Below, one piece after another: positions 1 through 64,000 of a DNA stretch of 64,000 nt (position 1 is the first letter of the stretch; every line of letters begins with the position of its first letter). The position numbers and the translations under genes are program-made. The stretch is taken from assembly GCF_900184265.1 (NCBI RefSeq), contig NZ_FXXA01000002.1, forward strand, positions 186,001 to 250,000. Reading direction: 5' to 3'. This stretch comes from Eggerthella timonensis. GTDB lineage: Bacteria > Actinomycetota > Coriobacteriia > Coriobacteriales > Eggerthellaceae. Below the pieces are notes generated by a model. It did no database searches. It was not told the DNA's origin and saw only the letters and a list, made by a program, of their open reading frames with translations.

Positions 1-1242
1 CACGATTTGGAAGCCGATGAACGGCAGCATGAGCAGCTGCACCTTGAGCGCGAACACGGTGAAGTCGCGCAACGACTCGCTCGTGATGCCGAAGAACCCG
101 ACGATCTGCTCGGGGAACAAATGCACGAGCGTCCACAGCACCACGCCGATGCCCGTCGCGCCGATGATGCCATACCACAGCGTCTTCTTCACGCGCTCGA
201 ACAGATGCGCCCCGTAGTTGTAGCCCAGCAACGGCTGAATGGCGATAGCCACGCCGATAAGCGGCAGCACGGCGAACATCGACACGCGCTGCACCACGCC
301 GATGGACGCGAGCGCGCCCTCGGCCCCCAGCGGGCTCATGGCACCGTACATGTTCAGCAGGTTGTTCAGCACGAAGTTCACCACGGCCATGCCCGCCTGC
401 ACCGCGAAGCTGGCCAGACCGAGCGACAGGATGAGGCGCACGGTGCGCACATGCAGCGGCATGAAGCGCAGGTGCAGCTTCATGGGCACGTTCTTCGTGA
501 AGATGAAGTACCACAGCACGGTGGCGCACGAGATGGCCTGGCCACACACCGTGGCCAGCGCGCTGCCCTGCACGCCCCAGCCCAGCACCATCACGAACAG
601 GAAGTTGAAGATGGTGCACGACACGGCGCCGATGATCATGGTGCCCAGCGCGCGGTTCGGCGCGCCGGCCGTACGGATGAAGTTGTTCACGCCCATGCCG
701 ATGCACTGGAACACGAAGCCCAGCGAGATGATCTGGATGAACGAACGCGCGAATTCCCAGTCTTCGGGCGTGGCGCCCGAAACGCTCAGCAGACCGTCGA
801 CGCACGCAGGGACGTGCATGGCCACGGCCACCACCACGGCGAACACGATGGACAAGCACACCGTGTTGCCCAGGCTGCGCTCGGCTTCCACCCGGTTGCC
901 CTCGCCCATGCGCAGCGCGGCCAACGCGTTGCCGCCGTTGCCCACGAGCATGGCGATGGCCATGAACACCGTCATAATGGGCATCGCCACGGTGGCGGTG
1001 GCCAGGCCGATCTCGCCCAGCGCCTGGCCGAGGAAGACGGAGTCGATCACGTTATACGCGCCGTTCACCAGCATGCCGAGAATGGACGGGATGGCGAATT
1101 CGACGATGAGGCGCGGGATGGATGCCGTGCCCATGCGACTGACTTTGTCGTCGCGTCCCGGGCGCTTCGGATCCTTGCCCACGGGCGCGCCGGTGCTTTC
1201 TTCGTTGAAGTTGAGGGTGGTATTCGTTGCTTCTGTTTCCAT
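1..1242 (-). CDS. MATE family efflux transporter (3' end outside window)
   Basis: Multidrug/toxin extrusion transporter that probably exports cationic compounds using a Na+ or H+ gradient. The visible 414 residues start METEATN, have a charged cytoplasmic N-terminus of about 40 residues, and continue with the MATE start IPRLIVEFAIPSILGMLVNG and then successive hydrophobic helices, including the phrases NNFIRTAGAPNRALG and QPLLGYNYGA typical of the MepA/DinF branch. The C-terminal helices lie beyond base 1. The start at 1242 follows an AAAGG-like ribosome site about 12 bases upstream. It lies on the same strand as birA, separated from it by a 215-base gap carrying a parS site. The substrate cannot be told from sequence. 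Confidence 0.9.
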   Translation of the reverse strand, partial: METEATNTTLNFNEESTGAPVGKDPKRPGRDDKVSRMGTASIPRLIVEFAIPSILGMLVNGAYNVIDSVFLGQALGEIGLATATVAMPIMTVFMAIAMLVGNGGNALAALRMGEGNRVEAERSLGNTVCLSIVFAVVVAVAMHVPACVDGLLSVSGATPEDWEFARSFIQIISLGFVFQCIGMGVNNFIRTAGAPNRALGTMIIGAVSCTIFNFLFVMVLGWGVQGSALATVCGQAISCATVLWYFIFTKNVPMKLHLRFMPLHVRTVRLILSLGLASFAVQAGMAVVNFVLNNLLNMYGAMSPLGAEGALASIGVVQRVSMFAVLPLIGVAIAIQPLLGYNYGAHLFERVKKTLWYGIIGATGIGVVLWTLVHLFPEQIVGFFGITSESLRDFTVFALKVQLLMLPFIGFQIV

Positions 1243-1351
1243 GAGTTCGCTGCTGCCTTTCAACTTTCTCCATTTTCGAGGAACGGCACATTGTAACCCC
1301 TACGAAAACATCGCTCAAAGCTGAGCAGCAGATACACAATTCGTACACAAA

Positions 1352-1375
1352 CAGATGTTTCACGTGAAACATCTG
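1352..1375. promoter_or_regulatory. parS centromere site (ParB binding)
   Basis: Bases 1356-1371 read TGTTTCACGTGAAACA, an exact match to the bacterial parS consensus TGTTNCACGTGAAACA. It sits in a longer perfect 24-bp palindrome (1352-1375) in the gap between birA and the MATE gene. parS sites load ParB and direct origin segregation, and they cluster near oriC in most chromosomes. No parA or parB gene is in the window. Confidence 0.88.
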
Positions 1376-1457
1376 GACGCGGCGCTACCACGAGGAGGCG
1401 CGTAAGGGACCGACGCCGTATCCCGCTCGATCCGTGCGCTAGGGGAAGCGGGAGGCG

Positions 1458-2480
1458 CTAGACGAGGTGGGCTTCGCCTGATGAAACGGGTATCTCGGTG
1501 CCGGATGCATCGAGGAGAACGAGGCGGCCCTGGGCGTCGATGCGCCGCACAACGCCTTCGGCCAAGGTGGAGCCCGCCCGATCGACGACGCTCACCGTGC
1601 GGCCGATGAGACTCGCATGGGCGTTGAACTCGTCGACGAGGGCGGCGAACCCGGCACGAGCCCACTCGTCGTACAGCGGCGAGAAGGCAGCGAGGAAGGC
1701 AGCGAGCACGGCTTCGATGGAGGGCGGCGCGACGGGAACGAGATCGGCCACGTACGCGGCGCGGTTCTTGCCGCCCACGTCGGGGCGCTCGTCGGGCGGC
1801 AACACGTTCACGCCCACGCCCACGCACACGCCGCCTCCGTGCGCCTCGAGCGAGATGCCGCAGAGCTTCGCAGGGGCCGGTTCCGAGTCTCCCGATGCGG
1901 CGAACGTCGCGGAAGCGAACGCATCCGCCGATCCGTCACGCCATGTATCGACGCTCGATGCGGGCAGCTTGGCACAAAAGTCGCGATATGAACGATTTTT
2001 CGCGCCCAAAACAGCCTGGGAATCGCAAAACCCCAGGTCGCTGATTGCGCTTTCTTCGGAAAATCGTTCATAACGGCTATTTTGTGCCAAAGCAACGTCG
2101 GCAGCGCCGGCACCTGCGCCCGCACTCGCGCGACCGGGCACGAGCACCACGTCGTTGGGCCACTTGATGCGCACGGCGTCTGCGGCGACATCCCCCGCCA
2201 ACGCCACGAGCGCTCGGCGCACCGCCATTCCCACGACCAGGCTCAACGTCGGCAGCTCGCGCGGCGCCACCTGCGGGCGCAGCAGCAACGAGCAGTACAA
2301 GCCGCCCTCGGGACTGGTCCATGCGCGGCCTTGGCGACCGTACCCGGCAACCTGCCGAAGCGCGCGAACCACGAGGCCCTCGGGTTCGCCGTTGTCGAGC
2401 GCGCGTTTGACCTCATCGTTCGTAGAAGAAACCTCTTCGAGAAGCCGAACGTGGAACAGGGGCTCCCGTTCGTCGCTCAC
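1458..2480 (-). CDS. birA: biotin-[acetyl-CoA-carboxylase] ligase with an in-frame palindromic-element insertion
   Basis: Ligase that activates biotin with ATP and attaches it to the biotin carrier protein of carboxylases. It has no N-terminal helix-turn-helix, so it is a catalytic-only (class I) form. Family motifs are SSTND near the start, the adenylate loop GYGRQGRAW, RIKWPNDVVL, and KLCGISLE with the catalytic Lys. Between WPNDVVL and KLCGI, where homologues have only a few residues, this protein has about 80 extra residues. Residues about 131-171 of that insert are the translation of the 122-bp palindrome at 1969-2090. The protein is 340 residues, long for a class I enzyme. A GTG start at 2480 gives a GTGA overlap with the folP-folK stop; an upstream GTG at 2504 is possible. 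The reading frame is intact and the motifs on both sides are preserved, so it is probably functional. Confidence 0.93.
   Translation of the reverse strand: MSDEREPLFHVRLLEEVSSTNDEVKRALDNGEPEGLVVRALRQVAGYGRQGRAWTSPEGGLYCSLLLRPQVAPRELPTLSLVVGMAVRRALVALAGDVAADAVRIKWPNDVVLVPGRASAGAGAGAADVALAQNSRYERFSEESAISDLGFCDSQAVLGAKNRSYRDFCAKLPASSVDTWRDGSADAFASATFAASGDSEPAPAKLCGISLEAHGGGVCVGVGVNVLPPDERPDVGGKNRAAYVADLVPVAPPSIEAVLAAFLAAFSPLYDEWARAGFAALVDEFNAHASLIGRTVSVVDRAGSTLAEGVVRRIDAQGRLVLLDASGTEIPVSSGEAHLV
1969..2090. repeat. palindromic element copy 1 (122 bp), inside birA
   Basis: Ends are perfectly inverted: TTGGCACAAAA at 1969-1979 and its complement at 2080-2090. A 7-base internal mismatch follows, then an inner stem TATGAACGATTTT at element positions 19-31, which pairs with the matching stretch near 2060-2072. 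The apical part holds the core TCGCAAAACCCCAGGTCGC at element positions 55-73. The copy at 27542-27663 has the same length, and the same motifs at identical positions. Here the element is read through by birA on the minus strand without a stop. Confidence 0.85.
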
Positions 2481-3780
2481 AGGCGCACGGCCTTCCCCAC
2501 GCACGCGCCGTCCGTCGTGACGGGGACGTCGTTCGCCAGCACGTGGCCTGGAACCAGCTCAAGCAAGGGCTGCACGACGAAGTCGCGCTCCAGCAAGCGC
2601 GGGTGCGGCAACGTGAGGACGTCGGTGTCGACGACGTACAGCTGATAGTCGAGGATGTCGAGATCGCAGGTGCGCGGCCCGTTCTCCACGGTGCGCACGC
2701 GGCCGAGGCTGTTCTCCACCGCATGGAGGTAGCCCAGCAGCTCCTTCGGCGGGATACCCGTGCGCAGCAGCACGACGGCGTTCACGAACGCGTCCTGATC
2801 GAGATAATAGGCGGGCTCGCTCTCGTAAAAGCTCGATATGTCGACGATCTGCGAGTCGGGCAGCGAGCACAGTTCGGTGATGGCTTGGTTGAGCATGGCG
2901 ATCTTGCCTTCGCGCTCCTCGCCAGGCGACGCAACCAGCGGTACGTTGCAGCCCATCCCGACGAGAACGTACGGACGCAGCCCTTCGAGCGCCGCAACCG
3001 TGGCAGCAACGTTGTGCGTGCGCACCACGCTGGCCCCCAGCTCGCACGCCATGAGCGCCTCGCTCGCCGACACCTCGTCGCGCGCGGACGGCTCGTCGAT
3101 CCCGTATGCCCAGCCCAAAAAGCTCTTGCGCGACACCGCCACCATCACCGGGTAGCCGAGGCGCACGAGCTCCTGGAAATTGCGCACCAGCTCAAGCGTC
3201 TGCGACGGCGTCTTGCCGAACCCGGGGCCCGGATCTATGCAGATGCGGTCGTGCGCGATACCCGCAGCCTCAAGCTCGACCGCACGCGTGCGCAGCCAAT
3301 CGCGCACGTCCGTCACCACGTCGTCGTAGGCGGGCGCATCCTGCATCGTGGAGGGGTCGCCCTGCATATGCATGACCACAAGGCCGCAATCGCTTTCGCG
3401 CACCGCCTCCACCATACTCGCGTCGCGGAACCCGGACACGTCGTTCACGATAGCCGCGCCCGCATCCAGGCACGCACGCGCCACTTCGGCATGCCGCGTG
3501 TCGATGCTCACGCACACGTCGCGCTGCGCGAGGGCTTGCACCACCGGCACCACGCGCGCCAGCTCTTCGTCCACCGAGACCGGCGCAGCGCCGGGCCGCG
3601 TGGATTCCCCGCCCACGTCGATGATGCGGGCGCCCTCCTCCACCATGCGCTCGGCATGCGCCAACGCCGCGTCGAGCGAATCGTGCTGACCTCCGTCGGA
3701 GAAGGAATCGGGGGTAACGTTGAGGATGCCCATCACGATGGGCATCCTCGTATCGAACTCATAGGTTGAACAGCGCCAGA

Positions 3781-3784
<4 letters not shown>
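2477..3784 (-). CDS. folP-folK: dihydropteroate synthase - HPPK bifunctional folate enzyme
   Basis: Two consecutive folate-synthesis steps in one chain. The N-terminal about 265 residues are dihydropteroate synthase (GILNVTPDSFSDGG, DVGGESTRPGA, DPGPGFGKT, VSRKSFLG). The C-terminal about 160 residues are hydroxymethyl-dihydropterin pyrophosphokinase, with ENGPRTCDLDIL as the family signature. HPPK normally makes the DHPS substrate, so the fusion puts the domains in reverse pathway order; plant and fungal fusions have HPPK first. The start at 3784 makes an ATGA overlap with the ftsH stop. The conserved part begins at MPIVMGIL, so ATG 3745 is an alternative start. It is translationally coupled to ftsH upstream and birA downstream. 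Confidence 0.95.
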
Positions 3785-5985
<2,201 letters not shown>

Positions 5986-6135
5986 AGCGTCTAACTTTCC
6001 TTTTCTCACCGACTCGCGCTGCGAGAAGGTCCGAGCTCGTGCCCGGCCCACCGTCGCACGCGGCCGATGCCGCATACCCTCAGCGCATCGCGCGGTCCGA
6101 CAGCGTCGAACCGATCGCCCGCCAAGGCTGCTTCG

Positions 6136-6714
6136 CTAGTAAATCTCCGGCTTCAAGATGCCGATGTAGGGCAGATTGCGATACCGTTCCGCAAAGTCCA
6201 GCCCGTAGCCCACGATGAACTCGTCGGGGCACTCGAACCCGATATATTTGCAATCGATCTTCGCCTGTGCGAGCGTCTTCTTACGAAGGAGCGTGGCCAC
6301 CTCGATGGAAGCCGGCTGACGCGACGACAGGTTTTTCAGCAGGTACGTCAGGGTAAGACCGGAGTCGAGGATGTCCTCGGCCACGATGACGTGGCGACCT
6401 TCGATTTCGGACGAGAGGTCTTTCAGGATGCGCACCACGCCGGAGCTCTTCGCGCCGTTTCCATACGACGAGATGGCCATATAGTCCATCTCGACCGGAA
6501 GATCGATCCTCCGCGCAAGATCCGCCATGAAGATGGCCGCTCCGCGCAGCACCGACACGAGGACGATGCCCTCGTCAGCCGCATCGGCGTAGTCGCGCGT
6601 AATGGCGGCGCCGATCTCGCATACGCGGTCTGCGATCTGCTCTTCGGTGAATAGGATCTCCGAAATGTCGTTGTGCACGTTCCTAACCTCTTCGTCGCGT
6701 TTCGCTTCCGCCAT
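6136..6714 (-). CDS. hpt: hypoxanthine phosphoribosyltransferase
   Basis: Purine-salvage enzyme that converts hypoxanthine (and usually guanine) plus PRPP to the nucleotide. Type I PRTase features are visible: VLRGAAIFMADL near the start, and the PRPP loop VIVAEDILDSGLTLTYL. Length is 192 residues from ATG 6714, normal for the family. GTG 6678 (giving VHNDISEIL, close to the usual family start) has a better-spaced ribosome site and may be the true start. A 16-bp perfect palindrome (6729-6744) lies just upstream. It sits between maf and ftsH on the same strand. Confidence 0.94.
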   Translation of the reverse strand: MAEAKRDEEVRNVHNDISEILFTEEQIADRVCEIGAAITRDYADAADEGIVLVSVLRGAAIFMADLARRIDLPVEMDYMAISSYGNGAKSSGVVRILKDLSSEIEGRHVIVAEDILDSGLTLTYLLKNLSSRQPASIEVATLLRKKTLAQAKIDCKYIGFECPDEFIVGYGLDFAERYRNLPYIGILKPEIY

Positions 6715-6929
6715 CGTCCCTGATCGTTCTTCGCGATCGCGAAGCGACGGCGTCACGCTTACCTTGAGTTCGGTTAGTGTACCATTGCCATCTCGGGAAA
6801 AGGAGACGATACGGTAACGCCAGCCCACCTGTCACGATTTTTACATTTCGCAACGGGAACTGGGACGATAGGTTGAAAAAGTCATAGGTTGGCGCAATGG
6901 GTCAGCGAGGGGCTCCTTAGCGTCGAGTC

Positions 6930-6955
6930 GTTCGCCGTCCGTCAGGACGGCGAAC
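6930..6955 (-). terminator. hairpin overlapping the maf stop codon
   Basis: An 11-bp perfect stem with a 4-base loop formed by GTTCGCCGTCC and its complement. The loop contains the maf TGA stop. There is no clear T-run after it, so it may be a weak terminator or an mRNA end-stabiliser. Confidence 0.55.
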
Positions 6956-7628
6956 CCGCGAGGTCGGGGAACTCCTCGAGCAAGCGGCCGACGGGCAGGC
7001 CGATGACCGTGTCGAGCGCGCCGTCCACGCGCGCGACCAGATCGGCCCCGGCCCCCTGCACGGCGTAGGCGCCCGCCTTGTCGAACGACTCGCCCTTGCG
7101 CAGGTAGTCAGCGATCTGCTCGTCGGTGAGCTCGTGGAACGTCACGGCCGAGCGATCCACGAACGTGCGGAAGCCCAGCGAGATCTTCTCGGGCTCGGGC
7201 GCGGCCACCATCCACACGGACACGGCCGTGAGCACCTCGTGGGTACGGCCGGACAGGCGACGCAGCATGCGCTTCGCATCGGACAGGCTGACGGGCTTGC
7301 CGAAGATCTCGCCGTCGAGCACCACCATGGTATCGGCCCCGAGGACGGCGGCCATGCCGACGTAGTCCTCCGCAAGCACCTCCTGCACCACCGCGCCGGC
7401 TTTGCGCTCGGCCAGCTTTTTGCACGCCTCGGGCGGGTCGGCCAGCAGGTCGGGCTCAAGCGTTTCGTCAACTTCGGACGCGTGCACGACGAAGCGCACG
7501 CCGGCATCCTCGAGCAGCTGTTTGCGACGGGGCGAGGCGCTGGCCAGCACCACGTCGAGGGCGGGCATCGGCTCGTCCGGAGCGACCGAAACCTCCGGAG
7601 CGTTTTGGGTGTTCTGTTCGTTTTCCAT
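6942..7628 (-). CDS. maf: Maf nucleoside-triphosphate pyrophosphatase
   Basis: House-cleaning pyrophosphatase of the Maf/YhdE family acting on non-canonical or excess dTTP/UTP-type nucleotides. Conserved blocks are LASASPRRKQLLEDAG, a substrate loop around SEVDET, GADTMVVLDGEIFGKP, GRTHEVLTAV and GESFDKAGAYAVQG. A non-conserved leader of about 25 residues precedes the first strand. The start at 7628 lies about 7 bases from a TACAAT box (7635-7640), so transcription may begin almost at the start codon; ATG 7637 is the alternative. The gap to tilS holds palindromic element copy 2. Confidence 0.95.
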   Translation of the reverse strand: MENEQNTQNAPEVSVAPDEPMPALDVVLASASPRRKQLLEDAGVRFVVHASEVDETLEPDLLADPPEACKKLAERKAGAVVQEVLAEDYVGMAAVLGADTMVVLDGEIFGKPVSLSDAKRMLRRLSGRTHEVLTAVSVWMVAAPEPEKISLGFRTFVDRSAVTFHELTDEQIADYLRKGESFDKAGAYAVQGAGADLVARVDGALDTVIGLPVGRLLEEFPDLAGSPS

Positions 7629-7742
7629 GCGACGCATTGTAGCGCAACCGCCCCTGTTTTCCTAAACCATTGCGATACCGCAATGGCGAGATCACCCGAC
7701 TCGGCGTTTCGCCCCTGTTGATTATGCGTCCCTGCGGCAGAC

Positions 7743-7912
7743 GTTCCGGAGTGGGCGCAAAGCGGCGCCCATGACAATTTTCAGTGGCCCAAAGCTTGAA
7801 GAAACGGGTCTGGATTTTCGCCACCTGGGGTTTTCGCGATGTTTTGGCTCGGCCGGCCTACGCAAGACGGTCGGAAATTGTCATGGGCGCCGCTTTGCGC
7901 CCACTCCGGAAC
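7743..7912. repeat. palindromic element copy 2 (170 bp, perfect 38-bp arms)
   Basis: Bases 7743-7780 and 7875-7912 are perfect reverse complements over 38 bp, enclosing a 94-base apical region. On the minus strand the apical region carries the family core, TCGCGAAAACCCCAGGTGGC, followed by GAAAA. The inner ends of the arms (ATGACAATTT) resemble the ATGAACGATTTT motif of copies 1 and 3. It lies between tilS and maf, so it would be transcribed in the tilS-maf mRNA. Confidence 0.82.
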
Positions 7913-7925
7913 CTCGTAGCGCGGC

Positions 7926-9041
7926 CTACCCGCGCTTTCGGCGGGCTCGGTAGGCGGCCATGGGCTCGATGCGAACGCCATGCTTGTTCGCGCTGACGGC
8001 GAGATCGCCCTGGATGTTGGTCACGTAGCCGCCACGGGGCTTGCCGCCCTGCCCGTCGTCGAACGCGGCCAGCACCGCTTCCACCGACGCCGTTTCCACG
8101 CGGGCGTCGCGGCCCAGCATCAGCTGCAACGCGCGCAGCACGGCGCGGCGGCGCAGCGGCAGCGGCTCCGCGCCGAACCCGGGAGCCAGCACGCAGCCTG
8201 CACCGTAGTCGTCGCCGAGCGCTTCGACGCGGTCGGCCATCAACTCGTCTACCATGCGCTCCAGCATGTCGTCCTCGTCGGCGATCAGGTTCATGGTGCG
8301 TCCGAGCACCTCGAGCAGCTGCGGATTGCGCTCCTTCGCGCGCGGCACGATCTCGTGGCGCACGTAGGCGCGGAAGCGATCGGTGTGCGCGTTCGTCGCA
8401 TCCTCGCGCCACAGGTTGCCCGCACCGTCGCACGCCACGGGCGCTTCTGTCTGCTCGCGCTCTGCAATGTAGGCGCGCAGCTCCTCGCGGCTGACGTCGA
8501 GCAACGGGCGCACCACCGGTCCGTTGCGGTACTTCATAGCGCGGAACCCGCCCGGCCCCGTGCCCACGATCGAGCGCATGTAGAAGCTCTCCACGCGATC
8601 GTCGGACGTGTGCGCCGTGAGGATGCGACCGTCGGCCAGGGGCGCCGCCGCGTGAAGGCACAGGCTTTCGAGCGCCTCGTTCGCGGCCAGGTAGCGCTCG
8701 CGGCGGGCGACGGCTTCCACGTTCTCGCCCGTGCGCCGCGCCTCGCCTGCGATGTCGATGTCGCACGAGAACAGCGGGATGTTCAGCAGCTCGGCCAGCC
8801 GGGCGACGAAACGCGCGTCGTCGTCGGCGTCGTCGCCGCGCAGCTGATGGTTGACATGCAGCATGGCCAGCTGGCCGAGCGCCCCGCACTCGCGCAGCTC
8901 GCTCGCGACGTAGGCGAGCGCCGTGGAGTCCGATCCGCCCGACACCATCAACAGCACCGGGGTGTCCGCCCCCGCCAACGCGCGCTCCTCCAACGTCTCC
9001 GCCACGCGACCGACCAGGGTTTCCGTCCGTTCGGCAGCCAT
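7926..9041 (-). CDS. tilS: tRNA(Ile)-lysidine synthase
   Basis: Converts C34 of the CAU-anticodon tRNA-Ile to lysidine using ATP and lysine, which makes the tRNA read AUA. The PP-loop SGGSDSTALAYVAS lies near residue 33, with the downstream family block LLHVNHQLRGDDADDDARFV, then TAHTSDDRVESFYMR and RPLLDVSREELRAYI. Length is 371 residues including the C-terminal substrate-binding part. ATG 9041 has a strong GGAGGGG site and forms a TGATG overlap with the preceding gene. The ORF could extend in frame upstream, but that region is the end of its neighbour. Confidence 0.95.
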   Translation of the reverse strand: MAAERTETLVGRVAETLEERALAGADTPVLLMVSGGSDSTALAYVASELRECGALGQLAMLHVNHQLRGDDADDDARFVARLAELLNIPLFSCDIDIAGEARRTGENVEAVARRERYLAANEALESLCLHAAAPLADGRILTAHTSDDRVESFYMRSIVGTGPGGFRAMKYRNGPVVRPLLDVSREELRAYIAEREQTEAPVACDGAGNLWREDATNAHTDRFRAYVRHEIVPRAKERNPQLLEVLGRTMNLIADEDDMLERMVDELMADRVEALGDDYGAGCVLAPGFGAEPLPLRRRAVLRALQLMLGRDARVETASVEAVLAAFDDGQGGKPRGGYVTNIQGDLAVSANKHGVRIEPMAAYRARRKRG

Positions 9042-11704
9042 CACGCCCTCCCCTCCAAGAACCTCCGCTCGAATTCGTCTTCGGGCAGCGGGCGACCGAA
9101 CAGGAAGCCCTGGATGTAGTCGAGCCCCATGCCGCCCACCACCTCGTACTCCGCATCGGTTTCCACGCCTTCGAGGCACACGCTGATGCCCACGGCGTGG
9201 CACAGCTCCACCACGAACTTGATGAACGTGGCATCGAACGTGCTCGTTTGGATGTCGCGGATGAACGCCCGGTCGATTTTCACGATATCGGCGGGCGAAG
9301 TCTTCAGCACGCCCAGCGACGAGTACCCCGTGCCGAAATCGTCCATAGCCACGCGCACGCCCTGCATGCGCAGCTGATCGAACAGCTGATGCGTGGCCTG
9401 CGCATCGTCGGCAAAACGGCTCTCGGTCATCTCCACGACGAGGCTATCGGGAGGCAGCCCCGCCTCGTGCAGCGTGTCGACGATGAGCGGGGCCAGACCT
9501 TCTTCGTCGAGCTGGCGATACGACAGGTTCACGCTCATGGTGAAGGACGGGATCGCCTTGCGCCATCGCTTGCACGTGTCCACCGCATGCTGCAGCACCC
9601 ACGTGCCCATCGGCACGATGAGGCCGCTCTCTTCGAGGAGGGGGATGAACTCGAGCGGCGACAGATCGCCGTACGCGTCGCAGCGCCAGCGCGCGAGCGC
9701 CTCGGCGCCCACGACGCGCCCCGTCGCGGCTTCCACCTGGGGCTGGTAGCACAGGCTGAACCCCTTGAAACCGTTTTCCACGCTGTCGCGCAGCAGCTCC
9801 ATGAGCTCGAGCTCGCGTACGCGCTCGGCCAGGATGGGCTGTGAGAAGTTCACGCAGCGCTTCTTGCCGTGCCCCTTCGCGTACTCCAGGGCGTAGTTGG
9901 CGTACTTGACGAGGCTCTCGTAGGTCTCGGCATCGACAGGATATTGCGCGATGCCGCCGGACAGCGTGCAGTAGAACTTGCGCCCTTCGTGGTCGTGCTG
10001 TCGCTGGAACATACCGCCTAGCTGGGCGTACGCCCCTCGCAGCACGTTGACGTCGTCGTTGACGATCACCGCGAACTCATCGCCGTCGAGACGGTACACG
10101 CGCGCCTCCTCGGGCAGCGCGCTCTGAATGCGCTGCGCCACGAACCGGATGACTTCGTCGCCGAACGCGCGGTCGTAGCGGTCGTTGATGTGCCGCAAGT
10201 CGTCGATGCCCAGCATCATGAGGCTCATCGGCTCGTTCGGCATCGTCTCGATGCGACGACGTACGTCGTCTTCGAACTCGAACTTGTTGAACAGGCCGGT
10301 CAGCGGATCGACTTTGCTCTTCTTGCCAAGGTTCGCGATGAACCCGGCGAACAGCAGCGGCTTGCCTCCCGCGTCGAGGATGAGCCGACCGCGGCACCGC
10401 AGCCGCACCCACTCGCCCTTGCGGTTGATGGCGCGGTACTCCACCCAATGACGCGTGGTGCGCGCATCGGCTATTTCCTGGTTCGATTCGAGGAACACCT
10501 GCTTGTCGTCGGGATGCACCTTCGAACCCCACACGGCCGCCGCGTTCTCCACCACTTCGGAGGGCAGGTCGAACTCCTCCACCATCGCGCGCGGATAGCG
10601 GAACACGCCGGTTCTCATGTTGCATACGTAAAGATAGTCGTCGGTGCTCTCGACGAGCGCGTCGTACAGCTTGCCCTCCTCGTACGAGAACGCGCGAGGA
10701 TCGACCGACACGCCTTTGCCCGATTGCTCGGAGCTGATCAGCTCGTTGATGTTGCGGTCGATATGGTAGCGGCGCTTCTCCTCGTACATGCGCTGGTCGG
10801 CCAAGGCCAGCACCTCGTACACCTCGAGCGGCGCTTCCGGATCGACCTCCGCGATGCCAAAGCAGAAGCCCATGTCGTACGGAGGATCGGTACGGCGGGG
10901 GATCGCGGTGAGCGACCGGCGAGCGTGCTCGACCTTCGCACGCGTCGAGGCCGCATCGCCCAGGAACACGCACACGAACTCGTCGCCGCTCAGACGGAAC
11001 CCGTAGTCGTTCGGCCCGAACTCGCTGCGCAGGGCGTTCGCGGCCGAGCGGATGAGATAGTCACCCTCGGCGTGTCCGTACTGGTCGTTGACGTCCTTCA
11101 AGCGGTTGATGTCGTACAGCACGATGGACACGTCCTCGCCCTCGACTGCGGCGCGCGCGAGCGAGATGGCCAAGCGATCCTTGCCGGCGCGGCGACTCAT
11201 CATGCCGGTCAGCTCGTCGGTGTTCGCCGACACAAGCGCCGTGATGTCCACCGACTGCTGCAGGTGCACGCGCGAGCCGTCGACCCACTCGACCAAGCTG
11301 TCGTAATTGCGATACGTGCGGCCCGTCACCGGGCTTTCTTCGTCCCACTCCACCAACGGCGTCTCGTCGCCGCAGCTCAAAAGCTCGTCTACGGGACAGA
11401 ACGCGCACCGCTCAGTCAAGCCGCGCTGCAGCACCTGCCAGCACGTCTTGCCTTCGGGGTTCTCCACGCCGTAATCGTGCTTCATGAACCCGTTCATGTA
11501 GAGGATCTTGTCGGTTTCGGGGTCGGTCACGTAAATGCTCGTGCGCATGCCCTCCAACACGGTGTCGAACACGAAGCGGTGCAGATCGGTCACGCCGTCG
11601 CTTCGACCATCGGCAGTCGACGGCGCATCGTGACGCATCACCGGAGCCATCTCGCCCGGCCGTTCGTCCGACGCAGACGATTGCTCGGAATCGCACTCGC
11701 TCAT
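9041..11704 (-). CDS. PAS-GGDEF-PAS-GGDEF-EAL cyclic-di-GMP signalling protein
   Basis: An 887-residue soluble protein with two diguanylate-cyclase-type domains and one phosphodiesterase-type domain. Order: a PAS-like sensor at about 40-170 with a Cys-containing insert (RCAFCPVDELLSCG); GGDEF-1 at about 170-330 with the motif SGDEF; a second PAS at about 350-470; GGDEF-2 with DGDEF; then EAL with the start EALARW and the metal-site signature DDFGTGYSSL. Both GGDEF motifs lack the first Gly, so cyclase activity is uncertain. The EAL residues look intact, favouring a net phosphodiesterase. No membrane helix is visible. ATGA overlap with rlmD and TGATG overlap with tilS place it in a housekeeping operon. 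Confidence 0.92.
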   Translation of the reverse strand: MSECDSEQSSASDERPGEMAPVMRHDAPSTADGRSDGVTDLHRFVFDTVLEGMRTSIYVTDPETDKILYMNGFMKHDYGVENPEGKTCWQVLQRGLTERCAFCPVDELLSCGDETPLVEWDEESPVTGRTYRNYDSLVEWVDGSRVHLQQSVDITALVSANTDELTGMMSRRAGKDRLAISLARAAVEGEDVSIVLYDINRLKDVNDQYGHAEGDYLIRSAANALRSEFGPNDYGFRLSGDEFVCVFLGDAASTRAKVEHARRSLTAIPRRTDPPYDMGFCFGIAEVDPEAPLEVYEVLALADQRMYEEKRRYHIDRNINELISSEQSGKGVSVDPRAFSYEEGKLYDALVESTDDYLYVCNMRTGVFRYPRAMVEEFDLPSEVVENAAAVWGSKVHPDDKQVFLESNQEIADARTTRHWVEYRAINRKGEWVRLRCRGRLILDAGGKPLLFAGFIANLGKKSKVDPLTGLFNKFEFEDDVRRRIETMPNEPMSLMMLGIDDLRHINDRYDRAFGDEVIRFVAQRIQSALPEEARVYRLDGDEFAVIVNDDVNVLRGAYAQLGGMFQRQHDHEGRKFYCTLSGGIAQYPVDAETYESLVKYANYALEYAKGHGKKRCVNFSQPILAERVRELELMELLRDSVENGFKGFSLCYQPQVEAATGRVVGAEALARWRCDAYGDLSPLEFIPLLEESGLIVPMGTWVLQHAVDTCKRWRKAIPSFTMSVNLSYRQLDEEGLAPLIVDTLHEAGLPPDSLVVEMTESRFADDAQATHQLFDQLRMQGVRVAMDDFGTGYSSLGVLKTSPADIVKIDRAFIRDIQTSTFDATFIKFVVELCHAVGISVCLEGVETDAEYEVVGGMGLDYIQGFLFGRPLPEDEFERRFLEGRA

Positions 11705-12969
11705 CGTTCGCTCCTTTCGGGGGCATCCTCTCCGCGCTCGACGAGCGCGATCGTTTCGATGTGATCGGTATGCGGGAACATGTCCACCGGCTGCACCGCG
11801 CGCACAACGTAGCCCTGCTTCCGCAGAAAGGCCAGGTCGCGCACGTGCGTTTCAGGGTTGCACGAGATGTACACGATACGCTGCGGGGCCAGCGCGGCGG
11901 CGGAGGCGAGGAACTCCTCGCTCGACCCTGCGCGCGGAGGATCCATGAGCAGCACGTCCACGGCCTCGCCCGCAGCGGCGCGCTCGCGCATGAACGCGCC
12001 CGCATCGCCCACCACGAACCGCGCGTTCTCCACGCCGTTGTGCTTGGCGTTCTCGCGCGCATCCCGCACGGCCGATGCCACCGTGTCCACGCCGATCACC
12101 TGCTTCGCACCGTGCTTGGCCGCCACGAGCCCGATGGTGCCCGTGCCGCAGTAGGCGTCGATGGCGCACTCGGTGCCGGTGAAGCCCGCCAATTCGATTG
12201 CACGCTCGTACAGCACTTCGGTCTGCGCTGCGTTCACCTGGTAAAACGATTGCGACGAGATGCGGAAGCTCAACCCGCACAGCTTGTCCAAGATGAAGCC
12301 CGGGCCGTACAGGGTTTGCTCCCTCTCGCCGAGGATCACGTTGGTCTGCCGCTCGTTCACGTTCTGTACGACCGACGTGATGCGCGGACAGCGTCTCGCG
12401 AGCTCGCGGCAGAACGCCCGCGACGCGGGAAACGTGCGGCCGTTCGTCACGAGCGTGACGAGGATCTCGCCGCTCGTGTGGCCGACGCGCACCACGGCGT
12501 GGCGGAGGAACCCCGAGCCCGCGTCCTCGCGGTACGGCTCGATGCCGAAGCGCCCCATGAGATCGCGCACGGCGCGGATGATGCGCTTGGCCTCCTCGTT
12601 CTCGATGAGGCAGCCGTCGGTGGGCACGATGCGATGCGACCCTGCCGCGTACATGCCGCAGAGGATTTCGCGGCGCGGCTTCTGACCGCGCTTCGCCGTT
12701 CCCTGCAACTTGCGCCCGGGCGCGTAGGGGGACACCACCTTGTTGCGGTAGTGGAAGGGTTCGTCCATGCCGATGATGGGCCGCAGCGCGGCGGCGTCGG
12801 CCACATCGGCGAACAGGTCGGCTACGCGGGCGTCCTTGCGCGCGAGCTGCTTGTCGTACGGGACGCTGACGTGCTGGCACGCTCCGCATTCGCGCTCGAC
12901 GGGGCATGCAGGCGCCTTCGACGCGGGACGCTTTGCGTGCCGCGCGCTACCAGACGAGGAATTTGGCAT
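11701..12969 (-). CDS. rlmD: 23S rRNA (uracil-5)-methyltransferase, RlmD/RumA type
   Basis: SAM-dependent methyltransferase making 5-methyluridine in 23S rRNA. The N-terminal FeS motif CPVERECGAC gives the C-x5-C-x2-C spacing. The SAM fold shows AIDAYCGTGTIGLVAAKHG, with DLLLMDPPR-like residues (VDVLLMDPPRAG) after it. The catalytic Cys lies in VYISCNPETHVRDL and the general base in IETIALVER. Length is 422 residues. ATG 12969 follows GGAGCATC and overlaps the end of the GntR gene by 23 bases. RlmD and RlmC cannot be separated with certainty by eye. Confidence 0.92.
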   Translation of the reverse strand: MPNSSSGSARHAKRPASKAPACPVERECGACQHVSVPYDKQLARKDARVADLFADVADAAALRPIIGMDEPFHYRNKVVSPYAPGRKLQGTAKRGQKPRREILCGMYAAGSHRIVPTDGCLIENEEAKRIIRAVRDLMGRFGIEPYREDAGSGFLRHAVVRVGHTSGEILVTLVTNGRTFPASRAFCRELARRCPRITSVVQNVNERQTNVILGEREQTLYGPGFILDKLCGLSFRISSQSFYQVNAAQTEVLYERAIELAGFTGTECAIDAYCGTGTIGLVAAKHGAKQVIGVDTVASAVRDARENAKHNGVENARFVVGDAGAFMRERAAAGEAVDVLLMDPPRAGSSEEFLASAAALAPQRIVYISCNPETHVRDLAFLRKQGYVVRAVQPVDMFPHTDHIETIALVERGEDAPERSER

Positions 12970-13597
12970 TGTCGATGCTCCAATGTACGTCGCGAATGAA
13001 CCGTTGCAGCTCTTCTCCGTCGCGCTGCTCGAAGAGCCTGACGATTTCGGCATGCTCCTCGTTCGCCTTGCGCAGCAGGCCGTCGAGCTCGTCCTCGCGG
13101 ACGTTGGCGTACTCTCGCTTCATAAAGTAACGGTTCATCTGGTGAATCAGACCTACAAGATGCGAGTTTCCGCACTTGCGCACGTAGCAATCGTGGAAAT
13201 CGTGCTGCAGGTCGTCGTATTTCTTGAAGAGGCCTTTCTCGATGGCCAGCTGCATAGAGCCGTGGAGGAATTGCAGCTGCGCGATGTCGTCCTCGGTCAT
13301 CTCGTCCACGGCAAGTAGCGCGGCGCGGCCGTCGAGCGGCCCGATGATCTCCACGATCTCGCGGGCGCTGTCCTCCGTCACGCGCTTGACGTAGAAGCCC
13401 TTGCGCGGAACGTTCTCGAGGTAGCCGTCGGCGGCGAGCTGGATGAGCGCCTCGCGGACGGGCGTGCGGCTCACGCCGAGCGCGTCGCATATCTGCTGCT
13501 CGCTGATCTTGTGGTCGTCGGCGAGGGTGCCGCCGTCGATAAGGTCGACGATGTGGTTGTACACATGGTCCTTGAGCGATCGGTACTCGTTCGTCAT
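12947..13597 (-). CDS. GntR/FadR-family transcriptional regulator (FCD domain)
   Basis: 216 residues. The N-terminal winged helix shows ISEQQICDALGVSRTPVREALIQL, the textbook GntR recognition helix, followed by GYLENVPRKGFYVK. The C-terminal helical FCD domain carries metal/ligand histidines (HDFHD and later EEHAEIV). ATG 13597 begins MTNEYRSLK; longer in-frame starts lie in non-conserved sequence. A dyad TGTATACCAATATACC at 13626-13641 is just upstream. Nearly the same dyad overlaps the promoter of the dimethylargininase gene at 13981, so self-control and control of that gene are likely (inference). Confidence 0.9.
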   Translation of the reverse strand: MTNEYRSLKDHVYNHIVDLIDGGTLADDHKISEQQICDALGVSRTPVREALIQLAADGYLENVPRKGFYVKRVTEDSAREIVEIIGPLDGRAALLAVDEMTEDDIAQLQFLHGSMQLAIEKGLFKKYDDLQHDFHDCYVRKCGNSHLVGLIHQMNRYFMKREYANVREDELDGLLRKANEEHAEIVRLFEQRDGEELQRFIRDVHWSIDNAKFLVW

Positions 13598-13625
13598 ATC
13601 ATCCGCCTGGGTCGTGCCGCCATCG

Positions 13626-13641
13626 TGTATACCAATATACC
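13626..13641. promoter_or_regulatory. candidate GntR operator, regulator side
   Basis: TGTATACCAATATACC, half-sites TGTATA/TATACC, 29 bases upstream of the GntR start. It matches the site at 13909-13923 apart from one extra central base. Confidence 0.65.
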
Positions 13642-13719
13642 ACAAGCGCCGCGGCGCGTTCGCGCGCGACCCCGCTCGGCGCGCACGCATCTGTTGCGCT
13701 CGCTCCTGCGCTTCCGGCA

Positions 13720-13781
13720 CGCATCTTCGCCCGAAACACACGCTTGGGGGCTGTTTTGCGTGTGTTTCGGGCGAAGATGCG
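13720..13781. repeat. 23-bp perfect hairpin, 16-base loop
   Basis: Bases 13720-13742 and 13759-13781 are exact reverse complements. The loop reads CTTGGGGGCTGTTTTG. It lies between divergent promoters, where no terminator is expected. It could be a minimal relative of the palindromic elements or a barrier between the two transcription units. Confidence 0.7.
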
Positions 13782-13903
13782 CTGTGCGCGCATGGCTCTC
13801 GCCACGCCGGAGGGCGTTCGCGAGTCCCGTACGCTTGCGAAAACCGGAAGGCGGGATCCCTGGGGACACTTTTTAACAATTCCGAAAAACTTCCCGCTCT
13901 CCC

Positions 13904-13932
13904 TTGATTGTATACAATATACAGAATACAAT
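13904..13932 (+). promoter_or_regulatory. promoter with overlapping GntR operator
   Basis: -35 TTGATT (13904-13909), 17-base spacer, -10 TACAAT (13927-13932). The dyad TGTATACAATATACA (13909-13923) fills the spacer, so bound repressor would block polymerase. Confidence 0.72.
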
Positions 13933-13980
13933 GTGCGGCATAGGAACGAACGGAAATAATCTCTACGAAAGGATTCCGTC

Positions 13981-14757
13981 ATGACCAAGTTCTCCAACGT
14001 CATCGTCCGCCGTCCCGCGAAGTCCATGGTCGAAGGCATCACCTCCGCCCCCGAGCTGGGCCAGCCCGATTACGAGAAGGCGCTCAAGCAGCACGACGAC
14101 TACATCGCGGCCCTCAAGGAGTGCGGCGTCGAAGTGACCGTCCTGCCGGCGCTTGAGCAGTTCCCCGACTCCTGCTTCGTCGAGGATCCCGCGGTCATCA
14201 CGCGCATGGGCGCCATCATCACGAACCCGGGCGCCGACAGCCGCAACGGCGAGAAGGACGAGATCGAGCCGGCCGTGCGCAAGTTCTTCGACGACGAGCA
14301 CGTGAAGCACATCGTGAGCCCCGGCACGCTCGACGGCGGCGACGTCATGATGGTGGGCGACCACTTCTACGTGGGCCAGTCCGCCCGCACCAACGAAGAG
14401 GGCATCCGCCAGTTCTGCGAGATCCTGGAAGGCTGGGGCCTCGAGGGCTCCGAGGTGAAGCTGGAGAAGGTGCTGCACCTCAAGACCGGCGTGAACTACC
14501 TGGAAGACGGCAACATGCTGGTGTCCGGCGAGTTCGTGACGAAGCCCGACTTCGAGCAGTACAACCGCATCGAGATCCCCGAGGACGAGGCCTACGCCGC
14601 GAACTGCATCTGGGTGAACGGCACCGTCATCGTGCCCGAGGGCTACCCCACCGTGCTGAAGGCCGTTCAGGACGCCGGCTACGAGACCATCACGGTCGAC
14701 ACGTCCGAGTATCGCAAGCTGGACGGCGGCCTGAGCTGCCTGTCGCTGCGCTTCTAA
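13981..14757 (+). CDS. dimethylargininase (DDAH)-like amidinohydrolase
   Basis: Member of the guanidino-group-modifying superfamily. DDAH hydrolyses methylated arginines to citrulline and methylamines; some bacterial relatives act on arginine itself. It has 258 residues, the usual DDAH size. The substrate/catalytic blocks are FPDSCFVEDPAVI, GTLDGGDVM, HLKTGVNYLEDGNML with the catalytic His, and the C-terminal nucleophile Cys in GGLSCLSLRF. The ribosome site is GAAAGGA. The APC transporter 258 bases downstream suggests an uptake-and-hydrolysis unit for arginine or methylarginine, possibly exchanging for citrulline or ornithine (inference). The GntR dyad at its promoter suggests substrate-dependent control. 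Confidence 0.88.
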   Translation: MTKFSNVIVRRPAKSMVEGITSAPELGQPDYEKALKQHDDYIAALKECGVEVTVLPALEQFPDSCFVEDPAVITRMGAIITNPGADSRNGEKDEIEPAVRKFFDDEHVKHIVSPGTLDGGDVMMVGDHFYVGQSARTNEEGIRQFCEILEGWGLEGSEVKLEKVLHLKTGVNYLEDGNMLVSGEFVTKPDFEQYNRIEIPEDEAYAANCIWVNGTVIVPEGYPTVLKAVQDAGYETITVDTSEYRKLDGGLSCLSLRF

Positions 14758-14763
14758 CCTGAC

Positions 14764-14882
14764 GGCTGATTGTGGCGACCGCCTAGCCGTTCAGAACCCT
14801 AGGACTTTCGCACACGGCCCGGAAGGCCGCTTAGCTCAAGCCCTCGGAACCTTCACGGCTATCCGACTCGCCACAATCAGCC
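14764..14882. repeat. candidate palindromic element copy 3b (119 bp)
   Basis: Ends GGCTGATTGTGGCGA (14764-14778) and its exact complement (14868-14882), then a short mismatch, then an inner 7-bp stem TAGCCGT/ACGGCTA. This outer stem, internal loop and inner stem order is the same as copy 1, which also contains TAGCCGTT. The apical part has a weak core match (AACCCTAGGAC). It lies between the DDAH-like gene and its probable transporter. Confidence 0.6.
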
Positions 14883-15014
14883 TGTCTCCCACTTTACTCA
14901 TTCGCCGCATACGGCGCGCTGCGGCACCTGCCCGGCGCGCCGCTTCATTTCCGACGCCGCACCTTGCCGTGCCGTGCGTCAGCATTCCCTGCAACCCCCT
15001 GGAAAGGAGGGGTT

Positions 15015-16517
15015 ATGTCGAGCGCTGTCTCTGAAACCCTTGACGGGAGCATCGCCGTCGGCGCGGGCGAATCCCGCGATAAAGGCCAGATCATCGATCC
15101 GAACGGCCTTGACCTGTTCCGCCTCACGATGATGGTGATCACGGCCAGCATCTGCGGAGGCATCTTCGCGCTGGCCGGCGACATGGCCGCTGGCGGCGCC
15201 AGCACCGGCGCCGTGCTCATCAGCTGGGCCATCTGCTTCGTCGGCGTGTTCTCGCTCATGATGTGCTTCAACGGGCTGTCGCAGGCCCGGCCCGACCTCA
15301 CCGGCGGCATCTACGCGTACGCGGCGGCAGGCTTCGGCGACTTCGTCGGGTTCAATTCCGCCTGGGGCTACTGGGTGTCGGCCTGCCTGTCGAACGTGTC
15401 GTTCGCCATTCTGCTGTTCTCGGCGCTCGGGTACTTCTTCCATCCGTTCGAGAGCGGCAACAACCTGCTGTCGTGCGTGTGCGCCTCGGCGTTCCTGTGG
15501 CTGCTCGTATGGCTCGTGTCGCGCGGCGTGAAAGAGGCAGCCGGCATCAACGTCGTCGTCACCATCGCGAAGCTCGTGCCGCTGGCGCTGTTCGTACTGT
15601 CCATCGCGCTGCTGGGGAAGTTCGATCCCGCCATCTTCATGGAGAACTTCTGGGGCGAGCCGGGCGGGCCCGACCTGGGACAGCAGATCGTCTCTACCAT
15701 GATCGCGCTCGTGTGGGTGTTCACCGGCATCGAGGGCGCCGTGGTCATCTCGGGGCGCGCAAAGTACGCTCGCGACGTGGGCCGCGCCACGGTCATCGGC
15801 TTCATCTCGGTGTTCGTGCTGTACCTCATCATCTCGCTCGAGAGCATGGGAGTCATGCCGCGCGCGCAGATGGCCGAGCTGGCCACGCCCTCGATGGCCG
15901 GCATCCTCGAGCATGCCATCGGCCCCGTCGGCGCGGGCATCGTGAACCTCGGCGTGGTGCTGTCGCTGCTGGGAGCGATGCTGGGCTACGTGATCATCGC
16001 AGCCGAGACGCCGTTCGAGGCCGCGCGCCAGGGCGTGTTCCCCAAGTCGTTCGCGCGCACGAACAAGAACGGCGCGCCCATCGTGACCGTGCTCATCTCG
16101 GCCGGCATCACGCAGCTGTTCCTCGTCGTGTCGGTGTTCTCGTCGTCCACGTACCAGTTCTTCTACGCGTGCGCCGTGTCCACCATCCTCATTCCCTACG
16201 TGTGCTCGGCGGCTTACTACATGAAGATCGCCTGGAAGCGCGAGCATCTGACTCCCGACCAGGTGAAGAAGGCGCGCGTGTTCGGCACCGTGGGCTTCGT
16301 GTACACGGTGTTCCTCGTGTGGGCGGCTGGGCTCGTGGGCATCATGATCACCACCATCCTGTTCGCCCCGGGCATCATCGTGTACGCCATGGGCCAGCGC
16401 GAGCGCGGCGAGAAGATCCTGCCGAACGCGGCGGACAAGGCCATCGCCGCCGTTATCGTGGTGCTCATGGTGGTGTCGATCGCCCTTATGGCCACCGGCA
16501 CGATCCAGGTGCTGTAG
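15015..16517 (+). CDS. APC-family amino acid transporter (arginine/ornithine antiporter-like)
   Basis: A 500-residue integral membrane protein with about 12-13 helices. The first helix carries the APC glycine-rich motif (ITASICGGIFALAGDMA). The block VFTGIEGAVVISGRAKYARDVGRAT matches ArcD/YdgI-type basic amino acid antiporters, as does the loop FEAARQGVFPKSFARTNKNGAPI. ATG 15015 sits 5 bases after AAAGGAGG. Context with the DDAH-like hydrolase supports arginine, methylarginine, citrulline or ornithine as substrates. The exact pair is unknown. Confidence 0.88.
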   Translation: MSSAVSETLDGSIAVGAGESRDKGQIIDPNGLDLFRLTMMVITASICGGIFALAGDMAAGGASTGAVLISWAICFVGVFSLMMCFNGLSQARPDLTGGIYAYAAAGFGDFVGFNSAWGYWVSACLSNVSFAILLFSALGYFFHPFESGNNLLSCVCASAFLWLLVWLVSRGVKEAAGINVVVTIAKLVPLALFVLSIALLGKFDPAIFMENFWGEPGGPDLGQQIVSTMIALVWVFTGIEGAVVISGRAKYARDVGRATVIGFISVFVLYLIISLESMGVMPRAQMAELATPSMAGILEHAIGPVGAGIVNLGVVLSLLGAMLGYVIIAAETPFEAARQGVFPKSFARTNKNGAPIVTVLISAGITQLFLVVSVFSSSTYQFFYACAVSTILIPYVCSAAYYMKIAWKREHLTPDQVKKARVFGTVGFVYTVFLVWAAGLVGIMITTILFAPGIIVYAMGQRERGEKILPNAADKAIAAVIVVLMVVSIALMATGTIQVL

Positions 16518-16522
16518 CGTTT

Positions 16523-16562
16523 CGGCCACCCGGCAGCTCGCGAGCGGGCTGCCGGGTGGCCG
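16523..16562 (+). terminator. hairpin terminator after APC transporter
   Basis: A 14-bp perfect stem CGGCCACCCGGCAG/CTGCCGGGTGGCCG with a 12-base loop, 5 bases after the stop codon. There is no strong T-run. Confidence 0.7.
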
Positions 16563-16662
16563 AGGTTTACGACTGCGTGACCGATGGACTCCCTGCCGAT
16601 TACAGCGTGGTATAGTGATGCGGTTATATCGTCGCACATCAGGAAACGTAAGGGAGCACGTC

Positions 16663-17034
16663 ATGAACTTCATCATCCGCTGGCTCGTCACCGCTATCGC
16701 CGTGGGCGTAGCCGTGTGGATCGTCCCCGGCATGGAACTGCTCGGCGGCTCGGATGCGTGGGTTGGCATCGCGATCTTCGGCCTCATCCTGTCGCTGGTC
16801 AACATCAGCGTCAAGCCCATCATGCAGGTGCTCAGCCTCCCCATCAGCGTGATCACGCTCGGCATTTTCTACCTCGTGGTGAACACGCTCATGCTGTACA
16901 TCGCCGCGTGGCTGGCGAACGGGATTTTCCAAGTGGGGCTCGTCATCGATTCGTTCGGCAGCGCGTTCGTCGCATCGATCGTCATCAGCATCGTATCGGC
17001 GCTGGTGAACGCACTCGTAGGCAACAAAGACTAG
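16663..17034 (+). CDS. small membrane protein, YvlD / phage holin 4 superfamily
   Basis: 123 residues with four hydrophobic segments and the family pattern IVPGM, LILSLVNISVKPIMQVLSLPISVITLGIFYLVVN. Function is not established; some homologues are linked to cell-envelope stress. The start follows AAGGGAG. A TATAGT box lies about 50 bases upstream. A strong terminator follows the gene. Confidence 0.88.
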   Translation: MNFIIRWLVTAIAVGVAVWIVPGMELLGGSDAWVGIAIFGLILSLVNISVKPIMQVLSLPISVITLGIFYLVVNTLMLYIAAWLANGIFQVGLVIDSFGSAFVASIVISIVSALVNALVGNKD

Positions 17035-17056
17035 CGCGCGGCTCCCAGGAGCCTCG

Positions 17057-17096
17057 AGCGGCACCGTCGGTTATTCGACGGTGCCGCTTTCGTTTT
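17057..17096 (+). terminator. rho-independent terminator
   Basis: A 13-bp stem AGCGGCACCGTCG/CGACGGTGCCGCT with a 6-base loop, followed by TTCGTTTT. Confidence 0.88.
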
Positions 17097-17226
17097 GCGT
17101 GAATTCTGGACGTGTGTTGCGCGGGCGACGCCAGGCAGCCGTACAATAGGCGCGACAAAATCGGGCGGATCGAGAGCGCTCGGCAGGGAGCCGCGCCCAT
17201 CCGCATACAGGTGAGGAACTCGAATC

Positions 17227-17715
17227 ATGGAACAGCTGACCGACGCCGCTTCGGGCGTCTCCGGGTGCGCGTGCGCGCCCTCTCCTAACGATGCCTCGTG
17301 GAGAGCGAAGGCCGGACGCGCCGGCAAACGCGGAGCTCGGCTCGTCGCACAGCTCGGCGTGATCGTGGCGGTGTACGCCGCAGGATGCGCCCTCGCCTCG
17401 ATATTGCCCATCCAGCTGCCGGGCAATATCGTGGGGATGGTGCTGCTGCTCGCGCTTCTGGGCACGGGCCTGCTGAAAGCTCGCCATGTGGGCGATGCCT
17501 GCGACTGCCTGCTCGACAACATGTCGCTGTTCTTCATCCCCGCCGGCGTAGCCATCATGGGATGCTTCTCCCTGCTCGAAGGCAATGCGGCGAAGTTCGC
17601 GCTCGTATGCGTGATCACCACGGTGCTCGTGTTCTTGGCGACCTCGTACACGGTGATGCTCGTGTCGCGACTGCTGAAGAAGCGCGACGCGCGCACGGCT
17701 GACGAGGAGGCGTAG
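17227..17715 (+). CDS. lrgA: LrgA/CidA-family holin-like membrane protein
   Basis: 162 residues, with four membrane segments after a hydrophilic Cys-containing N-terminus of about 35 residues. The hallmark LPIQLPGNIVGMVLLLALLGTGLLK and the block LLDNMSLFFIPAGVAIM identify the family. LrgA/CidA proteins modulate murein hydrolase activity or export small organic acids with LrgB. It lies 4 bases before lrgB, so the two are cotranscribed. A TACAAT box near 17142 may be its -10. Confidence 0.9.
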   Translation: MEQLTDAASGVSGCACAPSPNDASWRAKAGRAGKRGARLVAQLGVIVAVYAAGCALASILPIQLPGNIVGMVLLLALLGTGLLKARHVGDACDCLLDNMSLFFIPAGVAIMGCFSLLEGNAAKFALVCVITTVLVFLATSYTVMLVSRLLKKRDARTADEEA

Positions 17716-17719
17716 GCGC

Positions 17720-18418
17720 ATGGACCCGATGGTGCACCTCGCATTGACCCTGGCATTGGGAACCGCGGCCTCGTTCGCGGTGTTCAAGCTTTCCGTGCTG
17801 CTGTACGAGCGCGTGAAATCGCCGCTGCTCAACCCCCTGCTGGTCACCGTCGCGTTCATCATCGCAGCGCTCGTGGCGCTGCACATCCCCCTGGAATCCT
17901 ACGAGCAGAGCGTGCAGCTCATCTCGTTTCTGCTGGGACCGGCCACCGTGGCGCTGGCGTACTCGGTGTACCAGCAGCGACAGACGCTCAAGGACCACTT
18001 CGTCCCCATCTTCGCCGGATGCCTCGTGGGCTCGGTCGTGTCCATGACGAGCGCCTACGCTCTGTGCAAGCTGCTGGGGCTCGACGACGCGCTGGCGCTG
18101 TCGTTCATCCCCAAGTCGGTGACCACGCCTATCGCCATCGCGGTATCGCAGCAGCTGGGCGGCATCACGTCCATCACCGTGGCGGCCGTCATCGTCACCG
18201 GCATCCTGGGAGCCATCACGACACCGTTCATGGCGCGCTTGTTCCGCGTACGCGACGGCATCGCCAAAGGCGTGGCCATCGGCACGTGCAGCCACGCGGT
18301 GGGCACGACGAAGGCGCTCGAGATGGGCGAGCTGGAAGGTGCCATGAGCGGCGTCTCCATCGCGGTGTCGGGCCTGCTGACCACCGCCATCGTGATCGTA
18401 GCCAGCTGCTTTTTGTAG
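17720..18418 (+). CDS. lrgB: LrgB-family membrane protein
   Basis: 232 residues, about 6-7 membrane helices. Family signatures: GPATVALAYSVYQQR, then FIPKSVTTPIAIAVSQQLGGI and GTCSHAVGTTKALEMGELEGAMSG. Partner of LrgA in a predicted envelope channel or organic-acid transporter. The ribosome site GAGGAGG lies in the end of lrgA. Confidence 0.92.
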   Translation: MDPMVHLALTLALGTAASFAVFKLSVLLYERVKSPLLNPLLVTVAFIIAALVALHIPLESYEQSVQLISFLLGPATVALAYSVYQQRQTLKDHFVPIFAGCLVGSVVSMTSAYALCKLLGLDDALALSFIPKSVTTPIAIAVSQQLGGITSITVAAVIVTGILGAITTPFMARLFRVRDGIAKGVAIGTCSHAVGTTKALEMGELEGAMSGVSIAVSGLLTTAIVIVASCFL

Positions 18419-18537
18419 GAAGGCGATCCTTGAGTTCGCTTCCAGCTTGCTGGGGTTCTTGACCGCAATAACGGAACGGCCCCCAATCCTCACGGACAAG
18501 GAGCCGCAACAAGAAGCCAAACCGCCGAAGCGATCCG

Positions 18538-18576
18538 AGAGCCGCGGGGAGCAAGCCCTCCCCGCGGCTCTCCTCT
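18538..18576. terminator. bidirectional terminator between lrgB and alcohol dehydrogenase
   Basis: A 14-bp perfect stem GAGAGCCGCGGGGA/TCCCCGCGGCTCTC with an 8-base loop between two convergent genes. Confidence 0.8.
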
Positions 18577-18610
18577 ATTATTCGAACGCGCGCCTCAGAA
18601 GCAAGCCCGG

Positions 18611-19783
<1,173 letters not shown>

Positions 19784-19881
19784 AGACGATCCTTTCCGCT
19801 GTGCGTTCACGTCTTGTTGATTTTTCGTAGTGCAACGTATCGTATACTACTACCAGCGATACCCTCAGGAAAGGATACCCT

Positions 19882-20370
19882 ATGCCGAACTCCGATGCGC
19901 GACTGGTGAGAGGTTTGAGCATCGCCGTGATCGTCCTGTCAGCGTTAGCGCTTGCAGGATGCCTGCTGCTGTTCGTCGCGTTGGGCATCGGCGGCGCCCT
20001 GCTGAACGACCCATCGTCGTTCGTCGTCGCGCACAACGATCCCGAATTCATGGAAGCATTCGCGCGAAACTCCGATGCGGAAGCGCTTGCCGTGGTCACG
20101 GCCCTCGGCCTGGGCATCGCCGCCGTCGGCGTGATCTGGCTTGTGATCTGCCACGGCGTGGTGCTTGTCGCCGGAATCTTGGGACTGCAGGCATCCTCCC
20201 GCCCCGAGAAGCTGGGCGCTGCGTTCGGCTGGGCCATCGCCGGCGCCGTGCTGTCGCTGCTGTGCGGCAACCTCATCACGATGGCGCTGCTCATCATCGC
20301 GGCCGTGTACCTCAACAAGCTGCGAACCCCCTACCAGCCGCAGCCACCGATGCCGCCCTACCAGCCGTAA
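19882..20370 (+). CDS. hypothetical four-helix membrane protein
   Basis: No family recognised. 162 residues: an N-terminal helix at about 9-35, an acidic exported loop, three more helices at about 68-130, and a Pro/Gln/Tyr-rich tail (PYQPQPPMPPYQP) such as occurs in small actinobacterial DUF4190-like membrane proteins. The start follows AGGAAAGG. The octamer GATACCCT occurs twice in the leader (19858 and 19875). A TATACT box lies near 19847. Confidence 0.75.
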   Translation: MPNSDARLVRGLSIAVIVLSALALAGCLLLFVALGIGGALLNDPSSFVVAHNDPEFMEAFARNSDAEALAVVTALGLGIAAVGVIWLVICHGVVLVAGILGLQASSRPEKLGAAFGWAIAGAVLSLLCGNLITMALLIIAAVYLNKLRTPYQPQPPMPPYQP

Positions 20371-20372
20371 CC

Positions 20373-20402
20373 AGAAGCGCCTCCGCATGCGGAGGCGCTT
20401 CT
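20373..20402. terminator. bidirectional terminator
   Basis: A perfect 30-bp palindrome, AGAAGCGCCTCCGCA and its complement, between convergent genes. Confidence 0.85.
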
Positions 20403-20412
20403 CGCGTGCCTG

Positions 20413-21063
20413 CTACGCCGTAAGAGCCTTTAGCAGCTCGGCCGCATCGCGATAGAACGGAAGCCGCGTTTCGGCGGCCACCGCAGCGGCGAAGCCGGGC
20501 GCCCACACGCGCACGTGTTCGGCGAGGAAGGCTTCGTACGCCGCCTGCGGCGAACCCCCTGGCAAGTCCGCATCTGCGGGAAGCGGCGACTCGTCGTCCA
20601 CGGCGACGCCCAGCGAGCGCAATGCGAGGTGCTCGAGCAGCTCGCACTCGGTCGCAAGATGGTCGAGCGGCTCGTTCGTCCCCTCGGGTCTCGTCAACCC
20701 GCACGATTTCATGAAGCGCTCCACCGCCATCGAGTGCGGGTTCACGAACAAAAGCGCCTGCACGCCCTCTTCTTGCGCGCGCCGCACGCCCTCGTACGGG
20801 CTGACCAACGGTTGCGGCGAGCCGATGAACAGGCGCGTCGCCTCAACGCGCAGCGCCTTCAAATCCTGCACGTCCTCGGCGCCGTTCGCGCCGAACGATT
20901 CCGGAAGCTCGATCCCCCGCGCCTCCGCAACCTCGCGCGCCGCGTCGGCCCACTCGCCCGACGCCACCGCCTCGGCAAGCTCATCCGTCGGATACCGGAA
21001 GCTGAACGCGGCCAGCTCCCACGCCGCCGCGAGCGCCTCGCTTCCGTTCATGTCGTCAACCAT
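20413..21063 (-). CDS. TorD/DmsD-like molybdoenzyme maturation chaperone
   Basis: 216 residues, all-helical and acidic. TorD-family features are YEGVRR near residue 95, NPHSMAVERFMKSCGL, and EPLDHLATECELLEHLA matching the family signature (P-D-H-x-x-x-E-L-x-x-L). It would bind the Tat signal of the catalytic subunit at 24925 and hold it for cofactor insertion. It overlaps the membrane-subunit gene by 16 bases; ribosome site AAAGGAGG. Confidence 0.87.
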   Translation of the reverse strand: MVDDMNGSEALAAAWELAAFSFRYPTDELAEAVASGEWADAAREVAEARGIELPESFGANGAEDVQDLKALRVEATRLFIGSPQPLVSPYEGVRRAQEEGVQALLFVNPHSMAVERFMKSCGLTRPEGTNEPLDHLATECELLEHLALRSLGVAVDDESPLPADADLPGGSPQAAYEAFLAEHVRVWAPGFAAAVAAETRLPFYRDAAELLKALTA

Positions 21064-21740
21064 GATCGCCCTCCTCCTTTGTCAACCACTACGCGTCGTA
21101 CGCGCGCAACCGCATAGGACGCGTATACGACCAGATAAAATCCCAGCGACGCCGACGCATCCGGCGACCCCGCTGCAACGGGAACCATCATATAGCCGAG
21201 CATATGAAAGAATATCAGCGCGAAGAACGCATACGCCAGCCATTGCACGCGCTTCCACGAATTCGCCTTCATCGCACGCTTGACCGCTTGCAGCGACGTG
21301 ACCGAGAGAACAGCCAGCAGCACGATGATCACCACAGCGATGCCCAACGACGCGATCACGGTCGGCCTCAGCGAGCCGAGCGCGCCCACCATGCCCGCAT
21401 AGCTGGTTAGATACGGAACGAAGTGGGCGATCATCAGGATGGTGGCGACGATGGAGAGCTCCCCGCGAACAGGCTGCAAGGCCTTGCGCACCGCTGAACC
21501 GTCCCGAAACGCTCCCACGAACATCACGATGGCAAGAAACGCGAACCCCACCTGCCCCTTTTGTATCGCGAACGCCGTTGCGCGCACGAAGCCGTCGGCA
21601 ACAGGATGGTACGTGAAGTACACGCCGAAGCACGCCGTCGCCGCAGCAAGCACGTAGAACGCCGACGGTCGCGCCTTGATGGCGTTGCGGAACAGCGCCA
21701 CGAACGCGACCGAACACGCCAACGATATCGCTTGACTCAT
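21048..21740 (-). CDS. YedZ/ferric-reductase-like membrane subunit
   Basis: 230 residues with about 6 membrane helices. The block RGELSIVATILMIAHFVPYL and later FFHMLGYM place histidines where MsrQ/YedZ-type ferric-reductase domains bind haem. In this operon it probably passes quinol electrons to the FeS subunit, replacing the usual DmsC/NrfD anchor (inference). Start follows GAGGAGG. Confidence 0.72.
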   Translation of the reverse strand: MSQAISLACSVAFVALFRNAIKARPSAFYVLAAATACFGVYFTYHPVADGFVRATAFAIQKGQVGFAFLAIVMFVGAFRDGSAVRKALQPVRGELSIVATILMIAHFVPYLTSYAGMVGALGSLRPTVIASLGIAVVIIVLLAVLSVTSLQAVKRAMKANSWKRVQWLAYAFFALIFFHMLGYMMVPVAAGSPDASASLGFYLVVYASYAVARVRRVVVDKGGGRSWLTT

Positions 21741-21775
21741 GATAGCACCTCCTCACGCCACGCGTTGTTTGGGTG

Positions 21776-21817
21776 GGCGCCCCGCCCGAGGAGGGAGGGA
21801 AGGTCGGGCGGGGCGCC
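21776..21817 (-). promoter_or_regulatory. strong intercistronic hairpin in reductase operon
   Basis: A 14-bp perfect GC stem, GGCGCCCCGCCCGA/TCGGGCGGGGCGCC, with a 14-base loop between the FeS and membrane subunit genes. It lacks a T-run, so mRNA processing or partial attenuation is more likely than full termination. Confidence 0.65.
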
Positions 21818-21830
21818 GCACGCGCCGCAG

Positions 21831-22454
21831 CTAACGCAGCAGATAGACGTTCGGACCGGTGCCCGCATCGGCCAGCAGCTGCTCGGCGTTGCTTTGGGCA
21901 GCCAGCTTCGCCACCTCGGAATTCGGGTCGTCCAAGTCGCCGAAGAAGCGTGCGCGGCCGGGGCATACCTCCACGCAGAACGGCACGTCGCCGTCCTTCA
22001 CGCGATGGTGGCAGAACGTGCATTTCTCGGCCGTGCCCGCCAGGTGCGCGGGGGCGTTCGCCGCGCCGAAGGCGAAGTCGGCGTACTGCACGGGGTCGCC
22101 CTCCTGCAGCGAGCGCACGCCGTAGGGGCAGGCCTCCACGCACAGGCCGCAGCCGATGCACTTCTCGGCATCAATCATCACGATGCCGGTTTCCTCGTCT
22201 TTCCACGTCGCGCCCGTCGCGCACACCGCCACGCAGGCCGGCTTGTCGCAGTGCTGGCACGACAGCGTGTAGGACGACATGCTCATCTCGCCGCCGTACG
22301 TGCCGGCCGGCGAATCGGGGTTCTCGCCGCCTTCGTTCACCACTTTGTTCCACCACATATCCTGCGGCAGATTGTTCTCAACCTTGCATCCCACGACGCA
22401 CGTGCTGCACGCGATGCACCGCTTGACGTCGATAATCATTCCGTATTGCGTCAT
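21831..22454 (-). CDS. 4Fe-4S dicluster electron-transfer subunit (DmsB-like)
   Basis: 207 residues with four cysteine groups: CIACSTCVVGC, CQHCDKPACVAVC, CIGCGLCVEACPYG and CTFCHHRVKDG..CVEVC. These would bind four 4Fe-4S clusters, as in DmsB/PsrB. It links the membrane subunit to the catalytic subunit, whose gene ends 3 bases upstream. Confidence 0.93.
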   Translation of the reverse strand: MTQYGMIIDVKRCIACSTCVVGCKVENNLPQDMWWNKVVNEGGENPDSPAGTYGGEMSMSSYTLSCQHCDKPACVAVCATGATWKDEETGIVMIDAEKCIGCGLCVEACPYGVRSLQEGDPVQYADFAFGAANAPAHLAGTAEKCTFCHHRVKDGDVPFCVEVCPGRARFFGDLDDPNSEVAKLAAQSNAEQLLADAGTGPNVYLLR

Positions 22455-22456
22455 CG

Positions 22457-24925
22457 TTACTCAACTCCTTCCCAAGCGCGAATGCCCACCAAGCAGTCCA
22501 TGAAGCTCTGGTTGACCAGCACGGCGTCGGTCTCGCGCGAGAGCGGTTCGGACCAGCCGCCCGCCACGTGCTGGTCGGATTGCCAGCTTTTCGGGTACAC
22601 GAGGGTGCCCGGACGGATGGCCTCGTTGTGCACGAGCTTGGCGACCGCATGGCCATGGTCGTTGTAACATTCGACCAGCACGCCGTCGGCCAGCCCGGCC
22701 TCGGCGGCATCGGCCGGGTTGATCTTCACCGTGGGCTCGGGATCCAACTCGCGCAGGATGCGGTTGTACGACCACTGGCCGTGTACGCGGAAACGCGGGC
22801 GCTCGGACATGAGCACGAACGGGTACTGCTCGGCCAGCGGGTTCGTCGGCCATGCCTCGCGGGGCTCGAACCAGGTGGGAAGGTGCTCGCGCGACAGGTC
22901 GGGCGTCTTCCCCGTCACCCCGTACGGCGTGGGCTTCTCGACGTAGAACTCCGCGCGGCCCGACGGCGTGGCGAACACAAGGTCCTGCCACTGCATGAAG
23001 TGGTCGCCCCAAGCATGAATGGCGTTCTTTTCGCACAGCGCATCGTACGTGATGCCCTGCTTCGTGGCCAGCTCGCTGTCGAAGTACTCGCGCAGGAACG
23101 CCTCGTTGCTGTCCGGGAACAGGTTGTCGTCCAACCCGAGCGCCATGCCCAGCTTGCGCATGATGTCGAGATCGCACAGCGCCTCGCCCAAAGGCTCGAT
23201 GGCCTTCTCGGAGTGAATGATGTGGTAGGTGTTGCCGCTCGTGATGGCGTCCTCGTACTCGAACCAATGGGCGCACGGCAGCACGTAATCGGAGTAGCGC
23301 GCCGTGTCGGTCATCATGTAGTCGACGGTGACCACCAGCTCGAAGTTGGCGAAGATGTCGTCGCGCAGCGCGTTCGTGTCGCACCAGGTGCACAGCGGGT
23401 TGCCCGAGTACACCCACAGCGCCTTGGGCGTGATGGGAGCGCCGAGGTACTGGCCGCTCGCGAATACTTCGGGCATGTTCATGTACGCGATGGTGGGCGA
23501 GGTCGCCGGCGTTGCGGGCGAGGTCGCGGCCTTGTTGCCGCCCGCCCACGACATCCACACGGCCGAGCTGTAGTTCGCGCCCGGCTTGCCCAGCTGGCCG
23601 GTGAGCGCCGCCATCGTCGCGCCTGCGACGTGGGGAGCAAGGCCGTTGTCGTAGGCCTGCGTGCCCCATCCGACGCGGTGCGTGACCGGGCCGTCGCAGG
23701 CGAGGCGCGCCAGCTCGACGATGGTTTCCTCCGGCACGTCGCACATCGTGGACGCCTGCGCGGGGGCGAACTTCTCGATCTCGGCTTTCAGCAGGGTGAA
23801 CGCCGTATGCACGGCGATTCCGTCGACGTCGAACGCACCCTCGATCGCCGCGTTGGCCACCGTCGAGAGCTCAGCGGCGGCACCCGCGTCCTCGTCCCAC
23901 ACCGCGTACGGGTCGATGATCGCCGGCTCGCCGGTCGTGGGGTCGATATCGCCCTTCGTGGGCTCCACGCCCAAATCGCTCATGCGCAGGAACAGCCCGT
24001 CGGCATCCTTCACCAGGAACGGAGCCACCGTATGCTGCTTGATGAAGTCCCAGTCGACCAGGTCTTCCTCCAGCATGACGTACATCATGGACATGATCAG
24101 CTGCAGGTCGGCGCCGGGGCGGATGGGCACCCACTTGTGCGACTTCGCGGCCATCTGCGTGTAGATCGGGTCGATGCAGATGACGTTCGTGCCCGCCTCG
24201 ATGGCATCGGCCACGAAGTGCCAGTCGTGAATCTGCGCATCGGTCAGGTTGTTACACCACAGAAACAGGTTCTTCGCGTTCACGTAGTCGCGCTGGTCGT
24301 TGCCGGGCCACGGCGAACCGCCGTACCCGAACACGCGCATGATGCCGTACATGTTGCCGGCGTCCAGCGGACCGCTCATCGTGGAGGCGTTGATGGTGCC
24401 GAACAGCTTGCCCGGCGTGCCGCTCGTGGCGTGGTACACGCTCGAGCCCGAGGTTTTGAAGATGGACGAGTCGCCGAACTCCTCGCGATAGCCCTTGATC
24501 TTCGCGGCGATATCGTCGATCGCCTCGTCCCAGCTCACGCGCTCCCACTGGTCGCTGCCGCGTGCGCCCGTCTGCTTCATCGGATACAGCACGCGATCGG
24601 GATGGTAGATGTTCTCGTTGCTGACCAAGCCGCGCAGGCAGATGCGGTTGAGCTCGGGGCTCGGAAAATCGGCCGGAGCCGTTTTCACCAGCTTGCCGTC
24701 GCGCACCGTAGCGGTCATCATGCAGGTGTTGAAGCAGTTCGGACGACAGCACACGTTGAAGTGCTCCTCGTTGACCTGCTGCGTTTCGGCCGCGCCGTCG
24801 TCGGAGCCCGATGTGCTCGGCGCGCACCCCAGCGCCGTGCCGGCCCACACCCCTCCCGCGACAACCGCCGTCGATTTCAGAAAACTCCGCCTCGTAAGGC
24901 CTGACGTTTCATTCGTCCAAGACAT
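22457..24925 (-). CDS. Tat-exported molybdopterin oxidoreductase, DMSO-reductase family
   Basis: 822-residue catalytic subunit. Twin-arginine signal TRRSFLKSTAVVAGG followed by a lipoprotein-like LGCAPS. The N-terminal FeS motif is CCRPNCFNTC with a distal Cys in RICLRG. Bis-MGD binding blocks run through WDEAIDDIAAKI, VICIDPIYTQMAAK and GNPLCTWCDTN. The C-terminal dinucleotide-binding domain shows SERPRFRVHGQW, KINPADAAEAGLADG and YPKSWQS. It probably reduces a small organic oxide or other respiratory acceptor outside the membrane; the substrate cannot be assigned. Start follows GGGGGAG. Paired palindromic operators lie 100-130 bases upstream. Confidence 0.93.
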   Translation of the reverse strand: MSWTNETSGLTRRSFLKSTAVVAGGVWAGTALGCAPSTSGSDDGAAETQQVNEEHFNVCCRPNCFNTCMMTATVRDGKLVKTAPADFPSPELNRICLRGLVSNENIYHPDRVLYPMKQTGARGSDQWERVSWDEAIDDIAAKIKGYREEFGDSSIFKTSGSSVYHATSGTPGKLFGTINASTMSGPLDAGNMYGIMRVFGYGGSPWPGNDQRDYVNAKNLFLWCNNLTDAQIHDWHFVADAIEAGTNVICIDPIYTQMAAKSHKWVPIRPGADLQLIMSMMYVMLEEDLVDWDFIKQHTVAPFLVKDADGLFLRMSDLGVEPTKGDIDPTTGEPAIIDPYAVWDEDAGAAAELSTVANAAIEGAFDVDGIAVHTAFTLLKAEIEKFAPAQASTMCDVPEETIVELARLACDGPVTHRVGWGTQAYDNGLAPHVAGATMAALTGQLGKPGANYSSAVWMSWAGGNKAATSPATPATSPTIAYMNMPEVFASGQYLGAPITPKALWVYSGNPLCTWCDTNALRDDIFANFELVVTVDYMMTDTARYSDYVLPCAHWFEYEDAITSGNTYHIIHSEKAIEPLGEALCDLDIMRKLGMALGLDDNLFPDSNEAFLREYFDSELATKQGITYDALCEKNAIHAWGDHFMQWQDLVFATPSGRAEFYVEKPTPYGVTGKTPDLSREHLPTWFEPREAWPTNPLAEQYPFVLMSERPRFRVHGQWSYNRILRELDPEPTVKINPADAAEAGLADGVLVECYNDHGHAVAKLVHNEAIRPGTLVYPKSWQSDQHVAGGWSEPLSRETDAVLVNQSFMDCLVGIRAWEGVE

Positions 24926-25024
24926 GTCTCCCCCTTCGAAATCCAGGGCGAACGCGCATGGGCCACCACGCACGCACGCGTTTCGAGAACCCTCTTGCCG
25001 TGTCAGGATTGGCCAACCCCTCTA

Positions 25025-25056
25025 GTTTTCATATGAAAACACTTTTCATATGAAAA
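25025..25056. promoter_or_regulatory. tandem operator upstream of the molybdoenzyme operon
   Basis: Two palindromes with the identical TTTTCATATGAAAA core: a 16-bp one at 25025-25040 and a 14-bp one at 25043-25056, centres 17 bp apart. They lie in the 187-bp gap before the catalytic gene. No regulator gene is adjacent to this operon, although a YtrA-type GntR gene lies 1 kb away. Confidence 0.78.
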
Positions 25057-25112
25057 CTCAAGTGCCTCAGAGGGATTGCATTATTCTAGTTTTAGATGAT
25101 TCCCCGCTCAGG

Positions 25113-26072
25113 TTATTTCGCGGGCTTCGGGGAAGACGCTTCGCTCACCTTGTCGGCGAACCCCTCGTTCCACGAGCTGGGGACGACGACCGTGCCCTTC
25201 CCCTCTTTGACGCCCTCGTAGAGCAGGTACATTTTCCGCAGCTCAAGCGCCGTATCGTCGTCATAGGTGTGCGCGTAGCGCTCGATCATCGCCGAGATTT
25301 CCGGCTCGGCTTCCATGAGGATCAGGCGTGCTTTCTTCTTCTGCTCGGCCTGCGCCTCCAACGACATGACATCCTGCAATTCTTCGGGCAACAGGATGTT
25401 GCGCACCTCCACCGACAGCACCGTGATGCCCCATTCCGACACCTTCTCCTCCAGCAGCCGCTTGAGCTCGCGGTCCAGCTGGTCGCGGCGCGCCGTCACC
25501 TCGGCGGCCGTCGCGCGGCCGATTGCGTCGCGCAGGATGGTCTGCGCGGAGAACAGCAGCTGGTTGGCGTAGTCGTCCACCGCAACGCATGCGCGCTCGG
25601 CGTCGTGCACCATCCAGAACACCACCGCGTCCACGTCCAGGGGCACGAGGTCGGTCGACAGCGTCTCCTCCGCGCCGAACGCCGTGGTGCGGATGCGCAC
25701 GTCGATGCGCATCGTGCTGTACTCGATGAACGGGATCGTGAAGAACAGGCCGGGGCCCTTCACGCATTTCAGCTTGCCCAGGCGCATCACCACCATGCGC
25801 TCCCACTGCTGCGCGATGTGGACCGACGATGCCACCACGATGGCAGCGAAGACGGCAACGGCGATGGCAAAGAAGCCGATCTTACCGCTGGCCAGGTAGA
25901 ATACGCAGCATACGATCAGGAATGCCGCTGCGATGATCATCGCCTGGAGGAAGTACACACCGTTGCGCGACGCCCGCTGCATCGGATCGCCTTCGCCCGG
26001 CGGCGCCACCGTCACGCGGCGCGGCTTTCCGTTGTTGCTCTCCCTGCCCTCGTCGTTTCGTTTCATCCCCAT
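25113..26072 (-). CDS. SPFH/band-7 (stomatin-like) membrane protein
   Basis: 319 residues: basic cytoplasmic leader, two membrane segments at about 38-85, then an SPFH domain with RLGKLKCVKGPGLFFTIPFIE and RDAIGRATAAEVTARRDQLD, and a coiled region EAQAEQKKKARLILMEAE. Stomatin-like proteins scaffold membrane microdomains. It lies 12 bases after the GntR gene, so they form one unit. Confidence 0.9.
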   Translation of the reverse strand: MGMKRNDEGRESNNGKPRRVTVAPPGEGDPMQRASRNGVYFLQAMIIAAAFLIVCCVFYLASGKIGFFAIAVAVFAAIVVASSVHIAQQWERMVVMRLGKLKCVKGPGLFFTIPFIEYSTMRIDVRIRTTAFGAEETLSTDLVPLDVDAVVFWMVHDAERACVAVDDYANQLLFSAQTILRDAIGRATAAEVTARRDQLDRELKRLLEEKVSEWGITVLSVEVRNILLPEELQDVMSLEAQAEQKKKARLILMEAEPEISAMIERYAHTYDDDTALELRKMYLLYEGVKEGKGTVVVPSSWNEGFADKVSEASSPKPAK

Positions 26073-26084
26073 GAACGTCTCCCC

Positions 26085-26492
26085 TTACTCGTGCGGCGGA
26101 TACGTGCCGGCCTCTTGCTCCAGTTTGCGGACGCGGGTCCTCATGGCGGCCTCGATGTCGCGGTTCGAAAGCCCGATATCCGTCAGCGCGGCGATGCACT
26201 CGTCGAGCGCTTGCTCGATGGCATCAGCCTGCTCCCTGCTCTCCCCTGCGTCGAACCCGTTGACGAACGCGCCCACGCCGCGCTTCGACGTGATGTATCC
26301 GTCGTTCGCCAAGCTCGTGTATACCTTGCTGACCGTGTTGTAGTTGATCGAGAGGTCGATTGCCAGCTCGTGGATCGTCGGCAGCTGGTCGCCAGGCTGG
26401 TAATGCCCCGAGTTGATCAGGTACACCAGGCGGTTGCGCAGCTGCATCCACAAAGGCACGCGGCTTTCTTCGTTCTTCTCGAAGTGAAACAC
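26085..26492 (-). CDS. YtrA-type GntR regulator
   Basis: 135 residues: a GntR winged helix (VPLWMQLRNRLVYLINSGHYQPGDQLPTIHELAIDLSINYNTVSKVYTSLANDGYI) and a short helical tail, the layout of the YtrA subfamily that controls membrane-associated operons. GTG start at 26492. It likely regulates itself and the SPFH gene. Confidence 0.9.
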   Translation of the reverse strand: MFHFEKNEESRVPLWMQLRNRLVYLINSGHYQPGDQLPTIHELAIDLSINYNTVSKVYTSLANDGYITSKRGVGAFVNGFDAGESREQADAIEQALDECIAALTDIGLSNRDIEAAMRTRVRKLEQEAGTYPPHE

Positions 26493-26561
26493 GATCGGTT
26501 GTCCTCATTCCCCGCTTATCTCGCATTTGACTATCTGTCGTGATCAGAGTACACCAACGGC

Positions 26562-27398
26562 TCACGCCGCCGCCAGAATACACCACCGCAGCACGAACCC
26601 GCCCACCAGCACGAGCGTCGCCGGAACGAGCGGATGGATACGAAGCGTCGGTATTTTGCGCGCCAGCACGTACAGCACGAGCGGCGCGAGAAAGCCGATC
26701 GCCACGAGGCCGGCCCAGAACGGGACCGCCGCGCTTCCGCCGATCAGCCGCCATGCCGACGCGGGCGCATCCTGAAGGCTCGCCAGCACGAAAGCTCCCA
26801 GCACGAGCAGCTCCACCACCAGAATCGCCGCATCAGCCAGCGCCACGCGGCGCATCGCGGGCGCGAAGCTGTCCCATGTTCTCGTGGCGACGGCGCTCAG
26901 CGTGACGGCCGCCGCGCCGCACGAGAGCGACGATGCCAGAAACAGCGGAATGAGCAGCGGCGACCGGAAGAGCGGCACGCCCGAGAACGCCATGAGCAGC
27001 AACGCGGTGTACGTCATGACCGCGCACGCCAGCACGATATGGACCGCCGCGATGATGCGCATCGCCAGCGGAGGAACCGGGAACACCCGCAGCCATGCCA
27101 ACCCCGAGAACACCCCGCACAGGATGGTGGCCGCCAGCGTGTAGGCGCCCACCGACACCACCGAAAGCGTGGGCTCGGTGAGGAGGATCAGGATCTCGTC
27201 TGGTCGTCTCATGTCGGCGAGCAGGCAGAACGCGCCCACCATGCACACGGCCGAAGCGATGAGGAACCCGAAGCCGAACAGCCGTCGCGACGCGATGCCC
27301 GCGCGCTCCGTCGCGAAGCCCAGCACGTTCAGCACGCAGCAAGCCCCCGCGCCCATGCCCCCAAGAAAGAGATATGCGACGATCAAGTTGTTGAACAT
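26562..27398 (-). CDS. NrfD/PsrC-family membrane protein without an adjacent partner
   Basis: 278 residues, 8-9 membrane helices, with the NrfD start VAYLFLGGMGAGACCVLNVLGFA. NrfD proteins pass electrons between menaquinol and FeS subunits. No FeS or catalytic gene is contiguous on this strand; the nearest are at 21831-24925. A TATAAT box lies at 27441-27446 on the minus strand. It may serve a distant complex. Confidence 0.85.
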   Translation of the reverse strand: MFNNLIVAYLFLGGMGAGACCVLNVLGFATERAGIASRRLFGFGFLIASAVCMVGAFCLLADMRRPDEILILLTEPTLSVVSVGAYTLAATILCGVFSGLAWLRVFPVPPLAMRIIAAVHIVLACAVMTYTALLLMAFSGVPLFRSPLLIPLFLASSLSCGAAAVTLSAVATRTWDSFAPAMRRVALADAAILVVELLVLGAFVLASLQDAPASAWRLIGGSAAVPFWAGLVAIGFLAPLVLYVLARKIPTLRIHPLVPATLVLVGGFVLRWCILAAA

Positions 27399-27784
27399 GG
27401 GTCACGTTCCCGCTTCGACGTTTGCGTGCACGATAGGCCGATTATAACAGTCCATCGATCAAAGCCGACCGGCCGCACGCGCGCGCATCGACCCGTGCAA
27501 TACGCACGCAAGCCTCTCGCTGCTAACTCCGCTTTGAAAGCTTGGCAGAGAATGCACGTTATGAACGATTTTGAGCTTCCGCTTACAGATCAATTTCGCA
27601 TAACCCCAGGTCGCAAAAAGTTAGACGTGGCTATTGTCGTTCACAACGTGCATTCTCTGCCAACCTGGCGCACGCCCATCGTCGAACCAGCATGTCGATA
27701 TCGGTTCGACAGCGAATATCCGCGAAAGAGAGTCATAGAGCACAGGAACAACGAAGGTTGCATCCGGAAACCACCGGGCACGCC
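27399..27784. other. 386-bp gap: promoter of NrfD gene, palindromic element, small hairpin
   Basis: Contains the NrfD-gene -10 box, palindromic element copy 3 (27542-27663) and an 8-bp hairpin GTCGAACC/GGTTCGAC (27681-27710) near the end of the ZIP gene. No coding sequence seen. Confidence 0.7.
27542..27663. repeat. palindromic element copy 3 (122 bp)
   Basis: TTGGCAGAGAATGCACGTTATGAACGA-type left arm pairs with the right end through about 27 bases with only a few mismatches. The core TCGCATAACCCCAGGTCGC lies at element positions 55-73 and TATGAACGATTTT at 19-31, as in copy 1. Positions 7-18 differ from copy 1 in both arms but remain complementary. Confidence 0.87.
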
Positions 27785-28579
27785 CTACCCCAGCGCCACG
27801 TCCAGAACCATCATCACGAGGAAGCCGGCCATCACGCCGAGGGTGCCTGCGTTGGAATGCTCGCCCAGATGCGCCTCAGGGATAAGCTCCTCCACCACGA
27901 CGTACATCATGGCGCCGGCCGAGAACGCCAGCATCCACGGCATGTACGGCGAGATGAGCCCTGCGAACAGCACCACGAGGATGCCGAACACGGGCTCGGC
28001 CAGGCCCGACAGCGTGCCCAGCGCGAACGCCTTCGGCGCGCTCATGCCCTCCTGGAGCATGGGCAGCGCCACCGCCGCGCCCTCGGGCACGTTCTGGATG
28101 CCGATGCCGATGGCCAGCGCCACCGCCATGCCGAACATGCCCGGATCGCCGCCGTTCTGCGCCGCCATGGCGAACAACAGGCCCACGCTCATGCCCTCGG
28201 GGATGTTGTGCAGCGTGACGGCCGTGAACAGCAGCGTCGGACGATCCCACTTGCTGGGAAGGCCTTCGGGCTTGCTCTCGCCCGGATGCAGGTGCGGCAG
28301 CAGCTGGTGCAACACCATCAAGAACGCAACGCCGATAGCGAAGCCTCCCGCGGCGGGGATCCACCCTACTTGCCCCGCTTCCTCCGCGCGCTCGATGGCG
28401 GGAATGAGCAGCGACCACACGGACGCCGCCACCATCACGCCTGCGGCGAACCCAAGAAACACCTGTTGAAACACCATGCTGTTGCGCTTGCGGAATAAGA
28501 ATACCGAGGCGGCGCCCAGCGTGGTCATGAGAAAGGTGAAGCCGGTTCCGCCGGCAGCCCATAACAAAGCAGTTTGCAT
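27785..28579 (-). CDS. ZIP-family divalent metal transporter
   Basis: 264 residues, 8 membrane helices. The metal-binding helices carry LHNIPEGMSVG and NVPEGAAVALP, the ZIP signatures, and a cytoplasmic His/Glu loop HQLLPHLHPGESKPEG. It imports zinc or iron (ZupT/GufA type). ATG 28579 follows GGGAG; the in-frame ATG at 28591 is possible. Confidence 0.92.
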   Translation of the reverse strand: MQTALLWAAGGTGFTFLMTTLGAASVFLFRKRNSMVFQQVFLGFAAGVMVAASVWSLLIPAIERAEEAGQVGWIPAAGGFAIGVAFLMVLHQLLPHLHPGESKPEGLPSKWDRPTLLFTAVTLHNIPEGMSVGLLFAMAAQNGGDPGMFGMAVALAIGIGIQNVPEGAAVALPMLQEGMSAPKAFALGTLSGLAEPVFGILVVLFAGLISPYMPWMLAFSAGAMMYVVVEELIPEAHLGEHSNAGTLGVMAGFLVMMVLDVALG

Positions 28580-29042
28580 ACCTGCTCCCATCGTATTCGT
28601 TCGAATGTGCGTTTCAGCGCCTCGGTGCCGCATCGGCGTCGCGCCATGTGTTTGTCCGAGCACAGTGTACGCCAATAAGCGATGAGAAACCCGATGCTTT
28701 TTCCCAACGTTACCTATGCGCGCCCAACGTCGAAACGCAACGAGACCGGGGAGTGCTCCCCGGTCTCATCGAAAGGAATACCGACAGTACCGCTTGGCTG
28801 AAAGCCTACTAGCCCACCGCTTTCGCGATGTTCGTAGCAATACCTTACGAGACTGTTACTTGGCGAAGATAGTCTTTATTCGTTCGTATTGCGATTTTTT
28901 TATCAACTGTCGGACAACGGAGATTGTACGCTCTTTTGTTCGACTTGCGAACCCCCGGAAGCGTTTTTGTGCAGGTGAACAACCAAATCGTTGCCATCTG
29001 TCACCCCGCCGACAACGCCTTGTTGAGGGGGCGAGACGCCGC
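28580..29042. other. 463-bp gap with a leftward terminator, otherwise empty
   Basis: Holds upstream sequence of the ZIP gene and the terminator at 28742-28767. The 275 bases between that terminator and the toxin gene are comparatively AT-rich; no credible gene was seen in them. Confidence 0.6.
28742..28767 (-). terminator. terminator downstream of AbiE-like operon
   Basis: A 12-bp perfect stem GAGACCGGGGAG/CTCCCCGGTCTC with a 2-base spacer, followed on the minus strand by a loose T-rich stretch. Confidence 0.7.
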
Positions 29043-29882
29043 TTATCGCCCAATGCCCAACTCGAGGAGGAACGCCCGCATCCTCTCGTACGCGTCGCGC
29101 GCAACGCGCTCTGCATCCTCGCCGTTCGCTTCCATAAAGTCGACCACATCTTTAACGCCAGCACTTTCGATCGACCCGAACTTCTCCCAAAGCTTCCCCT
29201 CCATCGACTTCACCATAGGCTGGTCGACGAACGGAACGAACTCGGCGGCCAACACTCGGCAGCCTCCCGGATACCGACGCAGAACGAAATACAGATCGTA
29301 TGCGTCTTTTCGCTTTCCCCTCCCCAGCGCCTCGCTTTTCATAATGAAATACGGCACGACCGAGACAAGCCGCACGTCGGCGGTGTCAAGTGCGCCATCT
29401 GGCCTTCTTCCGGACAGCTTGACAATCTGAACGGGAAAATCAAACGCTTTGTTCGCTCCACGTGTTTTGAGCGCCTTGATTCCCTGAACATGCTGACTGC
29501 GCCTTGCATCGGTCGTTCCGCCTTCGCGGCCGGCCAGAAAGTCGACATCGACGTCAAAAGGAATGCTGTTCACGATAACCGTCTTAACGTATGAGAAGAA
29601 ATGCTGCGGGTGCTTGCGGTAGCCGTTTGACTCGAGCACGCGAGCAATCGTCGCATACCCCGCATCCTGAAGGTTCGCATGATCCAGCAACACGTCGACG
29701 TCGATGCTGCCAATATGCCCCTCACCAGGAAACATGAGCTCGGGAACCCAGCCTCCTATGACGAGCATATGGTCCCTGTATTCCGAGCACAGCTGGGTCA
29801 GCTCGATGAGCACGCAGCGTGCGGCCTCCACCTGGCCGCTACGGTAATCTTGGCGCGAGCGGAGATTGGCGTCTTCTATCAT
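29043..29882 (-). CDS. AbiEii-like nucleotidyltransferase toxin
   Basis: 279 residues. The nucleotidyltransferase core is visible as VIGGWVPELMF followed by the metal-binding SIDVDVLLD (D-x-D) and a downstream acidic residue in FDVDVDFL. AbiEii toxins of type IV toxin-antitoxin systems act by nucleotidyl transfer to tRNA or similar targets and also give phage defence. The second part (RKDAYDLYFVLRRY) matches the family's C-terminal block. An ATGA overlap couples it to the AbiEi-like gene upstream. Confidence 0.82.
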   Translation of the reverse strand: MIEDANLRSRQDYRSGQVEAARCVLIELTQLCSEYRDHMLVIGGWVPELMFPGEGHIGSIDVDVLLDHANLQDAGYATIARVLESNGYRKHPQHFFSYVKTVIVNSIPFDVDVDFLAGREGGTTDARRSQHVQGIKALKTRGANKAFDFPVQIVKLSGRRPDGALDTADVRLVSVVPYFIMKSEALGRGKRKDAYDLYFVLRRYPGGCRVLAAEFVPFVDQPMVKSMEGKLWEKFGSIESAGVKDVVDFMEANGEDAERVARDAYERMRAFLLELGIGR

Positions 29883-30937
29883 CTCACGATCTCCTTTTCC
29901 AGGATGGCTCGCGCCTCCTCCTCTCCCCTCGCGCCGTTCGCCATGCAATCGAGGTAGGCTTGAACAGGGGAGACGACTCGATTTCCCCGCACAACGCGAG
30001 CATCCAGCAGCACCGATCCTTCATCGAGGCCATGCATCTTGAAATTGGCTCCCGACTCAACGGGGCGCAGCCCTAATGTCTGGACGACCGAATCCCTTTC
30101 GCTGAGCGGCACGTACGCATCGACGCTGCCGTAACGAACGGCGGGCGCGTAACGAACGCCCCCTGAAGGACCGGTCAAGTACACCGGGAGATCCAAACGC
30201 GCGAGCTCGGCCTCCAATGCTGCAACATCGTCGAAAGAGTAGAAGCCGGTCGCTTCTGGAGCTTTTCGATTGTAGATGCGCGCCCATTCCCCCATGAGGC
30301 TGGGAACGTTCGCGGGTCGAAACCCCTCTTCACCGACATCGAGGAAACCTCGTCGATCGAGGAACTGCTTGACACGCGAGACCATTCCGACGCTGCTTTC
30401 AGCCTCTTGCGCCAGCTCGGCAACGCGCCAATACCGCGATGCGTCCACAAGCAGCCTTCGAAGCACGCGCGAGGACACCGCAGCCGATCGCTCGAAAGCG
30501 GACGCATCTTTTCTGGGAGCCTTTTGGTAAGGGGTTCCCGTGATGAGCGCGTATCCACGACTGCTCTCGAAATAGCAGTTCCCGACGCCGTCGAACCAGC
30601 TGACACCCGCACTCTGCAAGAGTGATCGCACTTCTTCGGAAATTCTTGGAGACACGACTGCATACACCGTATCCGCATCGGACGGTTGAGCGTCTATGAC
30701 TTCGCCGATCGTCGAAGGCCACACGTTTCGCTTTGCTTCCAGCACGACGGGCACGGCGGATCCGTCTTTGAACGAGACCGTGCCGAGAGCATCGTACACG
30801 CGAATCTCGGCACCGAATTCGGCAATGCCATCCGCTGCCGTGAACGTCACGTCATCGACGAAGGGAAGCCCTTTGAGCGTCATCGACACGCGTTCGATTT
30901 CGGAACTATAGAAATTCACGTTTATCACCCATTTCAC
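29879..30937 (-). CDS. AbiEi-like antitoxin / autoregulator
   Basis: 352 residues. A winged-helix segment at about 155-205 (VLRRLLVDASRYWRVAELAQEAESSVGMVSRVKQFLDRRGFL) and a C-terminal AbiEi domain ending VSPVQAYLDCMANGARGEEEA are the family pattern. The N-terminal about 150 residues resemble a restriction-like fold and are longer than in minimal AbiEi. It starts with GTG at 30937, without a Shine-Dalgarno site. The -10 box TATAAT ends 16 bases upstream, so the leader is about 9 bases or less. Repeated GGTGAAAT half-sites at the promoter suggest self-repression. Confidence 0.8.
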   Translation of the reverse strand: MKWVINVNFYSSEIERVSMTLKGLPFVDDVTFTAADGIAEFGAEIRVYDALGTVSFKDGSAVPVVLEAKRNVWPSTIGEVIDAQPSDADTVYAVVSPRISEEVRSLLQSAGVSWFDGVGNCYFESSRGYALITGTPYQKAPRKDASAFERSAAVSSRVLRRLLVDASRYWRVAELAQEAESSVGMVSRVKQFLDRRGFLDVGEEGFRPANVPSLMGEWARIYNRKAPEATGFYSFDDVAALEAELARLDLPVYLTGPSGGVRYAPAVRYGSVDAYVPLSERDSVVQTLGLRPVESGANFKMHGLDEGSVLLDARVVRGNRVVSPVQAYLDCMANGARGEEEARAILEKEIVR

Positions 30938-30982
30938 CTATTTGGTGAAATGTATTATAAAGGTGAAATCATGCAGGAGCAA
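30931..30982 (-). promoter_or_regulatory. AbiE-like operon promoter and operator
   Basis: -35 TTGCTC (30977-30982), 17-base spacer, -10 TATAAT (30954-30959), all on the minus strand. Half-site GGTGAAAT occurs at 30944-30951 and 30962-30969, and inverted at 30931-30938, flanking the -10 box. Confidence 0.75.
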
Positions 30983-30985
30983 CCG

Positions 30986-31015
30986 CAAAAAACGCCCCCG
31001 GATGAACAGGGGGCG
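30986..31015 (-). terminator. ferritin terminator
   Basis: A 7-bp GC stem (31009-31015 with 30993-30999), 9-base loop, followed on the minus strand by TTTTTT. Confidence 0.88.
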
Positions 31016-31049
31016 CCGAATGCTTGGAGCTTGGGTTTGGGACGCGGAG

Positions 31050-31565
31050 CTACGCGGTGGCCAGAGGGCTCGGGACGGAGTAAACGCGCGCGGCGTTTTC
31101 CTGGTCGAGGTCGTAGAGGGCCTTCGCGTCGGAGCCGAACAACTTCATGCGCGTGATCATCTTGTCGGCGTTGTCCTCTTCCTCCTGCTGCTCTTCGATG
31201 AACCAGTCGAGGAACTTGCATGTGCGGTAGTCCTTCGCCTCGGCAGCGGCGGCGTAGATGTCGTTGATGAGGCTCGTGACGTACTTCTCGTGCGTGAGGG
31301 CGGCCTCGAGCGGCTCCAGGAAGTTGGTGAACTCCTTGTCGGGCTGGTCGATGGCCAGCAGCTTCACCTTGCAGCCGTTCTCATGCAGGTAGTTGCGGAA
31401 GATGAGAGCGTGGTCGCGCTCCTCCTTGGCCTGGATCTCGTACCAGTTGGCGAAGCCTTCGAGGCCCTCCTCCTCGTAGTAGTCGGCGAAGGACAGGTAC
31501 AGGTACGAGGAGTACAGCTCCTTGTTGATCTGATCGTTCAGAAGTTCATACACGCGTGCGTCCAT
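31050..31565 (-). CDS. ftn: ferritin
   Basis: Non-haem iron-storage protein of 171 residues. Ferroxidase-site residues are in NKELYSSYLYLSFADYYEEEGLEGFANW (Glu), EIQAKEERDHALIF (E-x-x-H) and the later EEQQEEEDNADKMI. It oxidises Fe2+ and stores it in a 24-mer, protecting an anaerobe during oxygen exposure. ATG 31565 follows GAAGGAGATGCCC; in-frame sequence upstream is non-conserved. Confidence 0.95.
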   Translation of the reverse strand: MDARVYELLNDQINKELYSSYLYLSFADYYEEEGLEGFANWYEIQAKEERDHALIFRNYLHENGCKVKLLAIDQPDKEFTNFLEPLEAALTHEKYVTSLINDIYAAAAEAKDYRTCKFLDWFIEEQQEEEDNADKMITRMKLFGSDAKALYDLDQENAARVYSVPSPLATA

Positions 31566-31755
31566 GGGCATCTCCTTCTTCGTTCGTTCGGGGGCGAACG
31601 GTAGTGCACCCCGTTTCATCTGCATATATGATAATCCTGATGAGGCTTGGACACGAGCCGGATACCGATGCTCGCGCCAAATCAACACAGCGCGGCGCGG
31701 CACGGCAGGAGGCTCCGACCGGCGCGCCGCCCGGCAGCCGGGAGGCCCCGACCGG

Positions 31756-32928
31756 CTAGTCGGCCTCTTCGGCCAAATCGAGCAGCTCGTCCTCCGCGCC
31801 TGCTTCGCACGTCGCCACGCGCGCTTCATGACGACGTCCCACAACCGCAATCAACTCGCTCAGAACGATCGCCACGAGGTAGATCGACAACACGCTCGAC
31901 CACAGCAGCTGCGCGTGAGAACCGAACAGCTGAAACGCGATCATGCCTGCCACCACGCTGGCGGCGCAGCTCGCGCAGAACGCGGCGAACACCTTCGAAA
32001 ACCCCACGTCGGAGCTTTTCGCCATCCACAGCAGCACCACGAGACCCAGCACGTTCATCAGCGCGACGCCCAAATAGGAAAGGATGGAGAAGGGCATCGT
32101 GCCCGTAAGCGCGCCCGACGCGTTGACGAGCGGGCATGCCAGCATGAGCGCGGCCGCGACGGGAAGACCCACGCGATAGAACGCCTGGAGGATGCCTCCC
32201 GTCGCGCGATACGCGTGCGCGACGATCCACCATACCACGATGGCGAGCAGCAGATACGCCATCGGCTTGAACGCGACGTCCGCCGGGCCCTCGCCGATTC
32301 GCTCGGACCACAGCGTCAGCCCGATCGTGAAGAAGTTGAACATGAGCCCGGCGACCGCGGCCCAGCCCTTCTGCATGACCTCGCGCATGGTCTCGATCGG
32401 CTTCACCACCACGGCGCTGCGCAGGCCCACCTTGATCTCGTCAGCTTGCACGATCTGGCTTGCCAGCAGCGGCAGCGCGCCGCACGATACGAGCACGAGC
32501 ATCCCGAGGCAGAACAGAAACGGCGTTCCGGCGTGCGACACCACGAACCACCAGCACGACGCCGCCAAGAACGCCAGCATCGTGTTGAGCAGCGCCCCTT
32601 GGTAGGAGAACAGGCGGTAGTAGCGCCCCCATTGCCTCAGCAGGCACGTCAGGCCGAAACCCAGGAGCAAACCGGCGCCCGCAGCGCTCACCTGAACCGG
32701 CAGCACCTGGTACAGCAGCGCGCACAGCACGCCCGCCACCGAGGCGAGCAGCCCTACGCCGATGGACCAGCGCCGCTTCTCCCCATCGTGCGCCGACACG
32801 AACACGACAATGCACAGCACCACCACGCCCACGAGGAACGAATGGATGAACAGGTCGGCCGCGCCTTTGAGCGCATAGGCGCCCAGGAGCAGGTTGTCGG
32901 CATGCAGGCACAGGGCGAACCCGGCCAA
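31756..32928 (-). CDS. polytopic membrane protein resembling the sensor part of membrane LuxR regulators, no HTH
   Basis: At least 390 residues with about 11-12 helices. Layout and style match the membrane halves of the LuxR proteins at 51146 and 59151, but the chain ends in an acidic tail (EDELLDLAEEAD) where those have the linker and helix-turn-helix. The only canonical start, TTG 32928, cuts into the first helix. The frame stays open and membrane-like upstream to about 32994 (GLALSCVLAGFALCL), where a CTG follows GGAAAGG and a TATAAT box lies at 33018-33023. A non-AUG start is therefore likely. Function unknown. Confidence 0.7.
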   Translation of the reverse strand: MAGFALCLHADNLLLGAYALKGAADLFIHSFLVGVVVLCIVVFVSAHDGEKRRWSIGVGLLASVAGVLCALLYQVLPVQVSAAGAGLLLGFGLTCLLRQWGRYYRLFSYQGALLNTMLAFLAASCWWFVVSHAGTPFLFCLGMLVLVSCGALPLLASQIVQADEIKVGLRSAVVVKPIETMREVMQKGWAAVAGLMFNFFTIGLTLWSERIGEGPADVAFKPMAYLLLAIVVWWIVAHAYRATGGILQAFYRVGLPVAAALMLACPLVNASGALTGTMPFSILSYLGVALMNVLGLVVLLWMAKSSDVGFSKVFAAFCASCAASVVAGMIAFQLFGSHAQLLWSSVLSIYLVAIVLSELIAVVGRRHEARVATCEAGAEDELLDLAEEAD

Positions 32929-33084
32929 GACGCAGGACAGCGCGAGGCCGACGGGCGACCATTCGCGAGCATATTTCGTGAAACCGTTGATCAGATTACC
33001 TTTCCATGAAGCGCCCTATTATAGTCCAACTCAGGCGAAATGGCAGGTAACGAATGTCGGAGCGGCCCCGCAGCCGCTCCGCAG

Positions 33085-35706
33085 CTACGTGAGCAATCCC
33101 AGCTCGCGGGCGCGCAACACGGCATCCATGGCGTTGTGCACGCCGAGTTTCCTGTACGCTGCGGCCGTGTGGCTTTTGATGGTGGGGACGGAAAGCCCCG
33201 TTTCCTGCGCGATATCGGGGGTGCGCAGGCCGCGCGCGAGCAGCTCGAGCATGCGCGTCTGCTGGCGGGACAGCCTGACGGGCTTGTCGCTCGCGCCGAG
33301 GTCGGCCGTCATGCCGCGGAACCGCTTCGCGCGATCGTGGGCAGCCAGCAGAGCTTCCTGCACGAACGCGCGATCGAGCGGACCTGCGTAGTCGGGACGC
33401 GCGATGCGTGCGGCCAAGCTTTTGAGCACCGGTTCCACCGCGGCCCCCTCGTCGGCCACCACGCGGAAGAACCCGTAGGGCGCGAGGGTTTCCAGCGCAC
33501 CTGCAAGCGAGTCGAGCGCTTCATCGCGCCGACCGAGCGCCCAGCGCAGCGACGCGAGCAGCGTGCCCGCCTCGGCCTCGTCGAGCGGGCGGTTGAACCC
33601 GCGCCCGAACGCCAGCAGCGCTTCCATCAGGCGCTCGGCCTCTTCCATGCGCCCGAGCACGACGAGCGCGCGGGCGGTGGTGAAATGCTGGAACACGCGC
33701 ACAAGCTCGATGCGCTCGGCGTCGTTGACGAAGTACTCGCCGAGCCATCCGCGCGCTGCGCGGGCATCGGCGTCGAACAGCGCCAGCTTCGCCCGGTAGG
33801 CTTTCAGGTTGTGCTGGAAGTGAGAAGCGTCGCTCGCCACGTACGCCTCCAGATCGTTCAGCACCGAAGCCGCCTCGTCAGCGCGCCCCATCTGCCACAG
33901 CGTGGCGTGATGCATGACGCCGATGCAGATGCGCCCGTCCTCCTTGTTCTCGGGCACGAGCGCGGCCTCGGCCTCGCGGATGCCCGCGAGCGCCTCCTCC
34001 AGTCGATTGCGCTCGTAGGCGAAGCAGGCGGGGATGAGCGGGTACACGTAGCCCCACTCCGCGCCCAAGAGCGGACCGAACGTCTTGCCCAGCAAATCCA
34101 TGCCGCCCTCTTCGAGCGCGATGGCCGAGTAATCCACGTTGCTGCGATGGGGATAGGGGAGGTTCTGCGTAAACGACACGAGCGCGCTCGCGACCCCCTT
34201 CGGTTTGAAGCGCTTGATGAGGCGGCCGAACTTCGAGAACTTCCGCGCCTTGTCGATGATCGTGGTGCGATGGTCGATGCTGTGCGACAGCGTGGCCGAC
34301 TCGATGAAACGGGTGTCGAACGTGGCGATGCGCGGCAGCGCGCGGTACAGCTCGTCCAGGTGATGTTCGAATCGCGCCTGCTGACCGGTGAGGTAGTCGT
34401 ACCACAGCGCGAGAATATGGAGCGGCGGACAGTCGCGGTACGCACGGTCGGGAAGCTCGTCCAGGTGGAGCGTGCGCATGAAATCGGCGCAGTCGGATAC
34501 CGAGCCGCTGCTGCTTTCGTACAGGTACAGCAGCAAGTAGGTGTCCATGCCGCGGAAATCGCCGCTTTCGATCCAATAGCGCAGCGCCTGCGTGTAATCG
34601 AGCTGCGCGCGGAAATACTCGGCTGCGCGCTTGCACAGCGAGGAGCGGTCGATGCCGGCCTCTTCCGCCTTCTCGCGCAGAAAGTCGCGGAACAGATGGT
34701 GGTAGCGGTACGTGTCGCCGAACAGCCGCGTGAGGAACGTGTTCGTGCGAGCGAGCTCGTCCATGACGTCCCGTGCGTCCGCGCGTCCCGATAGCAGTTC
34801 GGCCAGCTCGGGATCGAACTGCTCCGCCACGCTTGTGGCCAGGCAGAACGCGCGCAAGCCCTCGTCCCAGGTGCGCCACACCTGCTCCTCGAAGAAGCTG
34901 GCGAACAAGGTGCGGCTATCGCCGTCCCGCCGCACGTGATCCGACTTGGCAAGCGCAGCCACGCCGATGGCCCACCCTTCGGTGGCCGCTTGCACGAAGC
35001 GGCCCTCGTCGACCGACAGCGGCCGGCCGAGCGCTGCGAAGTACGCGCGGATCTCGTCGGCTGCAAAGCGCAGATCCTCGGCGCCCAGCACCGCAGGGCC
35101 GTCTGCGCCGCCGAGCGCCTTCCACTCGTCGGGCAGCTCCTTGCGCGACAGCAGCAGCACGGTGAACGCGCCGGGAAGACGCTTGAGAACCGTCGGGAGC
35201 GACTTCACGATCTCGCGGTTCTCGATGAAATGCACGTCGTCCAACACCAAGGCGAGCCTTCGTTCGGGAGGAAGCATGCTCGTGATGAGCTGCACGGCGT
35301 GCTCCACGGGCGAGAGCGCGAACGCAGGGCTCGTCAGCACCCGGCGCATCGCCTCGTTTTCGGGTTGGGTCGAATACAAGCCCGTGGCCACCTGCTGGTA
35401 GAAAACCGAAGGCACGTCATCGTAGCGGTCGAGCCCGATCCACACCGTGGGCAGCTTCGCCTTCTTCAGCCAGAGCAGCGCCGACACCGTCTTGCCGCTG
35501 CCGGCGGGAGCGGCGACGTACACGAAACGCTTGCGGGCGGCGCGGTCGAACGCGTCGACCACGCGCAGACGCGGAGCGCACACGTCGGGAAGGGCCGCCG
35601 GTTCGAACTTGTCGCTGAGGATGAGCCGCGAGCGCTCGAGCGCGCGCGGCGCGCGGCCGGATGCGACCTGCGCGTCATCCTTGTCGTCGCAGGGAGAACG
35701 CCCCAT
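33085..35706 (-). CDS. MalT-like (LAL) LuxR-family ATP-dependent regulator
   Basis: 873 residues. N-terminal STAND ATPase with Walker A APAGSGKT near residue 70 and Walker B LALVLDDVHF. A long helical-repeat middle (TPR-like) senses ligand or partners. The C-terminal LuxR helix-turn-helix is LSRQQTRMLELLARGLRTPDIAQETGLSVPTIKSH. ATG 35706 follows GGAAGGGG at good spacing; ATG 35763 is a weaker option. It is divergent from the large exported protein at 35855, the most likely target (inference). Confidence 0.92.
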   Translation of the reverse strand: MGRSPCDDKDDAQVASGRAPRALERSRLILSDKFEPAALPDVCAPRLRVVDAFDRAARKRFVYVAAPAGSGKTVSALLWLKKAKLPTVWIGLDRYDDVPSVFYQQVATGLYSTQPENEAMRRVLTSPAFALSPVEHAVQLITSMLPPERRLALVLDDVHFIENREIVKSLPTVLKRLPGAFTVLLLSRKELPDEWKALGGADGPAVLGAEDLRFAADEIRAYFAALGRPLSVDEGRFVQAATEGWAIGVAALAKSDHVRRDGDSRTLFASFFEEQVWRTWDEGLRAFCLATSVAEQFDPELAELLSGRADARDVMDELARTNTFLTRLFGDTYRYHHLFRDFLREKAEEAGIDRSSLCKRAAEYFRAQLDYTQALRYWIESGDFRGMDTYLLLYLYESSSGSVSDCADFMRTLHLDELPDRAYRDCPPLHILALWYDYLTGQQARFEHHLDELYRALPRIATFDTRFIESATLSHSIDHRTTIIDKARKFSKFGRLIKRFKPKGVASALVSFTQNLPYPHRSNVDYSAIALEEGGMDLLGKTFGPLLGAEWGYVYPLIPACFAYERNRLEEALAGIREAEAALVPENKEDGRICIGVMHHATLWQMGRADEAASVLNDLEAYVASDASHFQHNLKAYRAKLALFDADARAARGWLGEYFVNDAERIELVRVFQHFTTARALVVLGRMEEAERLMEALLAFGRGFNRPLDEAEAGTLLASLRWALGRRDEALDSLAGALETLAPYGFFRVVADEGAAVEPVLKSLAARIARPDYAGPLDRAFVQEALLAAHDRAKRFRGMTADLGASDKPVRLSRQQTRMLELLARGLRTPDIAQETGLSVPTIKSHTAAAYRKLGVHNAMDAVLRARELGLLT

Positions 35707-35768
35707 GCGATCAACCCCTTCCATTCCCTCAGCGCACCGCGCTTTCTGAGGAGTATACCCCAAAACCT

Positions 35769-35825
35769 CATACCGTATGATGGTGCCTCACCGCCGCCGG
35801 AGGTATATTCGATCATATTGATATG
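35769..35825. promoter_or_regulatory. candidate operator dyads in the MalT-like/surface protein gap
   Basis: Dyads CATACCGTATG (35769-35779) and CATATTGATATG (35814-35825) lie between the divergent genes, centres about 46 bp apart. Confidence 0.45.
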
Positions 35826-35854
35826 GTTTTGATCCCGTATGGCAAGGAGCAGGC

Positions 35855-38800
35855 ATGTCCGAGAAACACGGCAGCAGCATAACGTTGACAAGGCGCTCGT
35901 TCGTGGCAGGAGCAGGCGTGGTGGCGATCTCATGCTCGCTCGGCTCCGTCGGACCGCTCATACCTCGCGCGCACGCGGACGAAGCGGCGCTCGACGCTGC
36001 GGCGCCCGCATCGGCCGACACCGCAGCCGCAGCCGCAACGTCGCAGGCGAACGCGCAGAACTACTTCCCCGACGCCTCGTCGTACCGCGCCTTCAACCTG
36101 GACACCTCCGTCGCGCCGGCCGACTTCAACGACGACACGTCGAGCGATCCCCTCGCGGGCTTCACGACGCTCGACCCGCAGAACCTCTACGTGGGCTACG
36201 TGAACCGAACCGACTACGACAAGGGGAGCGCCTACGTGGCAGACAGCCTCGAGGCGCTCACCGCATCCTCGATGAAGCTCGACAGCATGGCGCGCAAAAC
36301 CCTCGGAGCAACATCCCTCGACACCAACTGGAAGGACTATCAGTATCACGCGAACAACGCGTGCACGCTCGAACACAGCGGAGAGCAGCTCATCGTCTCG
36401 AACACCATCTACACGGGCACCTATCAGTCGGGTCACGGCAACAATCGCGAAAGCGGACAGGATATCCAATTGCAGCGCTTCGCGAACGGGCAGGTTCAAA
36501 CGCTGGCGCGGGTCCGCCACGGCCTTGCCGCGAAAAACGATCCGCTCATCATGGAGCACATCCAACAGGAGGGCTCGCTCGGGCTCTTGGCCATGGTCGG
36601 CGGCGATTTCGACGGCGACGGAAACCAGGAGCTCGCCGTCTACAACCCCTACCCCGCAGGTCCCCACATCGTCATCTACCGCTTCGATTCCTCGAAGAAC
36701 GCGTTCGTCAACGAGCAGGTTATCTACCTCGGCGACATCCATTCCAGCTTCGGCGGCGAATTCAGCGACTGGTTCATGCCCATCATCCACCTGGCCACAT
36801 TCTCGCACGGCAGCTACGACGACCTCGTCGTCACCATGAGCCTGCCGCTCACCTACCATAACAGCCTCGGGTTCCGCAGCACGCCTTCATACATGGCCAT
36901 CTACTCGAGAAAGACCGGGGGATCGTGGTCCCAGCTCGAGCAGGTATACAAGTACGCCCCCGACTTCGGGTCGTATCGTATGCGGTTCGCTTCGACGCTG
37001 CAGACCGACCTCAACGGCAACGGCGTACCCGAGCTCATCATGGCCGGCCACTACAACGCCTACGACAAAGGCGACAAGGTGGGCTGGATGGAATCGGATA
37101 AGAACCTCGTGCAGATGTTCACGTTCGACACGACGGAGAACCAGTACCAGTACGTCTGGGATACCCCGCAGGTCGTATCTGCGTTAAGCGATATCTACGT
37201 GCAGTACGAGATGTGCGAACCCGCCGCGCTCGCCACGGGCAAGTTCCTGCGCTCCGAGGCCAACGACCTGCTCTTCTTGGAGGGGTACGTGTTCTCGCTC
37301 TCGTCCACGAACAAAAAGGGCGATTCGGAGGCGGCGCACTTCAGGGACAGCAGCTTCACCTCGCTGTACCACATGGATCTGACGGGCTACCGCAACCACT
37401 TCATCACCAAAGCGGTATCCGGCAACTTCGCCAAAACCAACATCGGCACCGAACAGCTCATCGTGCAGAGCGGGGCGGTGGAATCGGGCAACTACAAGGT
37501 CACCTTCGACGTGCGCTGGGTGCTGGAGCAGAACGGCAAGCTCGCAACCGAGGACACCGATCCCAGCTTCATCCACAACGCGAGCACCGACGACAACGGC
37601 ACGTTTTTGACCATCGCCGCCTGCGATATCAACAAGAACAACGCGTTCAAGTTCGCGCTGAAGTCCAAATCGTTCGGCTGGAGCGCACCGCAGCCCCTTG
37701 CCATCCTGGCCAGCGTGCCCTATTGGAGCGAGCTTTCCGACGAGCGGCTCGGCGAGGAGAAAACGGACATCGGCACCACGACCTTCGGCATCTCGTCGTC
37801 CGAATCGGCGGGCACCGAGGGCAGGTGGGGCCTGGGCGGCGGCTTCAACATGTCCGCCGAGCTGCTCCTGGGCGCGGGGATCCTCGGAAACAGCGCCATG
37901 CTAGGCGGCGGCTTCGATTTCGAGGAGATGCTCAACTACGTGGGCAGCTACTACCACGAGCGCAACGTCGAACGTGCGCTTTCGTACCAGGAGTATGCAG
38001 GCAGAACCATGGTCGTGACGTCGGCGGTGCCGGTGGTCGTCTACGAGTACGACGTGTACGTGCCCGAGTTCACGGTCACGCAGGACTATCTCGACGAATA
38101 CAACAAGCACGCCGCGCCCGGCAAGCAGTGGGGGCCGGAAAAGGTGGGCACCAAAGCGGGAAACGTCCACGTGGCCTACAAGGTGGACAACACCTACGAT
38201 TCCACCCTCGGGCTCATGACGCTGGAGGATTACAACAATGCGGCGGCGAACGTGGGATCTCCGGACGTGCCGCCCATCGACATGGCCGCCGTGTTCCCGC
38301 ATACGCAGGGCGACCCCACCACCTACTTCACCCAAACGAGCCAGATCGCGAATGCGCACAACAACGCGGTGCTGGAGAGTCCCAACGTGCAAGTTACCGT
38401 CGACAAGGGCTCGGAGACGTCGGCGGAGATCACGGTAACCGACACGTCCCAGTTCACCAACGGGTTCGACATAACCGTGAGCGGAGGCATGTCCTTGGCC
38501 GTGCAAGCCCAGGAGACGATCGGCATCGCCATGTCCGCGAGCGGACATGCGGGATGGAAGGCCGAGGCGACGGGCGGTGCCAGCTGGGTGTCCTCGCAGA
38601 CGAAGGGCGCGCGGTTCTCCACCTCGCTGCCTTCGCTGCACACCCTTTCCTACTTGAAGAACAAGGGCAACGAATACGCCTACGGTGTTCGCCTGGCCGT
38701 GTGGCAGACCGATGCCGTGGCGAAGAACCCGCTCGTCATCGGCTACGTGGTGGAGGGAACCGGATCGGGCACCGCGCCGAAGAGCCTTCCGCTCTACCCC

Positions 38801-40726
38801 ATGGCCTACAGCGCGAACGAGCACAGCATCATCTGGGCCTGGAGCAACAACACCACCCGCCCCGCAGGAGCCTACGGCGTGGCGCTGCCCACGAGCACCA
38901 ACGAGTGGACGGTGCCCGCCGGCAACGTGATGGGCGTCGACGCGGGCAGGTTCTGGATCGAAGACGGCCTCGCCGCAGGCGACACCCGGCAGGTGCGGTT
39001 CCAGTCCTACGATGACCTGGGCAAAAGCAACCCGAGCGCGCTTGGCCCGGCAATCGTCGGCACCACGATAGGCGGCGACGTTCCCGTCATCGACGTCCAG
39101 CCGAAAAGCGTGACCGTGTTCGGAGGGACCGCCGCCACGTTCTCCGTGCAGGCGCACTCCCAGCGCGGCGAGACCCTGAGCTACCAGTGGTTCTACCTCG
39201 ACATAAGCAACAATGCCTATGCGGAATGGAAGCCCGTCGTGGGGGAAACAGGACCCGACTACGCCATCGATGCGGCCGACACCCTGTGGAACGGAACGCT
39301 CTTCTGCGTGGACGTGATGGACCGGACGGTCAACGCAAGCGGCGTGGTGCCGACGGTGCGCTCGCAACCGGCGCGGCTGGGCGTCGAGCAAACGAGCGCA
39401 ATCGCCGACCCCGACGCAGCCGCGGCGACGCTCAGGATGGTGCCGACCGTCACGCTCGAGCTGACGCCCACCGACGGCAACACCATCGTCCAGCACCGCG
39501 ACGAGTTCTTCGTTCCCTATGGATGCGAATTCGATATGACCTTCACCGTGAAGGACGCTGAGGGCAACCCGTGCCTCGGCAAAATCACCCTCTCCAGGTA
39601 CACCTACGAGAACGGCAGCCGCAATGTCGGAACGAGCAAGGACCTCGCCCTCACAGACGGACTGCATACGCTTCAAGGCGACTATCCCGCCTCCGATCCA
39701 AGCTCAAGCTACTGGCCCCTTACTCCTTCGGGAGGCGACGGCGCGCGGGTGTTCGAAGTCGAGGCTCGCCTTTCGCTGGACAGCCCCACGGTGACCAAGG
39801 TGCTGCCCATCAACGAGTACTTCATCATCAACTACGGCGTGGTCCTGCCAGAGCGCGCCGCCCACCTGCTCACCTGCGACACCGAGGGCCTTATGCCCGG
39901 CGGACCGACGTACGCCCTCACGAAGCACATGCCCCTGCCTAGCATCGCCCCCGCAATGGTGGGCGCCCAGTTCGATGGCTGGTTCACCGATGCCGACCTG
40001 GCAAGCCCGTTCGAGCCCCCGTTCGCGTCCGGCCCCGGCCAGACGACGGTGTACAGCGCCTGGTCTCAGAACGAGTACGCCATCTCATACGAGCTGGACG
40101 GCGGAACGAACAGCCTCGACAACCCTGCTACGCTCATGAACGACAGCACGACCGTCACCCTGCGCGATCCCTCGAAGGAGGGCTACGCATTCGAGGGATG
40201 GTTCGCCGACAGCTCGCTCTCGCAGCCCGTCACGGCCATCCCTCGCGGCGCGACGGGCGACATCAGCCTGTACGCGAAGTGGAGGCTGATCGAGTATCCC
40301 TTGTTCTATTTCGCGGGCACCGGCAAGAACCCCGCAGGAAACCCGACCTCCCACACGGTGCTCGACGGCGAGCTGCCCATCGCGCCGCCCACGTTCGACG
40401 ATGCCAAAGCAGGCACGAACGCCTGGTACGACGATTCGTTCTTCACGCAGAAGGCCGCCGAAACCATTCCCGCAGGAAGCGTCGGCTCGGTGGTGCTGTA
40501 CGGCCACGCCGAGCCGAGCGAGCCGCAGCCCGGCCCGTCTCCCGAGCCCCAACCGACGCCCGAGCCAGGATCGGGGTCCACGCCCGCGAGCACGGATCCC
40601 GCGCAGCCCAAGCCGCTCGTCCGCACCGGCGACAAGCAGGGGCCGCTCCATTTCGTCGCCGTCGCCCTCGTCACCGCCGGCGCCGCCCTCGCCGCCTCGC
40701 TCGGCTTCCGAGGGAAACGCTCGTAG
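35855..40726 (+). CDS. large exported surface protein: Tat signal, FG-GAP-like, InlB-type repeats, sortase-like tail
   Basis: 1623 residues. A twin-arginine signal (TRRSFVAGAG) ends near AHA/DEA at about 40. FG-GAP/VCBS-type calcium loops are GDFDGDGNQELAVY near 250 and TDLNGNGVPELIM near 385. An Ig-like segment lies around 1080-1160 (YQWFYLDISN). Listeria-Bacteroides (InlB B) repeats run from about 1360 to 1545 (FDGWFTDADL, FEGWFADSSL, YAKW). A Pro-rich spacer precedes the anchor LVRTGD (about 1588-1593), a membrane helix and RGKRS. Probably cell-wall attached and involved in adhesion or polymer binding. The ribosome site is AAGGAG. Combining Tat export with a sortase-like tail is unusual. 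Confidence 0.87.
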   Translation: MSEKHGSSITLTRRSFVAGAGVVAISCSLGSVGPLIPRAHADEAALDAAAPASADTAAAAATSQANAQNYFPDASSYRAFNLDTSVAPADFNDDTSSDPLAGFTTLDPQNLYVGYVNRTDYDKGSAYVADSLEALTASSMKLDSMARKTLGATSLDTNWKDYQYHANNACTLEHSGEQLIVSNTIYTGTYQSGHGNNRESGQDIQLQRFANGQVQTLARVRHGLAAKNDPLIMEHIQQEGSLGLLAMVGGDFDGDGNQELAVYNPYPAGPHIVIYRFDSSKNAFVNEQVIYLGDIHSSFGGEFSDWFMPIIHLATFSHGSYDDLVVTMSLPLTYHNSLGFRSTPSYMAIYSRKTGGSWSQLEQVYKYAPDFGSYRMRFASTLQTDLNGNGVPELIMAGHYNAYDKGDKVGWMESDKNLVQMFTFDTTENQYQYVWDTPQVVSALSDIYVQYEMCEPAALATGKFLRSEANDLLFLEGYVFSLSSTNKKGDSEAAHFRDSSFTSLYHMDLTGYRNHFITKAVSGNFAKTNIGTEQLIVQSGAVESGNYKVTFDVRWVLEQNGKLATEDTDPSFIHNASTDDNGTFLTIAACDINKNNAFKFALKSKSFGWSAPQPLAILASVPYWSELSDERLGEEKTDIGTTTFGISSSESAGTEGRWGLGGGFNMSAELLLGAGILGNSAMLGGGFDFEEMLNYVGSYYHERNVERALSYQEYAGRTMVVTSAVPVVVYEYDVYVPEFTVTQDYLDEYNKHAAPGKQWGPEKVGTKAGNVHVAYKVDNTYDSTLGLMTLEDYNNAAANVGSPDVPPIDMAAVFPHTQGDPTTYFTQTSQIANAHNNAVLESPNVQVTVDKGSETSAEITVTDTSQFTNGFDITVSGGMSLAVQAQETIGIAMSASGHAGWKAEATGGASWVSSQTKGARFSTSLPSLHTLSYLKNKGNEYAYGVRLAVWQTDAVAKNPLVIGYVVEGTGSGTAPKSLPLYPMAYSANEHSIIWAWSNNTTRPAGAYGVALPTSTNEWTVPAGNVMGVDAGRFWIEDGLAAGDTRQVRFQSYDDLGKSNPSALGPAIVGTTIGGDVPVIDVQPKSVTVFGGTAATFSVQAHSQRGETLSYQWFYLDISNNAYAEWKPVVGETGPDYAIDAADTLWNGTLFCVDVMDRTVNASGVVPTVRSQPARLGVEQTSAIADPDAAAATLRMVPTVTLELTPTDGNTIVQHRDEFFVPYGCEFDMTFTVKDAEGNPCLGKITLSRYTYENGSRNVGTSKDLALTDGLHTLQGDYPASDPSSSYWPLTPSGGDGARVFEVEARLSLDSPTVTKVLPINEYFIINYGVVLPERAAHLLTCDTEGLMPGGPTYALTKHMPLPSIAPAMVGAQFDGWFTDADLASPFEPPFASGPGQTTVYSAWSQNEYAISYELDGGTNSLDNPATLMNDSTTVTLRDPSKEGYAFEGWFADSSLSQPVTAIPRGATGDISLYAKWRLIEYPLFYFAGTGKNPAGNPTSHTVLDGELPIAPPTFDDAKAGTNAWYDDSFFTQKAAETIPAGSVGSVVLYGHAEPSEPQPGPSPEPQPTPEPGSGSTPASTDPAQPKPLVRTGDKQGPLHFVAVALVTAGAALAASLGFRGKRS

Positions 40727-40729
40727 ACG

Positions 40730-40761
40730 CACAAGCGCGCCGCCCTCGCGAGGGCGGCGCG
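40730..40761. terminator. terminator hairpin, repeat copy A
   Basis: Contains the 26-bp perfect palindrome 40736-40761 (CGCGCCGCCCTCG and complement). Identical over 32 bases to 40972-41003. Confidence 0.8.
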
Positions 40762-40792
40762 AGGCAGAGCGGGTAGGCGGTGCGCACGCGGC

Positions 40793-40932
40793 GGCAAGTT
40801 CGAGTCGTTTTGGCTATCCTCAAAGGTGAATGGATAGGAGTCGTAGCTCGCTGAACAGGGCATTCGGCACGGGGCACCAGACGCGCTCGCCTTCCGTCCC
40901 CTAAAACCTAGCCATAACGACGCGAACTTGCC
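40793..40932. repeat. candidate palindromic element copy 4 (140 bp)
   Basis: Arms 40793-40816 and 40909-40932 pair over 24 bases with two mismatches (GGCAAGTTCG outermost). The outer GGCAAG...CTTGCCAA resembles the TTGGCA...TGCCAA ends of copies 1 and 3. The family core is not recognisable, so membership is tentative. Confidence 0.55.
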
Positions 40933-40971
40933 AAAATTTGACGACGCCACGCGCCTGCACCTCCGCCCGCA

Positions 40972-41006
40972 CACAAGCGCGCCGCCCTCGCGAGGGCGGC
41001 GCGCTT
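40972..41006. terminator. terminator hairpin, repeat copy B
   Basis: A perfect 32-bp palindrome at 40975-41006, starting AAGCGCGCCG, whose arms end in AA/TT. It would serve the NrfD gene on the minus strand. Confidence 0.82.
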
Positions 41007-41030
41007 CATCGCAGGTTGGTGCGCAGCCCG

Positions 41031-41924
41031 CTACAGCATGGGCACCACCATGGTCAGCGGCAGAGCCGCGACCACCACGAGGTAGCGCAGCAGGAAGCCG
41101 CCCACCAGCACGCCCGCGTCGGACGCGGCGCTGATCCAATGGGCCTTGCGGCTCTCCTCGAACTCCTTCGGGCTGAAGAACAAGAGCCACGTCTCCAGCG
41201 CCGTGGGCAGCACGAGGCCGATGAGCACGAGCCCGATCCAGAACAGCGGCGCGTACTGGCCAACCAGCAGCGACATGACCGAGTTCCAGCCCGCCGTGGA
41301 GTTCGTGCACGTGATGAACATGAGCGCAGCGATCAGCACGAGCTCGATGATGGGCAGGCAGAAGTGGAACTTCTTGAGCACGCCCACGCGGTTGAACTCG
41401 TCGGCGTGCTTGAAGATGCTGATGAGCAGCACCGACGCCGCACCGGTGGACACCGCCGACACAAGGAACAAGATGGGCAGCAGCGCGTTGTTCCACAGCG
41501 GGAACGTCTTGCACACGCCCAAGAGGGCGCCCGTGTACATAGCCACGGCCACGCCGAACACCACGCCGGCGATGTCGAGCGCCACCGGCACGCGCTTCTT
41601 CATGAAGTCGAGCACCACCACGACGAGCGAGATCACCGTGAAGCCTCCGAGGAACACGACGCCCCAGGTCATCACCGAGCCGAAGTTGGTCAGCAACAGC
41701 GCGAAGCGCAGCGGGTTCATGAGGCCCGCCTTCGCGTCGAACATCAGCAGGCACAGGCCGACGATCACCACGATCGGAGCTACGAGATGCCCGATCTTGC
41801 GCATCGACACGGCCTCGGGGTGTCGCCAGCCCAAGAAGGCCGAGGTCACGAACGCGCCGCCGCCGAGACCGGCGAGGAACAGGTACCATGCGATGATGGC
41901 GCCCCAGATAGGTTCAAACGTCAT
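41031..41924 (-). CDS. NrfD/PsrC-like quinol-interacting membrane subunit
   Basis: 297 residues, 8-9 helices, with the NrfD start IIAWYLFLAGLGGGAFVTSAFLGW. Last gene of a five-gene molybdoenzyme operon; it passes electrons between menaquinone and the FeS subunit whose gene ends 6 bases upstream. Confidence 0.93.
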   Translation of the reverse strand: MTFEPIWGAIIAWYLFLAGLGGGAFVTSAFLGWRHPEAVSMRKIGHLVAPIVVIVGLCLLMFDAKAGLMNPLRFALLLTNFGSVMTWGVVFLGGFTVISLVVVVLDFMKKRVPVALDIAGVVFGVAVAMYTGALLGVCKTFPLWNNALLPILFLVSAVSTGAASVLLISIFKHADEFNRVGVLKKFHFCLPIIELVLIAALMFITCTNSTAGWNSVMSLLVGQYAPLFWIGLVLIGLVLPTALETWLLFFSPKEFEESRKAHWISAASDAGVLVGGFLLRYLVVVAALPLTMVVPML

Positions 41925-41930
41925 CGTTCA

Positions 41931-42473
41931 TCACCTCACGTAGAAGACTTTTGCTTTGGTCAGATCGCCTGCGATAGGCTGCGCATTCGTCGCGACGATC
42001 TCCTTCGAGATGTCGCTCGCAGGGTCGTCCAGATCGCCGAACATGCGCGCGCCCGTCAGGCACGCCTCCACGCAGGAGCACATCTTCGTGCCCGACGTCT
42101 CGGCCGACACCGTGCAGAAGCGGCACTTGTCCACCGCGCCCGTCTGCTCGTTGCGCACGCGCACCTGGTAGGGGCACGCCGCCATGCAGTACAAGCAGCC
42201 GATGCAGCGTCCGTGGTCCACGCCGACGATGCCGTCTGCGCCGACGAAGGCGGCGCCGGTGGGGCACACCGCTACGCAGGGGGCGTCCTCGCAGTGCATG
42301 CACTGCAGGGGCACCGTCTCGACGCGCACGTTGGGATACGCGCCCGTCTCCTTCTCCTCGTAGCGGATGAAGTCCTCCGTGGGAAGCAGGTCGTTCTGGC
42401 GCTGGCAGGCCACGCGGCACGCGTAGCAGCCGATGCATTTCTTCGTGTTGATGAGCATTCCGTAGCGAGCCAT
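41931..42473 (-). CDS. 4Fe-4S electron-transfer subunit (PsrB/NrfC-like)
   Basis: 180 residues with four Cys groups: CIGCYACRVACQ, CMHCEDAPCVAVCPTGA, CIGCLYCMAACPYQ and CRFCTVSA..CSCVEACLTG. Four 4Fe-4S clusters are predicted. ATG 42473 overlaps the catalytic gene's stop by one base. Confidence 0.94.
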   Translation of the reverse strand: MARYGMLINTKKCIGCYACRVACQRQNDLLPTEDFIRYEEKETGAYPNVRVETVPLQCMHCEDAPCVAVCPTGAAFVGADGIVGVDHGRCIGCLYCMAACPYQVRVRNEQTGAVDKCRFCTVSAETSGTKMCSCVEACLTGARMFGDLDDPASDISKEIVATNAQPIAGDLTKAKVFYVR

Positions 42474-44674
42474 TACGCACCTGCCTTCTTGACGTTGACG
42501 ACCGTCTCCTGCGTGCAGGCCGCACCGTAGCCCGGCTCCAAGCGGAACGGCACGTAATCCATCTGGCGCAGGCCTACCTCGTAGGCGGTGTGCTGATCGG
42601 GCGAGGAACAGCCGTAGTGGCTGGGCATGTACAGCGCCGTCGGGTTGATGCGCTGCGTCACCTTCACCCGCACGCGACCCGTGTGCTCGCCGTTGGACAC
42701 CTCCACCTCGTCGCCGTCGGCAATGCCGCGACGGGCCGCCTCGTCGGCGTTCAGCCACACGCGCGTGAGGTCGTAGTCCTTCGTGATCTGCATGAGGTCC
42801 TCGATGTTGGCCGTCTGGGTATGGCTGTGGATAGCCTGCTTGCCGCCGATGAGGCGCAGCTCGTCGCCCATGGGCATGACGGCCGGCTCGACCCACACCG
42901 GGTAGGGCGACAGCCCCGCCTTCTCGCACGCCTCGCTCGTGAACTGCACTTTCTCGGTGGGCGTCTTCCACTTCGGCGTGGAGCCGTAGGAGAACTCCTT
43001 TTCGGGGAAGTGCGCCGTGCCCGTCTGCCTGAGCGTGTCGAGCGACAGGCCCACGGTTTGCAGCTGCGCGTCGGCCAGCTCGTCGACGCCGAACCGGAAG
43101 TACTCGCCCACGCCGCAAGCCTCGGCCAGCTCGCTGAAGATCTGGTCGACGGGCTTGGTGTTGGGGTGCACTTTCTCGAGCACCTGGTCGCGCAGCGCCA
43201 CGGCCGGCACCTTGCCGCCGATGAACTCCGGCAGTTCGAGGCGCTCGAGGTAGCTCGTGTCGGGCAGCACGTAGTCGGCCAGCAGGGCCGTCTCAGACAT
43301 CTGCACGTCGACGACCACCATGAGGTCGAGCTGGGACAGCGCATCGGCCAGGTACGCCGTGTTCGAGTAGCCAGCGGCCATGTTCGAGTTGTAGAAGAAC
43401 ATGCCCTTGACCTCGCCGTTCTTGGCCTGCTCGGCCGCGAAGAGGTTCGTTCCCATGCTGGAGAGCGCCAGCGGGTACTCTTGCGTGCCGAGGATCTTGG
43501 CCTCGGGCTTCGGCACGCTGGGGAACTTCTCCTTGTCCACGTCGCCCGCCGAGACGCTGGGCGTGAAGATGGCACCGCCCTCCTGGTTCCAGCAGCCGAG
43601 CAGGGTGTTGAACAGGCACACCGTGCGCGCCGTCTCGCCCGAGTTGGCGTACGAGCAGCCGAACGCTCCGCGCCAGCTGGGCTCGATGGACGCCGCGGGA
43701 GCCGCTTCGGCGAACTCCACGGCCAAACGCGTGATGGTGGTCGCGGGGACGCCTGTGATCTTCTCGGCCCATTCGGGCGTGTAGTCGGTCAGCGCGGCGG
43801 CCCAGTCCTCGAAGCCCACCGCATTGTCGGCCACGTACTGCTTGTCGTACAGCCCGCGCGTCACCAGCACGTTCGACATGGCCAGAAGGAAGGCCAGATC
43901 GGTGCCGGGATTGATGGGCACCCACTCGTCGGCGAACGTGATGGAGTTGTTGCAGCGCGGGTCCACCAGCACGATGCGCGCGCCGTTGTCGTGAGCGCGC
44001 TGCAGCTCGGCCACCGAGCTCGGGCGGATGGCGTCGGCGTAGCTGCGGCCGATGAACATCGTCATCTTCGAATGCTCCATGTCCGATGCGTAGCTGGCCG
44101 CACCGATGGCCTGGGTGAACCCGCTCTCCTTCGACAGGTTGCATGCGGCGCCGTGCGTGTACACGTTCGCCGATCCCAGCGCGTTCATGAAGCGCTTCGT
44201 GTAGTACTTGCCGGACGGACGGGGGTCCTGGACCATCGCCAGGGCCTCGGGGCCCTTATCGGCGATGATGGCCTTCACCTTGTCGGCGATCTCGCCGTAC
44301 GCCTGCTCCCACGAGATGGCCTCGAACTCGCCCTTGTCGTTCTTCTTGAGCGGGTCGGTGAGACGGTCCTTCGAATAGGCGATCTGCGAGTAGCCGTAGC
44401 CGCGGGCGCAAAGCTTGCCCTGGGCGTACGGGTGGTCGGCGTCGCCGATGAGCTTCGTCAGGCGCCCGTCGACGACGTACGCCGTGAAACCGCATTTGCT
44501 CGAGCAGGCGTTGCACAGCGAATGGACGGCCTTGGTTTCCTTGCCTTGCGGCCCGTCATCAGCATGCGCCTGCTCCCAAGCGTCGAAGCCAACATAACCG
44601 GCCGCCGCCGTGAGCGCGACCGCTCCGGCGCTGCCAGCCAGGAAGCTCCGCCTGGTTATAGCGTGTTCTGACAT
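42473..44674 (-). CDS. Tat-exported molybdopterin oxidoreductase, polysulfide/thiosulfate-reductase-like
   Basis: 733 residues. Signal ITRRSFLAGSAGAVAL with AHA cleavage. FeS motif CNACSSKCGF..LCARG. The likely molybdenum ligand is Cys in YTHGAACNLSKESG, matching the PsrA/PhsA branch rather than the Ser-ligated DMSO reductases. Cofactor blocks are DPRCNNSITFADEWVPINPGTD and GMFFYNSNM. C-terminal domain: WLNADEAARRGIADGDEV and MPSHYGCSSPDQ. It may reduce a sulfur compound or act on another oxyanion; the substrate is unproven. The chaperone, FeS and NrfD genes are contiguous. Confidence 0.93.
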   Translation of the reverse strand: MSEHAITRRSFLAGSAGAVALTAAAGYVGFDAWEQAHADDGPQGKETKAVHSLCNACSSKCGFTAYVVDGRLTKLIGDADHPYAQGKLCARGYGYSQIAYSKDRLTDPLKKNDKGEFEAISWEQAYGEIADKVKAIIADKGPEALAMVQDPRPSGKYYTKRFMNALGSANVYTHGAACNLSKESGFTQAIGAASYASDMEHSKMTMFIGRSYADAIRPSSVAELQRAHDNGARIVLVDPRCNNSITFADEWVPINPGTDLAFLLAMSNVLVTRGLYDKQYVADNAVGFEDWAAALTDYTPEWAEKITGVPATTITRLAVEFAEAAPAASIEPSWRGAFGCSYANSGETARTVCLFNTLLGCWNQEGGAIFTPSVSAGDVDKEKFPSVPKPEAKILGTQEYPLALSSMGTNLFAAEQAKNGEVKGMFFYNSNMAAGYSNTAYLADALSQLDLMVVVDVQMSETALLADYVLPDTSYLERLELPEFIGGKVPAVALRDQVLEKVHPNTKPVDQIFSELAEACGVGEYFRFGVDELADAQLQTVGLSLDTLRQTGTAHFPEKEFSYGSTPKWKTPTEKVQFTSEACEKAGLSPYPVWVEPAVMPMGDELRLIGGKQAIHSHTQTANIEDLMQITKDYDLTRVWLNADEAARRGIADGDEVEVSNGEHTGRVRVKVTQRINPTALYMPSHYGCSSPDQHTAYEVGLRQMDYVPFRLEPGYGAACTQETVVNVKKAGA

Positions 44675-44688
44675 AGCTTCTTCCTCTC

Positions 44689-45402
44689 TTATATGCATGC
44701 GTGTAAACGATCGCGTTCGGCACGCTCGCGCACGTCGGCCGTCAGCGCGAGGCGCTCCCTCACGCCCACGAGCACGTCGACGAGGCCGATGTAGAACCGG
44801 GCGTCGTCGGCAAGCTCCAGCAGCCGCATGCGGTACGCGGTGAGCCACGAGAACCGCTCCAGTACGAACTGGACGGCAGCCTCGCGCATCCCCGACCGCA
44901 GCAGCACGGCCACGAGGTCGAGCTCGAGCGCCAGATGGTCCGGGCACGCCGCGAACTCCGGCGGCACCTGCATGCCCATGCGCTCGACGAGATCGCGCAG
45001 GTAGCGCGCCGAATCTCCCTGGTACATGCCCTCGGCCTTCGAGAACGGCGACGGCAGCGACCCGTTCGACCACGCCGTGTACAGCGACTCCACCGGCACG
45101 GCCGATTCAGGCAGCCCTCCCGTGAAGTGGCGCGCGGCGAACAGCCGCTTCTCGTCGTAGGTCGGGGGCGCGAACAGCGCCTTCACCTCTCCGGCGGAAA
45201 GGAACTCCTGGAGCGGGCAGCGGGTGCGCGCCCTCGCCATGGGGCTTGCGGGCCCGTCGAGCGCGTCGTCATCCTGCAAGCCGCGCCGGGCGGCGTCGAG
45301 GAAGTCCGACCACAACGGGCCGTCGGCAAGCTGCTTCCACTCGTCGCGCTCGACAGGCGCGAAGCACATCGACAGCACCGTGAACATCTCGTCGTATTCC
45401 AT
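44689..45402 (-). CDS. TorD-like maturation chaperone
   Basis: 237 residues, helical. TorD features: LYTAWSNGSLPSPFSKAEGMYQGDSARYLRDL and PPEFAACPDHLALELDLVAVLL, the P-D-H-x-x-x-E-L signature. Located 14 bases before the catalytic gene, whose Tat signal it should bind. Confidence 0.85.
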   Translation of the reverse strand: MEYDEMFTVLSMCFAPVERDEWKQLADGPLWSDFLDAARRGLQDDDALDGPASPMARARTRCPLQEFLSAGEVKALFAPPTYDEKRLFAARHFTGGLPESAVPVESLYTAWSNGSLPSPFSKAEGMYQGDSARYLRDLVERMGMQVPPEFAACPDHLALELDLVAVLLRSGMREAAVQFVLERFSWLTAYRMRLLELADDARFYIGLVDVLVGVRERLALTADVRERAERDRLHACI

Positions 45403-45482
45403 CGTTCAAGCCTCCTTTCCGCATATCCTCGGTGCGGACGCGCGCCAGGCGCGCCGCAGCCGGGCATGGCCAGCGGCCACGC

Positions 45483-46217
45483 TTACGCCTGCACGAGGGT
45501 CGTCGTCCTCACGACGCCCTGGTCGATGACCTTCTGCGCGATGTCCTCCCAGTCGATGAACTTGATGGCGCCGTTCGGGCACTGCTCGGCGCAGCGACCG
45601 CAGCTGACGCACTTCGTGGAGGTGCCGGTCTCGCTGTCGACGCGCGGCATGTTCCACGGGCATGCCTGCGAGCACATGCCGCAGCCGATGCACCTCTCGG
45701 CGTCCACCACGCGCGCGCCCGACTCCTCGTCGGCGTAGATGGCGTGGACCGGGCAGTAATTCATGCACGCGGGGTCGGCGCACTGCTTGCAGTGCTCGAC
45801 GGTGAACTCGCAGTTCTTGTAGATGCCGTCCGGGCCGTCGGGGTTCGTGCCCCAGTTGTAGTTCTGCCACACGCGCACGCGGGCGATGTGCTGCGACACG
45901 CGGCCGTCGTTCTTCAGCGTGCACATCATCTCGCAGCGCTGGCAGCCCGAGCAGCGGGCGCGGTCGGTGACGATCATCTTCGTAGGCGTGGTGCGAATCT
46001 CGATGCGCCCCGAGGCGATCGACTTCGACGTGACGCCCCATGACGCCAGCACGCCGCCGACCACGAGGCCGGCGACGCCGCAGCCGGCCATGGCCAGCAC
46101 CGTGCGACGCGTGAAAGTCTTCTGCTTGGCATCCCCGGCAGGTTCGGCGCCCTCGGGCGCAGACGTCTTGACGTCCTGATCCTCGGAGGTGTTCTGGTTC
46201 AGATTGGAATCTGACAT
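45483..46217 (-). CDS. membrane-anchored or Tat-exported ferredoxin with four 4Fe-4S motifs
   Basis: 244 residues. An acidic 33-residue leader, then TRRTVLAMAGCGVAGLVVGGVLASWG, a Tat-type signal or anchor. Cys groups: CSGCQRCEMMC, CKQCADPACMNYCP, CIGCGMCSQACPW and CVSCGRCAEQCPN. It heads the leftward operon and is divergent from the aldehyde ferredoxin oxidoreductase. By analogy with E. coli ydhY/ydhV it may exchange electrons with that enzyme (inference). Confidence 0.9.
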   Translation of the reverse strand: MSDSNLNQNTSEDQDVKTSAPEGAEPAGDAKQKTFTRRTVLAMAGCGVAGLVVGGVLASWGVTSKSIASGRIEIRTTPTKMIVTDRARCSGCQRCEMMCTLKNDGRVSQHIARVRVWQNYNWGTNPDGPDGIYKNCEFTVEHCKQCADPACMNYCPVHAIYADEESGARVVDAERCIGCGMCSQACPWNMPRVDSETGTSTKCVSCGRCAEQCPNGAIKFIDWEDIAQKVIDQGVVRTTTLVQA

Positions 46218-46596
46218 AGCCTGGTGCTCCCTCCCTCACAAAGGTGCGGTGAGTGTCGTTTTCCTCGTCCCTCCGCCGGAATGACAGAGAAAGGGACAGT
46301 CCCTTTTCATGCCATTTTCATGCCGCCAGCGGAGGCTGCACTCGGTTCGATCCCGTTTTTCGGTTCCACACAACGCAGTCCAGTATGCCCGCGCGCGCGA
46401 AAACGCCCTCCCCTCTTTGAGGGGCATTTGGCCCCTGACCGGCGAGTTTCGCAAATTACCCTCAAAGAGGGTATACCCTGACCGCCCCCATCGGCATACT
46501 GGCGAGCGACGAATGTTGTCAGCGCTCGTGTCGCACCCCGCAGGTTCCCACACAACACCGAACCTCAGTAATCTATCCAAGATTTGGAGATGCAAC
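46218..46596. promoter_or_regulatory. 379-bp divergent control region with paired CCCTCAAAGAGGG sites
   Basis: Dyads at 46410-46424 (reading CCCCTCTTTGAGGGG) and 46458-46472 (reading ACCCTCAAAGAGGGT) are the same site in opposite orientation, centres 48 bp apart. The second abuts TATACC (46472-46477), a possible -10. No gene is visible in the region. Confidence 0.75.
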
Positions 46597-48726
46597 ATGG
46601 CTGACGAAACATCGTATGGATGGGCCGGTAAGATCCTCCGCGTCAATCTGAGCACGGGCTCGATCACGACGCAGCCGACCGACCCTTACAAGGAGTACAT
46701 CGGCGGCATGGGCTTGGCCAACAAGATCATGTACGACGAAGTGCCCGCCGGCACCGATCCCTTCTCCCCTGAGAACAAGGTCATCTTCGCCGTGGGTCCC
46801 CTGACGGCTTCCGGCGTGCCCCTGGCCGGCCGTACCACCATCTGCTCGCTGTCCACGTTCACGAAGGACCACCTCGTGGTGGACGCCCACTGCGGCGGCA
46901 TGATCGGCGCCAAGATCAAGCTGGCTGGCTGGGACGCCATCGTCATCGAGGGTGCGTCGGACAAGCCCGTGTACCTCAACATCGTCGACGACAAGATGGA
47001 GATCAAGGACGCCGGCTTCGTGTGGGGCATGGGCACCCGCGAGGCCACCGAGGCCCTCAACCGCCTGGAAGGCGTCGAATCGTGCGTGGCCACCATCGGC
47101 CCCGCCGGCGAGAACATGCTTCCCTACGCGTGCATCATGAATTCCCGCAACCACTCGGCCGGCGCCGGCACGGGCGCGGTCATGGGCTCGAAGATGGTGA
47201 AGGCCATCGTGGTGCAGGGCAACGGCAGCGTGCACGTGAAGGATCCGCAGGCTGTGGCCGACCTGTCCGACTACATGCTGCGCGAGGTCATCGGCTCCAA
47301 CAACAACCACGTGGTGCCGCAGACGCAGCAGGAATGGGCCGAGTTCTACGACGAGGGCTCCCGTTGGTCGGCGCGCAAGGGCCTGACCTGGGGCATGGCC
47401 GAGGGCGAGCCCATCGACGTGGGCGAGCCGAAGCCCGGCGAGCTGAACACCGTGGGCTACCGCTGCATGAAGTCGGTGTACGATCTGGGCGAAGTGGCCG
47501 AGAAGTACACCATCAAGATGGACGGCTGCCACAGCTGCCCCATTCACTGCTACTCTGACCTGCGCACCGAGCGCACCGGCGAGCTGGGCGGCAAGACCGT
47601 CTCGGGCAACACCTGCGCGGCCAACTTCCCCTTCAAGTACATGAACGGCATCTTGAAGACCGACATCAAGGAAGACACCGAGTCGGGCATCGTGTGGAAC
47701 ACGTTGATCGGCACCACCATCGACGAGCTGGGCCTGTGGTGCAACTACGCCCAGCTGTGGCGCGACATCGCCCACTGCATCAAGGCCGGCGTGTTCGACC
47801 GCGTGCTGCCCGAGGAGGAGAAGGCGAAGTACGACTGGCAGCGCATCTACGATGACGACCCCACCATCATGGTGGAGCTGCTGCACGACATCGCGCAGAA
47901 CGACTCCGAGATCGCCCACATCGCCTACGGCCCGTACCACTGGACCGAGCGCTGGGACGACAAGGGCTGGTTCGATCAGCAGCCCAGCCAGCTGATCAAC
48001 TACCGCGGTTGGCCCGTGCACCACGCCATCGAGTGCTTCGGCCAGGTGGGCGGCGTGTACAACATGATGTTCAACCGCGACGACATGATCCACTCCGCCG
48101 TGAACTTCCAAGGCTGCGGTCTGCCCTTCGAGCTGAAGCAGCAGATCGCCGAGGAAGTGTGGGGCGGCAAGGACGCCATCGACCAGAACAAGAACTACAC
48201 CCCCATGAACGAGCGCAAGGCGAACTTCGCCTGGTGGTCGATCGTCACCGACGTGCTGCACGACTCGCTGACGCTGTGCAACTGGGTGTGGCCGATGACC
48301 ATGAGCCCCACGAAGGCCCGCGACTACCGCGGCGACCTCGATCTGGAGGCCAAGTTCTTCAAGGCCGTCACCGGCGAGGACGTGACCACCGACGACCTGT
48401 ACCAGGCCGGTGCAAAGATCATGACGCTGCAGCGCGCCAACACCGTGCGCGGCATGACGAAGGACGACGGCACGATGGGCGAGAACGACATGCGCAACGT
48501 GCACGACACGATGTGCGCCTGGACGTTCGATCACGATCCGGACAAGCAGCCCTTCACCGAGGGCACCATCAAGATGGACCGCGACGACTTCCAGACCGCC
48601 CTCGGCATGGTGTACGACACCTTCGGCTGGGACCACGAGAAGGGCTGCCCGACGGCCGCCTGCCTCGACCAGTACGGCATGGCCGACGTGAAGGAAGAGC
48701 TCGACGGCCTGGGCTTGCTGCCGTAA
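46597..48726 (+). CDS. aldehyde ferredoxin oxidoreductase family tungsto/molybdo-enzyme
   Basis: 709 residues. AOR N-domain: GWAGKILRVNLSTG, EYIGGMGLANKIMYDEVP and NKVIFAVGPLTASGVPLAGR. The pterin-binding and FeS region includes NHSAGAGTGAVMGSKMVKAI and DGCHSCPIHCYSD (C-x-x-C-x-x-x-C). It binds a tungsten or molybdenum bis-pterin cofactor and one 4Fe-4S cluster, and oxidises aldehydes or reduces acids with ferredoxin. Size and context fit the YdhV-like branch, whose natural substrate is not settled. ATG 46597 follows TTGGAGA; the long in-frame extension upstream lies over the control region and is not coding. Codon use is very G/C-biased, suggesting strong expression. Confidence 0.94.
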   Translation: MADETSYGWAGKILRVNLSTGSITTQPTDPYKEYIGGMGLANKIMYDEVPAGTDPFSPENKVIFAVGPLTASGVPLAGRTTICSLSTFTKDHLVVDAHCGGMIGAKIKLAGWDAIVIEGASDKPVYLNIVDDKMEIKDAGFVWGMGTREATEALNRLEGVESCVATIGPAGENMLPYACIMNSRNHSAGAGTGAVMGSKMVKAIVVQGNGSVHVKDPQAVADLSDYMLREVIGSNNNHVVPQTQQEWAEFYDEGSRWSARKGLTWGMAEGEPIDVGEPKPGELNTVGYRCMKSVYDLGEVAEKYTIKMDGCHSCPIHCYSDLRTERTGELGGKTVSGNTCAANFPFKYMNGILKTDIKEDTESGIVWNTLIGTTIDELGLWCNYAQLWRDIAHCIKAGVFDRVLPEEEKAKYDWQRIYDDDPTIMVELLHDIAQNDSEIAHIAYGPYHWTERWDDKGWFDQQPSQLINYRGWPVHHAIECFGQVGGVYNMMFNRDDMIHSAVNFQGCGLPFELKQQIAEEVWGGKDAIDQNKNYTPMNERKANFAWWSIVTDVLHDSLTLCNWVWPMTMSPTKARDYRGDLDLEAKFFKAVTGEDVTTDDLYQAGAKIMTLQRANTVRGMTKDDGTMGENDMRNVHDTMCAWTFDHDPDKQPFTEGTIKMDRDDFQTALGMVYDTFGWDHEKGCPTAACLDQYGMADVKEELDGLGLLP

Positions 48727-49397
48727 CGCAACCCACCGCACGGGGTCGCATCCCCCCTCTCCCCGCGACCCCGACCTCCTTATAGGAACGCCCCCGGATG
48801 CTGCATCCGGGGGCGTTCTCGATAGCGCCCGAACGTGCGCTCCCGTTATGGGGAGATGAGCACGCAAGGACCCCTTCGAAACAGTACAGCCCCGCAACCG
48901 TCACTGACATGCAGGATGGCACGCGCCGATCTGCGAGCATGCCGACAGCGGTTTGACGACGAAGAGCGGCGCTTCCGAGCCGTCGGAAGATCGCAGGGCA
49001 CTTTGTTTCCTGGCATACGGTAATGGAATCGGGAAAAATTTTCGGTATTTTACCGTATCAGGCCAGCAGGGGCTCAAAACTCCCCGCGAAAGCAGGAAAA
49101 CCGCCCGATGCGGCAGGAAAAGACGGATTCGGAGCGGCCGGAAACGGGTTCCGACCGCCAAATTCCGAGCTTCGGTACTATATCAAGAAAAAATTGCGAA
49201 TTCTTTACCGTAGCGGCCCCGCAACCGGACATCCTCCGCTTCTGCATCTGATCGCCGTCGGCATGCGCCTGGACCGTTCGGCGCAGCGCTCCCGTAGCAG
49301 CAGGACGAGAAGAGGGCGCTGCCGAAGCCGGCGCAGATAGCCATCCTGGGCGGGGCAACCTGCGCGCTTCGCAAGCTCGACGACAACAAGCGCGATT
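48727..49397. other. 671-bp convergent gap with terminator and AT-rich repeats
   Basis: After the terminator at 48786-48818, about 580 bases hold no credible gene. A local AT-rich stretch carries TACGGTA/TACCGTA three times (about 49015, 49051, 49206) inside an imperfect 31-base direct repeat (about 49034-49064 and 49188-49217). Small hairpins such as CGGTA-TTT-TACCG are present. Confidence 0.55.
48786..48818 (+). terminator. terminator after aldehyde ferredoxin oxidoreductase
   Basis: A 15-bp perfect stem GAACGCCCCCGGATG/CATCCGGGGGCGTTC with a 3-base loop. Confidence 0.85.
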
Positions 49398-49991
49398 TTA
49401 CGCCCCTGCCACCTTCAACTCGACCCGCGTGGAGCGGAAAGAGCAATGCTCGCAGATGATGCAGGGGATGCCCATGGCGTTGCAGGGGACGACGGCATCA
49501 AGCTCTTCGAGCGTGGCGCCGCGGTGCGCGAGGTAGTCGCCGATGAGGGCGCGGATGGCCTCGATGGCGAAGTGGAGCGTGTACACTTTGTCCACGGGAA
49601 CGCCGTCGAGCGCCGTCTTCACATCGTCGGTGGTGATGGCCAGGGCCTCGTCGAACGTGCATCCCTCGAGCATGGAGCACACCACGCTGGCGCACCCCGT
49701 GACGGCCAGACAGCCGCGCGCCTTGAAGCCCACACGCACGAACGTCTCGGTTTCGGGGTCGATGACGGCGAACAGGCGCAGCGCCACCTCGCCGCGCTTC
49801 GACTTGCCCACCATGCTCTGGGCATTGAACCCCTCGGGGGCGCCGCCGTTGCGGAAGTTCGCCACCACGGACAGCAGCGTATCGGAATACCCCGTCACGC
49901 CGTCCTCGATCTCGGTTTGGTACACGTCGGCCGTGCGCAGCACGTGGCGATCCTGCACCTCGCGGTATACGTTGCGCGCCTCGTCTTCCAT
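49398..49991 (-). CDS. IscU/NifU-like scaffold protein with extra Cys-rich tail
   Basis: 197 residues. The N-terminal part follows the IscU pattern (YSDTLLSVVANFRNGG, then KARGCLAVTGCASVVCSMLEGCTFDEAL with the scaffold cysteines). A C-terminal segment ends VPCNAMGIPCIICEHCSFRS, a five-Cys cluster not found in plain IscU. It could assemble FeS clusters for nearby oxidoreductases, or be a metal carrier. It is on the opposite strand to the aldehyde oxidoreductase, so linkage is only positional. Confidence 0.72.
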   Translation of the reverse strand: MEDEARNVYREVQDRHVLRTADVYQTEIEDGVTGYSDTLLSVVANFRNGGAPEGFNAQSMVGKSKRGEVALRLFAVIDPETETFVRVGFKARGCLAVTGCASVVCSMLEGCTFDEALAITTDDVKTALDGVPVDKVYTLHFAIEAIRALIGDYLAHRGATLEELDAVVPCNAMGIPCIICEHCSFRSTRVELKVAGA

Positions 49992-50077
49992 GAAAAGCCC
50001 CTTTCATCGGCGTCGTAGCGGCGTTGCGCGCGCCGGCACTCGGACGCCGTTCATGCCGGCCGAAACCGGCGTTCGGT

Positions 50078-51052
50078 TTACAGAAACATGTCGCGCTCGA
50101 CGGAGTTCCACTCCGCGAGCGACGCCGCGTACGTGGGCGTGAGGTACTCGGTCGAGAAGTAGTACACGTCGCCGTTCGAGGCGGTAACAGTGTCGAGATC
50201 GGGGTAGGCTCCGCTGTCGCGAACAGTGCGCCACAGCTCGTCGATCTCGTCGGCCGACAGGCTGAACGGCTCGTTGGACAGCGACGACGCCTCCATCGGG
50301 CGCGGGTACTTCCGCGACTCGTCGCGCACGCATTCCACGAACGTGAGCACGCGATCGTCCTCGCTGGCGAGGAACGCCCAGCGCGCGTACGCGTCGGTCA
50401 TGCGCTCGGTGGAGTACAGGTAGTAGCTGTGCTTGCCGACAAGCGCCACGATGTCGCCGCAGGGAAGGGCGTCGGGGGCGTCGTCGGGGGCTGAGTTTGC
50501 GCGTGCGCCGCCGTCCCGCTCGGGATCCTCCGGTTCCGTGACTTCCGACGCTGCCGCATCCTCCGGCTCGGGCTCCTCTTCCACGCGCAGCATGCGGGGC
50601 ACGCCCACCGCGCGGGTCGCCGTGCGAACGGGGGCCGCAGAAGCCGCAGCGACACGCTCGTCGCGCTCGCCCTTGCGCTCCTCGAGGTACTCGTACACGA
50701 ACATCTCCCAATCGTCGGCGGCGAAATGCGCCGGCACGAGGCCCGCGTCCAGCCAGTGCGCCGGTTGGACCAGCTTGCCGTCGCCCGAGTGCGCGCGCAC
50801 GTCCTCGAACACCGCTGCCAGGAACAGACGCTCCACCTCTTCGTCGCTCATGGCCGTCTCGCCGGAAGCCTCGTCCTGACCGGCTTCGGCCGCCACTTCG
50901 GCAACGTGTTCCCATGCGGGCATCGCCACAGGGGCGCCCTCGGTTTCGGCATCGGCAGAGGTATCCAGGCCGAGCGCTTCGACATCTTCCCCCTGCTCAG
51001 CCATCGCGCGGATCACCTCGTCCCGAATTCGCTGAGCTTCTTCATCAACCAT
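50078..51052 (-). CDS. hypothetical acidic two-part protein
   Basis: No family recognised. 324 residues with no signal or membrane helix. Residues about 1-70 are acidic; about 70-130 form a helical block (EEVERLFLAAVFEDVRAH...DDWEMFVYEYLEERKGE). A Pro/Glu/Ala linker (about 135-200) leads to a conserved-looking C-terminal domain rich in aromatic residues (GKHSYYLYSTERMTDAYARWAFL, GDVYYFSTEYLTPTYAASLAEW). ATG 51052 follows AAAGGAG; a GTG six bases upstream is weaker. Neighbours give no functional hint. Confidence 0.8.
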   Translation of the reverse strand: MVDEEAQRIRDEVIRAMAEQGEDVEALGLDTSADAETEGAPVAMPAWEHVAEVAAEAGQDEASGETAMSDEEVERLFLAAVFEDVRAHSGDGKLVQPAHWLDAGLVPAHFAADDWEMFVYEYLEERKGERDERVAAASAAPVRTATRAVGVPRMLRVEEEPEPEDAAASEVTEPEDPERDGGARANSAPDDAPDALPCGDIVALVGKHSYYLYSTERMTDAYARWAFLASEDDRVLTFVECVRDESRKYPRPMEASSLSNEPFSLSADEIDELWRTVRDSGAYPDLDTVTASNGDVYYFSTEYLTPTYAASLAEWNSVERDMFL

Positions 51053-51145
51053 TAGCACGCTCCTTTGTCATGCGCTTGTTTCCGTATGGTATGATGACCC
51101 ACGGCGCGCGGCCCGCATCCCCTCTTTCAGGATAAATCGAGGCGA

Positions 51146-52753
51146 ATGGGACGTACGCCCGCGTCAACTGCGTACCGAGCACGGGGAGGGAGTGTACGGT
51201 TGGGCGCACGCACCACAACTGAACCGACGTCCGAGGGCGCCGAGCAAAGCCATGCTTATCGCGGAATCAGCGGAACGATACGCCGTTACGCTCCGCTCTG
51301 GCCGCTTATCCTGGGATTGGCTTTCGGCCGAGCGGGCCTCATCGTCAACAGCTACGGCAGTTACACGAGCACCGACGAGGGCATCTTCACCGACGGCGCC
51401 ATGTTGGTGGCACTGTCCGTTTTGGCGCTGTTCCTCGTCGCGCTGATCGTCAGCAAGCGAACCATCAGCAAGCACACCACCAACGTGGTCATGCGCATCT
51501 GCGTGGCGCTGGAAGCGTTCGCGCTCGTGGCGATGGCGGCGTTCGACTTGCTCGCCGTCGGCGGAGCAGCCGAACGCTTCGCGCTGAGCGCGCTGTGTAC
51601 CCTTGTGTCGTCCGGGGCCATCTATTACTGGCTGCGCCGCGCTCGCGGTACGAGCACCACCGCCGCGGCGGTATTCGTGTTCGTCGCGCTCATCATCAGC
51701 GAAGTGGAAATCTACCTGTGCACGCTGCTTCCCGTGTTCGCCGGCAACTTCGTCGCGGCCGTGCTCGTGCTGCTGCAATACCCCTGCGCGCTTTGGGCGC
51801 GCAAGCAGCGGCAGCCCCATGCCATCGTATCGCCGACGCAGGCTAACGACTACTTCGGATTCTCCAAGACCATGCTGCAGAGCAAGCAGTTTCTCGCGGC
51901 GACCGCGCTGGGCATCGGCTGTCTTTCCATCGTCATAGGCTTGCTGCGCGGTTACCCCGACGGCACGTCCATCGCGTTCACGCCGGTGACACGCGCGGCC
52001 TACGGCGCCCTTACCATCGGCATCAGCGCCGCGCTCGTCGCGCTCGTGCTGAAGCGGAGGCAGCATGTGATGACCATCGGCATCTTCGTGGTCATGGAGC
52101 TGCTGGCATGCTTCGCCTTGATCGCGTACGCGGCGTTCCCCGACATGCTGGACATCGGCGCGGTGTTCACCACCACGCTCAACGCGCTGATGGTGGGGTT
52201 CACCTGGTACATCATCATCGCGTTCATGAGCTACGGCTGGCGCGACCCGTACTATTACGCCATCGCGGGATGGCTCGTGTGGCTGGGCTGCCGCGCCGTG
52301 GCGCGCATCGCGCTGCTGGGAACCCACGAGCTTTTCTCGAACGACATCCTCATGAGCGCCGTGATGGGCGCGATGGTGGTCGTATCGACGCAGGTGGTGT
52401 TCGTGCAGTTCCTCAACATCGCCCGGCATACCGCCGAGGAGCAGGACGAGCAGAGCGCGCGGCGCCAGAGCATGCTCAAGATCATGGGCCTCGACGAGCA
52501 CGAGAGCCTTGCCGACATGCGCCAAGCATCCATGAAGCACAACGCCGAGGAGATGGGCAAGCAGTTCCTGCTGTCCGACCGCGAGATCGAGGTGATGGCG
52601 CTGTACGCGCTGGGCTATACGCAGAAGCGCGTGGCCGAGGAGCTGTTCATCACGCAGGGGACCGCCCATGCGCACATCAAGCGCATCTACGCTAAAACCG
52701 GCTTGCACTCCCGTCAGGAGATCCTCGACTATCTTGAGCAGTACGCGTCGTAG
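51146..52753 (+). CDS. membrane-embedded LuxR-family regulator
   Basis: 535 residues. About 12 membrane helices (roughly 45-420), then a short cytoplasmic linker and a C-terminal LuxR helix-turn-helix: LSDREIEVMALYALGYTQKRVAEELFITQGTAHAHIKRIYAKTGL. This layout is typical of Eggerthellaceae, where such genes often lie beside the reductases they control. The nearest downstream gene is the polyferredoxin at 52835 on the same strand, 81 bases away. Confidence 0.92.
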   Translation: MGRTPASTAYRARGGSVRLGARTTTEPTSEGAEQSHAYRGISGTIRRYAPLWPLILGLAFGRAGLIVNSYGSYTSTDEGIFTDGAMLVALSVLALFLVALIVSKRTISKHTTNVVMRICVALEAFALVAMAAFDLLAVGGAAERFALSALCTLVSSGAIYYWLRRARGTSTTAAAVFVFVALIISEVEIYLCTLLPVFAGNFVAAVLVLLQYPCALWARKQRQPHAIVSPTQANDYFGFSKTMLQSKQFLAATALGIGCLSIVIGLLRGYPDGTSIAFTPVTRAAYGALTIGISAALVALVLKRRQHVMTIGIFVVMELLACFALIAYAAFPDMLDIGAVFTTTLNALMVGFTWYIIIAFMSYGWRDPYYYAIAGWLVWLGCRAVARIALLGTHELFSNDILMSAVMGAMVVVSTQVVFVQFLNIARHTAEEQDEQSARRQSMLKIMGLDEHESLADMRQASMKHNAEEMGKQFLLSDREIEVMALYALGYTQKRVAEELFITQGTAHAHIKRIYAKTGLHSRQEILDYLEQYAS

Positions 52754-52834
52754 AATAAGGATACGTCGCCCGTGCTTCGCATCGCGAGCAGGGCGATCGG
52801 CGACGATACGAGAAGAACACCCAGGGGGAACGGG

Positions 52835-54037
52835 ATGCCGAATCTCATCGACATAGCGCAGCGCCTGGCCGAGCGACCGGCCGTGGCGCTGCTGCACGAA
52901 GAGCGCTGCCTGCCCGAGCGCGATCTGGGCTCCACCTGCGCGCGCTGCGCCGAGGCGTGCCCGGTCGCCGCCATCGTGGTGGGCGCGGGTCGCGGCGAGG
53001 ACGATGCACCGGCCGCCGCGTACGGTTCCGTGACGAAAGACGGCCCCACCGGGCCTCGCATCGACGATGACGCATGCGTGCGCTGCGGCCGGTGCATCAC
53101 GGCGTGCCCCACGGCTGCGCTGCTGGCGGTCGCGCCGCTCGACGACGACACGCTGCTGAACGCGAGCGCGGCGGCGGGAGCGGCGGCGGGCGCGGTGCAG
53201 CAGGAAGAAGCGCCCGAAGATGCCGAACCCTCGTGCGCGGGCTTCGTGTGCGAGCGAGCCGTGCGCGAAAGAGTCGGACGCATCGACGCCGAGCGCACGG
53301 TGACGCTGCCCTGCCTCGCCTGGGTGGACGAGGCGCTCATCGTGCACATGGCTTGCGCGGGCGCGCAGCGCATCGCGCTGCTAACGGCCCCTTGCGCCTC
53401 ATGCGCGCACGCCGCCGCCGTGAGCGCGCTGCCGCAGACGGCGGACGCGGCTCAGCGCATCCTCGACATGTGGCAGCTCGATGCCGCCGTGAGCATCGTC
53501 GATGCCGTGGACGACGTAGCCGCGTCTGACGACGAGGACGCCGCGGGCGAAGTGTCGCGACGCGGCCTGTTCTCGCAAGCGCGTTCGGCGCTGATGGAAG
53601 CTGCCACCGACGCCGCATCGGCGCAGATCGACGCGCTGGCCGGCCGTCGCGCCGCCGACGCTCCCGCGCCCGAGCCCGACCGCCGACGCTGGCAGCTGCT
53701 CGACGACCTGCACGACGCGGGTCTTCCCGCAGACGGCACGGTCGTGCCGCGCACGCTCGCACCGCGCGTGGACATCGACGCCGAACGCTGCTCGGGCTGC
53801 GCGCTGTGCGCCGGCTTCTGTCCCACGCAGGCGCTGCGCAAGGCGGGCAAGGCCGACGGCGGGCGCACGCTGCTCGAGTTCGACGCGGCCCTGTGCCGCG
53901 ACTGCGGCACCTGCACGGACACCTGCCGCTACGTTGCGATCTCCCGCGAAGAGACGCTCACCGTCTCCGAGCTGTTCGCGCTCGAGCCGCGCGCCATACG
54001 CATACCCAAACGCCGCGTGCTGCCCAGCCGCCGCTGA
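52835..54037 (+). CDS. polyferredoxin-like 4Fe-4S protein
   Basis: 400 residues. Cys groups near the N-terminus (CARCAEACPVAAIV; CVRCGRCITACPTAAL) and C-terminus (CSGCALCAGFCPTQAL; CRDCGTCTDTCRYVAI) would bind four 4Fe-4S clusters. The middle has extra cysteines (CLAW, LTAPCASCAHAA), as in HdrA/MvhD-like or cytosolic Fe-S hub proteins. No signal is present, so it is cytosolic. ATG 52835 follows AGGGGGAACGG. It may carry electrons for the same pathway as the LuxR-controlled genes (inference). Confidence 0.85.
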   Translation: MPNLIDIAQRLAERPAVALLHEERCLPERDLGSTCARCAEACPVAAIVVGAGRGEDDAPAAAYGSVTKDGPTGPRIDDDACVRCGRCITACPTAALLAVAPLDDDTLLNASAAAGAAAGAVQQEEAPEDAEPSCAGFVCERAVRERVGRIDAERTVTLPCLAWVDEALIVHMACAGAQRIALLTAPCASCAHAAAVSALPQTADAAQRILDMWQLDAAVSIVDAVDDVAASDDEDAAGEVSRRGLFSQARSALMEAATDAASAQIDALAGRRAADAPAPEPDRRRWQLLDDLHDAGLPADGTVVPRTLAPRVDIDAERCSGCALCAGFCPTQALRKAGKADGGRTLLEFDAALCRDCGTCTDTCRYVAISREETLTVSELFALEPRAIRIPKRRVLPSRR

Positions 54038-54087
54038 GCCGCCGCGCGCCACCGTCCCCTAGACCCACCGGAAAGGACCGACCCCCT

Positions 54088-55125
54088 ATGCTCCACTTCG
54101 ACAGTGACTACCTGGAAGGCGCCCATCCCGCGATCCTCGAGCGCCTGATGGCCACCAACCTCGACCAGACGTCGGGCTACGGCACCGACGAGGTGTGCGC
54201 GGCCGCGCGCGATCGCATCCGCGCGGCATGCGCGTGCCCCGACGCGGCCGTGTACTTCCTCGTGGGCGGCACGCAGGCCAACGCGGCCGTCGCCGACCAG
54301 ATCCTGCGGCCGTGGGAGGGCATCGTATCGGCCACGACCGGCCACATCACCGCGCACGAGGCCGGTGCCGTGGAGGCGTGCGGACGCAAAACGCTGCCGC
54401 TGCCCCAGCACGACGGCAAGTTGGACGCCGCCGAGGTGCGCACGCTCTGCGAGGCGTACTGGGGCGACGAGAACCGCGAGCATATCGTGGCACCCGGTGC
54501 CGTGTACATCTCGCATCCCACCGAATACGGCACCGTGTACTCCCTGGCCGAGCTGGAAGCGCTCGCGCAGGTGTGCCGCGACTTCGACATGCGGCTGTTC
54601 ATGGACGGCGCGCGCCTGGGCTACGGCCTGGCCGCCGTGGGCACCGACGTCACGCTGGCCGACATCGCGCGTTTGTGCGACGCGTTCTACATCGGCGGCA
54701 CGAAGGTGGGCGCGTTCTGCGGCGAGGCCGTCGTGTTCACGAAACCGGGGCTCGACGACCACTTCTTCACGCTCATGAAGAAGCGCGGGGCGCTGCTGGC
54801 GAAGGGACGCTTCCTGGGCTTGCAGTTCGACGTGCTGTTCGACCAGGTTGAGGGCGAGCTGCGCTACGAGCGCATCGGCCGCCACGCCGTCGAGCTGGCG
54901 CAGCGCATCGCCGAGGGCTTCCGCGCGAAGGGCTACGAGCTGCACCTCGATTCGCCCACGAACCAGCAGTTCATCGTGCTGGACGACGAGACGAAGGCGC
55001 GCTTGGCCGAGCATGCGTCGTTCGGCTTCTGGGAGCGCACGCCCGACGGCCGCACCGTCGTCCGCTTCGCCACCAGCTGGGCCACCCGTCCCGAAAGCGT
55101 GGACGAGCTGATCGCGCTGCTGTAA
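54088..55125 (+). CDS. low-specificity threonine aldolase / beta-eliminating lyase
   Basis: 345 residues, PLP-dependent fold type I. Key blocks: LDQTSGYGTDEVCAAAR, FLVGGTQANAAVADQIL, HITAHEAGAVEACG, FMDGARLGYGLAA, and the PLP Lys in FYIGGTKVGAFCGEA. It cleaves L-threonine or related hydroxy amino acids to glycine plus aldehyde. The ribosome site is GGAAAGGA. A strong terminator follows the stop. Confidence 0.92.
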   Translation: MLHFDSDYLEGAHPAILERLMATNLDQTSGYGTDEVCAAARDRIRAACACPDAAVYFLVGGTQANAAVADQILRPWEGIVSATTGHITAHEAGAVEACGRKTLPLPQHDGKLDAAEVRTLCEAYWGDENREHIVAPGAVYISHPTEYGTVYSLAELEALAQVCRDFDMRLFMDGARLGYGLAAVGTDVTLADIARLCDAFYIGGTKVGAFCGEAVVFTKPGLDDHFFTLMKKRGALLAKGRFLGLQFDVLFDQVEGELRYERIGRHAVELAQRIAEGFRAKGYELHLDSPTNQQFIVLDDETKARLAEHASFGFWERTPDGRTVVRFATSWATRPESVDELIALL

Positions 55126-55132
55126 CACGAAA

Positions 55133-55168
55133 AAGCCCCGAGTCCGCTTCGCGGCGGGCTCGGGGCTT
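55133..55168. terminator. bidirectional terminator
   Basis: Stem AAGCCCCGAGTCCGC/GCGGGCTCGGGGCTT with minor imperfection and a TTCGCG loop, between convergent genes. Confidence 0.85.
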
Positions 55169-55193
55169 CGTTGCGCTCTCGGCGCGGTTGGCG

Positions 55194-56105
55194 CTACGGC
55201 TGCGGAACCAGCGGCGAGAAATCGACCAGCTTCGGCGTGCCCACGCGCAAGCTCAGCTGCACCTCGCACGGCTTGCACGCCTGCGAGAGCTCCACGTCGC
55301 TCTGCACCGACATGTACATGTAGGTGTCGATGGCGTCCCATCCCGTGATGCGCATGAGCAGGCGCTGCAGCTCCTTGCATCCGTTCATCAGCGCCTCGTC
55401 GAACTCTTGCGCGCTCGCGTTCACGTACCACTTGCCGTGCGGGCCGAACGTCTCCAGCACGGGCCAGTTCAGCTCGAAGTCCTTCACGAGCGACACCTTC
55501 ACCGTGATGTCGGCTGCGATCTCGATGCCCGTGCCGCACAGCTCGGCGTCGCCCATCGTGGCGTGCACGTCGCCCATCTGCAGCAGCGCGCCCGGCACGC
55601 GCACGGGGAAGTACAGGCGCGTCCCCTTCGTGATCAGCTTGTTGTCCAGGTTGCCGCCGTGCGCGCCCACGAAACCGTCGATGACGTCCTCGCCGTCGGG
55701 CGCGGTGCCGATGACGCCGATCATCGGGTCGATGGGGAACTTCACGCCGTTGAAGTCGGCCATGCCGCCCTCGATGGGGATGATCTTGCTGCGATAGTCC
55801 GTCGTCTCGAACAGCGGGCCGCAATGGTCGTCGGTTGCGATGACGCCGTGGTCGGCCACCTGCACGTCGTAGATGTCCACCACCAGCACGTCGCCCGGCT
55901 CGGCGCCCTCGATGTACACGGGGCCGGCGGCCGGGTTCGTGAACCCGTAGGAGAAGTTGAGGTCCTTCATCGTGATGTCTTCACTGGGAATGCGCCCGGC
56001 GAAACAGTCCTGCGTCTTGAACAGCAGCACGTCGCCCGGACGGGCGGTCGCGCACGGCGCGTTGTCCTTGGAAAACTTGATGACCTGATCCTCGATGACC
56101 TGCAT
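55194..56105 (-). CDS. acetamidase/formamidase family protein
   Basis: 303 residues. FmdA/AmdA family features: RPGDVLLFKTQDCF, GPVYIEGAEPGDVLVVDIYDV, MIGVIGTAPDG with a metal-site HGGNLD, and DVHATMGDAELCGTGIE. It hydrolyses short amides to the acid and ammonia. The start at 56105 follows AAAGGAGG. A TATACT box lies at 56155-56160 (minus). Confidence 0.92.
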   Translation of the reverse strand: MQVIEDQVIKFSKDNAPCATARPGDVLLFKTQDCFAGRIPSEDITMKDLNFSYGFTNPAAGPVYIEGAEPGDVLVVDIYDVQVADHGVIATDDHCGPLFETTDYRSKIIPIEGGMADFNGVKFPIDPMIGVIGTAPDGEDVIDGFVGAHGGNLDNKLITKGTRLYFPVRVPGALLQMGDVHATMGDAELCGTGIEIAADITVKVSLVKDFELNWPVLETFGPHGKWYVNASAQEFDEALMNGCKELQRLLMRITGWDAIDTYMYMSVQSDVELSQACKPCEVQLSLRVGTPKLVDFSPLVPQP

Positions 56106-56273
56106 GGTTCCTCCTTTGGTTGATGACGCGATCTCGCCAACGCGTGATAGGGCTAGTATACCGCTGCGCGTTCGCTTTCCCTCGCGCAACCGCTGCCCAA
56201 CAAAGCGCGCTTTTCGAGCGCAAACGCGCTATCGTGAAGCACGACAGCGGCCTCAAACGTCGAAGGAGCCCCT

Positions 56274-56681
56274 ATGAGCGAATCGGAAGCGCGCAATCTC
56301 TGCCTGGTCGAAGGGCGTCTGCCCGTGGACGAGACGGTTCACCGCCTCAAGGACGAACTGAAGGCGCGCTCTATTCCCGTGTTCGCCACGTTCGACCACG
56401 CCCGGAACGCCGAAGACGTGGGGCTCAGCCTGCGTCCCACCGTGGTCGTGGTGTTCGGCTCGCCCCAGGTTGGTACCGTGCTCATGCAGGCCGACCAGCG
56501 CATATCGCTCGAGCTGCCCCTGCGCATTGCCGTTTGGGAGGACGAGGCGGGCCGCACGCAGCTCGCATTCCCCGCCATGAAAGAGCTCGCAGGCCGCTAC
56601 GGGTTGGGCGACCAACCCATCATCGCGAAGATGCAGCAGCTTCTGGAGGGCCTGGCGAACCAGGCCGCCGACAACCGATAA
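56274..56681 (+). CDS. DUF302-family protein
   Basis: 135 residues, cytosolic. DUF302 pattern: VDETVHRLKDELKARSIPVFATFDHA..LRPTVVVVFGSPQVGTVLMQADQRISLELPLRIAVWED. Family function is not established; some members bind metals or small ligands. Divergent from the acetamidase gene. Confidence 0.88.
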   Translation: MSESEARNLCLVEGRLPVDETVHRLKDELKARSIPVFATFDHARNAEDVGLSLRPTVVVVFGSPQVGTVLMQADQRISLELPLRIAVWEDEAGRTQLAFPAMKELAGRYGLGDQPIIAKMQQLLEGLANQAADNR

Positions 56682-56737
56682 ACGACCCTGCGCCAGCGCC
56701 TCCTGTGCGCAGGGCTCGCAAAGGCCGCCGCCCGTCG

Positions 56738-58189
56738 CTACGACAGCCCCAGCCACGTGGCGAACTTCGGCACATATCCCATTACGAAGATCACGATGAT
56801 GAGCGCCGGGATGCCGAACTTCAGCCACAAGCGCGACCAGGCGGGGAACTTCACGCCTTTGCCGGTGTCGGCCTCGGCCAGAAAGTTATCCCAGCCCCAG
56901 CCGCCCTTCGTCACGCAGAACAGCACGTAGAACAGACTGCCCAGCGGCAGCAGGTTGTTCGACACGATGAAGTCCTCGATGGACTGGATGTCGCCGATAG
57001 CCGGAATCTGCACGCCAGCCAGCACGTTGAACCCGAGGGCGCACGGCAGGCTGAGCACCGTCACAATGATGGCCGTGCGCGCGACGGCGGTCTTGCGCGT
57101 CCAACCCCACTTGTCCATCGACCAGCTGATGAGATTCTCGAACACCGCGATGATGGTGGACAGCGCGGCAAAGCTCATGAACACGAAGAACAGCGCGCCC
57201 CACAGCTGCCCCATCGGCATCTGGTTGAACACGCTGGGCAGCGTGACGAACACGAGCCCCGGGCCGCTGTCGGGCTGCACGGCGAACGCGAAGCACGCGG
57301 GGAAGATGATGAGGCCCGCCACGAGCGCCACGGCGGTATCGAGACCGCAGATGCGCAGCGCCTCGCCGGTGAGCGAGCGCTCCTTGCCGATGTAGCTGCC
57401 GAAGATCTCCATGGCCGAGATGCCCAGCGACAGCGTGAAGAACGCTTGGCCCATAGCCGCGTACACCGCGTCGCCGAACGTTGCCCATTGTTCGGCGGTC
57501 GTGGCGCCGGCGAACAGCTTACCGAAGTCGGGGATAAGGTAGAACTTGAGGCCCTCGAGACCGCCCGGCAGCGTGACCGCACGCACCACGAGCACCGCCA
57601 TGATGCCCAAGAGGCAGATCATCATCACCTTCGTGATGCGCTCGACGCCCTTCTGCAAGCCCAGGCTGCACACGAGGAAACCCAGCACGATGACCACGAG
57701 CATCCAGCCGACCAGCTCGGTGGGGTTCGCCAGCATGTCGTTGAACACGGCGCCGACGCCCGCGCTGTCCAGGCCGTTGAACGCGCCCGTGCCCATCTTC
57801 ACCACGAACGACAGCATCCAGCCGCCCACCGTGGTGTAGAACATCATGAGCACCATGCACCCGATATAGCCCCACCACGAGAACCAGTGCCACTTCCGCG
57901 AAGGCTGCAGCGTATCGAACGCCACCGCCGAGCTCTTCTGGCTGGCACGGCCCACGGCAAACTCCATGACCATGACGGGAAGGCCCAGGATGACGAGGAA
58001 CACGAGGTACATGAGCACGAACGCCGCGCCGCCGTACTCGCCCGTGATGTAGGGAAAGCGCCACACGTTGCCCAAGCCGATGGCGCACCCTGCGGAAATC
58101 AAGATGAAGCCCAGACGCGAGCCGAACCGCTCGCGCTTGGCGATGCCGGATCCGGCCTCGGCCGCGCCGCTCCCCTTGCCGTTGCTCAT
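56738..58189 (-). CDS. neurotransmitter:sodium symporter family transporter
   Basis: 483 residues, LeuT fold with about 12 helices. Family motif in helix 1: SAGCAIGLGNVWRFPYITGEYGGAAFVLMYL. Helices 6-8 carry QAFFTLSLGISAMEIFGSY and the Na+ site region FAALSTIIAVFEN. Bacterial members import amino acids with Na+ (aromatic or branched-chain). Start at 58189 follows GGGAGAGG. Confidence 0.94.
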   Translation of the reverse strand: MSNGKGSGAAEAGSGIAKRERFGSRLGFILISAGCAIGLGNVWRFPYITGEYGGAAFVLMYLVFLVILGLPVMVMEFAVGRASQKSSAVAFDTLQPSRKWHWFSWWGYIGCMVLMMFYTTVGGWMLSFVVKMGTGAFNGLDSAGVGAVFNDMLANPTELVGWMLVVIVLGFLVCSLGLQKGVERITKVMMICLLGIMAVLVVRAVTLPGGLEGLKFYLIPDFGKLFAGATTAEQWATFGDAVYAAMGQAFFTLSLGISAMEIFGSYIGKERSLTGEALRICGLDTAVALVAGLIIFPACFAFAVQPDSGPGLVFVTLPSVFNQMPMGQLWGALFFVFMSFAALSTIIAVFENLISWSMDKWGWTRKTAVARTAIIVTVLSLPCALGFNVLAGVQIPAIGDIQSIEDFIVSNNLLPLGSLFYVLFCVTKGGWGWDNFLAEADTGKGVKFPAWSRLWLKFGIPALIIVIFVMGYVPKFATWLGLS

Positions 58190-58300
58190 ACCATACCTCT
58201 CCCGCTGATTCTTGTACAAAATTGCTCGTAAGAAAAGCGTTACGATTGTAGCGTAAGAATCGAAAGGTTGAGGCTTTGAGAGCTAATTCTTAGTGCTCGC

Positions 58301-58849
58301 CTAACGCGCTTCTTTCATCATGCGGGCGAGGCGGCGCTCGATGACGAGGTCGGCCACGCCTTTCACGATGAGCAGCACGCCCAGCACCAGCACGAACATC
58401 GCCGTTGTGGCGAACGGGTTCACGATGATGACGAGGCCGCCGATGGCGATGATCGCGCTGAGGATCAGCGTGACGACCCACGTGCTGCCCTGGTACGCGC
58501 GTAGCTCGACCGAGCGCACGGCGTTCACGATGCCGCCGATGGTGAGCAGGATGCCCAGAATGAACGAGAAGAACCCGCCCACTGCCTCGGGAAACAGGAA
58601 CACGAGCAGCGCCAGCACGAGCAGCAGGATGGCGTTCGCCAACACGCCGGCGGAGCGATAGCGCGCGCCCGACGAGCGGAAGTACGCCACGAGCGACGCG
58701 ACGCCCGACACCGCCAGGTACAGCGCCAGCAGGTACACGACGGTGAGGATCGTGACGCCCGGCCAGAACGCGAGGAAGATGCCCAGCGCGATAGACGTGA
58801 CGGCCTGCGCAAGCATATTGGAGCGCAGCGCTTCGAGAAACGATTTCAT
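58301..58849 (-). CDS. HdeD/DUF308-family membrane protein
   Basis: 182 residues, six helices in three pairs, with the family rhythm ALGIFLAFWPGVTILTVVYLLALYLAVSG repeated in the later parts. HdeD contributes to acid resistance in E. coli; the role here is unknown. Confidence 0.9.
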   Translation of the reverse strand: MKSFLEALRSNMLAQAVTSIALGIFLAFWPGVTILTVVYLLALYLAVSGVASLVAYFRSSGARYRSAGVLANAILLLVLALLVFLFPEAVGGFFSFILGILLTIGGIVNAVRSVELRAYQGSTWVVTLILSAIIAIGGLVIIVNPFATTAMFVLVLGVLLIVKGVADLVIERRLARMMKEAR

Positions 58850-59150
58850 AATGCCTCCGTTCCGAGCGATTGAAGGTGACTCCCTCTATCATAATGCGTT
58901 CCGGGCGCGTATACGGTATCCGATGCGTAACGGGTACGAGGCCGCAGCGGTGCGGTGTTGCAGCGGCGCCGTGATGCCACGGTGCGGTGTCGCCGCGATA
59001 CCGCCATGCCGCTGTGTCGCAATGCTGCAGGTGCCGCAACGTCGCGGTGCCGCCATGCCGCAACGTTGCAACGCCGCGATGCCGCGCGAAACCCGCCGCG
59101 GGCGCATTATAATGATGCGACGCAGCCTCGGAGGCCACGACGGAGGGGAT
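58850..59150. promoter_or_regulatory. 301-bp region: degenerate GC-rich repeats before a TATAAT box
   Basis: 58933-59090 is built of imperfect iterations of GCGGTG/TGCCGC words, including GCCGCAACGT twice and GCGGTGC several times. A TATAAT box follows at 59108-59113, 38 bases before the LuxR start. No gene is supported. Confidence 0.6.
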
Positions 59151-60638
59151 ATGGGGACCACGAACAAGCAGAACGACGCGAAGCAGCCGGGCACGCCAGA
59201 TCAGCGGCGCTACCCCATTGCCGTCATCGGCTTCACCTGCCTGTACGCCGTGTGCGTGTCGTTCTTCTATTCCAGCTTGCTGGTTGACCGGCCGAGCTTC
59301 TCGCCCGCGATGTTCGACAACGTGCTGAACCCCTCGATTTTCGGTGCGTCGTTGCTGTTCTCGCTGCTCGCGCGCTCGAAGCTGCCCTTCGGCCGCACGA
59401 TGTACCTGGCGGTGGGCTACGCCGGGTTCGCACTGGCGCTGGGCGGCACGTTTTTCGCCGCGGCGACGTCGCTCGACACCGCTGTAGTCGCCTCGTCGGC
59501 ACTGGCAGCCGGCATCGGCATGGGGCTGGTCATGCCCTTCTACTTCGAAGCGTTCGCCCGCTACTCGTCGCGCCGCATCGCCATCGCGTTCGGCATCATG
59601 TCGCTGGGCGGTATGGCGGCGAACATGCTGCTGGGATTCGCACCCGACATCGTCTCGCTCGTCGCGCATGCGGTGCTGCTCGCCGCATCGGCGCTGTGCT
59701 TGGGCTTCGCGCTCCGCACGGAGCACGCTCCCGACGCACGCCGCGATGATTCGCCGCATACGCGCAGCGCGCTCTCGAAGCACGACTTCCTCGACGTATT
59801 CCTCGTATCGGGCGTGTGCACGTTCGCCCTGTCCATCGTGTACGGCATCCTCGACACCGCCGCCACGGGCAGCAGCGCCTCGCCCGCCACGTCGATCCTC
59901 ATCTCGCAGTTCGGCGGCATCGCGGCGGCCGTCGTGTTCCTCGCTTACTTTGGCACGCGCGCGAAACCTGCGCCGTCGCTGCTGTTCAACGTGGTGTTCG
60001 GCATCCTGGCCACCGGCATCCTGTTCTTGCCGTTCTTGTCAAACGACTACGCCGTATCGCTGAACATCCTGGCCGCCGCCGGATGGAAGCTCGTCATGCT
60101 GGCACTGTTCTACCTCGTGGTCACCACGTACGCGCACAGTCGCACGAAGCTGCTCGTGGGCATTTCGCTGGCGTACGCGCTGCCTCGATTCGGACTGTTC
60201 GTTGGGCAGAACGTGGCACAGCTATTGGGCGTGGGCAGCACGGCCGACTTCGTGCGCACCACGGCGGTGGCGTTTTTCCTGCTGTACCTCATCCTCATGG
60301 TCATCTGGATGGTGAACTCGCACGAGCGCAAGCGCGCCGAGTCGCAGGCGCGCGCCGCCGACGAGCTGCTCGGTCGTTTCGCGCAAGAGCAGGAGAGCGT
60401 GCGCCAGCTGCGATGCAACGCGCTGGCCGACGACCACGGGCTGACCAACCGCGAGAAGGACATCCTGTACCTGCTGGCCCAAGGGCGCGACCTCGCGTTC
60501 ATCTGCGAAACGCTGTTCCTGTCGAAGAACACGGTGAAGAGCTATCAGAAGACCATTTACGCGAAGCTCGACGTCCACAGCAAGCAGGAGATCATCGACC
60601 TCGTGCACGGCGAAAGCCGAAACCCTGCGAAATTCTGA
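59151..60638 (+). CDS. membrane-embedded LuxR-family regulator
   Basis: 495 residues: about 12 membrane helices (20-390), a cytoplasmic coiled linker (SHERKRAESQARAADELLGRFAQEQESVRQL) and the LuxR domain LTNREKDILYLLAQGRDLAFICETLFLSKNTVKSYQKTIYAKL. ATG 59151 follows GGAGGGG. The Tat-exported flavoprotein 597 bases downstream on the same strand is the probable target, as is usual for such pairs in Eggerthellaceae (inference). Confidence 0.92.
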   Translation: MGTTNKQNDAKQPGTPDQRRYPIAVIGFTCLYAVCVSFFYSSLLVDRPSFSPAMFDNVLNPSIFGASLLFSLLARSKLPFGRTMYLAVGYAGFALALGGTFFAAATSLDTAVVASSALAAGIGMGLVMPFYFEAFARYSSRRIAIAFGIMSLGGMAANMLLGFAPDIVSLVAHAVLLAASALCLGFALRTEHAPDARRDDSPHTRSALSKHDFLDVFLVSGVCTFALSIVYGILDTAATGSSASPATSILISQFGGIAAAVVFLAYFGTRAKPAPSLLFNVVFGILATGILFLPFLSNDYAVSLNILAAAGWKLVMLALFYLVVTTYAHSRTKLLVGISLAYALPRFGLFVGQNVAQLLGVGSTADFVRTTAVAFFLLYLILMVIWMVNSHERKRAESQARAADELLGRFAQEQESVRQLRCNALADDHGLTNREKDILYLLAQGRDLAFICETLFLSKNTVKSYQKTIYAKLDVHSKQEIIDLVHGESRNPAKF

Positions 60639-60790
60639 ACGCAACGCTGCCGTCGGGAGCGGAGTCGGTGACAGGGGCCTCGCAGCACGAGCCGGGAAGC
60701 CGGCAGCGCCGCCTCCCCGACAAAGCCGCCTTCAGGCGCGGCGTCATGCGCATATATCGACTGCGCTGAGCCAGCAAAACCCCGAAATCT

Positions 60791-60951
60791 GGTAGGTTTT
60801 GCACGATATTCATCCTCGCATCGGCTAGCCCGCAGCCGCTAAAGCCCGGTCGATTTCTCCGACCTGGGATAACGGATCGCGTGCAAGTCGAAACGTCGGT
60901 TACGACCCCAGTTCCGCAGCCCCAGATGCTGAATATCGTGCAAAACCGACC
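60791..60951. repeat. candidate palindromic element copy 5 (161 bp)
   Basis: Arms GGTAGGTTTTGCACGATATT (60791-60810) and the complementary 60932-60951 pair with one mismatch, extending to 22 bases. A degenerate core on the minus strand reads TTATCCCAGGTCGG (about 60861-60875). Diverged relative to copies 1-3. Confidence 0.6.
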
Positions 60952-61086
60952 ACAAGACGCGAATTCTCTGGCGCAGCTTCGTCGCACCAAGCTGGTCGAC
61001 GCCACGCAACCGAGTGCGCAATGCCGACGGAAGAAGCGCCCCCAGGCGAGCATCGGCAAGCTCGCGTCTCCATAACCCCTGGTCGT

Positions 61087-61136
61087 GCACCCCACCTCAA
61101 GGGGGGTTTCGCAGTTTCCCGCTTCGGGTGGGGTGC
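61087..61136. promoter_or_regulatory. inverted repeat upstream of flavoprotein (candidate LuxR operator)
   Basis: Half-sites GCACCCCACC (61087-61096) and GGTGGGGTGC (61127-61136), centres 40 bp apart, about 100 bases before the start codon. Confidence 0.45.
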
Positions 61137-61235
61137 GCGCGACCCGCTACGCCCGTACGCTGGGCCCCAGCAGATGCGCTTTCGGCGCGTCGAGCATCAG
61201 GATCGCGAAGGATCGCAAAACGGAGGAGGCTTAGT

Positions 61236-62801
61236 ATGGGGAACATCGCATCGAACGCAACGGGAGTGTCGCGCCGCTCGTTCATCACGGGAGCCGCAGC
61301 GGCAGGCGTGCTGGCAACGCTGGGCTTGGCCGGCTGTGCGCCGCAGGACAAGCAGACCGCATCGGCCGCCACGAACGGCGCCGACACGAAGTGGGACGAG
61401 GAGTGCGACGTCCTGGTCGTGGGCAGCGGGTACACGGGCCTGGCTGCAGCGCTCGAGGCGAAGAACGCCGGCGCGGACGTCAAGGTCATCGAGAAGACGG
61501 CGCGCGTGGGCGGCAACTCGGCGCTTGCAGCTGGCGACTTCGCCGTGTGCAACTCCAGCGTGCAAGAGCGCGAGGGCGTGCAGGACTCCGTCGAGCAGTA
61601 CGTGGACGACATGATGGTGGCGGGCCTGTACCTCAACGACAAGGAGAAGTGCCGGGTGATCGCCGAGAAGTCCAACGAGACGTGGGAATGGACCATCGAG
61701 ATGGGCGCCTCCTGGGCGAAGAACGACAACGACGAGTACTTCCTCTACCCGTACGGCGGCCACACCGTCATGCGCTCCATCGCGCAGGGCGACGGCGGCG
61801 GCGCGAACGTCACGGGCCCCTTCGCCGAGAAGCTCAAAGAGCTAGGCGTCGAAGTTGAGACGAAGCGCATGCTCACCCAGCTGGTGAAGGACGAGAGCGG
61901 CCGCGTGATCGGCGCTATCGTGCACGACAAGCCCAGCGGCAACGACGTGGAGAGCGGCACGCCCGTGGCCATCCGCGCCAAGAAAGCCGTGGTGCTGACC
62001 ACCGGCGGGTTCGGCCGCGACCTGGCGTTCCGCCAGGCGCAGGACCCGCGCCTCGACGACTCCGTCGACTGCACGAACCAGGAAGGCGCCACGGCCGAGA
62101 GCCTGCGCGCCTCGGTGGCCGCCGGCGCGATGGCGGTGCACACCGACTGGATCCAGCTGCTGCCCTTCATGAGCCCCGACGAGCAGGGCTACGGCGTAGC
62201 CGCGTTCTACACCGACGGCCAGGCCAGCTACGCGCCCACGCTGAACGTCGCCACCGGTAAGCGCATCGTCAACGAGCTGACCGACCGCAAGCGCTACGCC
62301 GACGCCATTCTGGAGACCGGCCAGCCGTGCGTGCAGATCACGTGCAAGAAGGCGCTGTACGACGGCGGGACCGGTCTCGAGGGCGCCATCAAAGCCGGCA
62401 TCACCACCGAATTTGCGTCCATCGAGGAGGCGGCCGAGCACTACGGCATGCCCGTCGACGCGGTGAAAGAGGAGATCGCCCGCTACAACACGTTCGTGGC
62501 GAACAAGGTTGACGAAGACTTCAAGAAGCCCATCCCCGACGACGCGCAGCCCATCGACGAGGCCCCGTTCTACGGCGTGCGTCTGTGGCCGAAGGTGCAC
62601 CACTGCATGGGCGGCGTGAAGACCGACCTCGAGTGCCGCGTCGTCGACATGGACCTGCAGGTCATCCCCGGCCTGTACGCGGCAGGCGAAGCGGTGGGCG
62701 GCATCCACGGCGCGTGTCGCCTGGGTTCCTGCGCCACGGCCGACTGCCTGGTGAACGGCCGCATCGCCGGCCAAAACGCCGCTAAGGAGCAGACCGCCTA
62801 G
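61236..62801 (+). CDS. Tat-exported fumarate-reductase-like FAD flavoprotein
   Basis: 521 residues. Signal SRRSFITGAAAAGVLATLGLAGC has a twin arginine and a lipobox-like Cys. The FAD-binding fold shows VLVVGSGYTGLAAALEAKNAG and VGGNSALAAGD. Active-site regions match FrdA/flavocytochrome c: HHCMGG (His), AVGGIHGACRLGSCA (Arg) and GKRIVNELTDRKRY (candidate acid Arg). It probably reduces an enoate-type or other organic acceptor outside the membrane. No haem motif (CXXCH) is present, so electrons must come from a separate carrier. GGAGGAGG precedes the start. Confidence 0.92.
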   Translation: MGNIASNATGVSRRSFITGAAAAGVLATLGLAGCAPQDKQTASAATNGADTKWDEECDVLVVGSGYTGLAAALEAKNAGADVKVIEKTARVGGNSALAAGDFAVCNSSVQEREGVQDSVEQYVDDMMVAGLYLNDKEKCRVIAEKSNETWEWTIEMGASWAKNDNDEYFLYPYGGHTVMRSIAQGDGGGANVTGPFAEKLKELGVEVETKRMLTQLVKDESGRVIGAIVHDKPSGNDVESGTPVAIRAKKAVVLTTGGFGRDLAFRQAQDPRLDDSVDCTNQEGATAESLRASVAAGAMAVHTDWIQLLPFMSPDEQGYGVAAFYTDGQASYAPTLNVATGKRIVNELTDRKRYADAILETGQPCVQITCKKALYDGGTGLEGAIKAGITTEFASIEEAAEHYGMPVDAVKEEIARYNTFVANKVDEDFKKPIPDDAQPIDEAPFYGVRLWPKVHHCMGGVKTDLECRVVDMDLQVIPGLYAAGEAVGGIHGACRLGSCATADCLVNGRIAGQNAAKEQTA

Positions 62802-62802
62802 C

Positions 62803-62847
62803 GGCGTGGCGCGGCGGGCGCCCCCACCCCGCACGCCGCGCCACGCC
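62803..62847 (+). terminator. hairpin 1 of 3 after flavoprotein
   Basis: A 14-bp perfect stem GGCGTGGCGCGGCG/CGCCGCGCCACGCC, 17-base loop, starting at the base after the stop codon region. Confidence 0.75.
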
Positions 62848-62903
62848 ATCGTCGGTCGAAAGCCTCGGTTTTGGCCGTAAAACCGAGGCTTTCGACCGAC
62901 GAT
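62848..62903. repeat. hairpin 2 of 3: 25-bp perfect stem
   Basis: 62848-62872 and 62879-62903 are exact reverse complements with a 6-base loop GGCCGT. It follows hairpin 1 without a gap. The stem base is GC-balanced, with TTTT/AAAA next to the loop. Confidence 0.82.
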
Positions 62904-62952
62904 CCCTCTCCAACCAACCCGCGTCGCCCCGCCTCCCCCTCCCCGGCGGGGC

Positions 62953-62998
62953 GACGACTGAGGCTCCGACTGCATCGGCGGCCGGAGCCTCAGTCGTC
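62953..62998. repeat. hairpin 3 of 3: 16-bp perfect stem
   Basis: 62953-62968 (GACGACTGAGGCTCCG) and 62983-62998 are exact reverse complements with a 14-base loop, 125 bases before the next start codon. Confidence 0.75.
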
Positions 62999-63122
62999 CA
63001 AATGGAGCGTTTCATGTGCCCAATTCTGGGCAGAACGGCATTCTTCTCCCCTCCATACTTGAAAGCGGTCCGCATCGGGGAAGCGCACGACAGGTGCGGA
63101 TGACAAGGACGATAGGAGGAGC

Positions 63123-64000
63123 ATGGACAAGAACAAGGAACATTCGCCCATCGAGTACGTGAAGGACGGCAAGCTCACGCGCCGGACGTTCGTGAAGGGA
63201 GCAGGCTGGATCACGGTCACCTCGGCCTTGGGATTCGGCGCCGTCGGTTGCTCGCCCGCCGGCGAGCAGCAAACCGACAAGAAGACGACGACGCCTGCCG
63301 ACCCGAACGAGGGCGTCACGTACGCGCACGCGTGCTGCAACCTCAACTGTACGTCGCACTGCCATCTGAAAGCCCACATCAAAGACGGCACTATCATCAC
63401 CGTCACGCCGGGCGACACGCCCGGGCGCGAGGACTACGCAAACGCCTGTCTGCGCGGCATGGCGCTCAGCCAGAAAACCCAGGACGAGAACGCGCGCGTG
63501 ATGTACCCGATGAAGCGCACGGGCGAGCGCGGGTCGGGCGAGTTCGAGCGCATCTCGTGGGATCAGGCGATGGACGAGATCGCGCAAAAGCTGAACGAGA
63601 CGAAGGACAAGCACGGCGAGCAGGCCGCCGGCTTCTACTCGTTCACCGGCAATTCGGGCAACCTCTCGATGAGCGCCCCCACCCGCTTCGCGGGCACGTT
63701 CGGCGGGACCGTCTTCGACATCGAGGGCATCATGGGCGACCAGGGCGCCAGCATGGGCATGATCCTCGCCTACGGCGTGAAGCGCGGCTCGCACGATACG
63801 CGCGACTACCTCAACTCGAACATGATCGTGCTGTGGGGCCGCAACGTGGCCGACACGCACACGTCCGAGTTCCGCTACCTCGTTGAAGCGCGCGAGAAGG
63901 GCGCGAAGATCGTCGTGGTGGACCCGCGCCTGTGCTCGTCGGCGACCATCGCCGATCAGTGGATTCCGCTCAAACCCCAAACCGACCCCGCGCTCGCGCT
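63123..64000 (+). CDS. Tat-exported molybdopterin oxidoreductase (3' end outside window)
   Basis: The first 292 residues are visible. Signal LTRRTFVKGAGWITVTSALG, lipobox-like VGCSPAG. FeS motif CCNLNCTSHC with a distal Cys in NACLRG. Cofactor region: WDQAMDEIAQKL, FTGNSGNLSMSAPTRFAGTFGG, GRNVADTHTSE and VVVDPRLCSSATIADQWIPL. DMSO-reductase family catalytic subunit; the Mo ligand region is present but the ligand cannot be assigned. The ribosome site is AGGAGGAG. Downstream FeS and membrane subunits are expected outside the window. Confidence 0.93.
   Translation, partial: MDKNKEHSPIEYVKDGKLTRRTFVKGAGWITVTSALGFGAVGCSPAGEQQTDKKTTTPADPNEGVTYAHACCNLNCTSHCHLKAHIKDGTIITVTPGDTPGREDYANACLRGMALSQKTQDENARVMYPMKRTGERGSGEFERISWDQAMDEIAQKLNETKDKHGEQAAGFYSFTGNSGNLSMSAPTRFAGTFGGTVFDIEGIMGDQGASMGMILAYGVKRGSHDTRDYLNSNMIVLWGRNVADTHTSEFRYLVEAREKGAKIVVVDPRLCSSATIADQWIPLKPQTDPALA

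Follow-up and report, generated by a model that had tools for sequence, protein, structure and literature searches.

The perfect hairpin at positions 7743-7912 of the window (the whole 64,000-nucleotide stretch of Eggerthella timonensis DNA analysed here) is a member of a family of dispersed palindromic elements, in which complementary ends of about 28 to 30 nt, often beginning TGGCA, flank an unstructured spacer with a conserved core (AAACCCCWGGTCGC). The distances from the ends to this core step by about 10.3 to 10.5 nt, and it is this spacing that gives a clue, as the ends and the core keep their helical register though the spacer sequence is free. With a probability of roughly 0.6, we think that the hairpin is a non-coding DNA element that acts in double-stranded form, through a putative protein complex on its ends and core, and that resembles a non-autonomous mobile element. 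Dispersed palindromes are common in bacteria, and the forces that keep their arms matched, as well as the factors that act on them, are mostly unclear. Among the literature matches listed, none describes such a family in Eggerthella, and none describes dispersed palindromes with helical-turn spacing. The family is common in the gut relatives among the Coriobacteria, and its core and ends may serve as a handle for finding the putative protein.

The two arms of the hairpin (7743-7780 and 7875-7912) are 38 nt each and enclose a loop of 94 nt. Re-reading of the strand confirmed that they are perfectly complementary, as stated in the initial annotation, and a slightly wider pairing (7740-7780 with 7875-7915) reaches 98% over 41 nt. 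The hairpin sits between two minus-strand genes, maf (6942-7637, Pfam Maf) and a PP-loop ATPase gene (7926-9203, by Pfam) that fits tilS, so that its assignment to a tilS-maf gap holds. The element body, which belongs to arm class C, comprises 152 nt (7752-7903, minus strand) and matches the class C covariance model R2 at G000:C2:193752-193903 with an E value of 4.3e-34, this copy being among the 16 training sequences of the model. The family end proper is the 29-nt sequence TGGGCGCAAAGCGGCGCCCATGACAATTT (7752-7780, plus strand), and its complementary copy (7875-7903, plus strand) was found by inverted-repeat and homology searches. The apical core, AAACCCCAGGTGGC on the minus strand at 7820-7833, matches the family core at 13 of 14 positions, lies 70 and 68 nt from the ends and is indeed common to the other copies in the window. 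Only the outer 9 bp on each side, GTTCCGGAG at 7743-7751 and CTCCGGAAC at 7904-7912 (both plus strand; locus L301, extension score 9), are private to this copy, and they represent either a host palindrome or an extension of the arms. The neighboring part of the gap (7643-7742) retains CATTGCGATACCGCAATG, which by eye resembles a palindrome that precedes toxin-antitoxin-like genes at the same place in the related genome G002 and is perhaps a relic.

The arm sequence had been described as unrelated to that of other copies, and copies with the same arm had been named as the observation that would speak against this. Such copies do exist. A DNA search of the own genome with the hairpin as the query gave 88 matches at E<=10, of which many cover a single arm, and at all 13 distinct loci read from this search (the window locus included) the arm is present on both sides in inverted orientation, with imperfect pairing at several of them, such as L006, L009, L022, and L029. 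The R2 model also finds the arm, at 27 places in the own genome at E<=1e-14 (window copy included; counted from the listing and read in part), and it matches all four genomes of the genus. A unique palindrome is thus ruled out. The more general idea that complementarity is conserved and sequence is not stands for the family as a whole, in which pairing is kept better than sequence, and falls for the arm of this copy, which occurs elsewhere. Inverted repeats of hairpin size exceed chance in the own genome and in two relatives: at a score of at least 15, there are 27 inverted versus 2 mirror repeats in the 440 kb around the hairpin, and 17 versus 2 and 17 versus 1 in 400 kb of each of the related genomes. 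Within the window, two class A copies of 120 nt lie on the plus strand at 1970-2089 (G000:C2:187970-188089) and 27543-27662 (G000:C2:213543-213662), both matched by the class A model R1 and both in its training set, and an inverted-repeat scan gave a weaker member of 163 nt, with a core of 10/14, on the minus strand at 60790-60952 (G000 246790-246952). The class models R1 and R2 contain copies that they then find, and both were built without any information on length steps. The copy at 1970-2089 lies within a biotin-ligase open reading frame (ORF) (1458-2504, minus strand), between the two Pfam domains of that ORF; at the matching place a copy is present in G002 and absent in G001.

Pooled scans and fetched loci yielded 93 distinct inverted repeats, of which 52 carry the core at 11 or more of 14 positions. 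The core AAACCCCAGGTCGC is common to about a dozen arm classes. Eleven classes were named by a crude assignment that places 28 of the 93 inverted repeats in no class, and some of these 28 do not belong to the family at all, such as 5S rRNA genes, identified by the look of their sequence. The consensus of 24 elements from different genomes has the ends TGGCA-AAA and the core AAACCCCAGGTCG, with GGT invariant in the 20 of these elements that score at least 10, a score that shuffled loops attain in 6%. Like a MITE, the element is short, non-coding and multicopy and has terminal inverted repeats. The R1 model, built from 12 copies, matches 27 of 60 genomes of the bacterial family at E<=0.01 and, at E<=0.001, 20 of 149 genomes of the bacterial class (11 from the own family, with the genus counted in, 8 from two sister families and 1 from another order). 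The exact core is found in 36 of 197 genomes of the class, 16 from the own family and 20 from the two sister families, compared to 3 hits for the reversed pattern. In the sister families the exact core alone does not always mark an element, as only three (L234, L235, and L245) of the 21 exact cores at 20 loci lie in an inverted repeat that clearly outscores shuffled flanks. The element is thus present in the bacterial family of the window and in some genomes of the sister families. Palindromes of 59 to 68 nt with element-like ends and no core occur at L161, L336 (G004), and L165 (G037) and are possibly coreless relatives.

The spacing was analysed in the 104 of 116 measured elements, from 24 genomes, that carry the core at 10 or more of 14 positions. 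Left distances are mostly 48, 58-59, 68-70, 79-80, and 100 nt, and right distances are mostly 38-39, 47-48, 58-59, 67-70, 78-80, and 90 nt. As copies within one genome are related, the tests were repeated per genome, and a bootstrap by genome over the 24 genomes gave a best period of 10.30 nt (10.05-10.55). The mean R was 0.89 at a period of 10.5, 0.87 at 10.0, which fits almost as well, and 0.81 at 11.0, and in 0 of 1000 resamples was R at 11.0 above that at 10.5. A jittered null gave a mean R of 0.22 with a maximum of 0.51. All elements except L172, L178, and L322, that is, 101 of the 104, deviate from a 10.5-nt grid by no more than 1.6 nt. When no score filter was applied, in 28 genomes, the maximal R was 0.79 for the real core versus a mean of 0.26 and a maximum of 0.68 for 200 shuffled cores. 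With the genus of the window excluded, R was 0.88 on 38 distances; for total lengths alone it was 0.69. Thirteen loci were fetched later, one of them from G002, a genome already in the main set; 12 were long enough and 9 had a core of at least 10, and these gave an R of 0.69 on 18 distances, with the distance pairs 41/41 and 51/91 off the grid. For other arm classes from a de novo scan, R was 0.75 with a best period of 10.95, a value based on the 10 of 41 elements that were well measurable and on ends that are hard to define. The helical repeat of B-DNA is 10 to 10.5, and that of A-form RNA is about 11; the period observed here fits B-DNA better than A-form RNA. The loops, whether whole or taken as halves, fold no differently from shuffled sequence (mean z -0.34, -0.02, and 0.07; n=104; mononucleotide shuffles). 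Steps of 10.3 to 10.5 nt together with loops that do not fold fit double-stranded DNA whose ends and core face the same side of the helix, and they do not fit an RNA structure. What the spacing pattern suggests is a protein-DNA machine not described before, and not a one-off RNA structure.

We propose that a putative protein complex holds the core together with the two ends, all on the same side of the helix, and that it bends the spacer, in which case only spacers of whole helical turns would work; the sequence of the spacer would be free, and its length in turns would be constrained. Phased accessory sites are known from recombination synapses, such as those of resolvase and lambda-type sites, and by analogy we liken the protein that would join ends and core to these. 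The element would behave as a non-autonomous mobile element, with variants that multiply within single genomes. Fourteen of the 16 copies fetched from G006 are exactly 130 nt long, and the five copies of G055 are 141 nt long. Target duplications of at least 3 nt are absent, in which the element departs from a MITE, as flanking direct repeats of 3 to 9 nt were present in 0 of 113 elements; repeats of 2 nt flank 14 of them, compared to a control mean of 7.7 and maximum of 19. Double-stranded binding alone does not explain why the arms are complementary, and we infer that complementarity is held by selection at the level of the element, by quasi-palindrome correction, in which the arms are copied from each other, or by the two together. 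In the case of the hairpin at 7743-7912, a 9-bp palindrome adjoining the element would extend the arms to 38 bp. A broader proposal, which we make tentatively, is that these elements form an undescribed class of phased palindromes, present in at least three families of one order, on which a conserved recombination or chromosome-organising complex needs integral turns between both ends and a common core while the arms drift but match.

Two known groups of palindromic elements can be compared with this one, on the basis of the parts of PMC2229807 that describe them. The Correia/NEMIS elements of Neisseria are about 107 and 155 bp long, with terminal inverted repeats of 24 bp and paired transcripts, and the two length forms are about 50 bp apart, with an IHF site in the longer one. 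Our element is like them in size and in its terminal inverted repeats, a likeness of description; they differ in having target duplications and TA at the ends, whereas our element has no duplications of 3 nt or more. YPAL/RU-2 of Yersinia is also a palindromic mobile element (168 bp), with targets that span or adjoin a dyad symmetry, but it is reported to have target duplications of 3 to 26 bp, and its inverted repeats are internal.

A possible reading, although on balance not a likely one, is that the palindromes are chromosome-organising or regulatory sites of the host, at which a resident DNA-binding protein uses ends and core that face the same side of the helix, the copies being kept by selection on the host. 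The helical phasing argues for this, and so do the orthologous copies, which keep the core, the pairing and often the exact length (128/128/128 in three species for K, 140/140 for N, and 157/157 for F); in one pair (B, 143/153) the lengths are 10 nt apart, and the others are 169/167 and 166/163/163, differences of 2 to 3 nt that speak against spacing in whole turns. Arm identity between orthologous copies is 0.66 to 1.00 and is above loop identity in 10 of 10 comparisons, and in 8 of 10 the loops fell to 54-67% identity while the core and the arms were kept. That core and arms outlast the loops suggests selection at the host level, which would be superfluous for a purely selfish element, and the long survival of the orthologs similarly suggests some use to the host. 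What argues against a host site is that the genome-specific amplified variants look mobile, and so does the lineage-specific presence at the tilS-maf locus. The element is absent at all 19 named orthologous loci; 16 of them have no inverted repeat scoring at least 12, and L067, L075, and L077 have inverted repeats of a different sequence. The matching gap is without the element in G001 and G003, and in G002 it contains other genes in a 1.3-kb insert, the ORFs of which, by eye, we take to be a toxin-antitoxin pair. The comparison of orthologous tilS-maf gaps proposed in the initial annotation thus identified no relative with this element among those examined. The gap is not alignable between species, and its surroundings have diverged too far to give an exact insertion point or a clean empty site.

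The same annotation had set compensatory base changes against wholesale replacement of the arms. Paired changes are common in classes A and C, and a given arm class is retained from species to species and from copy to copy, so that arms are not, as a rule, replaced wholesale. The alignment of class A copies spans 120 columns with no internal gaps, and beyond the core their loops have little in common. In this class, 92.1% of the cells are paired and both sides have changed in 16 of 30 pairs (42 such cells), which 0 of 500 shuffles equalled; further pair types were matched by 9 of 500 shuffles, and sliding the partner gives at most 6 pairs. In class C, both-side changes occur in 7 of 29 pairs (3 of 500 shuffles) and 11 cells (0 of 500), and the count of further pair types was matched by 40 of 500 shuffles. 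A search by inverted-repeat score favours elements that pair well; the 13 loci read in the own genome were found by homology instead. In a nearest-neighbour comparison of the ends (59 pairs), there were 66 paired changes, 26 of the transition type and 40 of the transversion type, and 148 one-sided changes (83 and 65, respectively). Adjacent paired changes numbered 10, double the random expectation of 5.0 +- 2.0.

This doubling is one point in favour of inverted copying, in which template switching during replication would renew the arms wholesale and would make and repair perfect palindromes, outer extensions included. According to the portions of PMC8794818 that deal with it, template switching can create and maintain hairpins, and it is a DNA-level process able to make and restore perfect arms (quasi-palindrome correction). 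Outer palindromic extensions are present in 17 of 113 elements, versus 0.9% in the control, and G055 was searched for an uninterrupted form of its shared outer palindrome and none was found, which also fits inverted copying. On the other hand, one-sided changes exceed paired ones by 148 to 66, and arm classes persist. Template switching is, moreover, a mutation process and not an element, and it predicts neither the core nor the helical spacing. We think it unlikely that inverted copying renews the arms wholesale. The outer arms may instead have originated by insertion into host hairpins. As described in part of PMC1525189, IS elements target REPs, and insertion into palindromes of this kind could explain the outer 9-bp arms; the difference is that the empty palindrome searched for in G055 was not found there. 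By eye, the outer palindrome of G055 at L201 looks like a terminator.

Covariation in an RNA structure, one of the two explanations offered at the outset, is not favoured. It would mean that the arms pair in a transcript, for example, as an RNase III site or a small RNA, and covary under selection on the stem. The strong covariation of classes A and C and the better conservation of arms than of loops in orthologs agree with this, and on the core strand G.T mismatches exceed A.C mismatches (79 versus 54, and 27 versus 18 in another set), a mild skew in the same direction. But the period is near 10.3 to 10.5 and not 11, the loops fold no better than shuffles, and transversion-type paired changes are more frequent than transition-type ones (40 versus 26). 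The orientation of the core relative to genes is also mixed: by crude gene calls, the core between codirectional genes is sense in 8 and antisense in 12 cases (n=20), and among 40 family members 11 overlap predicted ORFs, 7 lie between convergent genes and 2 between divergent ones. Rfam gave 0 matches in the window at the gathering threshold and, for seven loci at E<=1, nothing but sub-threshold matches to microRNA and IRES families, so that a known RNA was rejected as a candidate. A structured RNA thus seems quite unlikely to us.

Of the same general plan are the REPINs, REP doublets that form hairpins (Bertels and Rainey 2011, PMC3116915), in which two inverted REPs are mobilised by a REP-associated tyrosine transposase (RAYT). 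In the part of that paper that bears on this, REPINs are short dispersed inverted repeats of fixed length with a less conserved spacer; spacer length and hairpin capacity matter, and compensatory changes are common. Our element has in common with them the conserved spacer length and the compensatory changes, and as the REPIN work already reports these features, covarying arms alone are not new. The shared internal core and the helical-turn spacing set the element apart and are not mentioned for REPINs in that part of the paper. In most classes its single arms appear to be weak hairpins, folding with a mean z by class from 0.68 to -3.13 (for the larger classes, A, -0.68; B, -1.56; C, -1.23; F, -0.09), and the end consensus of the 24 elements, TGGCA-AAA, is unlike a GTAG or CGTC tag. 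The search for a RAYT suggested initially did turn up a single gene for a RAYT-like Y1 transposase in the own genome, but Y1 genes do not track the repeats. They are present in 30 of 60 genomes (17 with both, 10 with repeats only, 13 with Y1 only, and 20 with neither; Fisher p 0.12) and are absent in 3 of the 9 genomes with at least 10 hits, and on this co-occurrence we reject a RAYT as the mobiliser. The own Y1 gene (L079 1080-1930) lies between CCTTTGGGG-type palindromes, which are unlike the arms of the element. A RAYT-driven REPIN is therefore very unlikely. The reverse transcriptase that had been considered as another means of renewing the arms did not turn up either, as the own genome has no match to PF00078 (RVT_1).

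An invertible switch, in which recombination between the arms would flip the loop and keep the arms alike, is extremely improbable; a motif of about 20 nt lies to the left of the core in 7 and to the right in 8 of 16 G006 copies by eye, but orthologs keep the orientation of the core at five loci, and at a sixth, where the core is weak, one of two comparisons differs. In these G006 copies (L182-L197), the motif, which is about TATATGACTnnCAGCATCA, abuts one end of the element in 15 of 16 cases.

Carriage by phages was also considered. An exact 17-mer of the arm is present in 3 viral contigs, and by eye there is no element in the approximately 460 nt around each, so that this candidate was set aside. 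Several sister-family genomes share a block in which a gene has the exact core upstream of it (L247 and similar loci). By its look this gene was taken for Abi_2, and a 72-aa fragment of it gave no Pfam hit. In G015, a core (G015:C2:681754) is found about 260 nt before an Abi_2 match. Among 26 Abi_2 loci with an ORF found by script, no core was seen near 24, and the other two have a match with 3 mismatches; at 4 further loci the script gave no ORF. Eight core loci were compared with the Rfam abiF motif, and none matched it. A link between the core and Abi genes is thus a lead. A second repeat family, GTCGCTCGGACAGTCCT...GGAACTCGCTTGGTGGGC, occurs in inverted-repeat settings at L041 1733, L042 2665, and G002 3316176. 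Several intergenic regions (L034, L081, L182, L189, and L193) contain TGTTTCACGTGAAACA-like palindromes, which resemble parS.
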